Part shown: in pieces, positions 1-44,521 of the stretch
How the letters are laid out: every line of letters starts with the position of its first letter
Position numbering within the stretch: the first letter of the stretch is position 1
DNA from: Alloalcanivorax mobilis
GTDB taxonomy: Bacteria > Pseudomonadota > Gammaproteobacteria > Pseudomonadales > Alcanivoracaceae
Assembly: GCF_002864685.1 (NCBI RefSeq)
Contig: NZ_NMQZ01000043.1
Coordinates: forward strand, 1 to 44,521
Direction of reading: 5' to 3'
DNA length: 44,521 nt
The notes under the pieces: generated by a model
The model's input: only the letters and a program-made list of their open reading frames with translations
Database searches by the model: none
Told to the model about the DNA's origin: nothing
Made by a program: the position numbers and the translations under genes

Positions 1-17
1 CCGTCCGGCTGCGCCGG

Positions 18-48
18 TTCGCGATCAAGGATCGCTCCCACAGCGGCT
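18..48. repeat. REP-like palindromic intergenic repeat, copy 1
   Basis: A 31-base sequence whose core is GCGATC-AAG-GATCGC, a perfect 6-bp stem with a 3-base loop, followed by TCCCACAGC. An exact inverse copy lies at 16865-16895. The core plus the TCCCACAGC / TGTGGGAGC flank resembles Pseudomonas REP elements. It lies downstream of mdh in non-coding sequence. The rest of positions 1-229 shows no supported gene. Confidence 0.8.
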
Positions 49-229
49 TCGTTGCTCAGTGGTGTGAATCTGACATGAACCAGGCAAGACCAGCCGCTTG
101 CGGCTGGAACGTCGAAGGCGGGCCCGGGTGAGTGGCAACGCCACAAATCAAGTGGAACACCCAAGGGGGCGTCAATGGCGATGGGACATGTTCCCTGGCG
201 GTCAGATTCCCTCCAATCCGCGAAGAACC

Positions 230-264
230 AAAAAAAAGGCGCCCATCGGACGCCTTTTTTTTTT
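230..264 (-). terminator. Rho-independent terminator of mdh, probably bidirectional
   Basis: GC-rich hairpin at 238-254 (7-bp stem with one G-T pair, 3-base loop) flanked by an A-run on the left and ten Ts on the right. Reading the minus strand it follows the mdh stop by about 10 bases and ends in a T-run. It would also work for plus-strand transcripts. Confidence 0.88.
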
Positions 265-274
265 CCGAATCGGC

Positions 275-1255
275 TTACGGCAGCAGGTGCTTGACCGCGT
301 CGCGTTCTTCGGCGAGCTCTTTCTCGGTGGCTTGCATACGAGCGCGGGAGAACTCGTTGACGTCCAGACCCTGAACGATTTCCCAGTCGCCGTTTTTGCA
401 CACGCACGGATAGGAGTAGATCAGGCCTTCCTGGATGTCGTAGGAGCCATCGCTGTAGATGCCCATGGAGACCCAGTCACCGTCGTCGCTGCCGAGCGCC
501 CAGGAGCGCATGTGATCGATCGCGGCGTTGGCGGCGGAGGCGGCGGAGGACGCACCGCGTGCCTTGATGATGGCGGCGCCACGCTGTTGCACGGTGGGGA
601 TGTAATCATTCTCGTACCAGTCCTGCTCGACCTGGTCGATGGCGGCTTTGCCGTCCACCACGCAGTGGTGCAGATCCGGATACTGGGTGGAGGAGTGGTT
701 GCCCCAGATGGTCATTTTCTTGACATCGTTGATGCTCTTGCCGAGCTTCTCGCCGAGCTGGGCCATGGCGCGGTTGTGATCCAGGCGGGTCATGGCGGTG
801 AACTGGCGGGGGTTGATGTCCGGGGCGTTGCGTTGCGCGATCAGGGCGTTGGTGTTGGCCGGGTTGCCGACCACCAGCACTTTGATGTCGCGGCTGGCGA
901 CGTCGTTGATCGCTTTGCCCTGGGCGGAGAAGATCGCCGCGTTGGCTTCCAGCAGGTCCTTACGCTCCATGCCCGGGCCACGGGGACGGGCGCCCACCAG
1001 CAAAGCGTAGTCGGCGTCCTTGAACGCCACCTTGGCGTCGTCGGTTTGCACGATGCCAGCGACCAGCGGGAAGGCACAGTCTTCCAGCTCCATCGCCACG
1101 CCTTTCAGGGCTTCCAGGGCCGGGGTGATCTCCAGCAGTTGCAGAATAACCGGCTGGTCTTTGCCAAGCATGTCGCCGGAGGCGATGCGGAACAGCAGGG
1201 AGTAGCTGATTTGGCCAGCGGCGCCGGTGACAGCAACGCGTACAGGTGCTTTCAT
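275..1255 (-). CDS. mdh: Malate dehydrogenase
   Basis: Interconverts malate and oxaloacetate with NAD in the TCA cycle; cytosolic. The protein is 326 residues, normal for the type-2 cytosolic-like bacterial MDH. Visible motifs are the N-terminal nucleotide-binding TGAAGQI, the substrate-loop region [15 protein letters not shown], the TRLDHNRA stretch and the catalytic-histidine segment [11 protein letters not shown]. The start is set at the ATG followed by KAPVRVAV because AAGGAG lies 8 bases upstream; the open frame continues far upstream only because it is antisense to the next gene. Monocistronic, with a hairpin/T-run terminator just downstream. Family assignment is secure. Confidence 0.97.
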
Positions 1256-1400
1256 GAAAAAATCTCCTTGGAGTCGTCGGGAGAGCTCAGGGTTGCCTGG
1301 GCAGCCCCGGATAACGGGGAATAACGGGACACGCAGGCTCCCGGACCGGATCGCCGCCTGGCGCGGGTAGCGGCGGGCAGACGTTCCGAGGACGGCGCGC

Positions 1401-1406
1401 ATTATA
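1401..1406 (-). promoter_or_regulatory. Possible -10 element of mdh
   Basis: The minus strand reads a consensus TATAAT about 145 bases upstream of the mdh start, in the divergent mdh / reductase intergenic region. The plus strand overlaps it with TATAGT at 1404-1409. No good -35 was seen at standard spacing on either strand, so the call rests on the -10 alone. Confidence 0.35.
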
Positions 1407-1459
1407 GTGTAGGTGGTCGACAAGCGCACGGATCGATGCGTATTGGAAAAGGGAAGACA

Positions 1460-2605
1460 ATGGATCATTGGGACGTGATCGTGGCGGGCGCCGGCCAGGC
1501 GGGCTGCGCGGCCGCCTGGGATCTGGCCGCTGGCGGCGCCCGGGTGCTGCTGATTCACACCGGCGAGGGCCGGGAAAAGCCCTGCGCGGGCGGGCTCACC
1601 ATCAAGGCGCTGCGCCGCTACCGGTTCGCTCTGGATAGCGTGATTCGCGAGACCGTCAGCACCCTCAACCTGCCTGGCCCGGGTGGCGATACCCGGATTG
1701 CCGTGGGCGAGCCCTTCTGCGTGATGACCCACCGCCGTGAGCTGGACGCTCTGTGCCGTGAGCGGGCCGGTGAACGGGGCGCCGATTGGACGCAGGCCAA
1801 CGGCGTGCGCGCGGTGCGCCAGAGCGCCGCGGGCGTGGTCCTGGAGTTGCGTGACGGCCGCCGCTACCGCGCCGCTTACCTGATTGCCGCCGATGGCGCG
1901 CACAGCCCGTTGCGGCGCCTGTTGCAGGGCAGCCAGGCGGGGGCCGGGGCGCTGGCGTTGGAAGCGCACGTGCCGCGCGAGCGGCTCCGACATTATCCGC
2001 CCATGACCCTGGATTTTGGGGCCATCCGCCAGGGCTATGGCTGGTTGTTTCCGAAGGGCGATCACGTCAATGTCGGGCTGTACGTATGGCGGCGTGAGCG
2101 GGCCCGGCCGACGCTGCAGGCGTTGCGCGATTACGCCCGACGCAGCCTGGGCTGCGACCGGCTTGATGACGTCGGCGGCTATCCGTTGGGAACCTGGCTG
2201 ACCCGCCGCGCGCCGCTGTGCGGGCGGGTGCTGTTCGTCGGCGATGCCGCCGGCGCCACCGAAGCTCTGCTCGGCGAAGGGATCTATGGCGCGCTGGTCA
2301 GCGGCCAGCTGGCCGCCAGCGCGATTCTGGCCGGGCGTGCTCAAGACTATCCGCTGCTGCTGGCGCGCTGGCGGGATGAGCTGCGCCAGGTGGAACGGCT
2401 GACTCAGGTGTTTTACCGGTCGGCGCCAGTCGGATGCATGCTGCTGCGCCATGGGCTGGCGCCTACGCTATTGCGCGGTTACGCCCGTGGCTGGACGCTG
2501 GGGCAGACCAAGCGAGCCTGGCGGGGTGCCACCCCTGGTGGCGCTCCTAGAGACCCTGATGGCGGCCCTTTTCACGACCTTGATCACGGTAAGCCAGGGG
2601 GGTAA
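1460..2605 (+). CDS. FAD-dependent oxidoreductase, geranylgeranyl reductase family
   Basis: A 381-residue flavoprotein of the geranylgeranyl-reductase / lipid-reductase class. The N-terminus has the dinucleotide-binding GAGQAG (residues 10-15). PCAGGLT around residues 41-47 is the family cysteine motif. [20 protein letters not shown] near residue 260 is the second FAD-contact segment. Members reduce isoprenoid or other lipid double bonds or act as monooxygenase-like enzymes; the substrate here cannot be read. Start at 1460 is preferred over 1436 because GGGAAG precedes it. The last 59 bases overlap the 3' end of the convergent araC-type gene, and the Gly/Pro/Asp-rich tail looks like a non-domain extension. 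Cytosolic, no signal peptide. Confidence 0.85.
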
Positions 2606-3602
2606 CCGCGAACCAGCGCTTGAAGGCACGGTTGAAGGCGCTCTGCTCGGAATAGCCCAGATCCAGGGCGATCTGATTCACCGAGCGGTCGCTGTGCAGC
2701 AGCCAGTCGCAGGCCAGGCGTTGCCGCTCCTCTTCAAGCAGGGTGGAAAAGTCCGCTTGCTCGGCGCGCAGACGGCGCCGCAGCGTCCAGGGTTTGACGC
2801 CCAGCCGCTCGGCGATCCGTTCCAGCTGCGGCACGCCGTCCACCAGCCGCCGCTGGATTTCCAGACGCACCTGTTCGAGCAGGTTGTCGCGGGCCAGATA
2901 CTGGGTGAGCGCGCGTTGCATGCGCGAGCGAGAAAGGCGGTTGACCTCCGGGTCGGCGTCGCGCAGGGGCAAGTCCAGCAGCGCTTCGTCGATCACCAGG
3001 GCATTGTCGGGCTGATTGAATCGCACCGGGCAGCGGAACAGGCGCTGGTATTCCTGCTCCCCGCCGGGGGGCGGGTGGCGCAGGTGCACCGCCAGCGGGT
3101 CCTTATCGGCGCCCAGAATCCAGCGGCCGAATACTACCGCGCCAGCGAAGAAGGCCTCCAACCGATGGCGGCTGGTGACCCTGTCATGGAACGGTGTTTC
3201 CCAGATCAGCCACAGGTCGTGGCCTTGCCATTCGAAGCGCAGCTCGGCGAATTCGCTGGTCACCCGGGCAAAAGGAATCATCAGCTCAATGGCGTCACGC
3301 AGGGTGGCGCTGGACATGCTCGCGTAGCCGAGCTCGCCCATGAAGCGCGGGCGGATGCACTCGCCCATGTGCAAGCCGAACAGAGGATCGTCGCTGCCCT
3401 CAAGGGCGAGTTGCAACAGGCGGTCTTCGATCCGCAGGGGAATGCGCGCCCCGGGCGCTTCCAGGTCGTGCTCGCTGACCCCCAGCCGCACCAGCGCATC
3501 GCTCAGATCGACACCGGCCCGCAAGGCCGCATCGAGCAGGTACTCGATCCAGAATGAGGCAACGGTGAGCGACGCAAATGGCGTGGCGGCGGTGTGTGTC
3601 AT
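2547..3602 (-). CDS. AraC-family transcriptional regulator
   Basis: 351 residues: a long N-terminal sensing domain of the Arabinose_bd / OruR type (roughly 20-215) followed by a two-helix-turn-helix AraC DNA-binding domain (about 245-340) ending in IALDLGYSEQSAFNRAFKRW, the typical second recognition helix. Regulators with this architecture control amino-acid or fatty-acid-related catabolism; the target is unknown here. AGGGAAG precedes the start. A TTGACT-like -35 lies upstream on the minus strand with only a weak -10. The 3' end overlaps the convergent reductase gene by 59 bases. Confidence 0.9.
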   Translation of the reverse strand: MTHTAATPFASLTVASFWIEYLLDAALRAGVDLSDALVRLGVSEHDLEAPGARIPLRIEDRLLQLALEGSDDPLFGLHMGECIRPRFMGELGYASMSSATLRDAIELMIPFARVTSEFAELRFEWQGHDLWLIWETPFHDRVTSRHRLEAFFAGAVVFGRWILGADKDPLAVHLRHPPPGGEQEYQRLFRCPVRFNQPDNALVIDEALLDLPLRDADPEVNRLSRSRMQRALTQYLARDNLLEQVRLEIQRRLVDGVPQLERIAERLGVKPWTLRRRLRAEQADFSTLLEEERQRLACDWLLHSDRSVNQIALDLGYSEQSAFNRAFKRWFAVTPLAYRDQGREKGRHQGL

Positions 3603-3745
3603 GGCTTCCCTGGTGTTCGCGGCGGCCCGTTAAGAAGAAAAGAAAACACATCGGGCGCTCGGCACATAAGCAAACGTCACTGGGCCAGGGGAGTCAATGA
3701 CGCGGAGTGACCGGCCAGGACGGCCCGGTCAGGGTGGCCTGGAAA

Positions 3746-3765
3746 CGCCGGGCGGGCGCCCGGCG
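3746..3765. other. Perfect GC hairpin downstream of the phasin-like gene
   Basis: 8-bp perfect stem (CGCCGGGC pairing with GCCCGGCG) with a 4-base loop, 11 bases past the stop of the minus-strand phasin-like gene. There is no T-run, so it may be a Rho-aided 3' end or transcript-stabilising hairpin rather than an intrinsic terminator. Confidence 0.5.
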
Positions 3766-3776
3766 GTGAGCCGGGA

Positions 3777-4088
3777 TCAGGCCTTTTGTTCCCGGGCCAG
3801 CTTGTTCACCTTGCGGCTGATGCGGTCCAGTTTCTTGTCCAGGCTGTGCATTTCCTCGCGGGTCGGCAGACCCAGAAGGCCGGCCAGGCGGGTGCGCCAG
3901 CCGTCGCCATTGCCGCTTTCGCGCTTGAAGCGCTGGCCGGATTTCACCAATTCGTCCAGGATCTGCTGACCGGAGTCGCTGAGGCGCACCAGCGCGCCGC
4001 GGGCGGCTTTGTTAAGCTTGCCGGCGGTCTGGTTCAGTTCGTTGATCAAGGTATTATCGGCGTTCTTTTTCGCTGCGGCTTCACTCAT
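3777..4088 (-). CDS. Small phasin-family-like protein
   Basis: 103 residues, Lys/Arg-rich and almost wholly helical. The middle segment (LVRLSDSGQQILDELVKSGQ) followed by LLGLPTREEMHSLDKKLDRISRKVNKL resembles the core of PhaF/PhaI-type granule-associated proteins: an amphipathic helix, then a Leu-zipper-like C-terminus after 'LGLPTREE'. Such proteins coat polyhydroxyalkanoate or other granules. No PHA synthase lies in this window, so the role is inferred from similarity only. Start chosen because AGGAGG precedes it. Its leader carries three 9-bp direct repeats. Monocistronic. Confidence 0.65.
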   Translation of the reverse strand: MSEAAAKKNADNTLINELNQTAGKLNKAARGALVRLSDSGQQILDELVKSGQRFKRESGNGDGWRTRLAGLLGLPTREEMHSLDKKLDRISRKVNKLAREQKA

Positions 4089-4116
4089 GGGTGAGGGCCT
4101 CCTTTCGCTGCGGGTC

Positions 4117-4143
4117 CTGTGGAACCTGTGGAACGTATGGAAC
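4117..4143. repeat. Three 9-bp direct repeats in the phasin-like gene leader
   Basis: Period-9 tandem units CTGTGGAAC, CTGTGGAAC, GTATGGAAC (plus strand), about 30 bases upstream of the minus-strand phasin-like start, followed by a partial fourth unit GTATG. The arrangement is iteron-like and may be an operator or a leader structure. No binding protein can be named. Confidence 0.7.
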
Positions 4144-4219
4144 GTATGCAGAGCTACGGTGTATCCCGCACGCAACAGATGACCGGTGGAGCGCGGGACA
4201 CCCTGAATACTAGACCCGC

Positions 4220-4249
4220 TTGACGGTTTGTTCGTGTTGCTTGTCTAAC
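4220..4249 (+). promoter_or_regulatory. Candidate sigma70 promoter for the carboxylesterase
   Basis: TTGACG at 4220-4225, an 18-base spacer, and TCTAAC at 4244-4249, about 50 bases upstream of the esterase start. The -35 matches well and the -10 in four of six positions. Confidence 0.4.
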
Positions 4250-4298
4250 AATTAAACAAGGCTTATGGCCCGCGAGGCCGGCCGGCAGGAGAGTGGAA

Positions 4299-5822
4299 AT
4301 GAAGGTAGTGATCCCCCAGGGGGCGTATCAAGGGCTGTCCGCCAACGGCGTCAGCGAATTCCGAGGTGTGCCCTACGCCTTGCCGCCGTTGGCGGAGCGC
4401 CGTTTCAAGGCGCCGCAACCGTTGCCGCCGAGCAGCGATCAGCAGCGCGCCGACCGCTACCCACTGCCGTCGGTGCAGCCGCGCAACCCGCTGATGGGGG
4501 TGGAGGATTCCGGGGAAGACTGCCTGTACATGAACCTCTGGGTGCCGGAGGGCGAGGGGCCGTTTCCGGTGATGCTGTGGTATCACGGCGGCGGCTATAC
4601 CGCCGGTTCGGTGTCCCAGGCGCTCTATAACGGCGCCCGGCTGGCGGCCACGCGGAAGGTGGTGGTGGTGCACGCCGCCTATCGGCTGGGCGCCCACGGT
4701 TTCGCCGACTTCTCCGCCATCGCGCCGGAACTGCAGGCGGACACCAACCTGGGTTTGCGCGATCAGATCGCCGCCCTGGAGTGGGTCAACCGTCATATCG
4801 AGGCGTTCGCTGGCCGCGCCGATCAGGTCACTATTTTCGGCGAGTCCGCGGGCGGTTTCAGCGTTGCCTCGTTGATGGCCACGCCGCGGGCACGGCCACT
4901 ATTCCAGCGCGCCATCGTACAATCCGGGGGCGGCGACTTCGTGCTCGCGCCCGAGGAGTCGCGCCGCATTACCGAAGCGTTCGTGGAGGCCCTGCCGGGC
5001 GAGGGCGGCGCCGCCGAGCGCATCCGCCAGGCCGACCCGAAAGCCTGGCTGGCGGCGCAGGCCAAGGCCCAGCGGATGCTTGCCGCGCGCGGCCTGCGCG
5101 ACACTACGCCGCAGTTTTCCATGGTGTTTCTGCCCACCGTCGACGGCGATCTGCTGCCCCGGGTGCCAGTGGACGCCATTGCCGCCGGCGAGGCGCGCGA
5201 CATCGAGCTGCTCGCTGGCGCCTGCCGGGATGAGTGGAACTTCTTTCAGTACGCCGGGCCGATGGCCGGCTTTCCCTCCCTGGATGAGCTGCGCGCCTTC
5301 GACGATGAAGAGATTCTGCGCCGCTTCGAGCGGGCCCTGCCGGGCCACGGCGAGCGCATGCTGGCGTACTACCGCGCCACCGTGACGCCGCACGCCGAGC
5401 GCAGCAACATGGACTGGTTTTCCGCCATGGAAACCGATCGCCTGTTCCGGGTGCCCACGGTTCGACTGCTCGACGCCCAGGCCCGGCACCGCCCGGCGGA
5501 CACTCGCGGCTACCAGTTCACCTTCGAAAGCACCCAGTTCGGGGTGCCGATGGGCGCTTGCCACGTGGTCGACGTGCCGTTCGTGTTTGGCATCACCGAC
5601 ACCCCGGTGGGTCAGTTCTTCACCGGCGGCACCGACCAGGCGCGCGCGCTGGCAGAGCGGGTCCAGCAGGTGTGGGGCGATTTCGCCCACGGCCGTGGCG
5701 CCGACTGGCCGGCCTGGAGCGAACAACGCCAGGTACACCAGTTCGGCCCCGGTGGAGAAATGGCGCGGCTGCTCGACGACGACGCCGAGCGGCTTTGGGA
5801 GGCGGTGATTCCGAAGGCTTGA
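4299..5822 (+). CDS. Type-B carboxylesterase / lipase family protein
   Basis: 507-residue alpha/beta hydrolase that hydrolyses carboxylic esters. The N-terminal FRGVPYA and EDCLYMNLWVP segments are family signatures. HGGGY is the oxyanion-hole loop, GESAGG carries the nucleophile (Ser183 by count), and the late GACHVVDVPFVF segment carries the likely catalytic His (422). No signal peptide is visible, so it is probably cytoplasmic like PnbA-type esterases. The ATG at 4299 is chosen over the GTG at 4293 because AGGAG lies 7 bases upstream of the ATG. Natural substrate unknown; could act on esters of xenobiotic or lipid origin. Confidence 0.93.
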   Translation: MKVVIPQGAYQGLSANGVSEFRGVPYALPPLAERRFKAPQPLPPSSDQQRADRYPLPSVQPRNPLMGVEDSGEDCLYMNLWVPEGEGPFPVMLWYHGGGYTAGSVSQALYNGARLAATRKVVVVHAAYRLGAHGFADFSAIAPELQADTNLGLRDQIAALEWVNRHIEAFAGRADQVTIFGESAGGFSVASLMATPRARPLFQRAIVQSGGGDFVLAPEESRRITEAFVEALPGEGGAAERIRQADPKAWLAAQAKAQRMLAARGLRDTTPQFSMVFLPTVDGDLLPRVPVDAIAAGEARDIELLAGACRDEWNFFQYAGPMAGFPSLDELRAFDDEEILRRFERALPGHGERMLAYYRATVTPHAERSNMDWFSAMETDRLFRVPTVRLLDAQARHRPADTRGYQFTFESTQFGVPMGACHVVDVPFVFGITDTPVGQFFTGGTDQARALAERVQQVWGDFAHGRGADWPAWSEQRQVHQFGPGGEMARLLDDDAERLWEAVIPKA

Positions 5823-5880
5823 GGCGTAAAATCGCAGGGTGGTGGGGCGCGGATATCGACGGGCGCCGTCGCGATGGGTT

Positions 5881-5950
5881 GCAAGCCTCAAGCTTCAAGC
5901 TACAGGCGGGCTACGTAGCTTCCCTTGTAGCTTGCGGCTTGTAGCTTGCG
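5881..5950. repeat. Inverted heptamer array, locus A
   Basis: Left array of period-7 units GCAAGCC, TCAAGCT, TCAAGCT, ACAGGCG (5881-5908) and right array CCTTGTA, GCTTGCG, GCTTGTA, GCTTGCG (5923-5950). The right array is roughly the reverse complement of the left, so the region can fold into a long imperfect stem. It lies in the 264-base interval between the esterase and bolA, which holds no gene. Loci B (20231-20380) and C (26631-26681) share the layout. Confidence 0.8.
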
Positions 5951-6086
5951 ATCCTCTCCACGCAGCACGGCGCTCGCTGCCCCCTCCACCTGTGCCATGT
6001 CGGGCCTCCGAATCCACCCGCCCACCCCTGGCTTCCCCCCGCCAACCCTCCTAAAATAGCGGCCTGAATCCCAATCGGAGTCCGTT

Positions 6087-6419
6087 ATGTCCGTGGCCGA
6101 GGCCATTGAGCGCAAAGTCCGCACGGCGTTGCCCGTGGCGCATCTGGAACTGGAGAACGAGAGCCATAAGCACAGTGTGCCGGCCAACTCGGAGACCCAC
6201 TTTAAGCTGGTGGTGGTGTCCGAGGCGTTCCAGGGCCTGATGCCGGTGCGTCGCCATCAGCGTCTCTACGAGGTGCTGGCGGAGGAACTGGCCGGGCCGG
6301 TTCATGCGCTGGCGTTGCACCCGTTCACGGTGACGGAATGGCGTGCCCGCGGTGGTGAGGTGGCCGATTCGCCGGATTGCCTGGGTGGTAGCAAACACGA
6401 TGCGGAGTTTGGCCGATGA
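6087..6419 (+). CDS. bolA: BolA family protein
   Basis: 110 residues, the usual BolA size. Conserved features: an N-terminal helix, [29 protein letters not shown] (the class-defining HKH-x6-ETHFK region), then [13 protein letters not shown] and a C-terminal strand ending [14 protein letters not shown]. BolA proteins work with monothiol glutaredoxins in Fe-S handling and affect morphology and stress responses. GGAG precedes the start. The stop overlaps the trhO start by 4 bases (ATGA), so the two are translationally coupled. Confidence 0.95.
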
Positions 6420-7354
6420 GCACGGCACCGGGTTCGATCGTGGTGGCGGCGTTGTATCGCTTCACCCGTCTGGACGACATCGAAGCCCTGCGCGAGCCAC
6501 TGCTGTCGCGGATGCTCAACAACGATGTGCACGGCACCCTGCTGCTGGCCCGCGAGGGCATCAACGGCACCATTTCCGGAGTGCGCGAAGGCATCGACGC
6601 GGTGCTTGCCTGGCTGCGTGAAGATGGCCGCTTCGAGGGCTTGGAATACAAGGAATCGTTTGTTGACGAGCACCCGTTTCTGCGCACCAAGGTGAAGTTG
6701 AAGAAAGAGATCGTCACCATGGGCGTGGAAGACCTGGACCCGCACGGAGAGCGCGGCACCTATCTGGAGCCGGAACAGTGGAACGCGGTGATCGCCGATC
6801 CGCAAACACTGGTGATCGATACCCGCAACGACTATGAGTACGAAGTGGGGACCTTCGAAGGCGCGGTCAACCCGGATACCAAGACGTTTCGGGAGTTTCC
6901 CGAGTACGTGAAACACCACCTGGACCCGGACAAGCACAAGCGGGTGGCGATGTTCTGCACCGGCGGTATCCGCTGCGAGAAATCCACCGCCTATCTGAAA
7001 GCCCAGGGGTTTGACGAGGTCTACCACCTCAAGGGCGGCATCCTCAAATACCTGGAGCAGACGCCACCGGAGACGTCCCTGTGGCGCGGCGAGTGCTTCG
7101 TGTTCGACGAGCGGGTCACGGTGGACCACCACCTGCGCCCGGGCGGCTACGATCAATGCCATGCCTGCCGGCGGCCGATTTCCGAGCAGGACAAGGCCTC
7201 GCCTCTGTATCGCCAGGGAGTGTCCTGCCCGCGCTGCCACGATGAATCCAGCGCCGAGCAGAAGGCGCGCTTCGCCGAACGGCAAAAGCAAATCGATCTG
7301 GCCCGCCAGCGTGGCGAGGCGCACCGCGGGCAAGACCCCAGGGAGCCGGGCTAA
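6416..7354 (+). CDS. trhO: tRNA uridine(34) hydroxylase (rhodanese-domain)
   Basis: 312 residues, normal for TrhO (YceA). An N-terminal ferredoxin-like domain with [13 protein letters not shown] is followed by a rhodanese domain whose active-site loop is [11 protein letters not shown] (Cys181 by count), then a C-terminal Cys-rich zinc-ribbon-like part (HACRRP...SCPRCHDE). The enzyme makes 5-hydroxyuridine at tRNA position 34 using O2. Coupled to bolA by an ATGA overlap. A stem-loop straddles its stop codon. Confidence 0.95.
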
Positions 7355-7371
7355 ATCGCGCCGGCTCCCTG
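7339..7371 (+). other. Stem-loop across the trhO stop codon
   Basis: Perfect 11-bp inverted repeat (CAGGGAGCCGG with CCGGCTCCCTG) enclosing an 11-base loop that contains the trhO TAA. No T-run follows, so it is a weak intrinsic terminator at best. It separates bolA-trhO from modABC and may limit read-through. Confidence 0.6.
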
Positions 7372-7426
7372 CCGTATGGCGGCTCGGGGCCGCTGCCCGA
7401 TGATGTCAGAAACAAGGCGGACGACG

Positions 7427-8149
7427 ATGCGATACCTGTTCGCGGCGGCGCTGTTGCTGCTGCAATCCCTGGCTTGTGCCGCGCCCGTGCGGGTGGCGGT
7501 GGCGGCCAACTTCGCGGTGCCGTTGCGGGCACTGGTCAGCGCCTACCGCCACGACCACCCCCAGGCGGACATCCAGGTCACGGTGGCTTCCACCGGCAAG
7601 CTGGCGGCGCAGATCCGCCAGGGCGCCCCCTTTGATCTGTTTCTGGCGGCGGACCAGCGCCGCCCCGAAGAGCTGGAGAACGAAGGCCTGGCGCAGGCCG
7701 GGTCGCGGCAAACCTACGCGTTGGGCCGGCTGGCGCTGTGGAGCCGCAAGGCGAATCTGGACCTCGGGCCAGAGCTGTTGAACAGCGGCCAATTGTCGCC
7801 GTTGGCCCTGGCCAATGCCCGCACCGCGCCCTACGGCGTGGCCGCCGAGGCGGTGATCGCCACCCTGGCGCTGCCCGACAGCGTGACCCTGGTGCGTGGC
7901 GAGAACGTGGCGCAAACCTTCCACTTCGCCGACAGCGGCGCCGCCCAGGCCGCCTTCGTGGCCTACAGCCAGGTGCTGGGGCAGGGCGGCAGCCTGTGGT
8001 TGCCGCCAGCGCGCTTGTATGAGCCGATCATCCAGCAAGCGGTACGGCTGACCGACAGCCCGGACGCGGCACGCTTTTATCGCTATCTGTTCAGTGCGTC
8101 GGCGCGGGAGAGTATTCGCCGCGCCGGTTACGCGGTGGACGGCGATTGA
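7427..8149 (+). CDS. modA: Molybdate ABC transporter, periplasmic binding protein
   Basis: 240 residues from the chosen start. The N-terminus is a typical Sec signal (MRYLFAAALLLLQSLACAA) and the mature part begins with VRVAVAANFAVPL, the ModA oxyanion-binding start. TVASTGKLAAQIRQGAPFDLFLAAD carries the second substrate-contact region. Binds molybdate or tungstate in the periplasm and delivers it to ModB. In-frame ATGs at 7400 and 7403 would push the signal peptide inward; 7427 has AAGGCGG at good spacing. Its stop overlaps the modB start (TGATG). Confidence 0.94.
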   Translation: MRYLFAAALLLLQSLACAAPVRVAVAANFAVPLRALVSAYRHDHPQADIQVTVASTGKLAAQIRQGAPFDLFLAADQRRPEELENEGLAQAGSRQTYALGRLALWSRKANLDLGPELLNSGQLSPLALANARTAPYGVAAEAVIATLALPDSVTLVRGENVAQTFHFADSGAAQAAFVAYSQVLGQGGSLWLPPARLYEPIIQQAVRLTDSPDAARFYRYLFSASARESIRRAGYAVDGD

Positions 8150-8823
8150 TGCCGAGCGCGGACTGGCTGGCGCTGTGGGTCAGCGTCAAGCTGGCGCTGA
8201 TCTCCACGGTGGTGCTGCTGGCTCTGTGCACGCCGTTGGCCTGGTGGCTGGCCCGTCATCGCCGGCGCGGCCAGGCGTTGCTTGAAGCACTGCTGGCGTT
8301 GCCACTGGTGCTGCCGCCCACGGTGCTGGGCTTTTACCTGTTGCTGGCACTGGGCCCGCGCGGGCCCGGTGGGGCGCTGGCCGGGCTGGGGAATGCGCAC
8401 AGCCTGGCGTTCACCTTCAGCGGCCTGGTGATCGGCTCGGTGCTGTACTCGTTGCCCTTTGTGCTGCAGCCGCTCAAGAACGCCTTCGCCGCGATCGACA
8501 GGGACACCCTGGACATGGCGGCATCGTTGGGCGCGTCTCCCCGGGATCGCTTTATCAACGTGGTGCTGCCATTGGCCCGGCCGGGCTATTTTTCCGCCGC
8601 CGTGCTCGGCTTCGCCCATACCCTGGGGGAATTCGGCGTGGTGCTGATGATCGGTGGCAGCCTCTCCGGCGAGACGCGGGTTGCCTCGGTGGCGCTTTAT
8701 GAGCACGTGGAAGCCGGCGATTACGCCAGCGCCGGGCGGCTGGCGATGGTGCTGGTGGTGCTTTCGGTGGCGTTGTTGTGGGCGGTGTTTCGCTGGCAGC
8801 GCCGGCCGGGGAGCCCGTTGTGA
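8149..8823 (+). CDS. modB: Molybdate ABC transporter permease
   Basis: 224-residue inner-membrane permease with about five hydrophobic helices. The EAA-type cytoplasmic loop is DTLDMAASLGASPRDRFINVVLPLARPG, the contact site for the ATPase. LVLPPTVLGFYLL and HTLGEFGVVLMIGG are typical ModB segments. ATG at 8149 overlaps the modA stop; its own stop overlaps the modC GTG by 4 bases, so the three genes are tightly coupled. Confidence 0.95.
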   Translation: MPSADWLALWVSVKLALISTVVLLALCTPLAWWLARHRRRGQALLEALLALPLVLPPTVLGFYLLLALGPRGPGGALAGLGNAHSLAFTFSGLVIGSVLYSLPFVLQPLKNAFAAIDRDTLDMAASLGASPRDRFINVVLPLARPGYFSAAVLGFAHTLGEFGVVLMIGGSLSGETRVASVALYEHVEAGDYASAGRLAMVLVVLSVALLWAVFRWQRRPGSPL

Positions 8824-9866
8824 GCCTGACCGTGGATCTGCGCCTACAGCGCGGCGCCTTTCATCTGAGCGCCAACGCCGCCTTGCCGCGCCGTGGCGTG
8901 ACCATTCTGTTCGGCGCGTCCGGTGCTGGCAAAAGCACGCTGTTGCGAGCGATGGCCGGGCTGGCGCCGTCGCGCGGGCTGATCCGTTTCGGCGACACCC
9001 TCTGGCAGGACGAACAACACAGCTTGCCCGCGCACCAGCGCCCGGTGGGGCTGATGCTGCAAAAGCCGACCCTGTTTCCGCACCTGGATGTGGCCGGCAA
9101 TCTGCGTTTCGCCGCGCGCCGCGCCGGCGCCGACCAGGCTCTGTGGCGCCGGGTGGTGGGCCGGCTGGAGCTGGGCGGGTTACTGCGGCGTTCGGTGCGG
9201 GAGTTGTCCGGCGGTGAGGCGAGCCGCGTGGCCCTGGGCCGCACCCTGCTCAGTGACCCGCAGCTGCTGTTGCTGGATGAGCCCCTGGCGGCGCTGGATC
9301 AGGCCCGCCGTCAGGCGCTGATGACGGTGATCAGTGAAATCGCCGAGCGCATCCCGGTGCTGTACGTGACGCATCAGCTCGATGAGGTGATCACCCTGGG
9401 CGAGCATCTGTGGTGGCTCGAAGAGGGCCGGCTGCGTGCCCAGGGAACGCTCGCCGATGCGCTGGCCGGGCCGGACAGCCCGCTGGCGCAACACCAGGAC
9501 GCCGCCGTGGTATTGCGCACCCGGGAAGTGGCGTTTCACCGCGAGCATCATCTGCTGGAGCTGCGCATTGGCGAACAGAGCCTGCGTATCCCGGCGACCG
9601 GTCCGCGTGGTGAGGCCCCGCGATTACGGGTGGCGGCCCGCGATGTGAGCCTGTCACTGAGCGCGGCGGAGGATTCCAGCGTGCTCAACATCCTGCCCGC
9701 CAGCGTGGAAAGCGTGCGTGATCTGGGGCAGGGCCAATGCCTGGTGCGTCTGTTGTGCGAGCAGCAGTGGCTGCTGGCGCGCGTGACCCGTTATTCCTGT
9801 GAACGGCTGGCGCTGGCGCCGGGGGTGGGGGTGTTCGCTCAGATCAAAGCCGCGGCGCTGGTGTAG
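8820..9866 (+). CDS. modC: Molybdate ABC transporter ATP-binding protein
   Basis: 348-residue ATPase powering molybdate import. Walker A GASGAGKST (residues 32-40), ABC signature LSGGEASRVALGR, Walker B LLLLDEP and the H-loop in YVTHQLDEV are all present. The C-terminal ~120 residues (from about 'REVAFHREHH') form a TOBE domain that can bind molybdate. Start is GTG at 8820, inside the modB stop. No ModE regulator gene is adjacent. It ends 24 bases before the convergent LysR gene. Confidence 0.95.
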   Translation: MSLTVDLRLQRGAFHLSANAALPRRGVTILFGASGAGKSTLLRAMAGLAPSRGLIRFGDTLWQDEQHSLPAHQRPVGLMLQKPTLFPHLDVAGNLRFAARRAGADQALWRRVVGRLELGGLLRRSVRELSGGEASRVALGRTLLSDPQLLLLDEPLAALDQARRQALMTVISEIAERIPVLYVTHQLDEVITLGEHLWWLEEGRLRAQGTLADALAGPDSPLAQHQDAAVVLRTREVAFHREHHLLELRIGEQSLRIPATGPRGEAPRLRVAARDVSLSLSAAEDSSVLNILPASVESVRDLGQGQCLVRLLCEQQWLLARVTRYSCERLALAPGVGVFAQIKAAALV

Positions 9867-9889
9867 CCGGCGCGCTCTGGAGAGGGTTT

Positions 9890-10804
9890 CTATGGGCAAT
9901 CGGCGGCACGCCGTGCCCCGACCATGGTATTCAAAAACGCCACGAACTCCCCGGCCAGCGGCGAGATGTGCTTGTTGTCCCAGACCACGCCGATATCGAA
10001 GAACGCATGCCGGTCGCTGATGGGGACGGCCACCACCCCGGGCGGCAGCATGGTGGTGATCGACGCGCCGTACAAAGTGACGCCGCGACCCTGGGCGATC
10101 AGGCGAATAAGCACCGGCACGTCGCTGGCTTCTTCCACGACGGTCGGTAAAAAGCCGGCCCCCTGACAGACCTCATTCAGCAATGACAGAAACGTGCTCC
10201 AGCGCTTGGGTGTGCCGGCGACGAAGTCCAGGCCCTGCAATTCCCGGAGAGCGATGGCGTCGCGGTGGGCAAGCGGATGGCTCTCGGGCACCAGCGCCAC
10301 GAACGGCTCGTGGCAAACCAGAAGATGGTTCATCGAGGCATCGCAGGCCGCCGAAAGCATCAGGCCGAGATCGATTTGCCCGGCTTTCAGCGCCTTGCTC
10401 TGCTCATCGGAAGACATCTGATAAAGGCTGACGGCGGTACCGGGGTGGGAATGGCGAAACTCGACCACCAGGTCGGCCATGGGCCCCTGTGCCGCCTGTG
10501 CCGAATAGGCCAGGATCACCTCACCGGCCTGGCCCGATGCCAGCCGGCGTGAATGGCGAACCGAGCGCTCAAGCAGTTGCAGGGCTTCTCTGGCGTCGTC
10601 GGCCAGCGCGGCGCCGGCCACGGTTAAGTTCACCCGCCTGGTGGTGCGATCCAGTAATTTGAATCCCAGGTCCGTTTCGAGCATTTGGATCGAGCGGCTG
10701 ATCGCCGGTTGCGCCACATTCAAAATTTCTGACGCTTGCCGAAAATTCAATGTGTCCGCGACCGTGACGAAGTAACGCAGCCTGCTGAGATTGAGGGAGC
10801 TCAT
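9890..10804 (-). CDS. LysR-family transcriptional regulator
   Basis: 304 residues: N-terminal winged helix-turn-helix (LRYFVTVADTLNFRQASEILNVAQPAISRSIQMLE) and a periplasmic-binding-protein-like effector domain from about residue 90. Divergent from the carbon-nitrogen hydrolase gene at 10905 with a 100-base shared control region, the usual arrangement for a LysR regulator and its target. Start placed at 10804 so the HTH begins at residue ~5; the Shine-Dalgarno is weak and upstream in-frame codons exist. The effector is unknown, but a substrate or product of the neighbouring hydrolases is the simple guess. Confidence 0.92.
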   Translation of the reverse strand: MSSLNLSRLRYFVTVADTLNFRQASEILNVAQPAISRSIQMLETDLGFKLLDRTTRRVNLTVAGAALADDAREALQLLERSVRHSRRLASGQAGEVILAYSAQAAQGPMADLVVEFRHSHPGTAVSLYQMSSDEQSKALKAGQIDLGLMLSAACDASMNHLLVCHEPFVALVPESHPLAHRDAIALRELQGLDFVAGTPKRWSTFLSLLNEVCQGAGFLPTVVEEASDVPVLIRLIAQGRGVTLYGASITTMLPPGVVAVPISDRHAFFDIGVVWDNKHISPLAGEFVAFLNTMVGARRAADCP

Positions 10805-10821
10805 GCATTGATGCCCGTGTG

Positions 10822-10877
10822 TTATCAAATCCGCCAGAATTGGTCTTGGACGTGATTTTGTCATTGTTGTCAAATCC
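10822..10877 (+). promoter_or_regulatory. LysR / hydrolase divergent control region with repeated TTRTCAAATCC
   Basis: Two direct copies of an 11-base sequence, at 10822-10832 and 10867-10877, differ at one base. An imperfect dyad, ATTTTG with CAAAT, spans 10855-10875. A weak plus-strand promoter (TTGGAC at 10846-10851, 18-base spacer, TCAAAT at 10870-10875) overlaps them. Together these look like a LysR-type operator, by inference. Confidence 0.4.
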
Positions 10878-10904
10878 CGGGAGTGCGTCAACGCGGGAGA
10901 ATTC

Positions 10905-11729
10905 ATGACAACGAAGACGATAACGGTGGCGGTTGCCCAGATCGCCGGCACCGCGAACGTGGACAACAATATTAGCGCGGTAAAACGAATGGCGGCGCAG
11001 GCAGCGGCCAGGGGCGCCAGCCTGATCCTTTTTCCCGAGGCCACCATGTACGATTTTTCCGCCTCCGCGGAACAGATCGCCACGGCCGCCGATCAGTACG
11101 GCGAGGCCTTTGAAGCGCGTATTTCCGAGATCGCCGCCGAGCAGGGCATTGCCATCGTGATCGGCACCTACCGCTCCGGGGCGGCGCGCCTGGCCCGCAA
11201 TATGCTGATCGCGGTCGGCCCGCGCGGCGATCTGCTGGGACAGTATCAGAAACTGCATTTGTACGACGCCTTCGATTACAAGGAATCGCTAAAGAATGAG
11301 AGCGCGCCGCTGGCGCCGGATTTCGGCGAACTGACCACCTTCGAACTGGGCGGCTTCCGCTTCGGCCTGCTGAACTGCTATGACCTGCGTTTTCCGGAAA
11401 TCGCCCGTCTGCTTGTCGACCAGGGCGCCGAAATTCTGCTGGTCGCGTCCGCCTGGGTGGCCGGGCCGTCGAAAGCATTTCACTGGGAAACCCTGATCAA
11501 GGCCCGCGCCATCGAGAACACCTGCTTCGTTGCCGCCTCGTGTCAGCCGGCGCCCTTGTCCGTGGGCCTGAGCATGGTGCTGGACCCCACTGGCATCCCC
11601 ATCGGCGCGGTGCCGGACGGCGATGGCCTCGCCCTGGCGACGCTGGATGCCGATCGCCTGGCGGCGGTGCGAGACGTGTTGCCCTGTCTTGAACATCGCC
11701 GCTACCGAATCGTTCAGCCGGCACCGTGA
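10905..11729 (+). CDS. Carbon-nitrogen hydrolase (nitrilase superfamily), first of two
   Basis: 274 residues. The nitrilase-superfamily catalytic triad is visible: Glu45 in LFPEATMY, Lys116 in YQKLHLYD, Cys158 in LLNCYDLRFPE. The LxxYxxCYDLRFPE form and overall length fit the Nit/omega-amidase-like branch, which hydrolyses amides such as 2-oxoglutaramate or deaminated glutathione, rather than true nitrilases. GGGAG precedes the start. First gene of a probable operon with an MHS transporter and a second hydrolase, divergent from a LysR regulator. Real substrate unknown. Confidence 0.9.
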   Translation: MTTKTITVAVAQIAGTANVDNNISAVKRMAAQAAARGASLILFPEATMYDFSASAEQIATAADQYGEAFEARISEIAAEQGIAIVIGTYRSGAARLARNMLIAVGPRGDLLGQYQKLHLYDAFDYKESLKNESAPLAPDFGELTTFELGGFRFGLLNCYDLRFPEIARLLVDQGAEILLVASAWVAGPSKAFHWETLIKARAIENTCFVAASCQPAPLSVGLSMVLDPTGIPIGAVPDGDGLALATLDADRLAAVRDVLPCLEHRRYRIVQPAP

Positions 11730-11841
11730 TGCCGCTTGCCCGAGCGTTGTGAATCGATAGAACGCCTTTGTCGGCGAGCCAGGCGGATGGGCAGCACGCT
11801 TCCACCGGATTCGCCGAAAACCATTATTAAAAAAACATTGA

Positions 11842-11870
11842 GCCGGCGACACCATGCTGGTGGTGCCGGC
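11842..11870. promoter_or_regulatory. Long hairpin abutting the Shine-Dalgarno of the MHS transporter
   Basis: 13-base arms with one internal 2-base mismatch and a 3-base loop (11842-11854 with 11858-11870). It ends directly before GCAGGAG, the ribosome-binding site of the gene starting at 11884. On the minus strand the hairpin is followed by TTTTTTT, so it is terminator-like for antisense transcripts. It could tune transporter translation or mark a 3' boundary. Confidence 0.6.
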
Positions 11871-11883
11871 GCAGGAGAAACAC

Positions 11884-13176
11884 ATGAGTGATGATAAGCC
11901 GCAAAATAAGAAACCGCATTCCGACCGGCGCAAAGTGGTCACGTCGGCGGCGATTGGCCAGTTTGTCGAATGGTACGACTTCGTTGTTTACGCCTATACC
12001 GCGTCGCTGATCGCCACACTCTTTTTCCCAGACGAGAACCGCGCGGTTTCTTTGTTGGCGACGTTCTCGGTGTACGCGGTGTCGTTCTTAATGCGCCCGC
12101 TGGGTGGCCTGTTGTTTGGTCATATCGGTGACCGCCTGGGTCGGCGCAGCGTTCTGGCCGTGGTGATTCTGCTGATGGGCGGCGCCACCGGCGCGATCGG
12201 CTTGCTGCCCACCTTCCAGAGCGCCGGCGTGCTGGCGCCGATCCTGCTGATCGTGTTCCGGCTTATCCAGGGCCTGTCGGCGGGCGGCGAAGCAATGGGT
12301 TCGAACGCTCTGGTGGCGGAATACGCACCCAGTGACCGGCGCGGCAGCTACGTGGGTTTCACCTACTCATTCGCCAATCTGCCGGCGATTTTCGCGGCCC
12401 TGTTTATTCTGCTGCTGACCAATGTGCTCAGCCCCGAGGATTACCAGGGGTGGGGCTGGCGGATTCCGTTCCTGCTTGGCGGGGTGTTTTCCCTGGTCGG
12501 GCTGTATATTCGCAGCCGCATCGCCGAGTCGCCGGTTTTCGAGAGCACCCGCGCGGAGCAGGGCGTATCGCGCTCGCCGCTGCGCGAGGCAGTGCAGGAG
12601 TACCGGCAATCGATGGTGTTCGCCTTCGCCATGTCCTCGCTGGCGGGGCTGGGCTTTTATACCCTCACCGGTTACTTCTCCACGTATCTGCGCGAATCCG
12701 TGGGGCTCAGTTCCAACGCCGCGCTGATTTCCAACAGCATCGCTCTGACCGTGGCGTTTTTCGCCATGCCTTTGGGCGGCTGGGTCTCCGATCACATCGG
12801 GCGCCGGCGGGTGATGATGTGGAGCGCCGCGGCCAGCGCCCTGGTGGCGGTGCCGGCTTATCTGCTCGCCGGCACCGGCTCGTTGGGCGGTGCCGTGGCC
12901 GGGCAAAGTGTGCTGGCATTAACCCTTGGCGTCTTTTTCGGGCCCTTTGGCATTGCCATTCTGGAGTTGTTTCCGACCCACGTTCGCTATAGCGGTTCTT
13001 CGATCGGCTATAACGGCGCCTATCTGATTTTTGGCGGCACCGCGCCGCTGTTCAGTACCTGGCTGGTCGCCGCCACGGGCAGCCTGCTGGCGCCGGCGGT
13101 GTACATGGCGGTTCTCGCCGCCTGCGTGTTTTTCGCGGTGATGCGCATGCCGGAGACTTACCGGCGCCCGCTTTAA
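11884..13176 (+). CDS. MFS transporter, metabolite:H+ symporter (MHS) family
   Basis: 430 residues with 12 predicted membrane helices; inner membrane. The N-terminal segment (IGQFVEWYDFVVYAYTAS) and the loop 2-3 motif FGHIGDRLGRR followed later by RLIQGLSAGGE are hallmarks of the MHS subfamily (ProP, KgtP, ShiA, PcaT types), which import small organic acids, betaines or aromatic acids with protons. AGGAG precedes the chosen ATG; an upstream in-frame ATG at 11854 would translate the hairpin region. Sandwiched between two carbon-nitrogen hydrolases, so it likely imports their substrate. Confidence 0.93.
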   Translation: MSDDKPQNKKPHSDRRKVVTSAAIGQFVEWYDFVVYAYTASLIATLFFPDENRAVSLLATFSVYAVSFLMRPLGGLLFGHIGDRLGRRSVLAVVILLMGGATGAIGLLPTFQSAGVLAPILLIVFRLIQGLSAGGEAMGSNALVAEYAPSDRRGSYVGFTYSFANLPAIFAALFILLLTNVLSPEDYQGWGWRIPFLLGGVFSLVGLYIRSRIAESPVFESTRAEQGVSRSPLREAVQEYRQSMVFAFAMSSLAGLGFYTLTGYFSTYLRESVGLSSNAALISNSIALTVAFFAMPLGGWVSDHIGRRRVMMWSAAASALVAVPAYLLAGTGSLGGAVAGQSVLALTLGVFFGPFGIAILELFPTHVRYSGSSIGYNGAYLIFGGTAPLFSTWLVAATGSLLAPAVYMAVLAACVFFAVMRMPETYRRPL

Positions 13177-13228
13177 CCACATGCCTTGGTCCGGGAGCAC
13201 CCTATAACGACAGACAGGAGATATTTCC

Positions 13229-14101
13229 ATGACGACTTCCACGGTAACGGTGTCCTGTGTTCAGTTCACGGCCCGCGACGATGACAAGGACGGCACCATC
13301 AAGACCTGCCTCGCCCTGATCGACCGCGCCGCCGCCCAGGGCGCACAGCTTGTGGTGCTGCCGGAGGTATGGACCGGGCTGGGCTATTCCTCCGACACCC
13401 TCTATAAAGACATCGCGGAGCCGGTGCCGGGCCCCACCACCGCGCTGCTCAGTGAAAAAGCCCGTGAGCACGGGCTGCACATTATTGGCTCAATGTATGC
13501 GCGAACACCGCAAGGCAGGTACCAGAACCTGACGCCGGTGATTGCTCCGAATGGGGAAATCCTCGGCTCTTATGTCAAAACGCACCTGTTCGATGCGCCC
13601 AACCGGGTGGACATTTCCGGAGGCATTCGCGAGTCGGATAAAGTCGAGGCCGGTAACGACCTGCCGGTTTTCGAGACCGCGCTTGGCCCGTTGGGTGTCA
13701 CGGTTTGCTCGGACTTGAGGTTTCCGGAAGTGTATCGGGTGCTGACCTTGGGAGGCGCGCGCATCATCGTTTGCGCCTCCGCTTTTCTCAGCCCGCGGCT
13801 TGATCACTGGGAATTTTTCATTCGCGCCCGCGCCGCCGAGAATCAGGTGTTCCTGGTGGCCTCGGGACAGGTCGGCAGCGAGCCGGTGAGCGGCATTGGT
13901 TTTGTCGGCCGCTCGATGATCGCCGACCCCTGGGGCACGGTGGTGGCGACGGCATCGGACGTGGAAGGGGTGGTGACCGCGCAGTTGGATTTGACGCTGA
14001 TTGACACCATGCGCAACCGCTACCCCCTGCTTGAGCAGCGGCGGCCCGATCTCTACGGCCGGATTGTCAGCGGGCTGTCCGAAGCGGATCGCAATAGCTG
14101 A
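13229..14101 (+). CDS. Carbon-nitrogen hydrolase (nitrilase superfamily), second of two
   Basis: 290 residues. Catalytic triad positions: Glu46 in VLPEVW, Lys117 in YVKTHLFDA, Cys160 in VTVCSDLRFPE. The two hydrolases of this cluster share the same fold and triad but differ widely elsewhere, so they are not a recent duplication. The RPEVYR-like segment and length again fit amidase branches of the superfamily. AGGAGAT precedes the start. Located 52 bases after the transporter stop and probably co-transcribed. The stop is followed by two direct copies of GCTGAGACAACA (14097-14108 and 14111-14122). Confidence 0.9.
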   Translation: MTTSTVTVSCVQFTARDDDKDGTIKTCLALIDRAAAQGAQLVVLPEVWTGLGYSSDTLYKDIAEPVPGPTTALLSEKAREHGLHIIGSMYARTPQGRYQNLTPVIAPNGEILGSYVKTHLFDAPNRVDISGGIRESDKVEAGNDLPVFETALGPLGVTVCSDLRFPEVYRVLTLGGARIIVCASAFLSPRLDHWEFFIRARAAENQVFLVASGQVGSEPVSGIGFVGRSMIADPWGTVVATASDVEGVVTAQLDLTLIDTMRNRYPLLEQRRPDLYGRIVSGLSEADRNS

Positions 14102-14145
14102 GACAACAGGGCTGAGACAACAAAGCGGGTGAGCGCCGCCGGTGA

Positions 14146-14394
14146 TCAGCGTTGCTGGGTTCTTCTCAGGTAATACTCCGCCGCCTGCACCACCAGCTCG
14201 GTCACCGAACGGTCTTCCATCAGCGCCTGCATCTTCAGCCGTTTGTGCAGGTCGCTGGGGATGTCGGCGGTGAGGCGCCGGTGGCCGTCGCGGGCGCCGC
14301 CGGATTTGCCCGGTTTGCGGCCCCGGGTTCGCGAGGTCGGGGCGGGGCGGCTGTGCTGCTGGTCAACGAAGTCGATCTGTTCCATGTTTTCCAT
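14146..14394 (-). CDS. Small ribbon-helix-helix-like protein
   Basis: 82 residues from the chosen start. A basic, disordered N-terminal third (RTRGRKPGKSGG) is followed by RRLTADIPSDLHKRLKMQALMEDRSVTELVVQAAEYYL, a ribbon-helix-helix pattern: a strand with alternating polar residues, then two helices. It is likely a DNA-binding repressor or partition-like protein. No toxin gene is adjacent, so antitoxin status is not supported. The start could be 14394 or 14385; neither has a strong Shine-Dalgarno. The 294-base interval to the GMC gene holds no other gene. Confidence 0.7.
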   Translation of the reverse strand: MENMEQIDFVDQQHSRPAPTSRTRGRKPGKSGGARDGHRRLTADIPSDLHKRLKMQALMEDRSVTELVVQAAEYYLRRTQQR

Positions 14395-14688
14395 CTGATC
14401 CACGCCGGGGCGGGCTGTTCCACGAAGACGTGGGGAAGCGACATAAAAACGGCCGGCAAGGATACTGGATAGGCCGCTGAATGGACAGGATTTTACTTTC
14501 ACATTATGGTGCAAGTGGTTGATAAGAAAGGTGGCCCGGACCGTGCCACCATTGGCGGGCACGGGTTCACGCAACGCGCTGACACGCCAGCGCAAAGGGT
14601 TGTTGCGTCGCCGCGATGCTTTCTCCGGGGTGGATCGCCAGCGGCGTAGCGCCGGTTATGGCCCTCAAAAAAACAAAAGGAAACCACC

Positions 14689-16257
14689 ATGGAACGGGTG
14701 AACACACTGATTATCGGCAGTGGCTTTGGCGGCTCGGTGATGGCCTGCCGGCTGGCGGAGCGCGGCGAGAAGGTGCTGGTGCTGGAGCGCGGCCGGCGCT
14801 GGCTGCCGGCGGACTACCCCAGCGTCAGCCAGAGCCATTGGCTGTGGGATGAAGACGAGCCGGAAACGCAAAACGGCTGGCTCGATTTCCGTTATTTCGG
14901 CGACATGAGCATTGCCCTGGGGGCCGGCGTTGGCGGCGGCTCGTTGATCTACGCCAACGTCAGCGTGGAGGCCCACCCCGAGGTGTTCGAGCAGGGCTGG
15001 CCGGAGGCGATCCGCTACCACACGCTGCGCGATCATTACCGCACCGTGGGCAAGATGCTCAACGTGCAGAACCTGCCGGACACCCAATGGACGCCGCGCA
15101 CCCGGCTGATGCACGACGCCGCCGTGGCCCTGGGCGACGGCGAGCGCTTTCGCGTGGTGCCCCAGGCGATCACCTTCGACCCGGACTGGCACGCGGGGCT
15201 CGACAACGCCTACGGCTATGGTCACAGCAAGCCTTGGATTAACGATCAGGGGCAACAACAGGGCACCTGCGTGCACTGCGGCAATTGTGACATCGGCTGC
15301 CCGGTGCAGGCCAAGAATACCCTGGATCTCAACTACCTGGCGCAGGCTGAGCAACACGGCGCCGAGGTGCGCGCCCTGCATCATGTGCGCTGGGTGCGGC
15401 CGCTGCAGGGCGGCGGTTTTGAGGTGGGCGTGCGCGATCTGGACGCGCGTGCCTGGCGGCGGCTGCACGCCGACCGGGTGATCGTGGCCGCCGGCAGCGT
15501 CGGTTCCACCGAGCTGCTGCTGCGCTGTCGGGATCAGTACAAGACGCTGCCGAAACTGAGCCGTGCCCTGGGCCGGCGTTGGAGCAGCAACGGTGATTTC
15601 TTTACCCCGGCGTTCTATGACGAACGCCACATCGATCCCACCCGTGGGCCCACCATTACCTCGGCCATCGACTATCTGGACGGCGATGAAAACGGAGCGC
15701 GTTATTTCGTGGAAGACGGCGGCTTGCCGGATTTTCTCGGCAACCTGCTCGAACACGCCGCCCATCACCCCAGGCTCAGCAAGACCCGCCTGGGTGCGGC
15801 GCTGTTGGAGTACGGCCAGGACAGCAGCCCGTTCGCGCGCATGATGCCCTGGTTCGGCCAGGCGATGGACGACCCCGGCGGTCGCTTTTCCCTGGGACGG
15901 CGCTGGTACGCGCCCTGGAAGCGGGACCGCCTGCGTTTGAAATGGGATTACCGCAAGGCGCGCAAGGCGGTGCAGGGGTTGGCCGATCGCCATTTGGCAT
16001 TAACCCAGGCCACCGGGGGCAGGGCGATGACCCCGGCCACCTGGCGCTGGTTCAAGAATCTGGTCACGCCCCATCCGTTGGGCGGCTGCAACATGGCCGA
16101 CAGCCAGGAGCAGGGAGTGGTCGATCACGCCGGCGCGGTGTTCAATTACCCTGGCCTGTACGTGATCGACGGCGCCACCGTGCCGCGCTCACTGGGGCTG
16201 AATCCGTCGCGTACCATTGCCGCGCTGGCCGAGCACGCCGCCGGCGAATGGCGTTGA
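14689..16257 (+). CDS. GMC-family FAD-dependent oxidoreductase (cholesterol-oxidase-like branch)
   Basis: 522 residues. FAD-binding GSGFGG at residues 10-15, FAD loop GAGVGGGSLIYANV near residue 85, and the C-terminal family end HPLGGCNMAD...NPSRTIAALAEHAA. A cluster C194-x2-C197-x2-C200-x3-C204-Pro lies mid-protein. The branch includes cholesterol oxidases and long-chain alcohol oxidoreductases; the physiological alcohol is not readable. No signal peptide. AAGGAAA precedes the start. Followed after 21 bases by a small gene with a strong ribosome-binding site, so likely an operon. Confidence 0.9.
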   Translation: MERVNTLIIGSGFGGSVMACRLAERGEKVLVLERGRRWLPADYPSVSQSHWLWDEDEPETQNGWLDFRYFGDMSIALGAGVGGGSLIYANVSVEAHPEVFEQGWPEAIRYHTLRDHYRTVGKMLNVQNLPDTQWTPRTRLMHDAAVALGDGERFRVVPQAITFDPDWHAGLDNAYGYGHSKPWINDQGQQQGTCVHCGNCDIGCPVQAKNTLDLNYLAQAEQHGAEVRALHHVRWVRPLQGGGFEVGVRDLDARAWRRLHADRVIVAAGSVGSTELLLRCRDQYKTLPKLSRALGRRWSSNGDFFTPAFYDERHIDPTRGPTITSAIDYLDGDENGARYFVEDGGLPDFLGNLLEHAAHHPRLSKTRLGAALLEYGQDSSPFARMMPWFGQAMDDPGGRFSLGRRWYAPWKRDRLRLKWDYRKARKAVQGLADRHLALTQATGGRAMTPATWRWFKNLVTPHPLGGCNMADSQEQGVVDHAGAVFNYPGLYVIDGATVPRSLGLNPSRTIAALAEHAAGEWR

Positions 16258-16278
16258 GCTTGCTTTAAGGAGAACGAG

Positions 16279-16818
16279 ATGAATCCCGAGCCTCGCTTCG
16301 ACGTGGCGTTGACCGGTGACACCCTGGCCGGCGCCGACCCGGATCAGGTGGCGGCAACGCTGGCGCGCCTGTTCAAAATGCCACCGGACAAGGCCCGGGC
16401 ATTGCTCGCCGGCAAGCCGCTGGTGGTCAAGAAGAACGCCGACGAGAGCACCGCGCGCAAGTTCCAGGTGGCGCTGCGCCAGGCCGGGGCGCGTTGCGAG
16501 CTGCGCCCGTTGAGCGCCGCCGCCACGCCGCCGCCCGTCGCTCCGCAGCCCCGGCAAAGCGCGGCGGCCGCCGACACCGATCACGCCGATCTGCAAACCG
16601 TGGGCACACTGCGCACCGGTGGCACCGGTTTTACCGGCCGATTCGAAGTGGCGGCGCCCGGCAGTGACCTGGACACCCGGCGGCGCCCGCCGCCGCCAGC
16701 GATGCCCGACACCCAACACCTTTCAATCGCCGAGCCTGGCGCCGAGCTGGAGACGCTGCGCGATGACACCCCACCGGCGGCGCCGGACATCAGTCATTTG
16801 TCGTTGCGCGAGGAATAA
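16279..16818 (+). CDS. Hypothetical protein with L7/L12-C-like N-domain and C-terminal tandem repeats
   Basis: 179 residues, function unknown. Residues 1-75 (FDVALTGDTLAGADPDQV...LFKMPPDKARALLAGKPLVVKK...ALRQAGARCEL) match a small alpha/beta domain reminiscent of the ribosomal L7/L12 C-terminal domain, found fused to membrane or structural parts in proteobacteria. A Pro/Ala linker follows, then two ~28-residue repeats of the form APGSDLDT...PAMPDTQHLSI and EPGAELET...PAAPDISHLSL. No membrane segment. Perfect AAGGAG upstream. It follows the GMC oxidoreductase by 21 bases and is probably co-transcribed. Confidence 0.75.
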   Translation: MNPEPRFDVALTGDTLAGADPDQVAATLARLFKMPPDKARALLAGKPLVVKKNADESTARKFQVALRQAGARCELRPLSAAATPPPVAPQPRQSAAAADTDHADLQTVGTLRTGGTGFTGRFEVAAPGSDLDTRRRPPPPAMPDTQHLSIAEPGAELETLRDDTPPAAPDISHLSLREE

Positions 16819-16864
16819 AGGGAAGGGGCTACAGGATTCAGGATGCAGCTCGGGCCTGCTACGG

Positions 16865-16895
16865 AGCCGCTGTGGGAGCGATCCTTGATCGCGAA
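16865..16895. repeat. REP-like palindromic intergenic repeat, copy 2
   Basis: Exact 31-base reverse complement of the element at 18-48, containing the GCGATC-CTT-GATCGC hairpin core after TGTGGGA. It lies in the 169-base convergent space between the L7/L12-like gene and the UPF0149 gene, a typical REP location. Confidence 0.8.
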
Positions 16896-16987
16896 ATGTG
16901 TTGGCCGAATGGCGCGGCCGTTTTGCCCCGAACCTGATGGTTTGTGCCTCAGACGAGCAGGCCGGGGCCGTTTGTTGGCTACCGCGC

Positions 16988-17518
16988 TCAGCCTTCCGGC
17001 CCTTGAAAATGCAGCAGCAGTTCTTCGAGGAGATCGGGGAGGCCGTTGGCCATTTGCCGCACCAGGGCGGTGTCGTTCCACAGTTCGTCGAGGGCCGGGT
17101 CGTCGTCGAGCCCGGAGATCAGCATCACCGGCAGCAGCATCATCGCCACGTCTTCTTCCTGCTCGCCGTACCAGCGCTCTTCGTGAAGAATCATGCCGCT
17201 GAGAAAGCCCGCGCACCAGGACGCCAGGTCGGCGCCGTCTTCTTCCCGGTAGGGGTCGAGCAGGCAAGGCAGCATCACCCGTTCGCCGGAGAGCATGTCG
17301 GTGATGGTGCGCGCGCGCAGCTCTTCGAGAGCCTGGGTGACCGGCTCATCGAGTTCCATCTCGAGGGCGGCGGCGAAGTCGCCGGGGCCGTCGCAGGGGC
17401 CCACGGCGAGCGCGCAGATCAGGCCGTGCAGTTCCACCCAGGTGGGGGCGTCGTCGTCTTGCCCGGCGAAGTAGCTTTCCACCGTCTGTTTCAATTTCGG
17501 GTTGCTGATGGCGCTCAC
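16988..17518 (-). CDS. UPF0149 / YecA-YgfB family protein
   Basis: 176 residues, acidic and Leu-rich. LHGLICALAVGP near the N-terminus, LPCLLDP, DLASWCAGFLSGM in the middle and the acidic EEDVAMMLLPVMLISG region match the YgfB/UPF0149 family. The P. aeruginosa YgfB protein affects expression of beta-lactamase and pyocin regulators, but the general role is unclear. Start is GTG with AGGAG 7 bases upstream. Cytosolic, single gene. Confidence 0.9.
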   Translation of the reverse strand: MSAISNPKLKQTVESYFAGQDDDAPTWVELHGLICALAVGPCDGPGDFAAALEMELDEPVTQALEELRARTITDMLSGERVMLPCLLDPYREEDGADLASWCAGFLSGMILHEERWYGEQEEDVAMMLLPVMLISGLDDDPALDELWNDTALVRQMANGLPDLLEELLLHFQGPEG

Positions 17519-17601
17519 GTGGTTCTCCTGTTGGCGGCGTTATTCCGAGGTTTCTGGCCCGGTATGACGCGCGGGCGGCGCCAGCATACCGGCTTGCGGG
17601 G

Positions 17602-18720
17602 TCATCCGAAATGGTCCGGCGCCGGCGTTGCCCGCCGCAGGGTGTTCCGCCCGCCGGCCTTGGCCTGATAGAGGGCTTTGTCGGCCCGGTCAATGAAGGT
17701 GGCGGCGGACTCCTGGCGCTGGTGCCCGGCGAGGCCGCAAGACAGGGTGACCCGCAAACCCGTATCGAACCGGTAGGGCTCGGCGGCGAAGCGTTCACGC
17801 AGCCGGGTGATGGCGGCCTCGCAATCCGCATAATCCGCCTGTGGGAACAATATCACGAACTCTTCGCCGCCGTAGCGGGCCAGCACATCGGAACGGCGCA
17901 GGCACTGGCCCGCCACCGTGGCGAAGCGTTGCAGCACCTGATCGCCGGCGCGGTGGCCGTAGTTGTCGTTGATGCGCTTGAAATGATCCAGATCGATCAG
18001 CGCCAGATGCACCGGCGGGCCACCGCGGTCGTGGCGCATTAACTCTTCGTCCAGGCGTTCCAGAAAGTGACGGCGGTTGAACAGGCCGGTGAGCTCATCG
18101 CGCACCGCGATGCGGGCCAGCCGGTCGTGGGCCTGGCGCAGCGATACGCGCTGGGCTCGAAACTGCTGCTGCAGGTTATGAATGTAGCCGCCCATGAACA
18201 CGAACCAGCACAGAATCAGCAACAGAATGCTCCACTGGCTCAGGGACAGGGTGAGAATCTGCTGCAGTGGCGTGCGCAACCATTCGTAAATCAACAGCCC
18301 GGTGAAGGCGACCTGGGCGGTGGCCGCCATCAGCACCTGCTGGCGGCGGTTCAGTGAGAACACCCCGAAGGTCATCATCATCAGATAGAGGCTGAGCATG
18401 GCGCCGCGCAGCTCGCGGGCGTGATGAAGAAGCAGGGTGATCACGACGATGCCGGCGAGCATCTGCACCATGGTCAAGCTGGGGTCGTGGAAGCGCTCGC
18501 TGAAACCGGTGCGAATCGCGATAAAGAACAGCCCGTTCAGAGCGCACAGGGTGCCGAAAATCAACAAATGCGGGGTGCGCGGGTCGAGAATCGACAATTC
18601 GGCGCCCAGCCAGGTGCCCAGCCACATCAACGCGTACGAATAGATGGCCATCATCAGTCGCCGCAGGCGCAGCGCGCGCTCGGGACGATGATCCGCAAAC
18701 AGGAAAAATTCAGTGCTCAA
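17602..18720 (-). CDS. Membrane-bound diguanylate cyclase (GGDEF)
   Basis: 372 residues from a TTG start. N-terminal membrane domain with about six helices (residues ~25-195), a short linker, then a GGDEF domain starting RDELTGLFNRRHFLERL. The active site reads GGEEF and the inhibitory c-di-GMP site RxxD (RRSD) lies five residues before it, so a feedback-inhibited active cyclase is expected. It makes c-di-GMP from GTP at the inner membrane. No ATG in frame gives a sensible N-terminus upstream of the helices; TTG at 18720 has GAGGATC upstream. The open frame beyond 18720 is low-complexity and was not included. Confidence 0.88.
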   Translation of the reverse strand: MSTEFFLFADHRPERALRLRRLMMAIYSYALMWLGTWLGAELSILDPRTPHLLIFGTLCALNGLFFIAIRTGFSERFHDPSLTMVQMLAGIVVITLLLHHARELRGAMLSLYLMMMTFGVFSLNRRQQVLMAATAQVAFTGLLIYEWLRTPLQQILTLSLSQWSILLLILCWFVFMGGYIHNLQQQFRAQRVSLRQAHDRLARIAVRDELTGLFNRRHFLERLDEELMRHDRGGPPVHLALIDLDHFKRINDNYGHRAGDQVLQRFATVAGQCLRRSDVLARYGGEEFVILFPQADYADCEAAITRLRERFAAEPYRFDTGLRVTLSCGLAGHQRQESAATFIDRADKALYQAKAGGRNTLRRATPAPDHFG

Positions 18721-19101
18721 TGCCCGATCCTCAGTGGTCGCCCCCCACTCTCCGCACGCTCCGCACGGGCGCGAGCACGTGTTCCGCCAGGGCAAAAGCC
18801 CGCCCCACGTGCTGCCTGCGTCCCAACCCGCGGCCGTACCTGACTCGGCCCGCGGGTTGCCATGCCCGGTCCGGTCAACGTATCGGCCCGTCCCGACATG
18901 GCAAAATGCCATGGCCGTCCAAGAGTAGCGGCGCGGCGATTTAAATCAACGCTATGACTTGCCGGTCAGACCACTCGATGACAGACTCAGGCTGTTAAAC
19001 GAACGTTTGAATGCCGGCCCGCCGTTCCTCGAACAGGTGGCCCGCGCAATGACTCAAAGCCGGGCTGCCAGGGCGGCCACGGCCAGCAAGGGATGGAAGC
19101 G
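18721..19101. other. Divergent intergenic region between diguanylate cyclase and acyl-CoA dehydrogenase
   Basis: 381 bases without a supported gene. The left half is GC-rich and shows nothing clear. The right half has an AT-richer stretch near 18940 and a PsrA-type dyad at 18995-19011. Confidence 0.6.
18995..19011. promoter_or_regulatory. PsrA/FadR-like (TetR-type) operator candidate
   Basis: AAAC-GAAC-GTTTG at 18997-19009 inside a longer imperfect palindrome. It matches the Pseudomonas PsrA consensus (AAAC-N2..4-GTTT) except for the base preceding the left arm. It sits 91 bases upstream of the acyl-CoA dehydrogenase start. PsrA derepresses beta-oxidation genes when long-chain fatty acids bind. 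Confidence 0.5.
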
Positions 19102-20220
19102 ATGGATGACACTCAAGGAGCGGCGCTGGCCGATCCGCCTCTCGATCTGCGCCTTACCGAGGAGCAGCGCATCAGCCGCGAAGGGATGCGCCGTTTCGTG
19201 GCCCGTGACCTGGCACCGCTGGCGCGCTCGGCGGACGAGGCAGGCACCGCTCAGGCGGCGGTGTTGGACGCGGTGGCCGGCTTTGGCCTGCCGTTGATGA
19301 GCATGCCGGAAGCCCTCGGTGGCGCCGGTCTGCCGCGCTCGCCGTTGGGCAACGTGCTGGCCTGCGAAGATCTGGGCCAGGGCGACATGAGCCAGGCACT
19401 GGCCGCGCTGCAGCCACTGGGGCTGGTCAACGCGTTGATCGATTTCGCCAGCGACGCCCAGCAGGAGGCCTGGTTGCCGCGCTTCGCCAGCGAGACGCTG
19501 GTGCCGGCCGCGGTGGCGCTGGGCGAGCCGCGTGCGACTTTCGATCCCGGCGCGCCGGCGACCACCGCCCGCCGCCAGGGCGAGGACTACCTGCTGAACG
19601 GGGAAAAGAGCCTGATTCCTCTGGTGGAGCGCTGTGAACTGTTTCTGGTGATCGCCGTCGCCGAGGACGGCCCGGCGGCGTTTCTAGTGGAAGCGGATCG
19701 CGCTGGCATGAGCCGGCAACGGCGTGACTACATGGGCCTGCGGGCCGCCGAGCCGGGCAGCCTGATATTGGAGGACGTGACCGTGCCCGCCGGCCATCGC
19801 CTGGAACACTTCGACCTGACCCGGCTGGTGGCACTGGCGCGCCTGGGTCAGGCGGCCCTGGCGGTGGGTTGCTGCCAGGCGGTGCTGGAGCAATGCGTGC
19901 CCTATGCCCTGGAGCGCAAGGCGTTCGGGGAGCCGATTGCCCAGCGCCAGTCGGTGGCGTTCATGATCGCCAACATGGGCATCGAGATCGAAGGCATGCG
20001 CTTGTTGGTCTGGCGCGCCGCCAGCCGCGCCGAGCAGGGGCTTTCTTTCCATCGGCAAGCCTACCTGGCGGCGCTGCAAGCCACCGAGAAGGCGATGGAA
20101 ATCGGCACCAATGGCGTGCAAGTGTTCGGCGGCGCCGGCTTCGTGCGCGATTACCCCCTGGAAATGTACTACCGCAACCTGCGCGGCCTGAGCGCCCTGC
20201 ACGGCGCGGTGATGGTTTGA
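19102..20220 (+). CDS. Acyl-CoA dehydrogenase family protein, C-terminally short
   Basis: 372 residues with the ACAD order: N-terminal helical domain (LTEEQRISREGMRRFV), middle beta-domain, and C-terminal helical domain with RKAFGEPIAQRQSVAFMIANM and FGGAGFVRDYPLEMYYRNLRG. The chain ends LSALHGAVMV, where most ACADs read a YEG-type motif with the catalytic Glu; here His is at that position and the last ~15 residues are missing. It may therefore use another base or have a changed reaction. ATG 19102 is preferred over 19093 because AAGGG then sits 9 bases upstream. Preceded by a PsrA-like operator, and followed by a second ACAD after a repeat array. Confidence 0.9.
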   Translation: MDDTQGAALADPPLDLRLTEEQRISREGMRRFVARDLAPLARSADEAGTAQAAVLDAVAGFGLPLMSMPEALGGAGLPRSPLGNVLACEDLGQGDMSQALAALQPLGLVNALIDFASDAQQEAWLPRFASETLVPAAVALGEPRATFDPGAPATTARRQGEDYLLNGEKSLIPLVERCELFLVIAVAEDGPAAFLVEADRAGMSRQRRDYMGLRAAEPGSLILEDVTVPAGHRLEHFDLTRLVALARLGQAALAVGCCQAVLEQCVPYALERKAFGEPIAQRQSVAFMIANMGIEIEGMRLLVWRAASRAEQGLSFHRQAYLAALQATEKAMEIGTNGVQVFGGAGFVRDYPLEMYYRNLRGLSALHGAVMV

Positions 20221-20230
20221 TTTTGCGCTA

Positions 20231-20380
20231 GACGCTAGACGCTAGACGCTAGACGCCGGACGCCGGACGCCGGACGCTAGGATCAAAACAGGTCTTGCGT
20301 CTTCGCATTACAGCTTTGCGTACGGACAAACGTCCGAAGCGAGCGGGTTTAAGCGTCCGGCGTCCAGCGTCCGGCGTCAG
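20231..20380. repeat. Inverted heptamer array, locus B
   Basis: Left array: seven exact-period units, GACGCTA x3, GACGCCG x3, GACGCTA x1 (20231-20279). Right array: four units, GCGTCCG, GCGTCCA, GCGTCCG, GCGTCAG (20353-20380), which are reverse-complement forms of the left units. The 73-base spacer includes the small dyad CGGAC-AAAC-GTCCG (20323-20336). It fills most of the gap between the two acyl-CoA dehydrogenase genes. Confidence 0.9.
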
Positions 20381-20400
20381 GCTAAAAAACAAGGAATCCC

Positions 20401-21612
20401 ATGATCAATCTCGAACTGCCCAAGGCATTGAGAAACATCCAGGCCATGACCCATCAGCTCGCGGAGCAGGGGTTTCGGCCGATTTCGCGGAAATACGACC
20501 GCATTGAGCACGGTGACACGCCCGCCGAGCTGAAGCCGCTGGCGCAGATGATCGCCGCGGCCCGGCCGCGCGGGCGCAAGGCCGGGGAGGGCGCTGACGG
20601 CGCGGACCCGGACGCGGTCAAGAATGGCGCCAATCTGATCGGCATCGTCAGTGTTGAAGAGATGTGCTGGGGGGACGTCGGTCTGATGCTGTCGCTGCCG
20701 GCGGCGGGGCTGGGCAACGCCGCCATTCAGGCGGTGGGCAGCGCCGAGCAGAAGCAGCAATACGGCAAGCTGTATTGCGCCATGGCGATCACCGAACCCG
20801 GCGCCGGTTCCGATTCCGCGGCGATCACCACCACCGCCCGTCGCGACGGCGACGAATGGGTGCTTAACGGCGAAAAAATCTATTGCACCGGCGGCCAGCG
20901 CTGCGACGCGGTGGTGGTGTGGGCGACCCTGGACAAAGCGTTGGGCAAGGCGGCGATCAAGTCGTTCATCGTGCCGCGGGATAACCCGGGCATGAGTCTG
21001 GTGCGGGTGGAAGACAAAATGGGCCTGCGCATCTCCGACACCGCCGCGCTGGCCTTCAATGAGTGCCGGATTCCCGCCGACCATGTGCTGGGCTCGGCGG
21101 AGATCGCCGACACCGAAGCGGCCCGCAAGAAGGCGTTCGGGGGCGTGATGCAGACCTTCGACAACACCCGCCCGCAGGTGGCGGCGATGGCGTTGGGCGT
21201 GGCCAGGGCGGCACTGGAAATCACCCGTGAAATTCTTGAAAAAGAAGGTGTTAAAGCCGACTTCTCGAAATCACCTTATAATTCAACCGCCACCGAACTG
21301 GAGCTGTATCGCCTGGAAGCCGACCTGGAGGCGGCGCGGCTGATGACCTACAAAGCCGCCTGGATGGCCGACAACGGCCAGGCCAATTCCAAGGAGGCCT
21401 CGATGTGCAAGGCCAAGGCCGGGCGCATGGGCAACGAAGTAACCCTGAAATGCGTGGCGCTGTGCGGCGAGGCGGGTTATTCCGAGCGCCACCTGTTGGA
21501 GAAGCTGGCGCGCGATTCCAAGATCATCGACATCTTCGAGGGCACCCAGCAAATTCAGCAACTGATCGTGGCGCGCCATCTGCTCGGGTTGTCATCACGG
21601 GAGCTCAAGTAG
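20401..21612 (+). CDS. Acyl-CoA dehydrogenase
   Basis: 403 residues, full-length ACAD. CAMAITEPGAGSDSAAITTTARRDGDEWVLNGEK is the FAD/substrate-binding middle segment. The C-terminal helical domain includes TFDNTRPQVAAMALGVARAALE, and the end reads DIFEGTQQIQQLIVARHLL, with the catalytic Glu in the FEGT motif. Oxidises acyl-CoA to 2-enoyl-CoA, passing electrons to ETF; chain-length preference cannot be read. AAGGA precedes the start. Separated from the upstream ACAD by the heptamer array. One local patch, around 21240-21290, is AT-richer than its surroundings. Confidence 0.94.
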   Translation: MINLELPKALRNIQAMTHQLAEQGFRPISRKYDRIEHGDTPAELKPLAQMIAAARPRGRKAGEGADGADPDAVKNGANLIGIVSVEEMCWGDVGLMLSLPAAGLGNAAIQAVGSAEQKQQYGKLYCAMAITEPGAGSDSAAITTTARRDGDEWVLNGEKIYCTGGQRCDAVVVWATLDKALGKAAIKSFIVPRDNPGMSLVRVEDKMGLRISDTAALAFNECRIPADHVLGSAEIADTEAARKKAFGGVMQTFDNTRPQVAAMALGVARAALEITREILEKEGVKADFSKSPYNSTATELELYRLEADLEAARLMTYKAAWMADNGQANSKEASMCKAKAGRMGNEVTLKCVALCGEAGYSERHLLEKLARDSKIIDIFEGTQQIQQLIVARHLLGLSSRELK

Positions 21613-21648
21613 GGAGGCAGATCCCAAGGGTGGTTGTCCGCTAACCGG

Positions 21649-22362
21649 CTAATTCAGCAACTGAGAAGCAAGGTCGGTCAAGCTGTCCGCTTGCCAATCC
21701 CAGCGTTGGGCGAAGGATTGGTCCGGCGCTGGCGCTCCGCCGTATTCCATTGGCCTGTCGATATAGGCGGTCATCAAACCACTGGCGCGGGCGCCGGCCA
21801 GATCGCTGTGATGGCCGGCCACTAGACACAGCTGCCCTGGCTCAAGGCCCAGCGCCTGGGCGGTGGAGACATAAGCCACCGGGTCCGGCTTGTAGGTCCT
21901 GGCAAACTCGGCGCCGAGAATGGCGTCCCACTGCAGACCGCCATAGCGGTTCAACGCGACCATTAACTCCACATTGGCATTGGACAAAGTCACTAACGGA
22001 AAGCGCTGGCGAAGTTGATTCATGCCAGGCACCACGTCGGGCCAGGGGTCCAGCCGGCGCCAGGCATGGGCGAGAGCCGATAGGATATCGGGGTCGATCA
22101 GACTGACATCCACCCGGTGGGCTTCCAGCAACTTCAGCAGGGTTTCATGGTGCAGGGTGTCCAGCGAAACGAAGCCCCGCTGGGTGCCAACGCATTCACG
22201 CATCGCCGGCTGATACAGCTCGCGCCATTGCAACGCGAAGTCCGAGGGTGGAAGGTCCGGCAGGTACTCCGAGAGAAACGAGCGGGTTTCACGCGAGATG
22301 CTCGAATGCCAGTCGACCACCGTTCCGAAAATGTCGAATGCCAGTGCTTTCGGAAGGCTCAT
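21649..22362 (-). CDS. Haloacid dehalogenase, type II (HAD superfamily)
   Basis: 237 residues, the size of L-2-haloacid dehalogenases. HAD motif I FDIFGTVVDW carries the Asp nucleophile (residue 9) and keeps the FGTVxDW signature of the type-II branch. Motif II is TLSNAN, motif III is YKPDP, and the acidic motif IV is VAGHHSDLAGARASGL. The family hydrolyses 2-haloalkanoates such as haloacetate; some members are general phosphatases, so activity is likely but untested. GGAG lies upstream. Convergent with the ACAD on its left. Confidence 0.9.
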   Translation of the reverse strand: MSLPKALAFDIFGTVVDWHSSISRETRSFLSEYLPDLPPSDFALQWRELYQPAMRECVGTQRGFVSLDTLHHETLLKLLEAHRVDVSLIDPDILSALAHAWRRLDPWPDVVPGMNQLRQRFPLVTLSNANVELMVALNRYGGLQWDAILGAEFARTYKPDPVAYVSTAQALGLEPGQLCLVAGHHSDLAGARASGLMTAYIDRPMEYGGAPAPDQSFAQRWDWQADSLTDLASQLLN

Positions 22363-22515
22363 GGAGGACTCCGGTTATTGTGAAAAGGGGGCATGGAAAA
22401 GGGGCACATTGGGAGGTTGTCGGCCTCACTGAGCTCTGGGAACGGGCACCGCGCGCAGCGGACTCTTCGTCTCCCTTCGAGCGCACCCGGACCAATAAGA
22501 ATACCCGCGAAAATC

Positions 22516-22524
22516 TGCTAGCAT
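22516..22524 (+). promoter_or_regulatory. Possible extended -10 for the SDR-ttcA unit
   Basis: TGC-TAGCAT, an extended -10 form, about 40 bases upstream of the short-chain dehydrogenase start in the divergent region with the dehalogenase gene. No -35 is evident. Confidence 0.3.
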
Positions 22525-22560
22525 CAACGCTCAATCAAAAGCCCGTGGGAGAACACCGTT

Positions 22561-23358
22561 ATGTCCGATTCCCTGGCCGATAACGTCGTCTGGATTACCG
22601 GGGCGTCGTCCGGGATTGGCGAGGCGGTCGCGGCGGAATACGCCCGCTACGGCGCCCGGCTGGTGCTCTCGGCGCGGCGCCGGGAGCAGCTTGAGCGGGT
22701 GCGCGAGAACCTGGTGAACGCCGACGAGCACCTGGTGCTGCCGCTGGATCTCACCGACAGCGAGGCGATGCCCGCGGCGGTGGAGCAGGTGCTGGCCCGT
22801 TTCGGGCGCATCGACCGGGTGGTGCACAACGGCGGCATCACCCAGCGGGCCCTGGCCCGGGACACCGCGTTGGCGGTGGACCGGCGCATCATGGAGGTCA
22901 ACTTTTTCGGCGCCGTGGCGCTGACCAAGGCGGTGCTGCCCACGTTCCGCCAGCAGGGCGCCGGCGGCTTCGTGGTGATCTCGTCGCTGGTGGGGGAGCT
23001 GCCCACGCCGAAACGCTCCGCCTACAGCGCCAGCAAACATGCGCTGCACGGTTTCTTCGAGGCATTGCGGGCGGAGGAACATCAGGCCGGGGTGCGCGTC
23101 ACCATGGTGCTGCCCGGCTTCGTGCGCACCCAGGTGTCGGTCAATGCGCTGACCGGCGAGGGCCAGGCTCACGGCGCCATGGACGACGTTCAGGCCAACG
23201 GCATGGACCCGGCGGAGTGCGCCCGGCGTCTGGTGGAGGCCGTGCAGCGTGGCCGCGATCAGGTTATCATCGCGGGCCGCGAAGGCGCCGGCATCTATCT
23301 CAAGCGCTGGGCGCCGGGCCTGTACCGCCGCCTGATTCGCAAGATCAAAGTCACCTGA
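22561..23358 (+). CDS. Short-chain dehydrogenase/reductase (SDR)
   Basis: 265 residues, classical SDR. NAD(P)-binding [11 protein letters not shown] at residues ~14-24, then the VVHNGG (NAG-like) motif. The active site is Ser in VVISSLVGE plus YSASK. The long C-terminal tail [19 protein letters not shown] is basic and amphipathic, as in DHRS7-like SDRs that associate with membranes. The RxxR cluster after the first strand suggests NADP preference. Substrate unknown. ttcA begins 14 bases downstream, so the two are probably co-transcribed. Confidence 0.92.
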
Positions 23359-23372
23359 GCCCTGATCCTTCT

Positions 23373-24230
23373 ATGAACAGCACCGACACCCAGGACAAGC
23401 ACCGTATCCGCTACAACAAGCTGCAGAAGAAGCTGCGGCGGGAAGTGGGGCGGGCAATCGCCGACTTCAATATGATCAGCGATGGCGACAAGGTGATGGT
23501 GTGCCTGTCCGGGGGCAAGGATTCCTACACCATGCTGGAGATTCTGCGCAATCTTCAGCATTCCGCGCCGGTGGATTTCGAACTGGTGGCGGTGAACCTG
23601 GATCAGAAGCAGCCCGGTTTTCCCGAGCACGTGCTGCCGGAATATCTGGAGCGCGAGGGCGTCGCCTATCACATCCTCGAGAAAGACACCTATTCGATCG
23701 TCAAAGAGAAGGTGCCCGAGGGCAAGACCACCTGCGGGCTGTGTTCACGCCTGCGGCGCGGCAGCCTGTACGGGTTCGCCGAGGAAATCGGTGCCAACAA
23801 GATCGCTCTGGGGCATCACCGCGACGACATCATCGAGACGCTTTTCCTGAATATGTTCTTCGGTGGCAAGATGAAGGCGATGCCGCCCAAACTGCGCAGC
23901 GACGACAACCGCAACGTGGTGATCCGGCCCCTGGCGTATTGCCGGGAAAAGGACATCATCCGCTTCTCGGCGTATAAGCGTTTCCCGATCATTCCCTGCA
24001 ATTTGTGCGGCTCCCAGGAAAACCTGCAGCGCCAGAACATCAAGGAAATGCTCAACCGCTGGGATCGGGAATTCCCCGGCCGGGTGGAGAATATTTTCTC
24101 GGCGGTACAGAACATCGCTCCCTCGCAGCTCGCCGACACCCGCCTGTTCGATTTCGAGAGCCTGGAAGAGGGTGTCAACCGGGGCGGCGTGGACGCGCAC
24201 CGGCTGGACGTGCTGAACCTGTTCGGCTGA
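23373..24230 (+). CDS. ttcA: tRNA 2-thiocytidine(32) synthetase
   Basis: 285 residues. PP-loop SGGKDS near residue 47 activates C32 of tRNA by adenylation. Three Cys positions for the [4Fe-4S] cluster are visible: the [12 protein letters not shown] pair and the third in [14 protein letters not shown]. Cytosolic tRNA-modification enzyme; adds sulfur at C32 of some tRNAs. Start at [11 protein letters not shown] fits the family N-terminus; the open frame further upstream overlaps the SDR gene and was rejected. The Shine-Dalgarno is weak, consistent with coupling to the SDR. Confidence 0.97.
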
Positions 24231-24270
24231 TCGCCCGGTGTGACCGCCGCGTCACTTCAGCCAGGTCCCC

Positions 24271-24295
24271 GGTACCGTTTTTGCCGGTGCCTTTT
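24271..24295 (+). terminator. Probable intrinsic terminator after ttcA
   Basis: 7-bp stem GGTACCG/CGGTGCC with one G-T pair, a 7-base loop and four Ts, about 40 bases past the ttcA stop. Modest T-run, so moderate confidence. Confidence 0.5.
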
Positions 24296-24327
24296 CCATG
24301 CCAATCACATGATTCACGGCGACGTTT

Positions 24328-24342
24328 CCGGTAAAATACCGG
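24328..24342. promoter_or_regulatory. CCGGTA-AAA-TACCGG dyad upstream of glcB
   Basis: Perfect 6-bp inverted repeat with a 3-base spacer, about 72 bases upstream of the malate synthase start. It contains the -10-like TAAAAT (24332-24337). Could be an operator over the promoter; no regulator is identified. Confidence 0.4.
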
Positions 24343-24413
24343 CGCTTTCCGGCCAGCCAGGCTGCAGTGGGCCCGGGGCCTTGTTTTTGACTCGACCAGA
24401 AGGGTAGGAGCAC

Positions 24414-26579
24414 ATGACCGATCGCATTAAGAAGGGCGGCCTGGAAATCGCCGCCGAACTCCATGATCTGGTGGCCAACGAGATCGCGCCGGGCACCGGC
24501 GTGGACCCGGAGCACTTCTGGGCGCAGCTGGAAAAGATCCTCGCCGATCTGGCGCCGCGCAATAAAGCGCTGCTTGCCAAGCGCGACGACATTCAGGCCA
24601 GGATCGACGCCTGGCATCTGGAGCGCAAGGGCAAGCAGCTCGATCTGGGCGAGTACAAGCGCTTCCTCACCGAACTGGGCTACCTGCTGCCCGAAGGCGA
24701 CGACTTCAGTGTCTCCACCGACAACGTGGACGACGAGATCGCGCACATCGCCGGCCCGCAGCTGGTGGTGCCGGTGAAAAACGCCCGCTTCGCGCTGAAC
24801 GCGGCCAACGCACGCTGGGGCAGCCTTTACGACGCGCTCTACGGCACCGACATGATCTCCGACGAGGGCGGTGCCGAGAAAGGCGGCGCCTACAACCCCA
24901 AGCGCGGCGATAAAGTGATCGCCTACGCCCGCGACTTCCTGGACAGCTACTTCCCGCTGGCCAGCGGTTCGCACAAGGACAGCACCGGTTACCGCATCGA
25001 CAACGGCAAACTGGTGGTGCGCCTGAGCGGCGGCGAAAGCGGCCTGAAGGATGAAAACCAGCTTCAGGGCTTCCTGGGCGAGGCGGCGCGGCCCTCCGGC
25101 GTGCTGCTCAAGCACAATAATCTGCACGCTGAAATTCAGATCGACGATCAGCATCCGATTGGCGCCGAGGACCCGGCCAACGTCAAGGACGTGCTGCTGG
25201 AATCCGCGGTCACCACCATTCAGGACTGCGAGGATTCGGTGGCCGCCGTGGACGCCGAAGACAAGGTCGAGGTGTACCGCAACTGGACCGGCCTGATGAA
25301 AGGCGATCTCAAGGAAAGCTTCGAGAAAAGCGGCAAGCGCCTGACCCGCGATCTCAATAGCGACCGCGAATACACCGCGCTGGACGGCTCCACCCTGACG
25401 TTGCAGGGCCGTTCGCTGTTGCTGGTGCGCAACGTCGGTCACCTGATGACCAACCCGGCGATCCTGCACAACGGCGATGAAATCCCCGAAGGCATCATGG
25501 ACGCCATGGTCACGGTACTGGCCGCCATGCACGATCTGAAAAAGACCAGCGGCGCGCGCAACAGCCGCGCCGGTTCGGTGTACATCGTGAAGCCGAAAAT
25601 GCACGGCCCGGAAGAGGTGGCGTTCGCGGTGGAATTGTTCGAGCGCGTGGAAGACGCCCTCGGCCTGGCCCGCAACACTCTCAAAATCGGCATCATGGAC
25701 GAAGAGCGCCGCACCACCGTGAACCTGAAGGAGTGCATCCGCGTCGCCCGTGAGCGGGTGATCTTCATCAACACCGGTTTCCTGGATCGCACCGGCGACG
25801 AGATGCACACCTCCATGGAAGCCGGCGCCATGGCGCGTAAGGGCGACATGAAAGGGATGCCCTGGATCAACGCCTACGAAGACTGGAACGTGGACATCGG
25901 CCTGGAATGCGGCCTTAAGGGCGTGGCGCAGATCGGTAAAGGCATGTGGGCGAAGCCCGACGAAATGGCCGAAATGATGGCCAACAAAGCGGGTCACCCG
26001 AAAGCCGGCGCCAACTGCGCCTGGGTGCCGTCACCGACCGCCGCCACCCTGCATTCCATTCACTACCATGAAGTGAACGTGCAACAGGTGCAGGACAAGC
26101 TGGCCGAGCGCAAGCGCGCCTCGTTGGATGACATTCTCACCATTCCGTTGCTCGACCGTGAACTCAGCACTCAGGAAATCCAGCAGGAGCTGGACAACAA
26201 CGCGCAGGGGATTCTCGGCTACGTGGTGCGCTGGATCGACGCCGGCGTGGGTTGCTCCAAGGTGCCGGACATCAACGACGTGGGCTTGATGGAAGACCGC
26301 GCCACCTGTCGGATTTCCAGCCAGCACGTGGCCAACTGGCTGCATCACGGCATCGTTAGCGACGATCAGGTGATGGAATCCATGCAGCGCATGGCCGCGG
26401 TGGTCGACAAGCAAAACGCCGGCGACCCGGACTACACGCCGATGGCGCCGGACTTCGACGCCAGCATCGCCTTCCAGGCCTGCTGCGACCTGGTGTTCAA
26501 GGGCCGTGAACAGCCCAACGGCTACACCGAACCGGTCCTGCACCGTCGCCGCCGTGAGCTTAAGGCGCTACGCGGCTAA
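24414..26579 (+). CDS. glcB: Malate synthase G
   Basis: 721 residues, the size of the long monomeric G isoform. Condenses glyoxylate with acetyl-CoA to malate in the glyoxylate shunt and glycolate use. Visible family segments are [29 protein letters not shown], the catalytic barrel stretch with [44 protein letters not shown], and [22 protein letters not shown] lies upstream of the chosen ATG. A strong terminator follows. Monocistronic here; no isocitrate lyase gene or glycolate oxidase genes are adjacent. Confidence 0.98.
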
Positions 26580-26596
26580 CCGCTCTGGTGGTGATC

Positions 26597-26624
26597 AAAA
26601 AAGCCCGCTTCGGCGGGCTTTTTT
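26597..26624 (+). terminator. Rho-independent terminator of glcB
   Basis: AAAAAAGCCCGC-TTCG-GCGGGCTTTTTT: perfect stem with a UUCG tetraloop and T6, 18 bases after the glcB stop. The A-run makes it usable on the minus strand too, where it serves the convergent exported-protein genes. Confidence 0.95.
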
Positions 26625-26630
26625 GTGGGA

Positions 26631-26681
26631 GCAAGCCGCAAGCCGCAAGCCGCAAGCTCAGCCTGTAGCTTGTAGCTTACA
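26631..26681. repeat. Inverted heptamer array, locus C
   Basis: Left array GCAAGCC x3 then GCAAGCT (26631-26658); right array GCCTGTA, GCTTGTA, GCTTACA (26661-26681), reverse-complement in type to the left units. Period is exactly 7 within each arm. The right end overlaps the stop codon of the minus-strand secretin-like gene. Same unit family as locus A at 5881. Confidence 0.85.
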
Positions 26682-27420
26682 ACCCCCTGACCTCCACCTT
26701 GACCTCCAGAGGCAGTTCCGCCTGGCGGGTTTGTACGCGCACCGAGCCGAGCCCGGCGGCGCTGTCACGTTCGCTGACGCTGATCGCGCCGAGCGGCTGC
26801 CATTGCCCCGGGGTCAGCATCAGGGTGCTGGTGCTGCCCTGGGTACGGGCGTGGCCGCGCGCGTCGGGCGGCTCGTCGAAGCGTTGCTCGATGCTCAGGC
26901 GCACGCGCCCGTCGGCGGTCATTTGCGGGGTCACGCGGATGCCTTGTTTTAGGCTCACCAGCGCCGGGTAATAAGTGCCCGAGAGGGCCACCAGGGTGCC
27001 CTGGCTGATGCCGGCGGCATGGCCGGTGAGGGTGCTGATCTGATAATGATCCTGACGTTCACCGCGTTGCCCGGTGGCGCCCAGGGTGATGCGGCCCTGC
27101 TGGATACCGGCGCGGGCGGCGCTGCTCTCGGTGCTGCCGACGCGGCGAAAATGCACCACCACGGTGCGGGGTGCGTCGGGCATGTCGCCCAGGGCGGCGA
27201 GAATTTCGTCAAAGTTGGCTTCGGTGGTGCGGATGATCAGCTTGCCCTGGTAGGCGTTGACGTAACCGTCCGCCGGCACCAGCGGTTCGATCACCGGCAC
27301 CAGCGCGGCGGCATCGCTGCGCTGGATAATATGGATCGACATCTGCGCTTGCAGCGGCGTGGCCAGCGCCAGACACAGGCTCAGGCAGAGCAGGGCGAGT
27401 GGTGAACGAAGGCGGGACAT
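26677..27420 (-). CDS. Exported secretin-N-like protein, function unknown
   Basis: 247 residues. An N-terminal Sec signal (RSPLALLCLSLCLALATPLQAQ) is followed by about 70 residues resembling a secretin N1/NolW-type ring-building domain (VPVIEPLVPADGYVNAYQGKLIIRTTEANFDEILAALGDMP, then a VVVHFRRV strand). The rest contains YQISTLTGHAAGISQGTLVALSG, similar to the segment that enters the secretin beta-domain, but the protein ends before a pore or gate could form. It is therefore an orphan, probably periplasmic, secretin-derived protein. Located 97 bases downstream of the MORN-repeat gene on the same strand and possibly in one transcript. No signature of a complete secretion system nearby. Confidence 0.7.
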   Translation of the reverse strand: MSRLRSPLALLCLSLCLALATPLQAQMSIHIIQRSDAAALVPVIEPLVPADGYVNAYQGKLIIRTTEANFDEILAALGDMPDAPRTVVVHFRRVGSTESSAARAGIQQGRITLGATGQRGERQDHYQISTLTGHAAGISQGTLVALSGTYYPALVSLKQGIRVTPQMTADGRVRLSIEQRFDEPPDARGHARTQGSTSTLMLTPGQWQPLGAISVSERDSAAGLGSVRVQTRQAELPLEVKVEVRGL

Positions 27421-27517
27421 AGTGCGGGTCCGGTGGCGATGATGGCCCATGATAGCCGTCCACCCGGTGGCTGGTAAGCACCGCCGGGTGGAGGGGCATC
27501 CGGTGCTGAGCGGCCTG

Positions 27518-29188
27518 TCAGCGGCGTGGGCCATCGATGTGCTGGTTGTCGTGCCAGCGCATGGGCATCAGCGTGCCGTCCCGGTCACGCAGGTAACCTT
27601 CGCCCTCTCGCCGGTCATCGCGGTAGGGAATGATCGATTGCACCCGGCCGTGCTCGTCGTACTCGACGAAGCGGCCCTGGCGCTTGCCGTTTTGGTAGGC
27701 GCCGGTCAGCAACGGGTAACCTTCGCGGCTGATTTTCCGCCATCGCCCGTCCAGCTTGTCGTCGCGGAAGCGCACCTGCATCAGGTGGCTGTCGTAAGGA
27801 GCGCTCAGTAGCGCTTCGCCCTGGCGCTGGCCGTTTTCGAAGCGCAGTTTCAGGGTCGGCTCGCCGTCGCTGTTGAACTCTTCCCAGACTCCGGCGCGCT
27901 TGCCGTCGCGGTAAACATGGCGGGCCAGCAGCTCGCCGTCGGCGCTGCGGTCGATCTGCTCGCCGTCCATTTCGCCGTTGTTGTAATGGCCGGTGTGGAC
28001 CACGCCGTCGTCTTTAATGGTGCGCCAGGCGCCGTCGCGCTGGCCCATTTTATAGTGGCCGGATTCCACCACCTGGCCCTGTTCGTTCTCGGTGCGCCAG
28101 TCGCCGTGGTACTCGCCCCGCTGGTAGTGCAGGTACTTCCACCACTGTTGGTCGGGGCCGGTGCGTTCGCGACCTTCGCCGTGGCGTCTGCCGTCCTGAT
28201 AGTGGTACTCGGCGATCAGGCGCTCGCCGCGATACTGGTGCCAGACACCGGTCGGCTTGCCGTCTTTCATCCGCCCTTCGCGGCGCACACCACGATGGTT
28301 GGTGGCGACGTAGCGGCCCTGTTCGACGCGATCAACGGTGTGGCGTAAACCGCTGACGCGGCCGTCGGTGAAATCGATCCGCCAGCGGGTGTCCTGGTTG
28401 GGGTAGGACAATCCCACACGGCTGACCTGGCCGTCGCGGTGATCGGCGATGACGTACAGCCACACCGGGGCGTCGTTGCGATAGTGCCCTTGGGCGTCGC
28501 GGTGATAATAGACTTGGCGGCGTACCAGTTCGCCGTCGGAGTTGCGCGAATAGGATTCCAGCACCCCCGGGGCGGTGTAATCGGAATGGCCGATCAGATT
28601 GCCGTCGCGATCATAGCGGTTGTAGAACTGGTCGTAGCGGCCATCGCGGTAACGTCTTTGTTCATAGATCTGGCCGTTCTCGGGGTAATAGCTCACGTGC
28701 ATGCCGTTGCGCTGGCCGTTTTGGTAGGGCTCATCCAGCAGTTTCGCGCCTTGTTCGTCGAACATTTCCTCGACGCCGTGCCGCTCGCCATGGCGATAGG
28801 GAACGCTGCGTTCCAGTTGGCCATTGTCGTAGAAGATCTCATGGTCGCCGTGCAGGCGCCCTTGAGCGTCGCTGTGGCCGCGCTCCTTGACCTGGCCGTT
28901 CGGGTACAGGTAGCGCCAGTCGCCGAGCCAGGCACCGTCCGCGTCGCCGTCCGCGCTGACGCGCACGCCTTCGCCATACAGGGCATCGCCGTCGCGGTAA
29001 TGGGCGCGATAAAGATAGCCGGGGCCATCCGGGTTCTCGGGCAAGGGCAGGTCCAGATAGTACAGGGCCTTGTCAGTCCGCTCCGTGGGGGTGTCGTAGG
29101 CGCTGAAGTACTGGCGGTCGGCGTGGCCGCAGACGGCGCCACCGAGCAGCAGCACGGCGGTGGCCAGGCGGATGCGATACCCGATCAT
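27518..29188 (-). CDS. Exported MORN/YwqK-repeat protein
   Basis: 556 residues with a Sec signal peptide (about 1-24, ending VCGHA). The rest is built of roughly 15 tandem units of about 23 residues of the MORN/YwqK type, for example YPNGQVKERGHSDAQGRLHG and YKMGQRDGAWRTIKDDGVVHTGHY. Databases often label such proteins 'YwqK family antitoxin', but nothing here supports a toxin-antitoxin role. It would be an extended beta-structure in the periplasm or at the cell surface. Its ATG overlaps the stop of the upstream lipoprotein gene by 4 bases, so the two are translationally coupled and probably act together. Confidence 0.8.
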   Translation of the reverse strand: MIGYRIRLATAVLLLGGAVCGHADRQYFSAYDTPTERTDKALYYLDLPLPENPDGPGYLYRAHYRDGDALYGEGVRVSADGDADGAWLGDWRYLYPNGQVKERGHSDAQGRLHGDHEIFYDNGQLERSVPYRHGERHGVEEMFDEQGAKLLDEPYQNGQRNGMHVSYYPENGQIYEQRRYRDGRYDQFYNRYDRDGNLIGHSDYTAPGVLESYSRNSDGELVRRQVYYHRDAQGHYRNDAPVWLYVIADHRDGQVSRVGLSYPNQDTRWRIDFTDGRVSGLRHTVDRVEQGRYVATNHRGVRREGRMKDGKPTGVWHQYRGERLIAEYHYQDGRRHGEGRERTGPDQQWWKYLHYQRGEYHGDWRTENEQGQVVESGHYKMGQRDGAWRTIKDDGVVHTGHYNNGEMDGEQIDRSADGELLARHVYRDGKRAGVWEEFNSDGEPTLKLRFENGQRQGEALLSAPYDSHLMQVRFRDDKLDGRWRKISREGYPLLTGAYQNGKRQGRFVEYDEHGRVQSIIPYRDDRREGEGYLRDRDGTLMPMRWHDNQHIDGPRR

Positions 29189-31365
29189 TGTGGTAACCCC
29201 GGCAAGGTGGCGTTCATTTCCCGGGTGCGTTCGCCTTCGGTGCGCAAGAACACCACCTCCTGGACCGTTCCCCAGAACCGGTGAATCGGAGCCTCTGGTT
29301 GGGTTTGATCGCGGTTCTCCGTGGTGCTGTTTTCGGCACCGCCGGTGTTGTCATCAGCGCGGTTGCCGCTGTCGTTCAGCGGCTGCAAAGCCAGCCCGGT
29401 GGCGTCGCGGGCATCGAAGCCGATCGACCCGGCGAGGTTGCATTGTTCGGGCACACGCACGCTGTGCGGGTCCACGAATTCCACGCATCCGGGCCGCTCG
29501 CGGGTGGCGGTGACGGTGTGCACCCGGGCCGGGCAACTGACTTGGAAGGCCACGTCCCGACCGTAGAAATACTGGATTTTATCGTCTTCGGTGCGCAGCT
29601 CGAAGCCACTGCGGGCATCGTCATCATCGCCGCCGCCAATCACCCAGGAAAAGTGCAGGGGCGTGCCGTGGTAGTCGGTGCCCTGTTCCGGTGTCAGGGT
29701 GCACAGGCGCAGGCCGGGTGGGCCGGTGACGCGCAGGCGGTTGTCCTGAAGGCCACTGATTTCCATCTGCTCAATCAACGTCTCCGGGGCGTCCGGCAGC
29801 GGCGGGATCGAGGAGAGACCATGACGCACCCCCGGTGGCTGCGCGTTGCCCGGCTCGGGCGTGGGCCGCAGGGTAAGGGTGAGCGGTTGCTCTTCGCTGC
29901 GCAGCGGCGTGACCCGCAAGGCGCGGATCGGCGATTTGCTCTGGTACACGAACACCTCCTCGGGCAGGCCCAGGGTGAGGCGCTCGACAAACGTCTTCGC
30001 CGACTCGTCGCCCTGCTTCGCCGGGCGTGAGACCATGGCGAAGGCGATGGGCTCGCCGTCTTCGCCGAGGGGCTGGGCGGCAATCCGCGCCGCGCCGCTG
30101 ACCCGCACCTGAACCTGGCCGTCTTTCCAATCGTCGATGCTGACGCCCTCGGGGAGCCCCTGGCCGTCACGTCGCACGGTGACCGGCTCGCCGGCCAGCC
30201 ACAACTCGGCGATGGCGTCGACTTTAAAGGGGGCATCGGCGGCGGGCTGGGTGTCGGGGCGGGGAATCAGCAAATCCCGGTCGCTGAGACTTTCCACCGG
30301 TTCGGCAAGACGGTACAGGCCGCCGCTTTCCGCCAACCGGTTGAGCACCAGCGCCTCGGGGGGATCGCCGTGGAAACCGGTGAAACGCAGGTTCACCTGG
30401 CCGAGCTCGCTGGCCAGCACCCAGTCACCCCGGGTCAGCACCCGGCCCTCCTCGATTTCGTAGAAAAGGCTGTCGGCAAGGCTCTCGAGCAGCCGCTTCA
30501 GCTCGGCGCGGTCGCGCCAGCGTGTCGGGTCGCGGGGTTCATGGAAGTTGGGGCTGTGCAGCTGACGTTCAAAGAAATCGGAGTACATTTGCACGCGCAC
30601 CGGGTCCAGGTCCCAGTCGTTCACCGGCAGCGGGTAATGCCGCTGGCTGAGCAGCATCAAGCGCTGCTCAACTTCCACTTCCTGCTCGGGCAGGGTCATG
30701 CGGCTGCTCAGCCGCAACGCCTCGGGCATGCCCGAGGGCAGGCGCGCGATCATGCGGGCCTGGCCCTCCACGTTGTCGCCATCGAGGGTCAATGCCATCA
30801 GCACCCGCTCGCCCTGCCGGGCGAGAACGCGGTATTCCGCGTTCACCGGCGGCAGCCCCCAGAGCGCCGCGCTGGCGCTCCAATGATCGCCGGGGCGGGG
30901 GTCGTCGGGCAGCGGCACCGAAGTGGCGGTGGACTGATTGAGCAGCGTTTCCACTTTGTCGCCGAAACGTTCCTTGAGTTGCTTGTAAAGCGCCGGGTCG
31001 GCGATGCGGGTTTCCTTGACCTCGCCGTCCTCGATGCGGCTCAGGGTGCCGCTGCCGAGGAATTCGCTCATCTGCGCGGCGCGTTTGCCGGCGCGTTCCA
31101 GGTGGCGGGTATCCAGCTCGCCCAGGTTGCCCAGGCGCAGCCAGGGCAGGGTGGTGCGAATCCACAGGCCATCGTCCTGGCTGTCGTCGACCCGGTTGTG
31201 GACCAGCGCGGTGAGCGCCACGTCCTGGTCATAGCCACTGGACAGCTTGGTCATGGTTTGCTGGGAGAGCAGCAGGAATTCGTCTTCGAAATCGGCGGCG
31301 GGCGGGGTGTCATCCTGGCAGGCGGACAAGGCAAAAAGGCAGAAAAAGGCGATAAAAAAACGCAT
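29185..31365 (-). CDS. Large lipoprotein of unknown function
   Basis: 726 residues. Signal peptide ending in the lipobox LSAC with Cys16; the next residue is Gln, not Asp, so outer-membrane sorting by Lol is likely. The mature part has no domain that I recognise: an N-terminal region of about 330 residues of mixed alpha/beta, then several beta-rich stretches with many Pro, Gly and Asp residues suggestive of Ig-like or sandwich modules. A few Cys residues near the C-terminus (LRLCTLTPE, QVSCPARV, ERPGCVEF, PEQCNLAGS) could form disulfides. Start at MRFFIAFF is fixed by the signal peptide. First gene of a coupled pair with the MORN-repeat gene. Confidence 0.75.
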   Translation of the reverse strand: MRFFIAFFCLFALSACQDDTPPAADFEDEFLLLSQQTMTKLSSGYDQDVALTALVHNRVDDSQDDGLWIRTTLPWLRLGNLGELDTRHLERAGKRAAQMSEFLGSGTLSRIEDGEVKETRIADPALYKQLKERFGDKVETLLNQSTATSVPLPDDPRPGDHWSASAALWGLPPVNAEYRVLARQGERVLMALTLDGDNVEGQARMIARLPSGMPEALRLSSRMTLPEQEVEVEQRLMLLSQRHYPLPVNDWDLDPVRVQMYSDFFERQLHSPNFHEPRDPTRWRDRAELKRLLESLADSLFYEIEEGRVLTRGDWVLASELGQVNLRFTGFHGDPPEALVLNRLAESGGLYRLAEPVESLSDRDLLIPRPDTQPAADAPFKVDAIAELWLAGEPVTVRRDGQGLPEGVSIDDWKDGQVQVRVSGAARIAAQPLGEDGEPIAFAMVSRPAKQGDESAKTFVERLTLGLPEEVFVYQSKSPIRALRVTPLRSEEQPLTLTLRPTPEPGNAQPPGVRHGLSSIPPLPDAPETLIEQMEISGLQDNRLRVTGPPGLRLCTLTPEQGTDYHGTPLHFSWVIGGGDDDDARSGFELRTEDDKIQYFYGRDVAFQVSCPARVHTVTATRERPGCVEFVDPHSVRVPEQCNLAGSIGFDARDATGLALQPLNDSGNRADDNTGGAENSTTENRDQTQPEAPIHRFWGTVQEVVFLRTEGERTREMNATLPGLPQ

Positions 31366-31435
31366 ACTTACAACTCCGTGAAAGCGGAAGTGTAACGAAG
31401 ACACGGGCCGAATGGGGCGCGCGGCGGCAAAATTG

Positions 31436-31455
31436 TGAAAAAGCCCGCTTTTTCA
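31436..31455. other. Perfect 9-bp dyad upstream of the lipoprotein gene
   Basis: TGAAAAAGC-CC-GCTTTTTCA, 70 bases upstream of the lipoprotein start and 40 bases left of the MITE. It could be an operator, or the core of an old terminator (AAAAAGC/GCTTTTT). The rest of 31366-31495 shows no gene. Confidence 0.5.
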
Positions 31456-31495
31456 TGATCCGTGGCGCCGCGCGGTACAACTGTGAATCGGCTTA

Positions 31496-31669
31496 GGGCC
31501 TGTTCACACTAATTTGATGGTCGCGCCGGAGGTCGTTTTCGCGCAAACCAAGGCGCGGTGAGCGCGGTGTGGGCCGCCACACAAGCGAACCGCAACGCGG
31601 GATTGCGCGAAAACGACCCCGGCCCTTCGGGTTAGCAACGCGACCATCATAATTAGTGTGAACAGGCCC
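31496..31669. mobile_element. MITE-like element with TA target duplication
   Basis: 174-bp non-coding element. The ends are inverted repeats of about 30 bases: GGGCCTGTTCACACTAATT at the left, and its reverse complement after ATCATAATTAGTGTGAACAGG at the right, followed inward by ATGGTCGCG on both sides with a small offset. Flanked by TA on each side (31494-31495 and 31670-31671), the target duplication of IS630/Tc1-mariner type transposons. No open reading frame of a transposase. The right end stops just before the ribosome-binding site of the TrmB-like gene. Confidence 0.85.
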
Positions 31670-31683
31670 TAGAGGACGCAAAG

Positions 31684-32373
31684 GTGTTCGGCAACAGCGA
31701 GGCAGTCAGCTCCAACCAAACGGACCCGCACCCGGGGCTGGAGAACATCGTGCGCCGGCATCAGCGCAACCCCTGGCGGGCGCCGCTGGCGGACCATGAC
31801 CGGGCGGCATTCGTCGAGGCGCAACGGTGGCGGCAAGCGCGCGGCGCGCACCGTCCGGTGATTCTCGATTCCGGGTGTGGCACGGCGCGCTCCTCGGTGT
31901 GTCTGGCGCTGCGTTATCCCGAGGCGCTGGTGTTCGGGCTGGATCAGTCCGAGCATCGCTTGGCGCGGGGCAGGCGGCGGTTCTCGCCGTTGCCCGACAA
32001 TCTGTTGCTGCTGCGCACCGACTGCGCCGGCTTCTGGCGGCTGGCCGGGCAGGCCGGTTGGCGGCCGTGGGCGCATTACCTGCTCTATCCCAACCCCTGG
32101 CCAAAAAGCGCGCATCTGAAACGCCGCTGGCATGGCCATCCGGTGTTCCCGGATCTGCTTACTCTGGGCGGCACTCTGCGGCTGCGCAGCAACTGGGAGC
32201 TGTATCTGCGGGAAATGGCCCAGGCTCTGGCGTTGGCCGGGCAAGCTTCACGGTTGGCGGTGCTTGAGGACGGCAGCGAGCCGCTCACCGATTTCGAGGA
32301 TAAATATCGGCACAGCGGTCACCGGCTCTGGGAACTGGTGGCGCCGTTGACGCCGCCGCCGGATCAGCCCTGA
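31684..32373 (+). CDS. TrmB-like tRNA (guanine-N7)-methyltransferase family protein
   Basis: 229 residues, SAM-dependent. The SAM-binding motif is ILDSGCGTARSSVCLA, and LLYPNPWPKSAHLKRRW is the TrmB signature (xxPDPWxKxxHxKRR form with N for D), followed by RSNWELYLREM, the analogue of the TrmB TDWExYxxxM stretch. It is probably a TrmB paralogue; the divergence from the canonical motif suggests changed RNA specificity. Start is GTG with AGAGGA 7 bases upstream, lying immediately right of a MITE, which may have replaced or supplied its promoter. Confidence 0.82.
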   Translation: MFGNSEAVSSNQTDPHPGLENIVRRHQRNPWRAPLADHDRAAFVEAQRWRQARGAHRPVILDSGCGTARSSVCLALRYPEALVFGLDQSEHRLARGRRRFSPLPDNLLLLRTDCAGFWRLAGQAGWRPWAHYLLYPNPWPKSAHLKRRWHGHPVFPDLLTLGGTLRLRSNWELYLREMAQALALAGQASRLAVLEDGSEPLTDFEDKYRHSGHRLWELVAPLTPPPDQP

Positions 32374-32532
32374 AGCGCGTGAACGGCTACGGACGCACTT
32401 GGCGCGGCTCTCTCCGGGTTGCCGTGGGCGCGCTGCCAGTGCTGCTCGAACTGGCGGGCCAGTGCCGGCCGCCGCGGCCATAAGCGGCGGCGGCAGGCGA
32501 GAATCCGCTCGGCGAGGGCGGGCGCGGTGGCA

Positions 32533-32958
32533 TCAGACCAGCAGTTTGAACATTTGCCGGTGTGGGATGTGGGCATCCATGAACACGCCGCCAGAGGCGG
32601 AGAAGCCGGCGGATTCATAGAAGCTGGTGGCGTGGGTCTGGGCGTACAGGAAGATTTCGTTCATGCCGGCGCCGCGGGCGGTTTCCTCGGCGGCGATCAG
32701 CAGGGAACGGCCGACACCCGTGTTGCGGTGGGTTTCGAGCACGCACAACCGGCTGATTTGCCCACTGCCCAGCAGGCGCAGGCAGCCAATCGGGCGTTGC
32801 TCGCCATCACGGGCCAGAAAGTGACGGGCGGCCGGGTCGGCGCCGTCCCATTCCAACTCTTCGGGCACGCCCTGTTCGCCAATAAAGACGCGTTCGCGCA
32901 GGGCGCGCAGATCAGTCTGGTGTTGGTCCCAGGAGGTTTCAATAATGCTAAAGGCCAT
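32533..32958 (-). CDS. GNAT-family N-acetyltransferase
   Basis: 141 residues, ElaA-like GNAT fold. LRERVFIGEQGVPEELEWDGAD is the N-terminal acceptor-side segment; the acetyl-CoA-binding motif A reads RLCVLETHRNTGVGRSLLIAAEE; FYESAGF is the motif-B/C end. Acceptor unknown. Starts 10 bases after the roxA stop in the same direction, so it is the last gene of the nudJ-to-GNAT operon. The 159 bases between its stop and the TrmB-like gene contain no supported gene. Confidence 0.88.
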   Translation of the reverse strand: MAFSIIETSWDQHQTDLRALRERVFIGEQGVPEELEWDGADPAARHFLARDGEQRPIGCLRLLGSGQISRLCVLETHRNTGVGRSLLIAAEETARGAGMNEIFLYAQTHATSFYESAGFSASGGVFMDAHIPHRQMFKLLV

Positions 32959-32968
32959 GGCGTTCTCG

Positions 32969-34102
32969 TTAAAGCTCGGCAAAGTAGCCCTGGTCTATCC
33001 AGTCGTTGAGCAGAGCCCGGCCGCCTTCGGTCAGTACGGCGGCCAGTTCGTCGTGTTGGTAGCGGCGCTTGCGGGCAAGCAGGCTCGCCAGAGGTTTCTG
33101 GTCCGGGTTCAATGGCCAGGGTTCGCCGTTGATCCAGATGAGGTTGTCCAGACAGATCAGCCGGGCGCCGCCGTGGCGCACCAGCGCGGTGTCGGGATCG
33201 GCGGCGCGAATCTGCTCCGCCTCGATCAGAAAATCAAGCCCGCTTTGCCGGGGCGTGCTTAGCCAGCGGCACACGGCGCTGGCGGCGGCCTCGCGGTTGA
33301 GCAGGTCAAAGGCCCGCTCAAGCATGCCTTTCAGCTCGGCGGGTTGCAGGTGGCCGGCATCGATGGTGGGCGTGCGCCCGGGGTCCTGATACAAAGCCGG
33401 CCCGACGTCAGCCAGGCTTTCGGCGACCATTTCGGCGAGCAAATCGCGATAATCGGGAGCCCGGAAGCCCACCGACCAGGTCACGCAGTCGCTGTCCAGG
33501 GCGACGCCATGGTGGGCCACGCCCGGCGGCAGATAGAGCACGTCGCCGGGTTCGGCGATGTGCTCTTCGATGACCGGCATATCGGCGAGCATCTTCAGCG
33601 GCGTGTCGCTGCGCTGCGGCGTTTCATCGTCACAGAGTGGGCCGAGCTGCCAATGGCGCCGCCCCGAGGCCTGAATCAGAAACACATCGTATTGATCGAA
33701 ATGAGGTCCGACGCTGCCGCCCTCGGCGGCGTAGCTGATCATGATGTCCTCGATCCGCCAGCCGGGCAGAAAGTCGAAATCGTCGAGCAACAGCGAGGTT
33801 TCGGTGAGGTAGTGGTCCACCGACTGCACCAGCAGGGTCCAGTCCCGTTCGCCGAGGCTGGCGAAATCGCCCGCTTCGAAGGGCCCCTGACGCAGGTTCC
33901 AGGGGCCGTTTCCGGCGCCTTCAATCAGCCGCGATTCCACCTCCGGCTCCAGGGTCAGCCCGGCCAGGGTGTCCGCGTCTGGATGCTCCAGGCCACTGGC
34001 GCTGCCTGGCATGAACAGGCTGGCGCGTTGCCAGTAACGCTGGAGGAAGTCCTCCGGCGTCATCGGCAGCCTGAAGCGGGGCAGAACGGATTCGTCGTGC
34101 AT
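32969..34102 (-). CDS. roxA: Ribosomal protein L16 arginine hydroxylase (JmjC-like)
   Basis: 377 residues, matching YcfD/RoxA. A cupin/JmjC domain with the iron-binding HxD in GPHFDQYDVFLIQ and the distal His in PPGVAHHG, then a C-terminal winged-helix-like region. It hydroxylates an Arg of ribosomal protein L16 using 2-oxoglutarate, O2 and Fe(II). Located 39 bases after purB in the same direction. In E. coli the homologue is separated from purB by phoPQ; here no phoPQ is present. Confidence 0.93.
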   Translation of the reverse strand: MHDESVLPRFRLPMTPEDFLQRYWQRASLFMPGSASGLEHPDADTLAGLTLEPEVESRLIEGAGNGPWNLRQGPFEAGDFASLGERDWTLLVQSVDHYLTETSLLLDDFDFLPGWRIEDIMISYAAEGGSVGPHFDQYDVFLIQASGRRHWQLGPLCDDETPQRSDTPLKMLADMPVIEEHIAEPGDVLYLPPGVAHHGVALDSDCVTWSVGFRAPDYRDLLAEMVAESLADVGPALYQDPGRTPTIDAGHLQPAELKGMLERAFDLLNREAAASAVCRWLSTPRQSGLDFLIEAEQIRAADPDTALVRHGGARLICLDNLIWINGEPWPLNPDQKPLASLLARKRRYQHDELAAVLTEGGRALLNDWIDQGYFAEL

Positions 34103-34141
34103 GAAAGCCTCGTTAACGCGGGGCCGCTGGCCCGGCGTGGG

Positions 34142-35647
<1,506 letters not shown>

Positions 35648-36274
35648 TTATAACTCACTGAATTTTATACTATTAAGAATTTTCAGTTGCTGCTTCCGTT
35701 GGAGCAGAAGGCGCCAGCGGCGCCCGCCCATCTGATGCCACAAAAAAGCGGCGCGGACGCCGGCCAGAAACAGGGCGCGAATGCGGGCGGCGTTGTCCTC
35801 GTCTTGCAGCAGGGCGGGCTCACCCTGCACCCGGATGCGAAACCGGAAGGTACCCAGGGTGTCCAGGTAGATGCCCGCCAGGCGGTGGCAAAAGGCGTTG
35901 CTGGCGAGGTTGTCGAAATGGGCGCGCTGGCCTTCCAGGGCAATCAGGCGGTGGCGCAGTATGCTGATCACGTCGCTGTTCTTGCGCAGCCGCGAGGACA
36001 AATGCAGCAAGGCGAGAGCGTGATTGAGGGCGCGGGCGTTTTCCTTGCTCTGCTCACGGCCGAGGCTGCGACGCAGCAGGCGCAGGCCGTCCTGGAGGCG
36101 GGCGGGTTGCGGATAGATGGCCGGAAAGTCGCTCTCGTTCATCGCCATGACGCCGCCAAACAGGGCTTCCGCGGCGGCGTTGTCGCATTCGCCACGGGTG
36201 GCGACCTGGTCGGCCAGCACCGCGGCCTGGAACACCGCGGCCAGGGCCATGAGTTGCTGCTGCTCGGGGGTCAT
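35648..36274 (-). CDS. hflD: HflD homologue (lysogenization regulator family)
   Basis: 208 residues, HflD family by sequence ([24 protein letters not shown] at the N-terminus, [23 protein letters not shown] in the middle) and by position between mnmA and purB. In E. coli HflD is a cytosolic, membrane-associated protein that affects lambda CII; its housekeeping role is unclear. Start overlaps the mnmA stop by 4 bases (ATGA). The last ~15 codons ([12 protein letters not shown] end) are AT-rich, unlike the rest, so the C-terminus may have been replaced. Confidence 0.9.
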
Positions 36275-37371
36275 CGGGTCTCCTCGATCACGGCGCCGCC
36301 GAGGCAGATGTCGCCGTCATAGAACACTACCGACTGCCCCGGTGTCACCGCCCGTTGTGGTTGGTCAAAGTGTACCCGCACCCGGCCCCCGCCAGCTTCT
36401 TCCACGGTGCAGGCCTGATCGGCTTGCCGATAGCGGGTTTTGGCGGTGAGGCGCGCGGGCAGGGCGGGCGGCGCCATCGCCACCCAGTCGACCACGGCGC
36501 TGGTCAGCGCCTGGCTGAACAACAGGGGGTGGTCCTGGCCCTGCACGGCGATCAGTACATTGCGCTCAAGATCCTTGCCGGCCACGTACCAGGGCGCATC
36601 GCCGGCGTCGGCGCGGCCGCCGATGCCGAGCCCCTGGCGTTGCCCCAGGGTGTGATACATCAGACCCTGGTGGCGGCCAATGACCTTGCCGTGGTCGTCT
36701 TCGATGGCACCGGGCTGGGCCGGCAGGAAGGTTTCCAGGAAATCCTTGAAACGGCGCTCGCCGATAAAGCAGATGCCGGTGGAGTCTTTCTTCTTATGGT
36801 TATGGAAACCGCGTTCGGCGGCCAGTTGACGCACCTGGGGCTTTTCCATGTCGCCGAGGGGAAACAGGGTGCGGGCGAACTTGTCGCCGCCCACCGCGTG
36901 CAAAAAATAGGTCTGGTCTTTGTTGGTGTCCGCCGCGCGCAGCAGCCGGGCGCGGTCGCCGCCATGCCCGACGCGGGCGTAATGCCCGGTGGCGATGCCG
37001 TCGGCGCCCAGGGTCATGGCCTGGTCGAGAAACGCGCGGAACTTGATTTCCTTATTGCAGAGGATGTCCGGGTTGGGGGTGCGGCCGGCGCGGTATTCGG
37101 CGAGAAAGTGCTCGAACACCCGGTCCCAGTATTCGCCGGCGAAGTTGGCGGTGTGCAGCTCCATGCCCAGCACTCCGGCCACCTGGATGGCGTCCATCAG
37201 GTCCTCGCGGGCGGTGCAATACTCGGTGCCGTCGTCTTCGTTCCAGTTCTTCATGAACAGGCCTTCGACCTGGTAACCAGCGTCGATCAGGCGGGCAGCG
37301 GCCACCGACGAATCCACGCCGCCGGACATGCCAACGATCACTCGGGTCTGTGCAGGGGCTTTATCAAGCAT
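36271..37371 (-). CDS. mnmA: tRNA-specific 2-thiouridylase
   Basis: 366 residues. ATP-PPase motif [12 protein letters not shown] at residues ~14-25. The catalytic Cys lies in [12 protein letters not shown] and the second in [13 protein letters not shown]. Transfers sulfur to U34 of Glu, Gln and Lys tRNAs in cooperation with the Tus relay. Start is ATG followed by [10 protein letters not shown]. Second gene of the operon, 59 bases after nudJ; overlaps hflD by 4 bases. Confidence 0.98.
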
Positions 37372-37430
37372 TGGTCATCTCGGCCAGGGTCTCCACGGGC
37401 ACCATACAGGGTCGATCAATACGGCGGCGA

Positions 37431-37898
37431 TCAGCGTTGTTGCAGCGGCCACGGGTGCTGGTAGATCGCATCCAGAGGCAGCCGCCGGCCGCTCAGATAA
37501 TCCTCCACGCAGCGGCTCACCAGCGGGCCGCGGTGTTCGGCGTGGCGCGCGCGGATCTGCTCGGGGCTCAACCACAACGCCTCCAGAATACCGTGATCCA
37601 GCTTCTGGCGGGGATCGTGACCGAGCGGGCGGGCCACGAAACAGGTGCGGTAATAGACGCCGGCGCCCTTGTGCGGCTGAAAGATGTACCAGCCCAGCAG
37701 ATCGGTGATTTCCACCCGCCAGGCGGTCTCTTCCAGGGTCTCCCGGTAGGCCGCCTGCAGCAGATCCTCGCCGAATTCGGCGTGGCCGGCGGGCTGATTG
37801 AGCACCGCCTGGCCGGCCTGCATTTCACGCACGAACAGCAGCCGGCCCTCTTGTTCGACGATGGTGGCCACAGTAATGTGCGGTTCAAAGCTGTTCAT
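37431..37898 (-). CDS. nudJ: Nudix phosphohydrolase NudJ
   Basis: 155 residues. The Nudix box is GHAEFGEDLLQAAYRETLEETAWRV, matching G-x5-E-x7-RE-x2-EE except that the Gly after the final EE-x is Ala-Trp, as is usual in Pseudomonas NudJ. Hydrolyses thiamin pyrophosphate precursors and nucleoside tri/diphosphates to monophosphates. AGGAC precedes the start. First gene of the nudJ-mnmA-hflD-purB-roxA-GNAT run; divergent from moaC. Confidence 0.92.
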   Translation of the reverse strand: MNSFEPHITVATIVEQEGRLLFVREMQAGQAVLNQPAGHAEFGEDLLQAAYRETLEETAWRVEITDLLGWYIFQPHKGAGVYYRTCFVARPLGHDPRQKLDHGILEALWLSPEQIRARHAEHRGPLVSRCVEDYLSGRRLPLDAIYQHPWPLQQR

Positions 37899-37972
37899 GC
37901 GCTGTCCTGACGATTGGAGATGGCGGGCGAGGGCGCCAGATGGTAGCGCACCGGCGCCCGCCGGGACAGCCA

Positions 37973-37995
37973 CCCCCACGCCGACCGGTGTGGGG
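37973..37995 (+). other. Hairpin in the moaC leader
   Basis: ACCCC-CAC pairs imperfectly with GTGGGGT around a 10-base loop, just upstream of GAGGAG and the moaC GTG. It is not recognisable as the Moco riboswitch, which is normally much larger. Could modulate moaC translation. Confidence 0.35.
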
Positions 37996-38017
37996 TCTGC
38001 CGAGGAGATAACAAGCC

Positions 38018-38500
38018 GTGAGCGAATCGTTCAGCCATCTGGATGCCCGGGGCCGGGCGCGCATGGTCGATGTCACCGACAAAGCGGAGACCAGCCGCAG
38101 CGCCCACGCTCGTGGCCGCATCCGCATGGCGCCGCGCACGCTGGCGATGATTCTCGATCAGGCGCATCCCAAGGGCGATGTGCTGGCGGTGGCGCGCATC
38201 GCCGGCATTCAGGCGGCGAAAAAAACCTGGGAGCTGATTCCGCTTTGTCACCCGTTGATGCTCGGCGGCGTGGAGGTGCAACTGGAACCGGATGGCGACG
38301 ATGCCCTGCGCGTGGATGCGCATTGCCGCCTTAAAGGCAGCACCGGCGTGGAGATGGAAGCGCTGACGGCGGTCACGGTGGCGGCCTTGACGGTCTACGA
38401 CATGTGCAAGGCGGTGGACCGGGCCATGGTCATTGAGCAGGTTTGCCTGCTTGAGAAAAGTGGCGGGCGCAGTGGCGATTTTGTCCGGGAGCCGCAATGA
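38018..38500 (+). CDS. moaC: Cyclic pyranopterin monophosphate synthase accessory protein MoaC
   Basis: 160 residues. Converts 3',8-cyclo-GTP to cyclic pyranopterin monophosphate in molybdenum-cofactor synthesis. Family segments visible: [43 protein letters not shown] (active-site region), and [25 protein letters not shown]. Start is GTG with GAGGAG upstream. MoaA is not in this window. Overlaps moaD by 4 bases. Confidence 0.96.
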
Positions 38501-38775
38501 GCGCCGCGCCGGCCGCCACCGTCGAGGTCCGGTTTTTTGCTGCCCTGCGCGAGCGCGCCGGCGTTGACCGGCTGACGGTGACGCCGCCGGCTCCGGCGCT
38601 GGTGTCGGTGGCGGCGCTGTGTGACTGGCTGGCCGGGCAGACCCCGCAACTGGGCCGCGCCCTGGGCGACACGCCACGGCGCATGGTGGCGATCAACGAG
38701 GTGCTGGCGACGATGGACAGCGCGCTCCGGGACGGCGACGTGGTGGCGTTGTTTCCGCCGGTGACCGGCGGGTGA
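38497..38775 (+). CDS. moaD: Molybdopterin synthase small (sulfur-carrier) subunit
   Basis: 92 residues, ubiquitin-like fold ending in VTGG, the thiocarboxylate-bearing diglycine. The N-terminal [14 protein letters not shown] and the late [13 protein letters not shown] match the family. Delivers sulfur to cyclic pyranopterin with MoaE. Start ATG overlaps the moaC stop; its stop overlaps the moaE GTG. Confidence 0.95.
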
Positions 38776-39218
38776 GCGCGATCCGCGTGGCCATCGAAAC
38801 GTGCCCCCTGGCCCCGGCACGGGCGCTCGGCGACGACGGCGCCAGCGGGGCGCGGGTGGTGTTTTCCGGGCAGGTGCGCGATGAGCAGGGCAAGGTGCAG
38901 GCGTTGTTCCTGGAGCACTACCCGGGCATGACCGAAGCGGCCATGGAAAACATCGCCCGGGCGGCGCAACAGCGCTGGCCTGTGAATCTGATAGAAATTA
39001 TTCATCGGGTTGGCGAACTGGCGGTGGGCGACGAGATTGTGCGGGTGACGGTGTGCGCCGCCCACCGGCAGGCGGCGTTTGAAGCCTGCGCCTTCCTGAT
39101 GGACGTGCTGAAAAGCGAAGTGCCATTGTGGAAAAAGGTGCTCAGCGGCGGCGTTTGGCACTGGGTGGAGGCCCGCGACGACGACGCCCGCGCGGCTGCG
39201 CGCTGGAGGGCGCCTTAG
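38772..39218 (+). CDS. moaE: Molybdopterin synthase catalytic subunit
   Basis: 148 residues. FSGQVRDEQG, LFLEHYPGM and HRVGELAVGDEIVRVTVCAAHRQAAFEACAFLMDVLKSEVPLWKKV are the MoaE segments, with active-site Lys residues in the last. Makes molybdopterin from cyclic pyranopterin monophosphate and MoaD-thiocarboxylate. GTG start inside moaD. Its 3' end overlaps the convergent rluE by 77 bases, where an unusually Arg/Ala/Asp-rich tail is encoded. Confidence 0.95.
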   Translation: MSAIRVAIETCPLAPARALGDDGASGARVVFSGQVRDEQGKVQALFLEHYPGMTEAAMENIARAAQQRWPVNLIEIIHRVGELAVGDEIVRVTVCAAHRQAAFEACAFLMDVLKSEVPLWKKVLSGGVWHWVEARDDDARAAARWRAP

Positions 39219-39762
39219 GGGCGTGCACGGTGATCGCGCGCCACTGGCCCGGCGCCAGGCCGTCCAGGTTCCAGTCGCCGATTGAGCGGCGCACCAGGCG
39301 CAGGGTGGGATGGCCAATGGCCGCGGTCATGCGCCGCACCTGGCGGTTGCGACCTTCGTCTATGGTGAGTTCCAGCCAGCGGTCGGCTACCGTGAGCCGC
39401 GTGCGTACCGGCGGTTGGCGCGGCCAGAGATCAGGCGCGTCGACCCGCCTGACGCGCGCCGGCCGGCAGCGCCCGTCCTTGAGTGTTATCCCCTGGCGCA
39501 GGGCATCCAGCCGCTGCTCATCCGGTTCGCCTTCGACCTGCACCAGATAGGTTTTCGGCAGATGAAAGCGGGGGCTGGCAATGCGCGCCTGCAGGGCGCC
39601 GTCGTCGGTAAGCAGCAGCAAACCCTCGGAATCCCAGTCCAGCCGTCCGGCCGGATAGACCCCGGGCGTGTCGATGTAATCCTTGAGCGTGCGCCGGCCC
39701 CGGTCGTCGGTGAACTGGGAGAGCACTTGAAAGGGTTTGTTAAACAAAATCAGCCGGGACAT
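39142..39762 (-). CDS. rluE: 23S rRNA pseudouridine synthase RluE-like
   Basis: 206 residues. RsuA-family catalytic loop GRLDWDSEGLLLLT with the Asp nucleophile, and the C-terminal NRQVRRMTAAIGHPTLRLVR motif. The LFNKPFQVLSQF N-terminus and short length without an S4 domain fit RluE, which modifies 23S U2457. Convergent with moaE and overlapping it, so the basic tail (RGRRRRGPPPSAKRRR) is encoded opposite moaE. Divergent from icd, as in E. coli. Confidence 0.92.
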   Translation of the reverse strand: MSRLILFNKPFQVLSQFTDDRGRRTLKDYIDTPGVYPAGRLDWDSEGLLLLTDDGALQARIASPRFHLPKTYLVQVEGEPDEQRLDALRQGITLKDGRCRPARVRRVDAPDLWPRQPPVRTRLTVADRWLELTIDEGRNRQVRRMTAAIGHPTLRLVRRSIGDWNLDGLAPGQWRAITVHAPKAPSSAQPRGRRRRGPPPSAKRRR

Positions 39763-39815
39763 GGTGTTTTTCGCCTTAGAGCGGGTATCAAGGCCAAGCA
39801 AGGGTAACGCCTGAG

Positions 39816-39824
39816 TGCTATACT
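39816..39824 (+). promoter_or_regulatory. Extended -10 promoter of icd
   Basis: TGC-TATACT, a strong extended -10, about 48 bases upstream of the icd start. No convincing -35 at 16-18 bases, which extended -10 promoters tolerate. Confidence 0.5.
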
Positions 39825-39871
39825 CGCCCGGCAACCGAATTCTACGGTTTTTCTCAGAGGGAGTAGTGTAG

Positions 39872-41134
39872 ATGGGATACCAAAAGATCACGGTTCCGGC
39901 AGACGGTGACAAAATCACCGTTAATGCGGACCTATCCCTGAATGTCCCCAACCACCCGATTATTCCGTACATCGAAGGGGACGGCATCGGCGTCGATATC
40001 TCGCCGGTGATGATCAAAGTAGTGAACGCGGCCATCGAAAAGGCCTACGGTACCAAACGTGGCATCACCTGGATGGAAATCTATGCCGGTGAAAAAGCCA
40101 CCAAAGTCTACGGGCCCGATGTCTGGCTGCCCGACGAGACCCTGGAAGCCATGCGGGAATTCACCGTCGGCATCAAGGGCCCGCTGACCACCCCGGTGGG
40201 TGGCGGCATCCGTTCATTGAACGTGGCCCTGCGTCAGGAACTCGACCTGTATACCTGCATGCGCCCGGTGCGCTGGTTCGAAGGCGTGCCGAGCCCTGTT
40301 CGTCATCCGGAACTCACCGACATGGTGATCTTCCGCGAGAACTCCGAAGACATCTACGCCGGCATCGAGTGGCCCGCCGACGGCCCCGAAGCCACCAAGC
40401 TGATCCGCTTTCTGCGTGAGGAAATGGGCGTCACCCAGATCCGTTTCCCGGAAGGTTGTGGCATTGGCATCAAGCCGGTCTCCCGCGAGGGGACCCAGCG
40501 TCTGGTCCGCAAGGCGATCCAGTACGCCATCGATAACGACAAGGATTCCGTCACCCTGGTGCACAAAGGCAACATCATGAAGTACACCGAGGGGGCCTTT
40601 AAGGATTGGGGCTACCAGATGGCCCGCGACCGCTTCAACGCCGAGTTGCTGGACGGCGGCCCGTGGATGGTGATGAAGAACCCGCGCACCGGCAAGGACA
40701 TCATCATCAAGGATGTGATCGCCGACGCCTTCCTGCAGCAGATTCTGATGCGTCCGGAAGAGTACAGCGTGATCGCCACCCTGAACCTGAACGGCGACTA
40801 CATTTCCGACGCCCTGGCGGCGGAAGTGGGTGGCATCGGCATCGCGCCGGGCGCCAACATCGGCGGCTCCGTGGCCCTGTTCGAGGCCACCCATGGCACC
40901 GCGCCGAAATACGCCGGCCAGGATAAGGTCAATCCGGGTTCACTGATTCTCTCCGCGGAGATGATGCTGCGCCATATGGATTGGGAAGACGCGGCGGATC
41001 TGGTGATCCGGGGCGTGGAAGGCGCCATCGCGGCGAAGACGGTGACGTACGATTTCGAACGTCTGATGCCCGACGCGACGCTGCTTAAGTGCTCTCAGTT
41101 TGGTGACGCCGTCATCGAACACATGGGGCTCTGA
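39872..41134 (+). CDS. icd: Isocitrate dehydrogenase, NADP-dependent
   Basis: 420 residues, the homodimeric type-I IDH. Oxidative decarboxylation of isocitrate to 2-oxoglutarate. [11 protein letters not shown] at the N-terminus; substrate-site [18 protein letters not shown] includes the regulated Ser equivalent to E. coli Ser113; active-site [20 protein letters not shown] and [19 protein letters not shown] further on. GAGGGAG precedes the start. First gene of the icd-cspD-clpS-clpA neighbourhood. Confidence 0.98.
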
Positions 41135-41164
41135 CCCGACCGGCGTTACCTGGGTTCGGAATGC

Positions 41165-41187
41165 GCGCCCTCTGTTTCAGAGGGCGC
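41165..41187. terminator. Hairpin between icd and cspD
   Basis: Perfect 10-bp stem GCGCCCTCTG/CAGAGGGCGC with a TTT loop. It lies 31 bases after the icd stop and overlaps the cspD stop codon on the other strand. No T-run on either side, so its strength is uncertain. Confidence 0.55.
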
Positions 41188-41452
41188 TGCTTTCCCGTTC
41201 CCGCTCACGTCGCCGCTGCGGCCTTTGCCGCCGGGCGCCGGCGGGGCTGTCGCCAGGCTTGAGATTGACCGCGTGATAGCCTTTGCTGGCTTCCAGGCAT
41301 TCGTATTCCACGTTCTGCCCCGCATACAGGGTCTTGTAGCCGTCCCCCTGAATGTAGGAGTAATGCACGAACAGATCGTCGCCGCCTTCATCGGGGCGCA
41401 CGAAGCCATACCCCTTGGCGTTGTTAAACCACTTTACCGTTCCCGTCGCCAT
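41177..41452 (-). CDS. cspD: Cold-shock domain protein CspD-like
   Basis: 91 residues: an N-terminal cold-shock domain with RNP1 KGYGFVRP and RNP2 DLFVHYSYI, then a ~25-residue basic tail (ARRQRPQRRRERERE). Binds single-stranded DNA/RNA; CspD of E. coli inhibits replication in stationary phase. Location divergent from clpS matches the CspD locus of gammaproteobacteria. GAAGGAC precedes the start. The stop overlaps the shared hairpin. Confidence 0.92.
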   Translation of the reverse strand: MATGTVKWFNNAKGYGFVRPDEGGDDLFVHYSYIQGDGYKTLYAGQNVEYECLEASKGYHAVNLKPGDSPAGARRQRPQRRRERERESSAL

Positions 41453-41780
41453 AGTCCTTCCCTCTTGGGCGCTGGCTATGATTGTTGTTGTGTTCCCGCT
41501 ACCTTGGCCCCAGCTTTGATCCCCGGCCGGGGTTACAATAGATCGCTTTTTGAGCAACTGTTCCTGATGGCCGGCGGGGTGTCAAGTCGCATGGACTCGC
41601 GTCATGAATCGCGACAGGATTTAATCGGCTGTCGGTTTGCCGCAAGCCGGACGGCGGGATTGAAAAACAGCGTTATGTCCCTCATTTGTTCATTGCTCGC
41701 TGACGCCCGCGGGTATACAACCGTTAGAGAAGGTTATGAATAGGCAGCACCACCTGACGCTCCCTTTGATGGAGACACGG
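41453..41780. other. cspD-clpS divergent intergenic region
   Basis: 328 bases. Contains the perfect 12-base palindrome CCCCGGCCGGGG at 41521-41532 next to the TACAAT-like -10 (41535-41540), and a second -10 TATACA at 41714-41719. No gene seen; the in-frame extension of clpS to 41736 overlaps its right end. Confidence 0.55.
41693..41719 (+). promoter_or_regulatory. Candidate clpS-clpA promoter
   Basis: TTGCTC (41693-41698), a short 15-base spacer, then TATACA (41714-41719), about 60 bases upstream of the chosen clpS start. The spacer is shorter than optimal. Confidence 0.35.
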
Positions 41781-42119
41781 ATGGCAAGCCGATCGGGGCC
41801 GGACAAGCCGGAATCCCCCGATCGTCAGGGTGAGGTGACCGTCGAGGAAGCAAAGCCTCGACTTAAGCGCCCACCGATGTTCAAAGTGTTGATGATGAAC
41901 GACGACTACACCCCGATGGATTTTGTCGTCGAGGTCCTTGAGACCTTTTTCAGTATGAATCGGGAGCAGGCCACGCGGGTCATGCTCACGGTGCATACCC
42001 GGGGCAAGGCGGTGTGTGGGGTGTATCCCCAGGACATCGCCGAGACCAAGGCCACGCAAGTGGTCGATTACGCCCGCGAGCATCAGCATCCGCTGATGTG
42101 CCAGGTGGAAAAAGCCTGA
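41781..42119 (+). CDS. clpS: ATP-dependent Clp protease adaptor protein ClpS
   Basis: 112 residues from 41781. The N-end rule adaptor delivers substrates with bulky hydrophobic N-termini to ClpAP. Core [22 protein letters not shown] with the NDD N-end pocket, then [31 protein letters not shown]. ATGs at 41736 and 41769 are in frame. 41781 is chosen because GGAG lies 6 bases upstream and the length fits the family (about 106); the 41736 ATG has an SD only 2 bases away. clpA starts 24 bases downstream. Confidence 0.95.
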
Positions 42120-42143
42120 CGGGCAACAGCAGTGAGGTAGCCT

Positions 42144-44414
<2,271 letters not shown>

Positions 44415-44435
44415 GCGGGTTGTTGCAACCGCTAT

Positions 44436-44467
44436 TAAAGAAGCCCGGCGCAAGCCGGGCTTTTTTT
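44436..44467 (+). terminator. Rho-independent terminator of clpA
   Basis: 8-bp stem AGCCCGGC/GCCGGGCT with a GCAA tetraloop and a T7 run, 27 bases after the clpA stop. Confidence 0.95.
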
Positions 44468-44521
44468 GGTTGATTGCGGAATAGCGGGAATTGACTCAAT
44501 GCCGATCCATTTCCCATCGCC

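Follow-up and report, generated by a model that had tools for sequence, protein, structure and literature searches.

The tandem heptanucleotides of the cyanobacterium Calothrix carry the label STRR. Three such sequences, all of them of unit length seven, are reported from one genome (PMC4692102). Neither inverted pairing nor anchoring at stop codons is known for them. The closest known counterpart of the elements described here is provided by the heptamer arrays of Xanthomonas (and Nostoc), which are built of GGGAATC / GGGGA(C/T)T units (Rehm et al. 2015, PMC4692102). Two Xanthomonas genomes contain 186 and 183 heptamer sets and 70 and 75 opposed pairs; the sets lie on average 28 nt from the 5' neighbour gene versus 160 nt from the 3' one, and 7-8% of them are found between divergent genes (PMC4692102). 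The same source reports that heptamers are over-represented among bacterial tandem repeats, and a polymerase-footprint hypothesis was proposed there, which has seen little follow-up. Another intergenic tandem heptamer, TAACTGA, occurs as 169 sets in one genome of the Beggiatoaceae (MacGregor 2015, PMC4679880).

REP, REPIN and BIME sequences are small dispersed palindromes located mostly downstream of genes, and in a few species REP dimers are nested in larger palindromes (Di Nocera et al. 2013, PMC3733652). In E. coli, 446 of 4,072 REPs are no more than 15 nt away from a stop codon (RepRanger paper, PMC12306157), and ribosome stalling has been reported for those less than 16 nt from the stop (Liang et al. 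2015, cited in PMC12306157). The Foldback and Galileo elements of Drosophila have long, internally repetitive inverted ends (PMC3573991).

The window, that is the whole stretch of 44,521 bases analysed here (contig C38 of the 4.098 Mb Alloalcanivorax mobilis genome, which is in 92 contigs), contains an element that resembles the Xanthomonas and Nostoc arrays in its exact seven-base units, its intergenic location, its many copies per genome and its opposed pairs. Unlike the G-rich quadruplex unit of those arrays, the units found here are of the GACGC, CAAGC, CACGC, GTTRAAA, CACTGAA, CAGGAT and AGTTGA types. Moreover, opposed pairs are few in Nostoc, unlike here, and the sections of PMC4692102 drawn on describe no empty-site insertion, core element or same-site replacement for Xanthomonas or Nostoc. 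The TAACTGA arrays also differ, being direct repeats with one inverted exception and lying mostly upstream of start codons (PMC4679880). As with the REP dimers in palindromes (PMC3733652), REP-like palindromes are nested in some heptamer-element cores. Unlike tagged REPs, which are palindromes of 20-40 bp with an unpaired GTAG or CGTC at one end, 18 aligned type-2 cores (see below) showed by eye no such tag by the stem of their palindrome, CGTC itself occurring in the heptamers. The inverted ends made of tandem repeats are those of a foldback element, although Foldback and Galileo are eukaryotic and Galileo has a transposase, while the elements here are short with no coding part recognised (PMC3573991). 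Among the matches listed in the open-licence literature on Alcanivorax, there was no description of such elements. They are a variant of the heptamer-repeat/REP-like kind, puzzling in their fixed period and in their varied junction occupants. One genus harbours several heptamer units side by side, mostly as opposed pairs and as whole insertions right past stop codons, and the occupant of a junction can differ even where two genomes are nearly identical. The reason for a period of seven, the agent that moves the elements and the effect of a hairpin at a stop codon thereby become testable questions in bacteria.

The heptamer element of the window and its empty sites

It had been predicted that two opposed period-7 arrays lie at 20231-20380. 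Both arrays are real, with 7 and 4 units at 20231-20279 and 20351-20378, and they stand between two acyl-CoA dehydrogenase genes. Genes were called from codon usage, and the acyl-CoA dehydrogenase identity comes from Pfam matches. The features are the following.

5881..5950, no strand: locus A, a CAAGCYN-type heptamer hairpin with arms at about 5881-5906 (by eye) and 5924-5950
19093..20220, plus strand: upstream acyl-CoA dehydrogenase gene, whose stop borders the element (codon-usage call, Pfam)
20221..20230, plus strand: outer edge, TTT and the decayed unit TGCGCTA, adjoining the stop TGA
20231..20279, plus strand: left arm of seven GACGCNN units (read from the sequence)
20280..20350, plus strand: core, an aberrant core of type 1 (GGATCAAAAC ... 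CGGGTTT)
20351..20378, minus strand: right arm of four NNGCGTC units, the reverse complement of the left-arm unit
20379..20396, plus strand: outer edge before the downstream start, end approximate (empty-site comparison)
20401..21612, plus strand: downstream acyl-CoA dehydrogenase gene (codon-usage call, Pfam)
26631..26680, no strand: locus C, a CAAGCYN-type heptamer hairpin between convergent genes, with arms at 26631-26657 and about 26663-26680 (the second by eye)

Read from the inside outwards, the left-array units are GACGC followed by TA, TA, TA, CG, CG, CG and TA, in exact period, and the units of the right array are AAGCGTC, CGGCGTC, CAGCGTC and CGGCGTC. The spacer between the arms measures 71 bases from whole unit to whole unit and 73 to the first GCGTC. 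Between the upstream stop TGA (20218-20220) and the left array lie ten bases, and these include a decayed eighth unit, TGCGCTA, directly before 20231. No Rfam family was found in the window at gathering scores.

The proposal that loci A and C share this architecture held in part: both have opposed heptamer arms of the CAAGC type with short loops, but these were recognised partly by eye, the tandem-repeat finder catching one arm of each and the stricter pair caller calling neither. Locus A lies 58 bases past a stop codon, outside the stop-codon rule described below. A terminator-like hairpin with a T run (by eye) is present at 26593-26624, after the malate synthase G gene and before locus C, and a GGDEF diguanylate cyclase gene (17602-18654, minus strand) is located upstream of the acyl-CoA dehydrogenase pair.

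We consider, with a probability of about 0.62, that the feature at 20231-20380 is a copy of a miniature mobile element, non-coding, REP-like and foldback in style, whose family members sit as hairpins past stop codons. The two acyl-CoA dehydrogenase genes are 180 bases apart in the window versus 11 in G004, G009 and G010, the three of 12 relatives in which both flanks aligned (about 80% identity); in these the 11-base gap holds the ribosome-binding region (9-13 bases unaligned). The other nine relatives, left out of the comparison, gave 69-77% matches to gene pieces, perhaps paralogues. The window copy is an insertion absent from G004, G009 and G010.

Six other A. mobilis sites gave 48 of 60 relative-by-site cases without a period-7 element, as classified by eye: 8 of 11 relatives at the first site of L015 and 4 of 4 at the second, 11 of 11 at L122 8398, 10 of 11 at L122 8850, 7 of 11 at L122 9996 and 8 of 12 at L117 6265. 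Two of the relatives hold the palindrome GTAGGAGCGGCTTC at L122 8398, and four hold a short GCGTC/GACGC sequence at L122 8850. Over two syntenic blocks A. mobilis is about 78-83% identical to its relatives. Orthologous sites are therefore polymorphic for presence or absence of the element, as is the case for MITEs.

A genome-wide class anchored at stop codons

The pattern of four GACGC units, GACGCNNGACGCNNGACGCNNGACGC, matched the A. mobilis genome 258 times on the forward and 228 times on the reverse strand (overlapping windows, not arrays), versus 0 and 1 matches for the reversed-pattern control, and the window arrays are far beyond chance. Among 12 relatives of the genus, G008 gave 145/285 and G012 44/44 matches (forward/reverse), G005, G006 and G007 gave 2-8 forward matches, and seven (G001-G004 and G009-G011) gave 0-1 matches per strand. 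No match was obtained in 16 genomes of other genera.

The period is not tied to this unit. A search over periods 4 to 13 for inverted array pairs of any unit, in 444.5 kb of A. mobilis, gave 25 pairs with period 7 and a single one with another period (6). In 765 kb of eleven relatives it gave 20 pairs with period 7 and again a single exception, with period 8. The density in the relatives is biased because part of the 765 kb was chosen for synteny with A. mobilis elements; 100-kb samples of four relatives contained 1, 0, 1 and 2 period-7 pairs. Over 14 stretches (269 kb) from ten genomes of other genera, no inverted pair was found at periods 5 to 12. Since 24 of the 25 A. mobilis pairs fall within 400 kb of sampled stretches, the genome would hold roughly 250 by extrapolation. 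With 258/228 matches against 0/1 in the control and 25 inverted period-7 pairs, the original prediction was right, and even too modest, in seeing a class of element and not an accident.

Strict arrays tell the same period: 20 stretches of 20 kb plus the window contained 54 at period 7, none at periods 4, 5, 8 and 13, two each at 6 and 10 and one at 11. The 9, 10 and 5 arrays at periods 9, 12 and 15 are expected in coding sequence, these periods being multiples of three, and the 30 at period 14 are a harmonic of 7. The stretches were placed at round positions on element-bearing contigs, and some of the matches inside them were visible beforehand.

Examined stretches yielded 41 distinct elements (the list has 42 rows, one element, in L020, being entered twice) that share one plan of heptamer array, core and opposed array. 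Most of the cores belong to one of two recurring types or are composites of both. Core type 1 carries TTGCGGCTACGCA, and core type 2 carries the palindrome GGTGTGTTTnCTG...CAGnAAACACACC, which in an alignment was common to 18 chosen type-2 cores. The inner edges of the arms are sharp and the outer edges decay into GGCGCTR and then into noise. Six unit types are present in A. mobilis, namely GACGCYR (also GACGTCN), CAAGCYR, CACGCTG, GTTRAAA, CACTGAA/AAACTGA and CAGGATA, and AGTTGAC is a further one in relatives. The pair caller demands shared 6-mers between the arms, and elements with unlike arms are missed.

Out of 82 strict arrays, the nearest period-7 neighbour was inverted for 56 and unrelated for 7, and 19 had none within 200 bases; the arrays without an inverted partner (19 + 7 of 82) count against a mobile element. 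At 1660-1943 of L014 a right-hand half-element occurs three times at a spacing of 121 bases, with identical sequence around the arm in two of the copies, which suggests that part of an element was duplicated locally in tandem. The end of A. mobilis contig C68 (L013) and the starts of G008 contigs C5 and C30 lie within GACGC arrays, and thus the arrays may break assemblies and the counts may be lower bounds.

As with REPs in general, the copies are dispersed, extragenic and downstream of genes. Of the 25 elements in the sampled set, 16 occupy a same-strand junction, 9 a convergent one and 0 a divergent one, out of totals of 259, 52 and 55 such junctions. A coding repeat was rejected, because a seven-base unit shifts the reading frame and all 25 sampled elements are intergenic by the gene calls, one of them with a partial overlap of a called gene. 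In a larger set 67 elements were placed, with one more unplaced and a few overlapping calls included where elements adjoin (L009, L016): 43 same-strand, 18 convergent and 6 divergent. As many as 41 of the 43 same-strand elements start from -17 to +17 bases from the upstream stop codon, which falls inside the called array in 12 and precedes or borders it in 29 (-2 to +17); the remaining two are 36 and 261 bases away. Like the Xanthomonas sets (PMC4692102), they are nearer the upstream gene, 42 of 43 being closer to the upstream stop than to the downstream gene; for 6 of 43 the downstream start is no more than 20 bases away as well. Compact operons alone would account for the 41 of 43, but not for the 20 elements with more than 100 free bases: 18 of these are no farther than 20 bases from the stop, and 0 are that close to the start. 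As the stop is inside the array in 12 of 43 cases, part of the anchoring may stem from reading frames running into arrays, and the anchoring could also result from loss of insertions elsewhere instead of targeting. Relative to transcription, the type-1 core is oriented along it in 12 of the 43 cases, against it in 5 and is unassigned in 26.

The original prediction also held that the arrays could form a large cruciform or an RNA stem. A strong hairpin is indeed possible: the window element folds as RNA at -93.5 kcal/mol (z -8.8). For the type-2 core, one of 21 predicted pairs varies on both sides and 20 of 21 show no two-sided change, and thus covariation argues neither for nor against a role as RNA.

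Occupants of one junction and the origin of the arrays

The presence and absence of whole elements, the dispersed copies with shared cores, the stop-codon position and the slippage blocks are established. A family of mobile elements would bring them together as follows. Two inverted tandem-heptamer arms around a short, often palindromic core would be mobilised by some system and inserted in either orientation, whole elements (arms plus core) coming and going between relatives and settling mostly in the first bases past a stop codon. The arms would then gain and lose seven-base units by slippage, with the period kept and the sequence of the unit perhaps drifting. In the mRNA, judging from the fold, the element would form a strong hairpin directly 3' of the stop codon, and it is probably kept at the 3' end of genes because it is harmless or useful there. 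Its use may be in shielding the upstream message or in affecting ribosome release, by analogy with the REPs of E. coli.

Slippage was part of the original prediction and is borne out. Identical adjacent units numbered 151 of 259 versus 110 (sd 5.4) after shuffling within arms, a value reached in 0 of 2000 shuffles, and one arm has one GCGTG unit more in G006 than in G005; it is these alike neighbours and this one-unit difference that point to slippage.

The same junction may hold different heptamer hairpins. At L122 9996-10085 the arms are of the CAAGC type in A. mobilis and G001, CACGC in G003 and G012 and GTTRAAA in G002, and there is no element in 7 others; around L122 9996 the block is 95% identical between G001 and G003 and 94% between G012 and G011. 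The L117 6265 junction has CAGGATA arms in A. mobilis (with an 85-base spacer) and in G001, G003 and G010 (with a short spacer), and GTTRAAA arms in G002. In G012 (L196) this junction shows the palindrome GTAGGAGCGACTTC beside a likely remnant of a CAGGATA arm (by eye), which looks as if it had replaced the heptamer element. The first junction of L015 holds a CACGC element in G005, G006 and G008. At the site corresponding to A. mobilis L122 13196-13870, the flanks of G005 and G006 are 98.3% and 99.5% identical and the elements of both have AGTTRA-type arms, yet the two elements gave no BLAST match to each other at E 1e-3. Although its flanks match only at 90-93%, G008 carries the G005 element here in inverted orientation (L215 6920-7078, L216 6862-7095), the two copies being 98.4-98.9% identical and the one in G008 having 66 extra bases, a REP-like palindrome, in its middle. 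An old element may have been inverted in place, but since the element is more conserved than its flanks two recent insertions at one junction fit better.

Over the two syntenic blocks, which were chosen because they held A. mobilis elements, relatives were occupied in 13 of 50 cells with an A. mobilis element versus 5 of 167 without. The cells are not independent, as three of the 13 look like one CAGGATA element by descent and six share one junction; the caller moreover missed the G001 and G003 elements at L122 9996.

Such recurrence could be read in another way, namely that the stop codons of certain genes are docking sites that exchange whole hairpin cassettes. A system recognising gene 3' ends would build or extend arms in seven-base steps out of any sequence, and, if true, this would explain both the single period whatever the unit and the different hairpins at one junction, near-identical genomes included. 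We take this to be possible but rather unlikely.

An origin in place would need no mobile element: polymerase slippage and template switching would turn the spacer past a stop codon into heptamer hairpins, seven being the preferred slip length. The slippage blocks and the many units all of length seven agree with it, as does an array at L120 15023-15117 that passes from GACGCC through GCCGCCG and GCCGCTG to AAAACTG with the seven-base register kept, and the published heptamer excess and polymerase hypothesis (PMC4692102) point the same way. However, arrays born in place should not share cores between loci. Nor would such an origin easily explain why two species with flanks of only 90-93% identity carry an element, core included, that is 98-99% identical and reversed, or why the elements of G005 and G006 lack a BLAST match to each other although their flanks are 98-99% identical. 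For these reasons we find such an origin unlikely.

It is improbable, too, that the arrays act in chromosome organisation or in regulation by presenting the GACGC pentamer many times over to a DNA- or RNA-binding protein. Phases 1-5 of the GACGC unit hardly vary (phase 4 is the same in 493 of 493 units) and phases 6-7 do (T 230/C 257 and A 156/G 263/T 67), which speaks for it, although units with fewer than 3/5 matches to GACGC were dropped, a filter that inflates the conservation of phases 1-5 and favours this explanation. Against it stand the six unit types of A. mobilis and the different types at the same junction across species, which no one protein would fit, and the seven relatives with 0-1 four-unit matches per strand.

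The original prediction had further proposed that slippage changes the arms and that selection keeps them complementary, for a cruciform, the opposing arm mirroring the unit types of the first. The arms do share their unit type and a hairpin is possible, but the shared type is a requirement of the pair caller itself, which asks for common 6-mers. In 48 GACGC elements unit identity at the same position was 0.351 between the two arms of one element and 0.379 when arms were exchanged among elements; the corresponding overlap of unit sets was 0.591 versus 0.549 (reached in 248 of 2000 permutations), and the unit numbers of the two arms were not correlated (-0.08). Arm-to-arm alignment, applied to five families with two others of three members each left out, gave no excess in the GACGC, CAAGC, GTTRAAA and CAGGAT families and a weak one in the AGTTGA family (150/5000). 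The arms of one element being no more alike than swapped arms, the mirroring was rejected and the selection is not supported; what complementarity there is stems from the common unit type alone, and a cruciform maintained by selection is very improbable.

Transcription terminators or attenuators between genes, which the strong intergenic hairpin, the downstream position and the 0 of 25 sampled elements at divergent junctions would suit, are the least credible explanation, and an intrinsic terminator was rejected, as the window element has no terminator-like site, TTTT occurs within 15 bases past the distal arm in 2 of 43 same-strand cases, and the element is inserted inside a gene pair that is compact in relatives.

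Candidate movers

For a mobile element family, a RAYT would be an obvious candidate mover, and the transposase search covered Y1_Tnp only. Genes with this domain are found in 13 of 13 genomes of the genus, with 2-5 in each, but their number does not follow that of GACGC in the 13 genomes, and GACGC, type-1 or type-2 motifs occur within about 1.5 kb of 0 of 3 Y1_Tnp loci in A. mobilis. A RAYT was thus rejected as mover, there being no link either in the motif scan of the three loci or in the counts. In this the elements differ from GTAG-tagged REPs, copies of which flank a RAYT gene, as they do in having tandem heptamers for arms. No target-site duplication was recognised by eye at the window site, and a scan of the unpaired arrays for an inverted partner up to 6 kb away likewise revealed no larger coding parent element.

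Two CAAGC arrays in L122, at 13761 and 17564, are inverted and 3.8 kb apart; they could be the split halves of one element or a composite that carries genes. In L045 a Y1_Tnp (RAYT-like) gene (1426-1881) has its own REP-like doublet (TGTGGGAGCGGTCCTTGACCGCGAA) on both sides, with copies at 1141-1226, 1315-1400 and 2068-2153 that are unlike the heptamer elements.
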